This document shows, piece after piece, positions 1-12,581 of a DNA stretch of 12,581 nt. Positions within the stretch are counted from its first letter, which is position 1; every line of letters starts with the position of its first letter. This DNA comes from Polynucleobacter sp. (lineage in GTDB: Bacteria > Pseudomonadota > Gammaproteobacteria > Burkholderiales > Burkholderiaceae), in the NCBI GenBank assembly GCA_023257325.1, contig JALRCP010000023.1, positions 1-12,581 of the forward strand. The letters run 5' to 3'. The position numbers and the translations under genes were made by a program. The notes under the pieces were generated by a model, which was not told the origin of the DNA, searched no databases, and worked only from the letters and a program-made list of their open reading frames with translations.

Positions 1-48
1 ATACAAAAAATTGTGAGTGGCGATGTTTCCTTAAGGAAATTAACATGA
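1..48 (+). CDS. birA: 3' end of biotin--protein ligase BirA (partial)
   Basis: Frame 1 is open from the window edge to a TGA at 46-48 and encodes a 15-residue tail containing SGDVSLR. This resembles the conserved end of BirA, which in E. coli reads GGEISLR close to the C-terminus. BirA attaches biotin to the acetyl-CoA carboxylase carrier protein. The stop overlaps the coaX start as ATGA (45-48), so the two are probably one operon with translational coupling. birA next to coaX is a common betaproteobacterial arrangement. The call rests on a very short tail plus context. Confidence 0.6.
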   Translation: MQKIVSGDVSLRKLT

Positions 49-824
49 ACTTACTTCTGATTGATGTAGGCAACACGCGCCTCAAATGGGCCATTCATCC
101 AGGCTCAGGATTAAATACAGCATTCAAACAACAAGGTCATAGCAACTTGAAAGACTTTCCAGAACTGCTGTCTTTACCTGAATTTAAAGACATACATCAG
201 CTGATTTATTCAAGTGTTGTTGAAGAAAATCAAACTGGTTTGTTGTTATCAGCCGTCCTTAAAACCTTACCCAAACTTCAATGCCAAAGAATTTTAGGCA
301 ACTCTGGTTTAACACACCTACCTAGTCTATATAGCGATCCCAGCCAATTAGGATCGGATCGTAGAGCAATGTTATTGGGCGCTGCCAACTTGTTACCCCA
401 TAAAAATCTCATGGTGATTGGTTCGGGCACTGCAACCACCATTGATTTTTTAATTGAAGGGCGTCACATAGGGGGCTGGATTACTCCAGGATTCCATTTA
501 ATGGCTGATAGTTTGGCAAGCAATACGGCTAATTTACCCATGATTACCGAGAGCGAAATAAATATCCCTTTGATTGAACCGGGACTAACAACAGAACATG
601 GCATGGCACAAGGAATTTTGGCAAGTCAGCTCGGCGCTATTTCAATGGGGCGTCAATATGCCTTGAATCATAATTTAAATATTGAAGCTTGTGTTTCTTC
701 GGGTGGCAATGCACCTCTTTTAAATGAACATCTTCAAACATGTTTAGAAGTCACCGTTTTACATGAGCCAGACTTGGTTCTCAAGGGCTTGTTGGCTTGG
801 AAAGAAATCGGATTTTCTAAATGA
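45..824 (+). CDS. coaX: Type III pantothenate kinase
   Basis: Phosphorylates pantothenate with ATP, the first committed step of coenzyme A synthesis, in the cytoplasm. The 259 residues match the usual length of about 250-260. Visible family motifs are the N-terminal phosphate-binding IDVGNTRLKW (6-15), the GSDR motif (103-106), GSGTATTID (126-134) with the conserved Asp134, GGWITPG in the middle, and a Gly-Gly pair in SSGGNAP near the C-terminus. These belong to the ASKHA-fold type III enzyme, not to CoaA. The ATG at 45 is preceded by AAGGAAA (33-39) at good spacing and overlaps the birA stop. The stop overlaps the next gene as ATGA at 821-824. Nothing is unusual in the protein. Confidence 0.95.
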   Translation: MNLLLIDVGNTRLKWAIHPGSGLNTAFKQQGHSNLKDFPELLSLPEFKDIHQLIYSSVVEENQTGLLLSAVLKTLPKLQCQRILGNSGLTHLPSLYSDPSQLGSDRRAMLLGAANLLPHKNLMVIGSGTATTIDFLIEGRHIGGWITPGFHLMADSLASNTANLPMITESEINIPLIEPGLTTEHGMAQGILASQLGAISMGRQYALNHNLNIEACVSSGGNAPLLNEHLQTCLEVTVLHEPDLVLKGLLAWKEIGFSK

Positions 825-1057
825 ATAAAAACAAACCCAATAAAAAATTAATCATTGCCATGGCGGTTTTTGCAGCCATTGCTCTTGAACTGAGTATTTT
901 GATTATTTATAAACCCATCATCGGGCAACAAATTATTAGCTCTTGGTTTGAATCAAAACCCGAAACAGTGAGTGAATATTTAAATAATGAAAGTCCAATT
1001 CAATTATTAGCTCCAAGCAATTCAGGATCTAATCTTATTCAAGAGCGCAGTCGTTGA
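821..1057 (+). CDS. Small single-pass membrane protein, function unknown
   Basis: Encodes 78 residues with a lysine-rich N-terminus (1-9), one clear hydrophobic helix (about 10-31) and a polar, low-complexity Ser/Asn-rich tail. The likely topology is a signal anchor with the tail outside the cytoplasm. The start overlaps the coaX stop (ATGA), which supports translation coupled to coaX. Its last 36 bases overlap the end of rfaE2 on the opposite strand, so the C-terminal residues share DNA with a conserved gene. I do not recognise a family. It might be a remnant of a longer periplasmic protein that lost its end at the convergent junction, but nothing in the sequence proves this. Confidence 0.6.
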   Translation: MNKNKPNKKLIIAMAVFAAIALELSILIIYKPIIGQQIISSWFESKPETVSEYLNNESPIQLLAPSNSGSNLIQERSR

Positions 1058-1525
1058 TCGATCATGAATAAATGGGATAGCATAAGCTTGCCCTCCCCAT
1101 GACTTAACCAAAGCAGTCTCAGCCAGCTGATCAATTTCGTAGTCACCACCTTTGACATAAATATCAGGCTTTACTTTTGCGATTAATTCAACCGGAGTTT
1201 TTTCAGAGAATAAAACGACTAAATCAACTGACTCTAAAGAGGCCAACAAAGCCATGCGATCTGCCTCTTGATTAAGCGGACGATCATCACCTTTACCCAG
1301 AAGTCTTACTGAGCTATCAGCGTTCACCCCAACAACTAGACTAGCACCAAGACTTCTTGCCTGAGCTAGATAACTGACATGCCCTCTATGTAAGATATCA
1401 AAAACTCCGTTAGTAAAAACAATGGGTTTAGGAAGCTTAAGTAGCTTTTCTTGAAGATTGTCTGCATGACAAATCTTTTTTTCAAAGCTGGGTAGCGGTA
1501 AGTTTTTAATATCAGCTGAAGTCAT
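1022..1525 (-). CDS. rfaE2: D-glycero-beta-D-manno-heptose 1-phosphate adenylyltransferase
   Basis: Transfers AMP from ATP to heptose 1-phosphate to make ADP-heptose precursor for the lipopolysaccharide inner core. This is the stand-alone nucleotidyltransferase half of the fused HldE found in E. coli. The 167 residues carry GVFDILHRGH (40-49) with the HxGH nucleotidyltransferase signature, NAD-SSVR (68-74), DRP plus downstream Gln and Arg (81-90), VKGGDY (124-129) and the C-terminal RSTT (156-159). The ATG at 1525 lies 20 bases after the photolyase stop on the same strand, so read-through from the light-regulated genes is possible. Only a weak GGG-type ribosome site precedes it. The 3' end overlaps the convergent small gene. 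Confidence 0.92.
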   Translation of the reverse strand: MTSADIKNLPLPSFEKKICHADNLQEKLLKLPKPIVFTNGVFDILHRGHVSYLAQARSLGASLVVGVNADSSVRLLGKGDDRPLNQEADRMALLASLESVDLVVLFSEKTPVELIAKVKPDIYVKGGDYEIDQLAETALVKSWGGQAYAIPFIHDRSTTALLNKIRS

Positions 1526-1545
1526 AGCCCATATCTTACAACTGA

Positions 1546-3072
1546 CTAGAGATTGTCTAAATTATTGAGAATCAATTGAGCATGCTTTGTAATTTTTTTC
1601 TGCTCATCAAGATCAATTTTTTTTAAGTTGGCGGTCATTAGGCGGGTTCTTGGATTGGTATCAAATTCAGCTTGATGGTTGATTAAAAAATTCCAATAAA
1701 GTGTGGTCATTGGACAAGCAGTTTCACCATGACGTTCACTGGATTGATAAACGCACTTTTCACAGTAATTACTCATCCGCTTGATATATGCACCGCTAGC
1801 CACATAAGGCTTGCTTGTGAATCTGCCACCGTTGGCAAACAAAGCCATGCCTGCAGTGTTGGGTAATTCAACCCATTCAAGCGCGTCAACATAGATGGCC
1901 AAATACCAATCACATACTTCTTTAGGCAAAATCTCAGCCAACAAAGCAAAATTTCCTGTGACCATTAATCTTTGAATATGATGTGCATAACCATACTGAA
2001 GAGTTTGCCCGATCGCATCTTGCATACAAGCCATCTTAGTTTCACCCGTCCAATACCACTTGGGAAGTTTTCTTTGATGACCGTAAAAATTTTCTTGAGC
2101 CATGCCAGGCATATCCAAGTAATACATGCCTCTTATGAATTCACGCCAACCTAATATTTGACGTACGAAGCCCTCGACAGCACTCAGCGGTAAATCATTT
2201 TTTTTCCACGCATTTACAGCTGCATCCACTACTTCTTTTGGGCTAATCAGCTTTAAATTTAATGAGCTTGATAGCAATGAGTGCCATCCAAATGGCGTAT
2301 TGGTCCACATGGCGTCTTGGTACATGCCAAACAATGGCAAACGCTCTGCGACGAAATGATCAAGAACCTTGAGAGCCTGATCCCTCGTAACTGGCCAAAA
2401 AAAATATTTACTCGAGCCTGGATGATCGGGATACTGCTTTTCTACCATTTCAATGACCGACTGAGTAATCGCGTCAGGAGAGAACCCAATAGGATGATCA
2501 AGATTAGTGGGTCCTTTTTTAGGATAGGGCTTTCTGTTTTGCTCATCAAAATTCCACTGATTGCCTTCCGGTTCGCCGTTTTCTTGCATCAGCACATGAT
2601 GCTTTTTTCGAAGGTATCGATAAAAGTATTCAAGTCTTAATTCTTTCTTAGCTCCAGCCCACTGCTTAAACTCATCTTGAGAGCAATAGAAATGGTCATC
2701 CTCCGCGAAGGTCACTGAAATATTTAACTGTTTTGCCAAATCTTCTAATTCTTCTTTTAAGCGCCATTCACCGGGTTCCACGCAAACTAAATGCGTGATT
2801 TGGTTTGACAAAATGTGTTTTCTGAGTACATCAGTGATTGAATCTTGACTATTTTCTACGTAAGTCAAATCATATTTTTTTGCTCTCAACTCTTGAGCAA
2901 AATGCCTCATGGCTGATAAAAATAGAATGATTTTTGCTTTATGCGTCCATACGTACTGAGATTCTGTTTTTGACTCAATCATAATGACTTGATCAGTCTT
3001 TGAATCAAAATGATTAAAGGCCGAACTATCGGCCTTTAATTGGTCTCCTAATACTAAGATGAGTTTTTTCAA
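1546..3072 (-). CDS. Iron-sulfur photolyase/cryptochrome-related protein (PhrB-like, FeS-BCP family)
   Basis: Probably a light-driven (6-4) DNA photolyase, or a cryptochrome-like sensor of the same family. The 508 residues match the FeS-BCP/CryPro class: an N-terminal antenna domain opening LILVLGDQL, then an all-helical FAD domain. Four cysteines at 349, 437, 440 and 453 have the spacing of the [4Fe-4S] ligands of Agrobacterium PhrB (350, 438, 441, 454). The active-site pair His364-His365 and the electron-transfer residues Trp341, Trp389 and Tyr390 also align at a constant offset of one (PhrB numbers from memory). The start is a TTG at 3072, needed for the conserved N-terminus. It lies six bases after the regulator's stop, so the two are co-transcribed. 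Family members use FAD and a lumazine antenna. Repair activity is inferred. Confidence 0.9.
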   Translation of the reverse strand: MKKLILVLGDQLKADSSAFNHFDSKTDQVIMIESKTESQYVWTHKAKIILFLSAMRHFAQELRAKKYDLTYVENSQDSITDVLRKHILSNQITHLVCVEPGEWRLKEELEDLAKQLNISVTFAEDDHFYCSQDEFKQWAGAKKELRLEYFYRYLRKKHHVLMQENGEPEGNQWNFDEQNRKPYPKKGPTNLDHPIGFSPDAITQSVIEMVEKQYPDHPGSSKYFFWPVTRDQALKVLDHFVAERLPLFGMYQDAMWTNTPFGWHSLLSSSLNLKLISPKEVVDAAVNAWKKNDLPLSAVEGFVRQILGWREFIRGMYYLDMPGMAQENFYGHQRKLPKWYWTGETKMACMQDAIGQTLQYGYAHHIQRLMVTGNFALLAEILPKEVCDWYLAIYVDALEWVELPNTAGMALFANGGRFTSKPYVASGAYIKRMSNYCEKCVYQSSERHGETACPMTTLYWNFLINHQAEFDTNPRTRLMTANLKKIDLDEQKKITKHAQLILNNLDNL

Positions 3073-3078
3073 TCGAAC

Positions 3079-4041
3079 TCAGTCTGCACGTTTTAAGCGC
3101 CAATCTTTAACGCTTTCAGAAATATCTTGCAGAGCAGCCATCACTTTGATTCCCTCCGGCGTGCGCTTACGCAAGGCTTGATTCTCACCACCGACCCAAA
3201 GCTCAACACCTGGCGCCAACTTTTCTTTTAGTTCATTCAAGCCATCAACCATCTGGTTTTGATTCATCTGAGAAGAGAAGGACAAAGCAATGACATCAGC
3301 TTTTTGAGCTCTTGCAGCTTGTGCAATTTCTAGAATGGGAGTTTGTGTGCCTAAGGAAACGCAGACGCAACCCTCTAAAGCCATTAAAGCCTCAGCCATC
3401 AACAAACCAAGGCTGTGATGCTCTTGAGGGAATGTTGTGAGCAAAATTCTGGGTCTTGCCAAGTCTTCGTTTTGCCCAGTATGTCCTCTTGGCACTGAAT
3501 TAATAGCGGTTCTAAGTAGGTGCTTGATTTGCTCTGTAAACAAATGTTCTTCATGTATTTCAAGCTTGCCTTCAGCCCAATACTCACCAATGTTCTTAAT
3601 GAGTGGCGCAACCACTTCGATGACAAAGCGATCTAAACCAATTTTCATCAAAGTAGTTGAAAGCGCCAACCTCAGGGCTTCTGTTTGATGCGATCTCAAT
3701 AAATCCAAATATCGGTCCATTTCTTCTTGAGAAATGGCAGATACCATGTGTACATTAGGGTCTTTAACCTGACTGGCCCGAGCACTTAATTCTTTCAGTG
3801 CCTCAATGGGCAAAGGCACTATTCGACCTGGGCGGTGCCCTAAATCCAATAATCTTTTTAAAAGTCTGAGTTTTTCAATTTGATCTGCTGGATAGACACG
3901 ATCGTCATTCTTATCCCTAAGGGGAGTAGGGAAGTTATACCGTCTTTCCCACACTCTTAAAGTGTCCTTGGCAATGCCTGTATCCCGCTCAACCGCGGCA
4001 ATACTCAGCATATCCGGCAAATTAGTAAATCGAACATTCAT
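3079..4041 (-). CDS. MerR-family B12-binding photoreceptor/transcriptional regulator (LitR/CarH type)
   Basis: Likely a repressor that binds DNA in the dark with adenosylcobalamin and releases it in light. Numbering here starts at the GTG at 4056 (325 residues). The MerR helix-turn-helix is at about 16-80 (LSIAAVERDTG, DTLRVWERRY). The helical cap domain holds Trp160, nine residues, then Glu170-His171, the Wx9EH signature of the 5'-deoxyadenosyl pocket. The Rossmann-type cobalamin domain (about 202-320) has E212-x-H214-x-x-G217, where His214 should be the lower cobalt ligand, and a late Gly-Gly (289-290). Alanine 161 stands where Thermus CarH has His132. I prefer the ATG at 4041; the GTG at 4056 is in frame and possible. 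It is divergent from gpx and co-transcribed with the photolyase. The fold is sure, the light role inferred. Confidence 0.92.
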   Translation of the reverse strand: MNVRFTNLPDMLSIAAVERDTGIAKDTLRVWERRYNFPTPLRDKNDDRVYPADQIEKLRLLKRLLDLGHRPGRIVPLPIEALKELSARASQVKDPNVHMVSAISQEEMDRYLDLLRSHQTEALRLALSTTLMKIGLDRFVIEVVAPLIKNIGEYWAEGKLEIHEEHLFTEQIKHLLRTAINSVPRGHTGQNEDLARPRILLTTFPQEHHSLGLLMAEALMALEGCVCVSLGTQTPILEIAQAARAQKADVIALSFSSQMNQNQMVDGLNELKEKLAPGVELWVGGENQALRKRTPEGIKVMAALQDISESVKDWRLKRAD

Positions 4042-4094
4042 AATGTGAAAACTCACGATGTGTCGCCAAGTGAATACGAGGTATCGACGTATAA

Positions 4095-4123
4095 ATTCTA
4101 CACTGTCTTAGACATAATTTGCA
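4095..4123 (-). promoter_or_regulatory. Candidate promoter of the regulator-photolyase operon
   Basis: Read on the minus strand, TAGAAT (4095-4100) is a good -10. At 17-base spacing the -35 position (4118-4123, TGCAAA) is poor, as is common for promoters controlled by MerR-type proteins. The palindrome at 4104-4114 lies inside the spacer, the classic place for a MerR-family operator. Transcription would begin about 30-50 bases before either start codon. Confidence 0.4.
4104..4114. promoter_or_regulatory. Candidate operator A, palindrome TGTCTTAGACA
   Basis: Two 5-base arms, TGTCT and AGACA, are perfect inverted repeats about one central base. The core GTC-N3-GAC recurs at 4167-4175 and, with a degenerate right arm, at 4189-4197. 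Its position between the proposed -35 and -10 of the regulator gene suggests autoregulation. Binding is inferred; the element does not match the TRTACA-N12-TGTAYA consensus I recall for Pseudomonas PplR1. Confidence 0.45.
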
Positions 4124-4164
4124 CATTTTTTAAATTGTGATTAATATAGGCACATATTGCTTAT

Positions 4165-4197
4165 TTGTCCAAGACGAAAATTGATCTTGTCCAAGTC
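4165..4197. promoter_or_regulatory. Candidate operators B and C, direct repeat TTGTCCAAGWC at 22-base period
   Basis: TTGTCCAAGAC (4165-4175) and TTGTCCAAGTC (4187-4197) differ at one of 11 positions and start 22 bases apart, two helical turns, so they lie on the same face of the DNA. Read on the minus strand, copy B is GTCTTGGACAA, which matches GTCTTAGACAT of site A (plus strand) at 9 of 11 positions. The pair brackets the proposed -35 of the gpx promoter, as expected for repression. CarH proteins are known to bind tandem repeats with an 11-base unit, so a 22-base period would fit. Confidence 0.5.
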
Positions 4198-4209
4198 CGC
4201 AAACATATT
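4181..4209 (+). promoter_or_regulatory. Candidate promoter of gpx-folE2
   Basis: TTGATC (4181-4186) and CATATT (4204-4209) are separated by 17 bases and give a plausible sigma-70 promoter. It would start transcription about 15-20 bases before the ATG at 4235. The -35 lies between operator copies B and C. Both hexamers are imperfect, so this is a proposal only. Confidence 0.35.
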
Positions 4210-4220
4210 AAAAATGGGTC

Positions 4221-4227
4221 GAGGAGA
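4221..4227 (+). promoter_or_regulatory. Ribosome binding site that sets the gpx start
   Basis: GAGGAGA is a strong Shine-Dalgarno sequence seven bases before the ATG at 4235. It makes that ATG the start, over the in-frame ATG at 4214 or the upstream TTG at 4157, which lies within or before the proposed promoter. Confidence 0.7.
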
Positions 4228-4234
4228 CAACCCA

Positions 4235-4870
4235 ATGTTGGTCGATGTTAAGAGTAGACCGAACCCCCCAAGAGTGGCGGGCAATAGTCGTGGGGGTCAC
4301 TTTTTCAGGATAACCGCCCTGGTTAGCCTGTTTTTTGCATTGATGTGGTTTTCTTGGCCAAAGGATGCTCAAGCAATGACATGCTCCAAAACTCTTTCTC
4401 ACACATTTTTGAGACTTCAAGATGAAGCTCCCCAAAATCTATGTCAGTACCAAGGAAAAGTGGTCCTGGTGGTCAATACCGCCAGTTACTGTGGTTTTAC
4501 GAGTCAGTACGAAGGTCTAGAAAAACTCTACAGTCAATATAAAGATAGAGGGCTGGTGGTTCTTGGTTTCCCATCCAATGACTTTGGCAAACAAGAGCCT
4601 GGCAGCAATAAAGAAATTGCAGAGTTTTGCCACAACACCTACGGCGTGAAGTTCCCAATGTTTGCCAAGTCTTCTGTGACTGGTCCAGATGCAAATCCTT
4701 TGTTCAAGCATTTGATTGAACAAACCGGAACTAAACCACGCTGGAACTTTTACAAATATCTCATTGATCGTCAAGGAAAAGTGATTGATGCGTACAGCAG
4801 CATGACCTCACCCACAAGCAAATCAATGCTTGCCCAAATTGAAAAATTACTTCAGGAGAAAGCTCAATGA
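4235..4870 (+). CDS. Exported glutathione peroxidase-family peroxidase
   Basis: Reduces hydrogen peroxide or lipid peroxides using glutathione or, more often in bacteria, thioredoxin. From the ATG at 4235 there are 211 residues. A basic N-terminus, a hydrophobic helix (about 23-40) and a possible signal-peptidase site after AQA (47) point to export or a membrane anchor, unlike the usual cytoplasmic enzymes. The catalytic tetrad is visible: Cys86 in NTASYCGFT, Gln120 in GKQEPG, and Trp170-Asn171 in RWNFYKY. Cys132 in EFCHNTYG sits where the resolving cysteine of thioredoxin-dependent enzymes lies. The usual FPCNQFG is FPSNDFG here. The stop overlaps folE2 (ATGA), so the genes are coupled. It is divergent from the photoreceptor and a glutathione peroxidase belongs to the singlet-oxygen regulon of Rhodobacter (from memory), which fits an oxidant-defence role. 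Confidence 0.9.
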   Translation: MLVDVKSRPNPPRVAGNSRGGHFFRITALVSLFFALMWFSWPKDAQAMTCSKTLSHTFLRLQDEAPQNLCQYQGKVVLVVNTASYCGFTSQYEGLEKLYSQYKDRGLVVLGFPSNDFGKQEPGSNKEIAEFCHNTYGVKFPMFAKSSVTGPDANPLFKHLIEQTGTKPRWNFYKYLIDRQGKVIDAYSSMTSPTSKSMLAQIEKLLQEKAQ

Positions 4871-5670
4871 ACGCACCAGAAAATATTTTTCTGCCTGATG
4901 TCCAATCTAGTTTGGATGAACGCAACATTGTCATTCAAAAAGTTGGTATCAAGTCAGTTCGCCATCCTGTACAACTAAAAACCAAAGCGGGCGTTCAATC
5001 GAGCATTGCGATGATTGACATGACAGTCAAGCTTCCAGGGAATGTCAAAGGTACGCACATGTCAAGATTTTTAGAAGTCTTGCAAAATGAACACCGCCCA
5101 CTGGAGTTCAATACAGTTCGCGAATTAATGACTAACATGCTTAATCGCTTAGAGGCGAATGAAGGTCACATCGATTTAAAAATGCCTCTCTTTTTAAATA
5201 AAGTAGCGCCAGTATCTGGCGTTGAGAGCTTACTAGACTACGATCTTCACATCAAAGCTGCTTATGAAAAAGGCATACTTCGCTATACCTTGCAAGTTCA
5301 AGTCCCCGTGACCAGTTTATGTCCTTGCTCTAAAAAGATTTCTCAATATGGCGCACACAATCAACGATCACACATTGTGATCGCTGCTGAGCTTACCGAA
5401 AGCATGGACGCAGAAGATTTAATCAAAATTGCTGAACAGGCAGCTTCTTGTGAACTTTGGGGTTTGCTCAAACGACCTGATGAGAAGTACGTCACAGAAA
5501 AAGCTTACGAAAATCCTAAGTTTGTTGAGGATTTGGTGAGAGACATTGCTGTTGCACTTGAGAATGAGAGCAAAGTGGTGGCCTATGAAGTTTCTTCTGA
5601 AAACTTTGAATCTATCCATAACCATTCAGCCTATGCATGGTTGGCCAACGACAAACGAAATAACCATTAA
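4867..5670 (+). CDS. folE2: GTP cyclohydrolase FolE2 (type IB)
   Basis: Converts GTP to 7,8-dihydroneopterin triphosphate, the first step of folate and pterin synthesis, in the cytoplasm. The 267 residues are typical. CPCSK (152-156), GAHNQRS (162-168), LLKRPDEKYVTE (200-211) and NPKFVED (216-222) are family signatures. Cys152, His164, Glu221 and His251 align at a constant offset of five with Cys147, His159, Glu216 and His246 of Neisseria FolE2, the metal and active-site residues as I remember them. Unlike FolE1, this form does not depend strictly on zinc. The ATG overlaps the gpx stop. A folE gene is reported as light-induced under LitR homologues in Pseudomonas putida, so its place beside the photoreceptor looks meaningful. 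It may supply folate cofactor or simply be the housekeeping enzyme. Confidence 0.95.
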   Translation: MNAPENIFLPDVQSSLDERNIVIQKVGIKSVRHPVQLKTKAGVQSSIAMIDMTVKLPGNVKGTHMSRFLEVLQNEHRPLEFNTVRELMTNMLNRLEANEGHIDLKMPLFLNKVAPVSGVESLLDYDLHIKAAYEKGILRYTLQVQVPVTSLCPCSKKISQYGAHNQRSHIVIAAELTESMDAEDLIKIAEQAASCELWGLLKRPDEKYVTEKAYENPKFVEDLVRDIAVALENESKVVAYEVSSENFESIHNHSAYAWLANDKRNNH

Positions 5671-5677
5671 CCCTTTT

Positions 5678-5762
5678 AACCACAAGACATGAAGCCTACT
5701 GAGCGCAGTTTCTCTCCCTCCCTTATTTTTGCTCAGGGGTGTCTTGTGGTTTTCTTCTTTTT
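5678..5762 (+). terminator. Long hairpin with T-rich tail between folE2 and the lipid operon
   Basis: AACCACAAGACA (5678-5689) and TGTCTTGTGGTT (5740-5751) form a perfect 12-base inverted repeat. Inside it CTGAGC (5699-5704) pairs with GCTCAG (5731-5736), leaving a 26-base pyrimidine-rich loop. A T-rich run (TTTTCTTCTTTTT, 5750-5762) follows. The stem begins eight bases after the folE2 stop. It fits a factor-independent terminator, though the 50-base space inside the outer stem is much longer than usual. It could instead be a partial attenuator or a processed RNA end. No convincing promoter lies between it and the next start at 5781. Confidence 0.6.
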
Positions 5763-5780
5763 ACATAACCTGAGACTTTC

Positions 5781-7112
5781 ATGAAAATCGCCATCGTTGG
5801 AGCCGGAATTTCAGGTCTTGGTTGCGCCTACGCCTTAAGCAAATTCAAGGAATTTGAGATCACTTTGTATGAAAGTGGCGACCATATTGGTGGGCACAGC
5901 AACACAATTGATTTAGCACTGGACACTCCCGTTGGAACAATTACCCATGGTATTGATACAGGTTTTTTAGTATTCAATCAAAGGACATATCCAAGACTTC
6001 TTCGCTTGTTTCATGAGCTAAAAGTTGACATCGCGAAATCTGAGATGTCATTTTCAGTGTCCATTCCCAAAAAAGATGGCGGTACGCTTGAATGGGCAGG
6101 TACAAACATTGATTCTCTATTTGCACAACGACAAAACATCGTTAGCCCCTCCTTTTTAAAGATGGTCAAAGACATCATCAAATTCAATCGTCTATGCACT
6201 GATTTAGCCAAAGATAAAAAATTAGACAATCTTGAATTGACTGTTGGAGAATTTTTAAATAAGCACCGTTTGAGTCAGCAATTTAGAGATTGGTATTTTT
6301 TACCGATGGTGGGCGCTATTTGGTCATGCCCAGTGGCTCAAATGTTGAATTTTCCGATATCAACCATGATTCGATTTTGCTTTAACCATGGATTGATTCA
6401 AATTTCTGATAGACCGCAATGGTTGACTGTTCAAGGTGGCTCTAGAGAATACGTGAAAAAAATTGTTGCTCACCTTGAAAATCATGGCAGTCAATTCAAA
6501 CGGTCTCAGGTTAAATCGGTTGTACGAAAAAATAATTCAGTTGAAATCATCACCGATACTGAAATCAACACCTATGACCACGTCGTGATGGCTTGTCACA
6601 GCGATCAAGCATTAAAAGTTCTTTCGGATGCCAGTGCCGACGAAAGCGCTATTTTGGGATCGATTCATTATCAAGATAATCGAGCTGTTCTACATACCGA
6701 TAGCTCCGTTCTGCCAGAAAATAAAAAATGTTGGTCAGCTTGGAACTACGCAACGACCCAAAACGAAAATCTTCACGATCAACAAGTTTGTGTCAATTAT
6801 TTAATTAATAAACTCCAACCTTTGCCAGCAGCTTGGGCAGACCAAGCAGTGATTGTTAGCTTAAACCCTGTTCAAGAACCCCAAAAAAGTAAAGTACGAG
6901 CTGACATTCAATATGCGCACCCCATTTTTGATGAAGCTGCCATTAAGGCTCAACATCAGCTACCCATGATTCAAGGCGTTCATCACACATGGTTTTGCGG
7001 TGCCTGGACAGGTTACGGCTTTCATGAGGATGGTCTTCGCTCCGGTGAACTAGTGGCTGAAGCTTTGACTGAGATGATTCACCTTCCAGCCAAGCAAGCT
7101 GTCACTGCATGA
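5781..7112 (+). CDS. FAD-dependent oxidoreductase, COG2907/amine-oxidase-like
   Basis: A flavoprotein of 443 residues and the first gene of the lipid operon. The N-terminal dinucleotide-binding fold shows IVGAGISGLG (5-14), the acidic Glu31 that binds ribose, and IGGHSNT (36-42). The motif GIDTGFLVFNQRTYP follows at about 57-71. A C-terminal FAD signature GAWTGYGFHEDGLRSGE is at about 407-423. No signal peptide or membrane helix is evident. Homologues sit beside DUF1365 and Cfa-like genes in many proteobacteria, and UfaD, the desaturase of furan fatty-acid synthesis, is a candidate relative; I am not certain of that link. A desaturating or oxidising role on membrane acyl chains is inferred. 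The stop overlaps the next start (ATGA, 7109-7112). GAGA lies upstream of the ATG as a modest ribosome site. Confidence 0.85.
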   Translation: MKIAIVGAGISGLGCAYALSKFKEFEITLYESGDHIGGHSNTIDLALDTPVGTITHGIDTGFLVFNQRTYPRLLRLFHELKVDIAKSEMSFSVSIPKKDGGTLEWAGTNIDSLFAQRQNIVSPSFLKMVKDIIKFNRLCTDLAKDKKLDNLELTVGEFLNKHRLSQQFRDWYFLPMVGAIWSCPVAQMLNFPISTMIRFCFNHGLIQISDRPQWLTVQGGSREYVKKIVAHLENHGSQFKRSQVKSVVRKNNSVEIITDTEINTYDHVVMACHSDQALKVLSDASADESAILGSIHYQDNRAVLHTDSSVLPENKKCWSAWNYATTQNENLHDQQVCVNYLINKLQPLPAAWADQAVIVSLNPVQEPQKSKVRADIQYAHPIFDEAAIKAQHQLPMIQGVHHTWFCGAWTGYGFHEDGLRSGELVAEALTEMIHLPAKQAVTA

Positions 7113-7882
7113 GCATTGCCAAAATATGTTTTGGGCAAGTAAGACATGCACGCCTAAAGCCTGCAAAGAATGCATTCTCTTATTCAGTATTTACTTTGCG
7201 CATTCCCATGCGCCTAAGATCCAGATCTAACAACGGAATTTCAAGTTTTGGTGTTGGCGACAACCATTGGTCTTGGTTATCTTTTTTTGATAAGGATCAC
7301 GGTCAAGGAAAAGATAATTCACTGGAATGGGCTGTCAATTTAGTTCAATCTCAAGGCATTCAAGACATTGATGGTGAGGTTTGGCTACAAACTTTTCCAA
7401 GAGTACTCGGCTACGTGTTTAATCCAGTGAGTTTTTGGTTTTTTGAAAACTCCACTGGAAAACTCAAGGCGGTCTTGGCTGAAGTCAATAATACTTTTGG
7501 TGAGCGGCACTGTTACTTGTTGACCCATGAAGATGGCCGCCCAATTCAATGGGGCGAGAGCTTTTCCTCCAACAAAGTTTTTCATGTATCACCTTTTTGC
7601 GAAGTCAAAGGTCATTATCTTTTCCGGTTTTTTTCAAAGCCTGAAACTGGACAACACATCGCTCGAATTGAATACCATGATCAAGGCCCCTTATTAATCA
7701 CCAGCGTGAATGGAAAAGAAAATCCATTGAATGGAAAAACACTTTTATGGTCTGCATTGAGATATCCCGCAATGAGCATTGGAGTCATTGTTCGGATTCA
7801 CTGGCAAGCTCTGCGTTTGTGGCTTAAAGGTGTTAAATTCCACAGTAAACCCGCACCCCCTACTACAGAAGTTAGTCAATGA
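7109..7882 (+). CDS. DUF1365 family protein (COG3496)
   Basis: A 257-residue member of an uncharacterised family found almost always beside a COG2907 flavoprotein and a Cfa-like methyltransferase. Recognisable conserved blocks are GQVRHARLKPAKNAFSY (9-25), LGYVFNPVSFWFF (100-112), AEVNNTFGERHCYLL (124-138) and NKVFHVSPFCEVKGHY (155-170). The conserved His, Cys, Glu and Arg residues in these blocks could be catalytic, but no reaction is established that I know of. No signal peptide is clear. The start overlaps the flavoprotein stop and the stop overlaps the cfa-like start, both as ATGA, so the three proteins should be made in step and may act on one phospholipid substrate. Confidence 0.88.
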   Translation: MSIAKICFGQVRHARLKPAKNAFSYSVFTLRIPMRLRSRSNNGISSFGVGDNHWSWLSFFDKDHGQGKDNSLEWAVNLVQSQGIQDIDGEVWLQTFPRVLGYVFNPVSFWFFENSTGKLKAVLAEVNNTFGERHCYLLTHEDGRPIQWGESFSSNKVFHVSPFCEVKGHYLFRFFSKPETGQHIARIEYHDQGPLLITSVNGKENPLNGKTLLWSALRYPAMSIGVIVRIHWQALRLWLKGVKFHSKPAPPTTEVSQ

Positions 7883-9102
7883 ACTCAAATATTGAAGTCA
7901 TCCAAGATTTTTCTGAGGCGCTTCCATGGCATGCCAAGGCGGTTCTCTCACTGTTGCAAAAAATTCAGGTGGGTACACTCAAACTTTACAGCCCATCTGG
8001 TGAACTGTATACATTCAAAGGATCTCAACCGGGTCTTGAAGCCAATATTCATATTCATGACTGGAATGTCTGCAAGGCCTGTTTAAAAGCCGGTGATATT
8101 GGCTTTTCGGAAGCGTATATTGATGGGCTTTGGGACTCATCAGATATCCAAACACTTCTCAGATTATTTTTAGCCAACAGAAATGTGATTGAAACAGCGA
8201 TTTACGGTAGTTGGTGGGGTCGCTTAGGTTATCGCATCAAGCATTGGCTCAACAAGAACTCTAAATCTGGTAGCAAAAAGAACATTCATGCTCATTACGA
8301 TATAGGAAATGCCTTTTACTCTCTGTGGTTAGATCCCAGCATGACTTATTCAAGTGCTTGCTTTGATCATCAAGATATTCCTCTGATTGAAGCGCAACAA
8401 AAAAAATATCAAAGAATCATTGATTCCTTAAACCTTCAACAAGGTGAAAAAATTCTTGAGGTTGGATGTGGATGGGGCGGCTTGATGGAGGCTGCCACCC
8501 TCCAAGGCATAGATATTGATTGCTTAACTATTTCACAAGAGCAAGCCAAATACGCCAAAGACCGTGTCAATCGATTAAGCACTAAAGCAGCTCAAGGCCA
8601 TGCAGAAATTTTCATTCAAGATTATCGAGATCATCATGAGCAGTACGATGGAATCGCCTCCATTGAAATGTTTGAGGCAGTCGGTGAAGCGTACTGGCCA
8701 AGCTACTTTGCAATGATTAATCGATGCTTAAAACCAGGCAAAAAAGCGTGTATTCAAACGATTGTGATTGCAGATGAATTATTTGATAAATACAGAAATA
8801 GTTCTGACTTTATTCAGCAATATGTTTTTCCAGGTGGCATGTTGCCATCTATAGAAAAATTCAAAATAGCCGCCAAGAAACAAGGTTTGGTAGTTGAGTC
8901 AATCTATTCATTTGGCCAAGACTATCAAAAAACTCTGTGCCTATGGCATGAAAAGTTTAATCAACAACTTGATCAAGTCAAAGCCCAAGGCTTTGACCAA
9001 AGATTCATCAGACTTTGGAATCTATATTTGATGTACTGCGCTGCAGGTTTTGCAGAAAAGAGTACAGACGTGATTCAATTTACTCTCTCCAAGCCTCACT
9101 GA
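7879..9102 (+). CDS. Cyclopropane-fatty-acid-synthase-like SAM methyltransferase, possibly UfaM-like
   Basis: Transfers a methylene or methyl group from SAM to the double bond of an unsaturated acyl chain in membrane phospholipid. The 407 residues comprise an N-terminal lipid-binding region (about 1-130) and a class I methyltransferase domain with LEVGCGWGG (193-201). HYDIGNAFY (139-147) and MTYSSACF (155-162) match Cfa family blocks. Against E. coli Cfa, Glu266, Ile295 and Tyr349 keep Glu239, Ile268 and Tyr317, but Ser159 replaces Cys139 and Gln293 replaces His266. These residues bind the catalytic bicarbonate in Cfa. The QTI motif with FIQQYVFPGGMLPS (311-324) is typical of the Cfa-like proteins that travel with DUF1365. 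A methyl-adding UfaM-like activity is therefore at least as likely as cyclopropanation. It is coupled to DUF1365 by ATGA. Confidence 0.88.
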   Translation: MNSNIEVIQDFSEALPWHAKAVLSLLQKIQVGTLKLYSPSGELYTFKGSQPGLEANIHIHDWNVCKACLKAGDIGFSEAYIDGLWDSSDIQTLLRLFLANRNVIETAIYGSWWGRLGYRIKHWLNKNSKSGSKKNIHAHYDIGNAFYSLWLDPSMTYSSACFDHQDIPLIEAQQKKYQRIIDSLNLQQGEKILEVGCGWGGLMEAATLQGIDIDCLTISQEQAKYAKDRVNRLSTKAAQGHAEIFIQDYRDHHEQYDGIASIEMFEAVGEAYWPSYFAMINRCLKPGKKACIQTIVIADELFDKYRNSSDFIQQYVFPGGMLPSIEKFKIAAKKQGLVVESIYSFGQDYQKTLCLWHEKFNQQLDQVKAQGFDQRFIRLWNLYLMYCAAGFAEKSTDVIQFTLSKPH

Positions 9103-9103
9103 C

Positions 9104-9883
9104 ATGAGTCTTAATCAGCGCATCATTAGCTTTTACAACAAGCGCATTTGGATCATCGGGGCATCCAGCGGCATTGGCGAGGCGTGTGCCAATGCTTTTC
9201 TTAGCCATGGCGCTAAAGTAGCCATCAGTGCAAGACGAAATGAAAAGTTAGAAAAAATTAAAACTCGTTGGCCCAATGACCAATGCTTATCAATTACTGC
9301 AGATGTTCAAAATTATGAAACCATGGAAATGGCCTACAAAGCCATTGAAAATAAATGGGGCGGAATTGACTTAATGCTTTATGTTGCCGGCATTTATGAA
9401 CCCATGCGTGCTGATAATTTTCAATTGAATCAAGCAAAAAGGATGATTGACACCAATCTCATTGGTGCAATGTCAGCTTGCTCAATTGTTTTGCCACGCA
9501 TGCTAGAGAACAAAAGCGGGGGCATCGCCATTGTTGGTAGCGTCGCAGGGTATAGCGGACTTCCCCAAGCTTTGGCATACGGCCCCACAAAAGCTGCTCT
9601 TATTAATTACTGCGAAACACTCTACTATGATTTAAGACCTAAAGGTCTTAATGTGTACATGATCAATCCTGGATTTGTTGAGACAGAGGCTACAGCAAAA
9701 AATGATTTTGAAATGCCCGCCTTAATAAGCGCCTCTCAAGCAGCCGAAGAAATATTAGATGGCATACAAGCGGGTCAATTTGACATTCATTTTCCTAAAA
9801 GATTTTCTATCTTCCTGAAATTTCTTCGCCTTTTGCCCTATCCAGCTTATTTTTATTTACTAAAGAAATTCATCAAAATTTAA
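9104..9883 (+). CDS. Short-chain dehydrogenase/reductase (SDR)
   Basis: A classical SDR of 259 residues. GASSGIG (19-25) is the NAD(P) glycine motif, and Arg44-Arg45 after strand two favours NADPH. Asp67 contacts adenine, Asn118 is the structural Asn, and Ser146, Tyr159 and Lys163 form the catalytic set. The usual NNAG reads YVAG (93-96). After about residue 231 a basic, aromatic tail (PKRF...YLLKKFIKI) could hold the enzyme at the membrane surface. The ATG follows the cfa-like stop after one base and no good ribosome site is seen, so translation is probably coupled. An SDR is a regular partner in the DUF1365/Cfa-like gene sets. The substrate is unknown; an oxidised acyl-lipid intermediate is a reasonable inference. 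Confidence 0.87.
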   Translation: MSLNQRIISFYNKRIWIIGASSGIGEACANAFLSHGAKVAISARRNEKLEKIKTRWPNDQCLSITADVQNYETMEMAYKAIENKWGGIDLMLYVAGIYEPMRADNFQLNQAKRMIDTNLIGAMSACSIVLPRMLENKSGGIAIVGSVAGYSGLPQALAYGPTKAALINYCETLYYDLRPKGLNVYMINPGFVETEATAKNDFEMPALISASQAAEEILDGIQAGQFDIHFPKRFSIFLKFLRLLPYPAYFYLLKKFIKI

Positions 9884-10312
9884 ATGTTGAAGCTTCACAC
9901 TCAAGCAGTTATTCATCAATTTGAATCGTTGACTCTAGATTCAATCGACCAACTTGTGGCTCTTTACGATTCACAAGCATCTTTCAAAGATCCATTCAAT
10001 GAAGTTACAGGGCATCCGGCCATTCGTCGTATTTTTACCCACATGTTCAGTCAGGTGAATCACCCACGATTTCACATTAAAGACATCATTGAACAAAACT
10101 CTCAAGCATGCTTAAGCTGGGAGTTTCATTTTGAATTTAAATCATCGCCAGATAAAACCCAAACAATTAAAGGCTGCACATGGTTTGTATTTAATGAGTC
10201 TGGCCTGATTATCAGTCATCGAGATTATTGGGATGCCGCAGAGGAACTATATGAAAAGTTGCCTTACTTGGGTGGCCTAATGAAATGGCTAAAGAAAAAG
10301 GCCCAACATTAG
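9884..10312 (+). CDS. SnoaL/NTF2-like protein
   Basis: A 142-residue protein with the layout of the SnoaL-like/NTF2 fold: an N-terminal helix pair, then ALYDSQASFKDPF (about 27-39) with the acidic-aromatic DPF typical of these pockets, a helix around GHPAIRRIF, and later strands ending with HRDYWDAAEELY (about 111-122). The tail is lysine-rich. Members act as small isomerases, hydrolases or ligand binders, so the reaction cannot be read from sequence. The ATG directly abuts the TAA of the SDR with no bases between. It is the last gene of the operon, and its final codons and stop lie inside the terminator hairpin. SnoaL-like proteins recur in the related light- or singlet-oxygen-regulated gene sets. 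Confidence 0.82.
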   Translation: MLKLHTQAVIHQFESLTLDSIDQLVALYDSQASFKDPFNEVTGHPAIRRIFTHMFSQVNHPRFHIKDIIEQNSQACLSWEFHFEFKSSPDKTQTIKGCTWFVFNESGLIISHRDYWDAAEELYEKLPYLGGLMKWLKKKAQH

Positions 10313-10322
10313 GGCCTTTTTT
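10295..10322. terminator. Bidirectional factor-independent terminator
   Basis: AAAAAGGCCC (10295-10304) pairs perfectly with GGGCCTTTTT (10312-10321) across a 7-base loop, and one more T follows. Both strands present a GC-rich stem followed by a T run, so it can end the lipid operon from the left and dsbA, whose stop is at 10340-10342, from the right. The left arm and loop cover the last codons and the TAG of the SnoaL-like gene. Confidence 0.85.
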
Positions 10323-10339
10323 GAATCAACCGATTCGGT

Positions 10340-11002
10340 TTATTTTTCTTTTCTCGCTTTGTTGACTAAAAAGTCCATCGCTTGAATAGCTCTTGCTTTT
10401 GAGCCCCCAGCAATTGACGGTGATGTCATATATTTACCTTGAACGGCGACGCTAGGAACCCCATCAATCCTGTAAGCCTGCGCAATTTGATTGGCAGAAC
10501 GTGCTTTAGAAATAACAGTGAATGATTTAAAGGCTTTCAAGAAACTTTGTCGATCTACGCCTTGGCTCGCTACCCAATCAGTAATTTCAGCTTCAGCTAA
10601 CAGTTTTTTCTTACCAACATGAATCGCTTCCATAACCTTGGCATGTAAATCTGACTTGCCTAAACTTTCTAATGCATAAAATAATTGGCTGTGAGGCAAT
10701 AACTCATCTCTGAAGGCAACGGGCACTTTTTTAACCACCACATCCTTTGCTTGCTTTTTAATCCAGGCGCTTAACTCGGGCTCAAAATCATGGCAATGAG
10801 GGCAGCCATACCAAAAGAATTCTAGAACCTCGATTTTCCCCTTTGCCTCAATAGCTTGTGCTACAGGCAATACTCGATAATCAAAACCTTCTTCAATTGG
10901 GCGAGTTTGCGAAAAAGCAGAGACTGATAATCCCAAACAAATCACGCCCAATATTGAACGCTTAATCAAAGCACTGATGTTGATTGAATTCATGGTAATC
11001 AA
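10340..11002 (-). CDS. dsbA: Periplasmic thiol:disulfide interchange protein DsbA
   Basis: Introduces disulfide bonds into exported proteins and is normally reoxidised by DsbB. The 220 residues start with a basic then hydrophobic signal peptide (about 12-31), followed by a thioredoxin fold containing CPHC (67-70) inside FFWYGCPHCHDFEPE. The second fold half has the cis-proline loop GVPS (181-184). The first possible start is a TTG at 11002 that overlaps the stop of the SPOR gene. An ATG three codons later (10993) is equally good or better, and both leave the signal peptide intact. No strong ribosome site is visible, so coupling to the SPOR gene is likely. The order argS-SPOR-dsbA is common in betaproteobacteria. 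Confidence 0.94.
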   Translation of the reverse strand: MITMNSINISALIKRSILGVICLGLSVSAFSQTRPIEEGFDYRVLPVAQAIEAKGKIEVLEFFWYGCPHCHDFEPELSAWIKKQAKDVVVKKVPVAFRDELLPHSQLFYALESLGKSDLHAKVMEAIHVGKKKLLAEAEITDWVASQGVDRQSFLKAFKSFTVISKARSANQIAQAYRIDGVPSVAVQGKYMTSPSIAGGSKARAIQAMDFLVNKARKEK

Positions 11003-11562
11003 TTAGATTTATTAATTCTAATAATTGTAGAAGCAATTCCAGCACCTTGCAGACTGGCTCTCACTTTAGTAACCTCATTTTGTCCAATGTATGGGCCAAC
11101 GCGCACACGCCACATCATGACGCCATCAACTTCACGCTCTGAAATCAACGCTTCTAAGCCTTGCATAGCCAATCTGGCTTTCTGACTCTGCGCTTCTTCT
11201 TGATTTCTAAAAGCGCCCGTTTGAAGCCAATATTCTGGTCCTTGTGTGGCAGCAGCAATCGATGCAATAGGATCTTTCGGAGCCGACTCGCTGGGTAAAG
11301 GTACTTTACTTTGTAACGGTTTATTCAAGTTAGGCTTGTCTTCTACTTGAATCTCCCCTTCTTCAATCGCTTCAGCTGGCTGAGATTTACTAACAGCCTC
11401 TGGCGCTCTTAAATTCAATTTGGGTTCAGGTGCGCCTTTGGTCAAAGTAATGGCAACCCCTACTGCGATGGCCAAGCCTAACAATAATCCAAGCACAAAG
11501 CCCATAAGAGTGCCTCCTGAAGAGGCACTGTGTAATTGACTATTTTGAGCACTGAGTTTCAT
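10999..11562 (-). CDS. SPOR-domain cell-envelope protein (FtsN-like)
   Basis: A single-pass inner-membrane protein of 187 residues. A short cytoplasmic N-terminus is followed by one Gly/Leu-rich helix (about 17-41), a Pro/Glu/Lys-rich periplasmic linker (about 42-108) and a C-terminal SPOR domain (about 110-183) beginning YWLQTGAF and containing WRVRVGPY. SPOR domains bind glycan strands lacking stem peptides at the division septum. Topology and linker resemble FtsN, but the order after argS is typical for a general SPOR protein and I would not call it ftsN. The ATG at 11562 has a strong AGGAGA ribosome site that begins inside the argS stop codon, with nine bases between the genes. Confidence 0.9.
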   Translation of the reverse strand: MKLSAQNSQLHSASSGGTLMGFVLGLLLGLAIAVGVAITLTKGAPEPKLNLRAPEAVSKSQPAEAIEEGEIQVEDKPNLNKPLQSKVPLPSESAPKDPIASIAAATQGPEYWLQTGAFRNQEEAQSQKARLAMQGLEALISEREVDGVMMWRVRVGPYIGQNEVTKVRASLQGAGIASTIIRINKSN

Positions 11563-11571
11563 GCTGTCTCC

Positions 11572-12581
11572 TCACATTTTTTCAGGTGCAGATACACCCA
11601 ATACTTCTAAGCCATTGGCGATAACCTGCTTGGTTGCTGACAAGAGGGCCAAACGCGCCAAGCGAAGATTTTCATCATCCACCAACACTCTATCAGCGTT
11701 ATAGAAAGTATGGAAATCGCTGGCTAAATCTCTCAGATAAAACGCCACTGAATGCGGAGTCATGTCTTTGGCAGCTTCAGCAAGCACATTAGAATATTCA
11801 GCCAAACGACTCAATAGAGTGTTGGATGCTGGGCTATCTAATAAATTGAGTGCGGCGGTTTGGAGGGTTGCCTCATCTCCAGCCCACTGCCTCAAAATTG
11901 AACATATTCTGGCGTGCGCATATTGCACGTAAAAAACTGGGTTTTCATCATTTTGCTTTAAGGCTAAATCAACATCAAACACAAACTCAGTGTCAGCCTT
12001 TCGAGAAATCAAGAAAAATCGCACCGCGTCTCTACCACGACGAATAGCATCGGCACGCTGATCATCATTCATCGATGAATCCACACCTCCAGACCATTCA
12101 ATGAGATCTCTGACGGTTACATAAGAGCCCGCACGTTTAGAGATCTTTACTTCCTCTCCACCCTTCATGACTGTGACCATCTTATGAAGAACATAGCTTG
12201 GATAATCTTTTGGAATACCCCAAGATCGTTTTTGTGCAACCCCCTGAATACCCGAACGAACCCGTGCAATAGTGCCATGATGGTCACTACCTTGAATATT
12301 AATCACGTGTGTAAAACCTCTAGACCATTTACTGGCGTGATAAGCCACATCCGGCACAAAGTAGGTGTAACTACCATCAGATTTTTTCATGACACGATCT
12401 TTGTCATCGCCATCATCAGTGGTGCGTAACCAAAGAGCACCCTCGGCTTCAAAGCTCTTGCCAACTGACGCTAAATCAGCAACAACCGATGCCACACCGC
12501 CATCACTGTACAAAGATGATTCCAAGTAATAGCAATCAAATTGAACGCCAAATGAGTTCAGGTCAATGTCTTGCTCTTTGC
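11572..12581 (-). CDS. argS: Arginine--tRNA ligase, C-terminal part (5' end beyond window)
   Basis: Charges tRNA-Arg with arginine. The frame is open to the right edge of the window, and residues before the internal TTG at 12525 ([21 protein letters not shown]) are conserved ArgRS sequence, so the gene continues outside. Visible parts are the catalytic-domain tail, including [17 protein letters not shown] and [10 protein letters not shown], the KMSKS-loop equivalent [11 protein letters not shown] (at about 12115-12147), and the all-helical DALR anticodon-binding domain ending in the family-typical APEKM. About 336 of the usual 560-580 residues are present. It is the first visible gene of the argS-SPOR-dsbA run. 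Confidence 0.95.

Follow-up and report, generated by a model that had tools for sequence, protein, structure and literature searches.

A predicted AdoCbl-binding LitR regulon for photo-oxidative defence in Polynucleobacter and related Burkholderiales

Does a B12-binding regulator of the LitR type control the photorepair, peroxide defence, folate and lipid genes that surround it, and is light the signal? The locus concerned lies in a stretch of 12,581 nt from the freshwater bacterium Polynucleobacter sp. (assembly GCA_023257325.1, 78.6% complete; contig JALRCP010000023.1, positions 1 to 12,581 of the forward strand), which is referred to as the window. A previous sequence-only reading had proposed joint control of nine genes between positions 1546 and 10312. 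At a probability of roughly two in three, we favour the reading in which a single AdoCbl-binding LitR governs these genes as a photo-oxidative defence regulon, acting through one bidirectional control region. For comparison we used 80 named Burkholderiales litR loci, 101 sampled genomes of the genus and seven order-level relatives with LitR.

All nine open reading frames were found where they had been placed, each with Pfam domains above the cut-off. On the minus strand, litR (3079..4056) encodes an N-terminal MerR helix-turn-helix domain (MerR_1, PF13411) and both B12-binding domains (B12-binding_2, PF02607, and B12-binding, PF02310), the architecture of a class I-like LitR/CarH protein, and the product matches CarH 5c8d at 8.8e-22. 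Its true start is likely near 4041, as suggested by the litR frame of genome G027, which opens at MNVRF. The second gene behind it, phr (1546..3072, minus strand), starts 6 bp from the litR stop and encodes a photolyase/cryptochrome of the FeS-BCP type, to which it is assigned by its DPRP domain (PF04244, 260.5 bits) and its closeness to CryB 3zxs (2e-142) and, lower down, PhrB 4dja (5.7e-135), the best solved relatives. The alignment with CryB shows shared cysteines, which we take to be the FeS cluster residues. The remaining genes are on the plus strand. The gene gpx (4235..4870; frame listed from TTG 4157) encodes a glutathione peroxidase (GSHPx, PF00255, 124.9 bits), predicted from its residues and signal-peptide-like N terminus to be of the Cys type and exported; translation probably starts at ATG 4235, which is preceded by a Shine-Dalgarno-like GAGGAG. 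With both starts moved, the litR-gpx intergenic region measures about 193 bp. The next gene, folE2 (4867..5670), encodes the GTP cyclohydrolase IB FolE2 (GCHY-1, PF02649, 305.4 bits; NF010200 over cut-off). The lipid operon comprises genes for an FAD/NAD(P)-binding amine-oxidase-like oxidoreductase (FAD; 5781..7112; Amino_oxidase, PF01593, and NAD_binding_8, PF13450), a DUF1365 protein (7109..7882; PF07103, 250.8 bits), a Cfa-like SAM-dependent lipid methyltransferase (7879..9102; CMAS, PF02353, 272 bits), a short-chain dehydrogenase (SDR; 9104..9883; adh_short, PF00106, 149.9 bits) and, finally, a SnoaL_2-like protein (9884..10312; PF12680, 58.9 bits).

The order of these genes is conserved across loci, which disfavours a chance grouping. 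In 65 of the 80 named loci, a litR with B12 domains has gpx, folE2 or the FAD-DUF1365-cfa operon as its divergent neighbour; the nearest divergent gene of the window type within 1 kb of litR was gpx in 38, FAD in 23, folE2 in 4 and none in 15. The same divergence occurs in six of the seven order-level relatives, spanning six families. The arrangement is therefore old, and the suggestion that the B12 regulator had taken over the set as a local event is not borne out. Within the genus, B12-type LitR was absent from 91 of the 101 sampled genomes. A photolyase adjoins litR in the window and in all 9 other LitR-positive genus loci; among the 80 named loci, one of the window type was found within the examined stretch in 14.

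The intergenic region contains two predicted operators, scored with a matrix whose training set left out the genus: operator 1 (CTGTCTTAGACAT, 4103..4115, 12.8 bits) and, 62 bp away, operator 2 (TTGTCCAAGACGA, 4165..4177, 13.5 bits). A possible third, degenerate half-operator (TTGTCCAAG, 4187..4199) is a direct repeat of the left half of operator 2; it is unscored by the matrix and variable in other genus loci. With the same matrix, one extra site was scored inside litR, both for the window and for G005. The palindrome TGTC-N3-GACA was present upstream of litR in 70 of the 80 loci. Of 2448 control stretches, 7 had it, and shuffled sequence gave 0.7 loci. Within the 80 loci, 46 of the 47 strict matches lay upstream of litR, the remaining one inside a litR. 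A matrix built from litR-upstream sites scored one or more sites in 78 of the 80 loci and 138 matches versus 9 in shuffled regions, the training loci being the scored loci. With the genus-free matrix, sites before gpx were obtained in all 10 LitR-positive genus genomes and in none of the 28 LitR-negative ones examined (of 91), all of which keep gpx or FAD; this contrast is not free of shared descent, since the LitR-positive genomes may be one lineage. TTGTC-N3-GACAA palindromes thus occur where LitR occurs. Because, among the relatives examined, operators were found only where LitR is present, one regulator probably switches the whole gene set. Of the joint control that had been proposed, the part that stands is the presence of predicted LitR-linked operators at the divergent promoter region; dependence on light or B12 does not belong to this support. 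No earlier description of this palindromic operator was found in the literature searched, a search that did not extend to key LitR papers. These sites offer a concrete candidate for the DNA element recognised by LitR of the B12 type throughout Burkholderiales, and recast the clustered genes as a predicted regulon.

Two operators 62–64 bp apart, a span of about six helical turns, were found in 37 of the 80 loci (forming 27 clusters when grouped at 70% spacer identity; the null had a mean of 0.74 and a maximum of 5 in 2000). In 9 of these 37, FAD comes first among the recognised divergent genes, in favour of the main reading. Counting against it, 13 of the 37 show no gene of the cluster within 1 kb of litR, and the other 43 loci showed no such pair. 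When every spacing was considered, a helical-phase test gave no preference for 10.5 bp, and we therefore confine the claim to the 62–64 bp peak.

In the window, the operator pair brackets a predicted gpx promoter (4119..4147, plus strand; -35 TTGCAC, 17 bp spacer, -10 TAATAT), whose offset of 16 bp and spacer of 17 are the same in four of five named genus loci (L144–L146 and L148). A predicted litR-phr promoter on the minus strand (4095..4123; -10 TAGAAT at 4095–4100, weak -35 TGCAAA at 4118–4123) has operator 1 within its spacer, and its -10 element is kept or nearly so in the genus loci compared. Both promoters were read from the sequence. Across the 37 loci with the pair, the highest-scoring sigma-70-like match directed away from litR fell wholly between the operators in 22, versus 1 on the other strand. 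In the dark, AdoCbl-bound LitR, probably a tetramer of two dimers, would occupy both operators and lower transcription of both arms, including that of litR itself. Light would cleave the Co-C bond and LitR would leave the operators, upon which the photolyase, the exported peroxidase, FolE2 and the lipid-modifying enzymes would rise together. Such repression would have to be partial for the gpx-folE2 arm. FolE1 was missing from 9 of the 10 LitR-positive genus genomes, a finding that weighs against the main reading, and FolE2 is probably the sole GTP cyclohydrolase I in 8 of them. Since full repression would starve the cell of folate, dark repression of this arm is probably incomplete.

LitR is predicted to respond to light and B12. 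The published light signature consists of GxxW, EH, GxxH and GxxxP, as given in PMC11796333. Window LitR keeps GxxW, EH, the cobalt-ligating His and GxxxP, with W160, E170-H171 and H214 among the residues retained, while the Gly of GxxH is replaced by Gln. The full signature was present in 12 of the 80 LitRs and all of it but this one Gly in 78; the Gly itself is kept in only 13, which speaks against the main reading. The same holds for the position of His132 of TtCarH, which is Ala in window LitR and His in 0 of the 80 usable LitRs (L186 left out). According to PMC10442372, TtCarH H132A stays mostly tetrameric under light, yet CtMerR, with Arg at this position, is reported to monomerise in light (PMC11796333). 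With 105.4 bits, window LitR also scored below the cut-off of 400 of the NCBIfam CarH equivalog NF052513. The adenosyltransferase family PF01923 occurs in 99 of the 101 genus genomes, the copy of the window's own genome being in two pieces. Burkholderiales LitR may possibly represent a B12 photoreceptor group that the four-part signature mostly misses.

The lack of a His132 equivalent would also fit a regulator that acts through the same operators and senses AdoCbl status or redox instead of light, being released by AdoCbl loss or cobalt oxidation. The probable status of FolE2 as sole GTP cyclohydrolase I and the peroxide and lipid genes within the set point in the same direction, and having FolE2 in the operon would, on this view, couple the supply of folate to that of B12. 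We nevertheless consider this unlikely, given the conservation of the other signature residues in 78 of 80 LitRs, the photolyase beside litR in the genus and at the 14 named loci, and the light response reported for a related LitR cluster in PMC9758184.

Light-driven release of LitR would reach the lipid operon through a conserved RNA hairpin between folE2 and FAD (5675..5758, plus strand; invariant loop TTTCTCTCCCTCCCTT; z -3.18), which shows covariation and is followed by a T-rich tract. It probably governs the level of transcription that gets through to the lipid operon. It could, however, separate lipid operon control from that of gpx-folE2, a point against the main reading. LitR would then govern litR-phr and gpx-folE2 alone, with the hairpin acting as a terminator, as might be suspected from its T-rich tract, its retention in G009, a genome that lacks the lipid operon, and the lack of a strict operator elsewhere in the 80 loci, one match inside a litR excepted. 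Against this, the approximately 29 bp from stem to FAD start leave little promoter room, and the one promoter-like match there (5760–5788) stems from a scan no richer than shuffles. Moreover, FAD is itself the first divergent window-type gene in the 23 loci mentioned above, and gpx and FAD are adjacent or overlapping in 6 of 8 LitR-negative loci. Separate lipid control thus appears decidedly improbable. No Rfam match overlapped 5675–5758 at E up to 1, and the hairpin is not a repeat, the loop pattern occurring once each in 10 of the 101 genus genomes, two of them (G003, G098) with unrelated sequence. The CcsR 'cuckoo' RNAs of Rhodobacter have a C-rich loop motif; this is the extent of their likeness to the hairpin, and we claim no membership. 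The excerpts of PMC10253847 used for comparison do not contain the motif. A conserved hairpin in the gpx 5'-UTR was rejected, since all 4 folds did no better than shuffled sequence.

The gene set as such is already known elsewhere. In Rhodobacter, a photo-oxidative regulon is of the RpoE/ChrR kind, and the folE of Pseudomonas encodes a GTP cyclohydrolase of another type than FolE2. The singlet-oxygen regulon named in the earlier reading is matched by the Shewanella RpoE2/ChrR regulon, in which, according to PMC4336711, a periplasmic glutathione peroxidase, photolyases, cfa and SDR were predicted together. The Shewanella set is run by an ECF sigma factor and ChrR, whereas ChrR (TIGR02451) reached the cut-off in 0 of the 44 genomes searched here, with a positive Caulobacter control; weak matches in 32 of them were at most about 45 bits versus a cut-off of 124.5. 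The window's own genome, at 78.6% completeness, gave none, in agreement with the earlier statement that no ECF sigma/ChrR pair is visible, and within that completeness we reject a singlet-oxygen sigma/ChrR system there. One ECF-like sigma frame (L004), below the Pfam cut-off, is present, and the frame after it does not read as ChrR-like.

The light induction in Pseudomonas named in the earlier reading likewise agrees with PMC9758184, which describes light-induced genes of this kind for the class II LitR cluster (PmlR1/PplR1, short LOV): phrB, SDR, FAD oxidoreductase and UfaM lie beside litR, and folE is light-induced. Unlike window LitR, which carries the B12-binding Rossmann domain PF02310 and is thus not assigned to class II, these proteins are presumed to bind no B12, and it is a LOV protein that releases PmlR2 (same paper). 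The class II site (TGTACA-N12-TGTACA or T(G/A)TACA-N12-TGTA(C/T)A) occurred in 0 of the 80 upstream regions and not in that of the window. Class III LitR of Burkholderia multivorans, also a LitR family photosensor of a betaproteobacterium, is described in PMC9758184 and PMC6739363 as having no B12-type C terminus and needing another chromophore, in contrast to the B12 domains of window LitR. Class I CarH/LitR proteins of Thermus, B. megaterium and M. xanthus share the MerR helix-turn-helix and AdoCbl domains, GxxW, EH, the cobalt His and the presumed role as dark repressor. However, CarH controls carotenogenesis through 11-bp direct repeats nAnnTnnACAn (PMC8156234), whereas the window has 13-bp palindromes and no His132; two exact tandem copies of the repeat were found in none of the 80 upstream regions, nor in the one of the window. 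This suggests that similar photo-oxidative gene sets are wired to three sensors, ECF sigma/ChrR, LOV with class II LitR, and B12 LitR. A bolder version, which we put forward tentatively and with more doubt than belief, is a distinct type of B12 photoreceptor: a tetramer lacking the bis-His switch would bridge the 62–64 bp palindromes and cage the promoter, light would break the protein-DNA bridge, the ECF sigma/ChrR gene set of other proteobacteria would be under B12-light control, and the covarying hairpin would tune the lipid arm.

Across whole genomes, the palindrome also occurs away from litR, which again argues against the main reading. The strict form occurred at 41 places in the seven order-level genomes versus 14 for the reversed control, with a copy at litR in four of the seven. 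In 20 genus genomes, the looser TGYCYWAGACA was modestly above control (106 matches versus 78 reversed; 61 versus 45 in ten LitR-positive, 45 versus 33 in ten LitR-negative genomes), and TTGTCYAAG showed no excess in the window's own genome (19 versus 28 in control). These other loci, and a LitR-operator link that is itself predicted from sequence, would accommodate a palindrome belonging to another regulator that travels with the cluster, with LitR as a passenger. The missing sites in 28 of 28 LitR-negative genus genomes and the 46 of 47 strict matches upstream of litR make this highly improbable. The upstream region of a phaZ-like gene provides a lead only: TGTCTTAGACA, absent from G005, G065, G113 and the LitR-negative G032 (19 further LitR-negative upstream regions were not located by the start motif), lies before this gene in 7 of the 10 LitR-positive genus genomes, which may be one clade.

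The window is contig C45 of a source assembly that is 78.6% complete and comprises 217 contigs (1.22 Mb), and it holds all nine genes named in the sequence-only reading. The closest named relative of its LitR is that of Polynucleobacter sp. AM-26B4 (90% identity). The genes flanking the cluster, named by reading, look ordinary: coaX- and hldE-like on one side, dsbA-, SPOR- and argS-like on the other. Close relatives of LitR occurred in 6 of 37 Polynucleobacter genomes and in 4 of 64 further ones (10/101), and DUF1365 was present in 36 of the 37. Among eight loci examined from LitR-negative genomes of the genus, the lipid operon (FAD to SnoaL) lay between the same neighbours in seven, the locus of G032 being rearranged; litR and folE2 were absent from all eight stretches and the photolyase gene phr from six. 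At the LitR-negative locus of G017 the operon is kept, with reading frames that look broken. A comparison of gene order in related genomes, proposed in the sequence-only reading, upheld the association: litR was divergent from gpx, folE2 or FAD in six of seven order-level relatives with LitR (G053, G038, G039, G048, G046 and G037), the exception being G052. For 80 named Burkholderiales litR loci, the best 80 among 576 confirmed, the closest window-type gene diverging from litR within 1 kb was gpx in 38, FAD in 23 and folE2 in 4, and 15 had none. The arrangement of the litR cluster is old. In G039, genes for Chalcone_3, MFS_2 and DUF3833 lie between cfa and SDR, the window operon being the shorter one.

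Upstream of litR, the palindrome TGTC-N3-GACA, a predicted LitR operator, was found within approximately 500 bp in 70 of these best 80 loci, compared to 7 of 2448 same-length stretches elsewhere in the loci and a mean of 0.7 loci after dinucleotide shuffling. The strict form, TTGTC-N3-GACAA, had 47 copies in the same best 80, 46 of them in the litR upstream region. A matrix built from the sites detected at least one site in 78 and at least two in 52 of the best 80 loci, with 138 matches in total versus 9 in shuffled regions. In 37 of the best 80, two sites were spaced 62–64 bp apart (62 bp, 21; 63 bp, 12; 64 bp, 4); random placement yielded a mean of 0.74 and a maximum of 5 in 2000 trials, and the spacers fell into 27 clusters at 70% identity. 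These pairs faced gpx (13), FAD (9), folE2 (2) or nothing recognised within 1 kb (13). The 13 loci with a 62-bp pair and no cluster gene within 1 kb (L161, L173, L174, L176, L179, L181, L188, L194, L196, L204, L207, L208 and L219) belong mostly to Duganella, Massilia and relatives. No earlier description of this operator was found in the literature searched, which covers LitR papers incompletely.

In 22 of the 37 pairs, the sigma-70-like match that scored best in the direction away from litR fell wholly between the two sites; for the best match on the opposite strand, this was so in one of 37. Regardless of pairing, the best match directed away from litR began immediately inside the litR-proximal site in 30 of 70 loci, against an expected 2.5. 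In the window, predicted operator 1 (4103-4115) sits between the -10 and -35 elements of the predicted litR promoter and just before the -35 element of the predicted gpx promoter, and predicted operator 2 (4165-4177) begins 17 bp past the -10 element of the latter. With a matrix trained without loci of the genus, we scanned the 630 bp preceding gpx (in G032, those preceding FAD) and obtained a site in 10 of 10 LitR-positive versus 0 of 28 LitR-negative genomes (28 examined of 91), a comparison in which shared descent is still in play. The 62-bp pair was scored in nine of the ten, the partner site of G006 being below threshold; at locus L147, on a contig equal in length to that of G006, the partner site was scored with the matrix from the named loci. 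A weaker operator-like match occurs within the litR coding sequence (window position ~3962, 9.6 bits), and likewise in G005 (L117).

The motif is, however, not restricted to litR: the strict palindrome occurred at 41 places in seven whole order-level genomes (reversed control, 14), and a strict copy lay at litR in only four of the seven. Strict copies away from the main litR (L339 in G039:C30, L340 in G046:C11, L341 in G037:C11 and L342 in G052:C6) were located before a set of SDR, FAD_binding_7 photolyase and DUF3429 genes, before a fasciclin gene, before a WYL regulator, and near a folE2-like and a FAD_binding_7 photolyase gene. A perfect palindrome, TGTCTTAGACA, lies ~140 bp before a phaZ-like gene (PHA-depolymerase-like, named by reading) in 7 of the 10 LitR-positive Polynucleobacter genomes (L274, L275, L276, L277, L279, L280 and L292) and is absent there in G005, G065, G113 and LitR-negative G032. 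In G032 (L125), phaZ is close to that of the LitR-positive strains, litR is missing, and phr and the lipid operon are differently arranged.

The cluster genes resemble the light-induced set of Pseudomonas (PMC9758184) and the RpoE2/ChrR set of Shewanella (PMC4336711); in V. cholerae, blue light is reported to act via ChrR and a MerR gene adjoining a photolyase (PMC5241685). Neither CarH-type tandem repeats (motif from PMC8156234) nor the Pseudomonas class II LitR site (motif from PMC9758184) occurred in any litR upstream region of the best 80 of 576 loci. Among 80 usable LitR proteins (the window and 79 loci; mis-framed L186 was excluded), GxxW, EH, the cobalt-ligating His and GxxxP were retained in 78, the Gly of GxxH in 13, and a His at the position of TtCarH His132 in none. 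TtCarH H132A is reported to remain mostly tetrameric in light (PMC10442372), whereas CtMerR, with Arg at this position, is described as monomerising in light (PMC11796333). Judged from these residues, predicted AdoCbl binding by LitR is well supported and a light response appears plausible. PF01923 adenosyltransferase was present in 99 of 101 genus genomes, including the source genome.

GTP cyclohydrolase IA (FolE1, PF01227) was present in one of ten LitR-positive and four of five LitR-negative genus genomes tested. G006 does not encode FolE2 at its litR locus either; FolE1 is also absent from the eight other such LitR-positive genomes (three <90% complete), and there FolE2 is probably the sole enzyme of the first folate step. 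FolE2 may thus act as housekeeping GTP cyclohydrolase in these strains, and complete shut-off of the gpx-folE2 arm in the dark is hardly feasible. This probable dependence puts a brake on a simple dark-repression model.

Between folE2 and FAD, a covarying hairpin with the pyrimidine loop TTTCTCTCCCTCCCTT was identified (5675-5758). The loop was invariant over 16 nt in 8 of 10 LitR-positive genus genomes, and the remaining two carry diverged copies (L242, E 5.7e-9; L243, E 3.7e-8), the next match among 57 sources searched being L128 (E 0.058). Ten cells were changed on both sides, a number reached in 0 of 500 shuffles, and the covariation score was 0.214 versus 0.127; the number of pair types showed no excess (295 of 500 shuffles). 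The hairpin is retained without folE2 (G006) and without the lipid operon (G009), and most likely represents a partial terminator or a 3'-UTR RNA element. In G009 (L118, ~8494-8705), FAD-start-like and SnoaL-end-like sequences abut and the FAD-to-SnoaL genes are missing, which reflects either a deletion or an assembly join.
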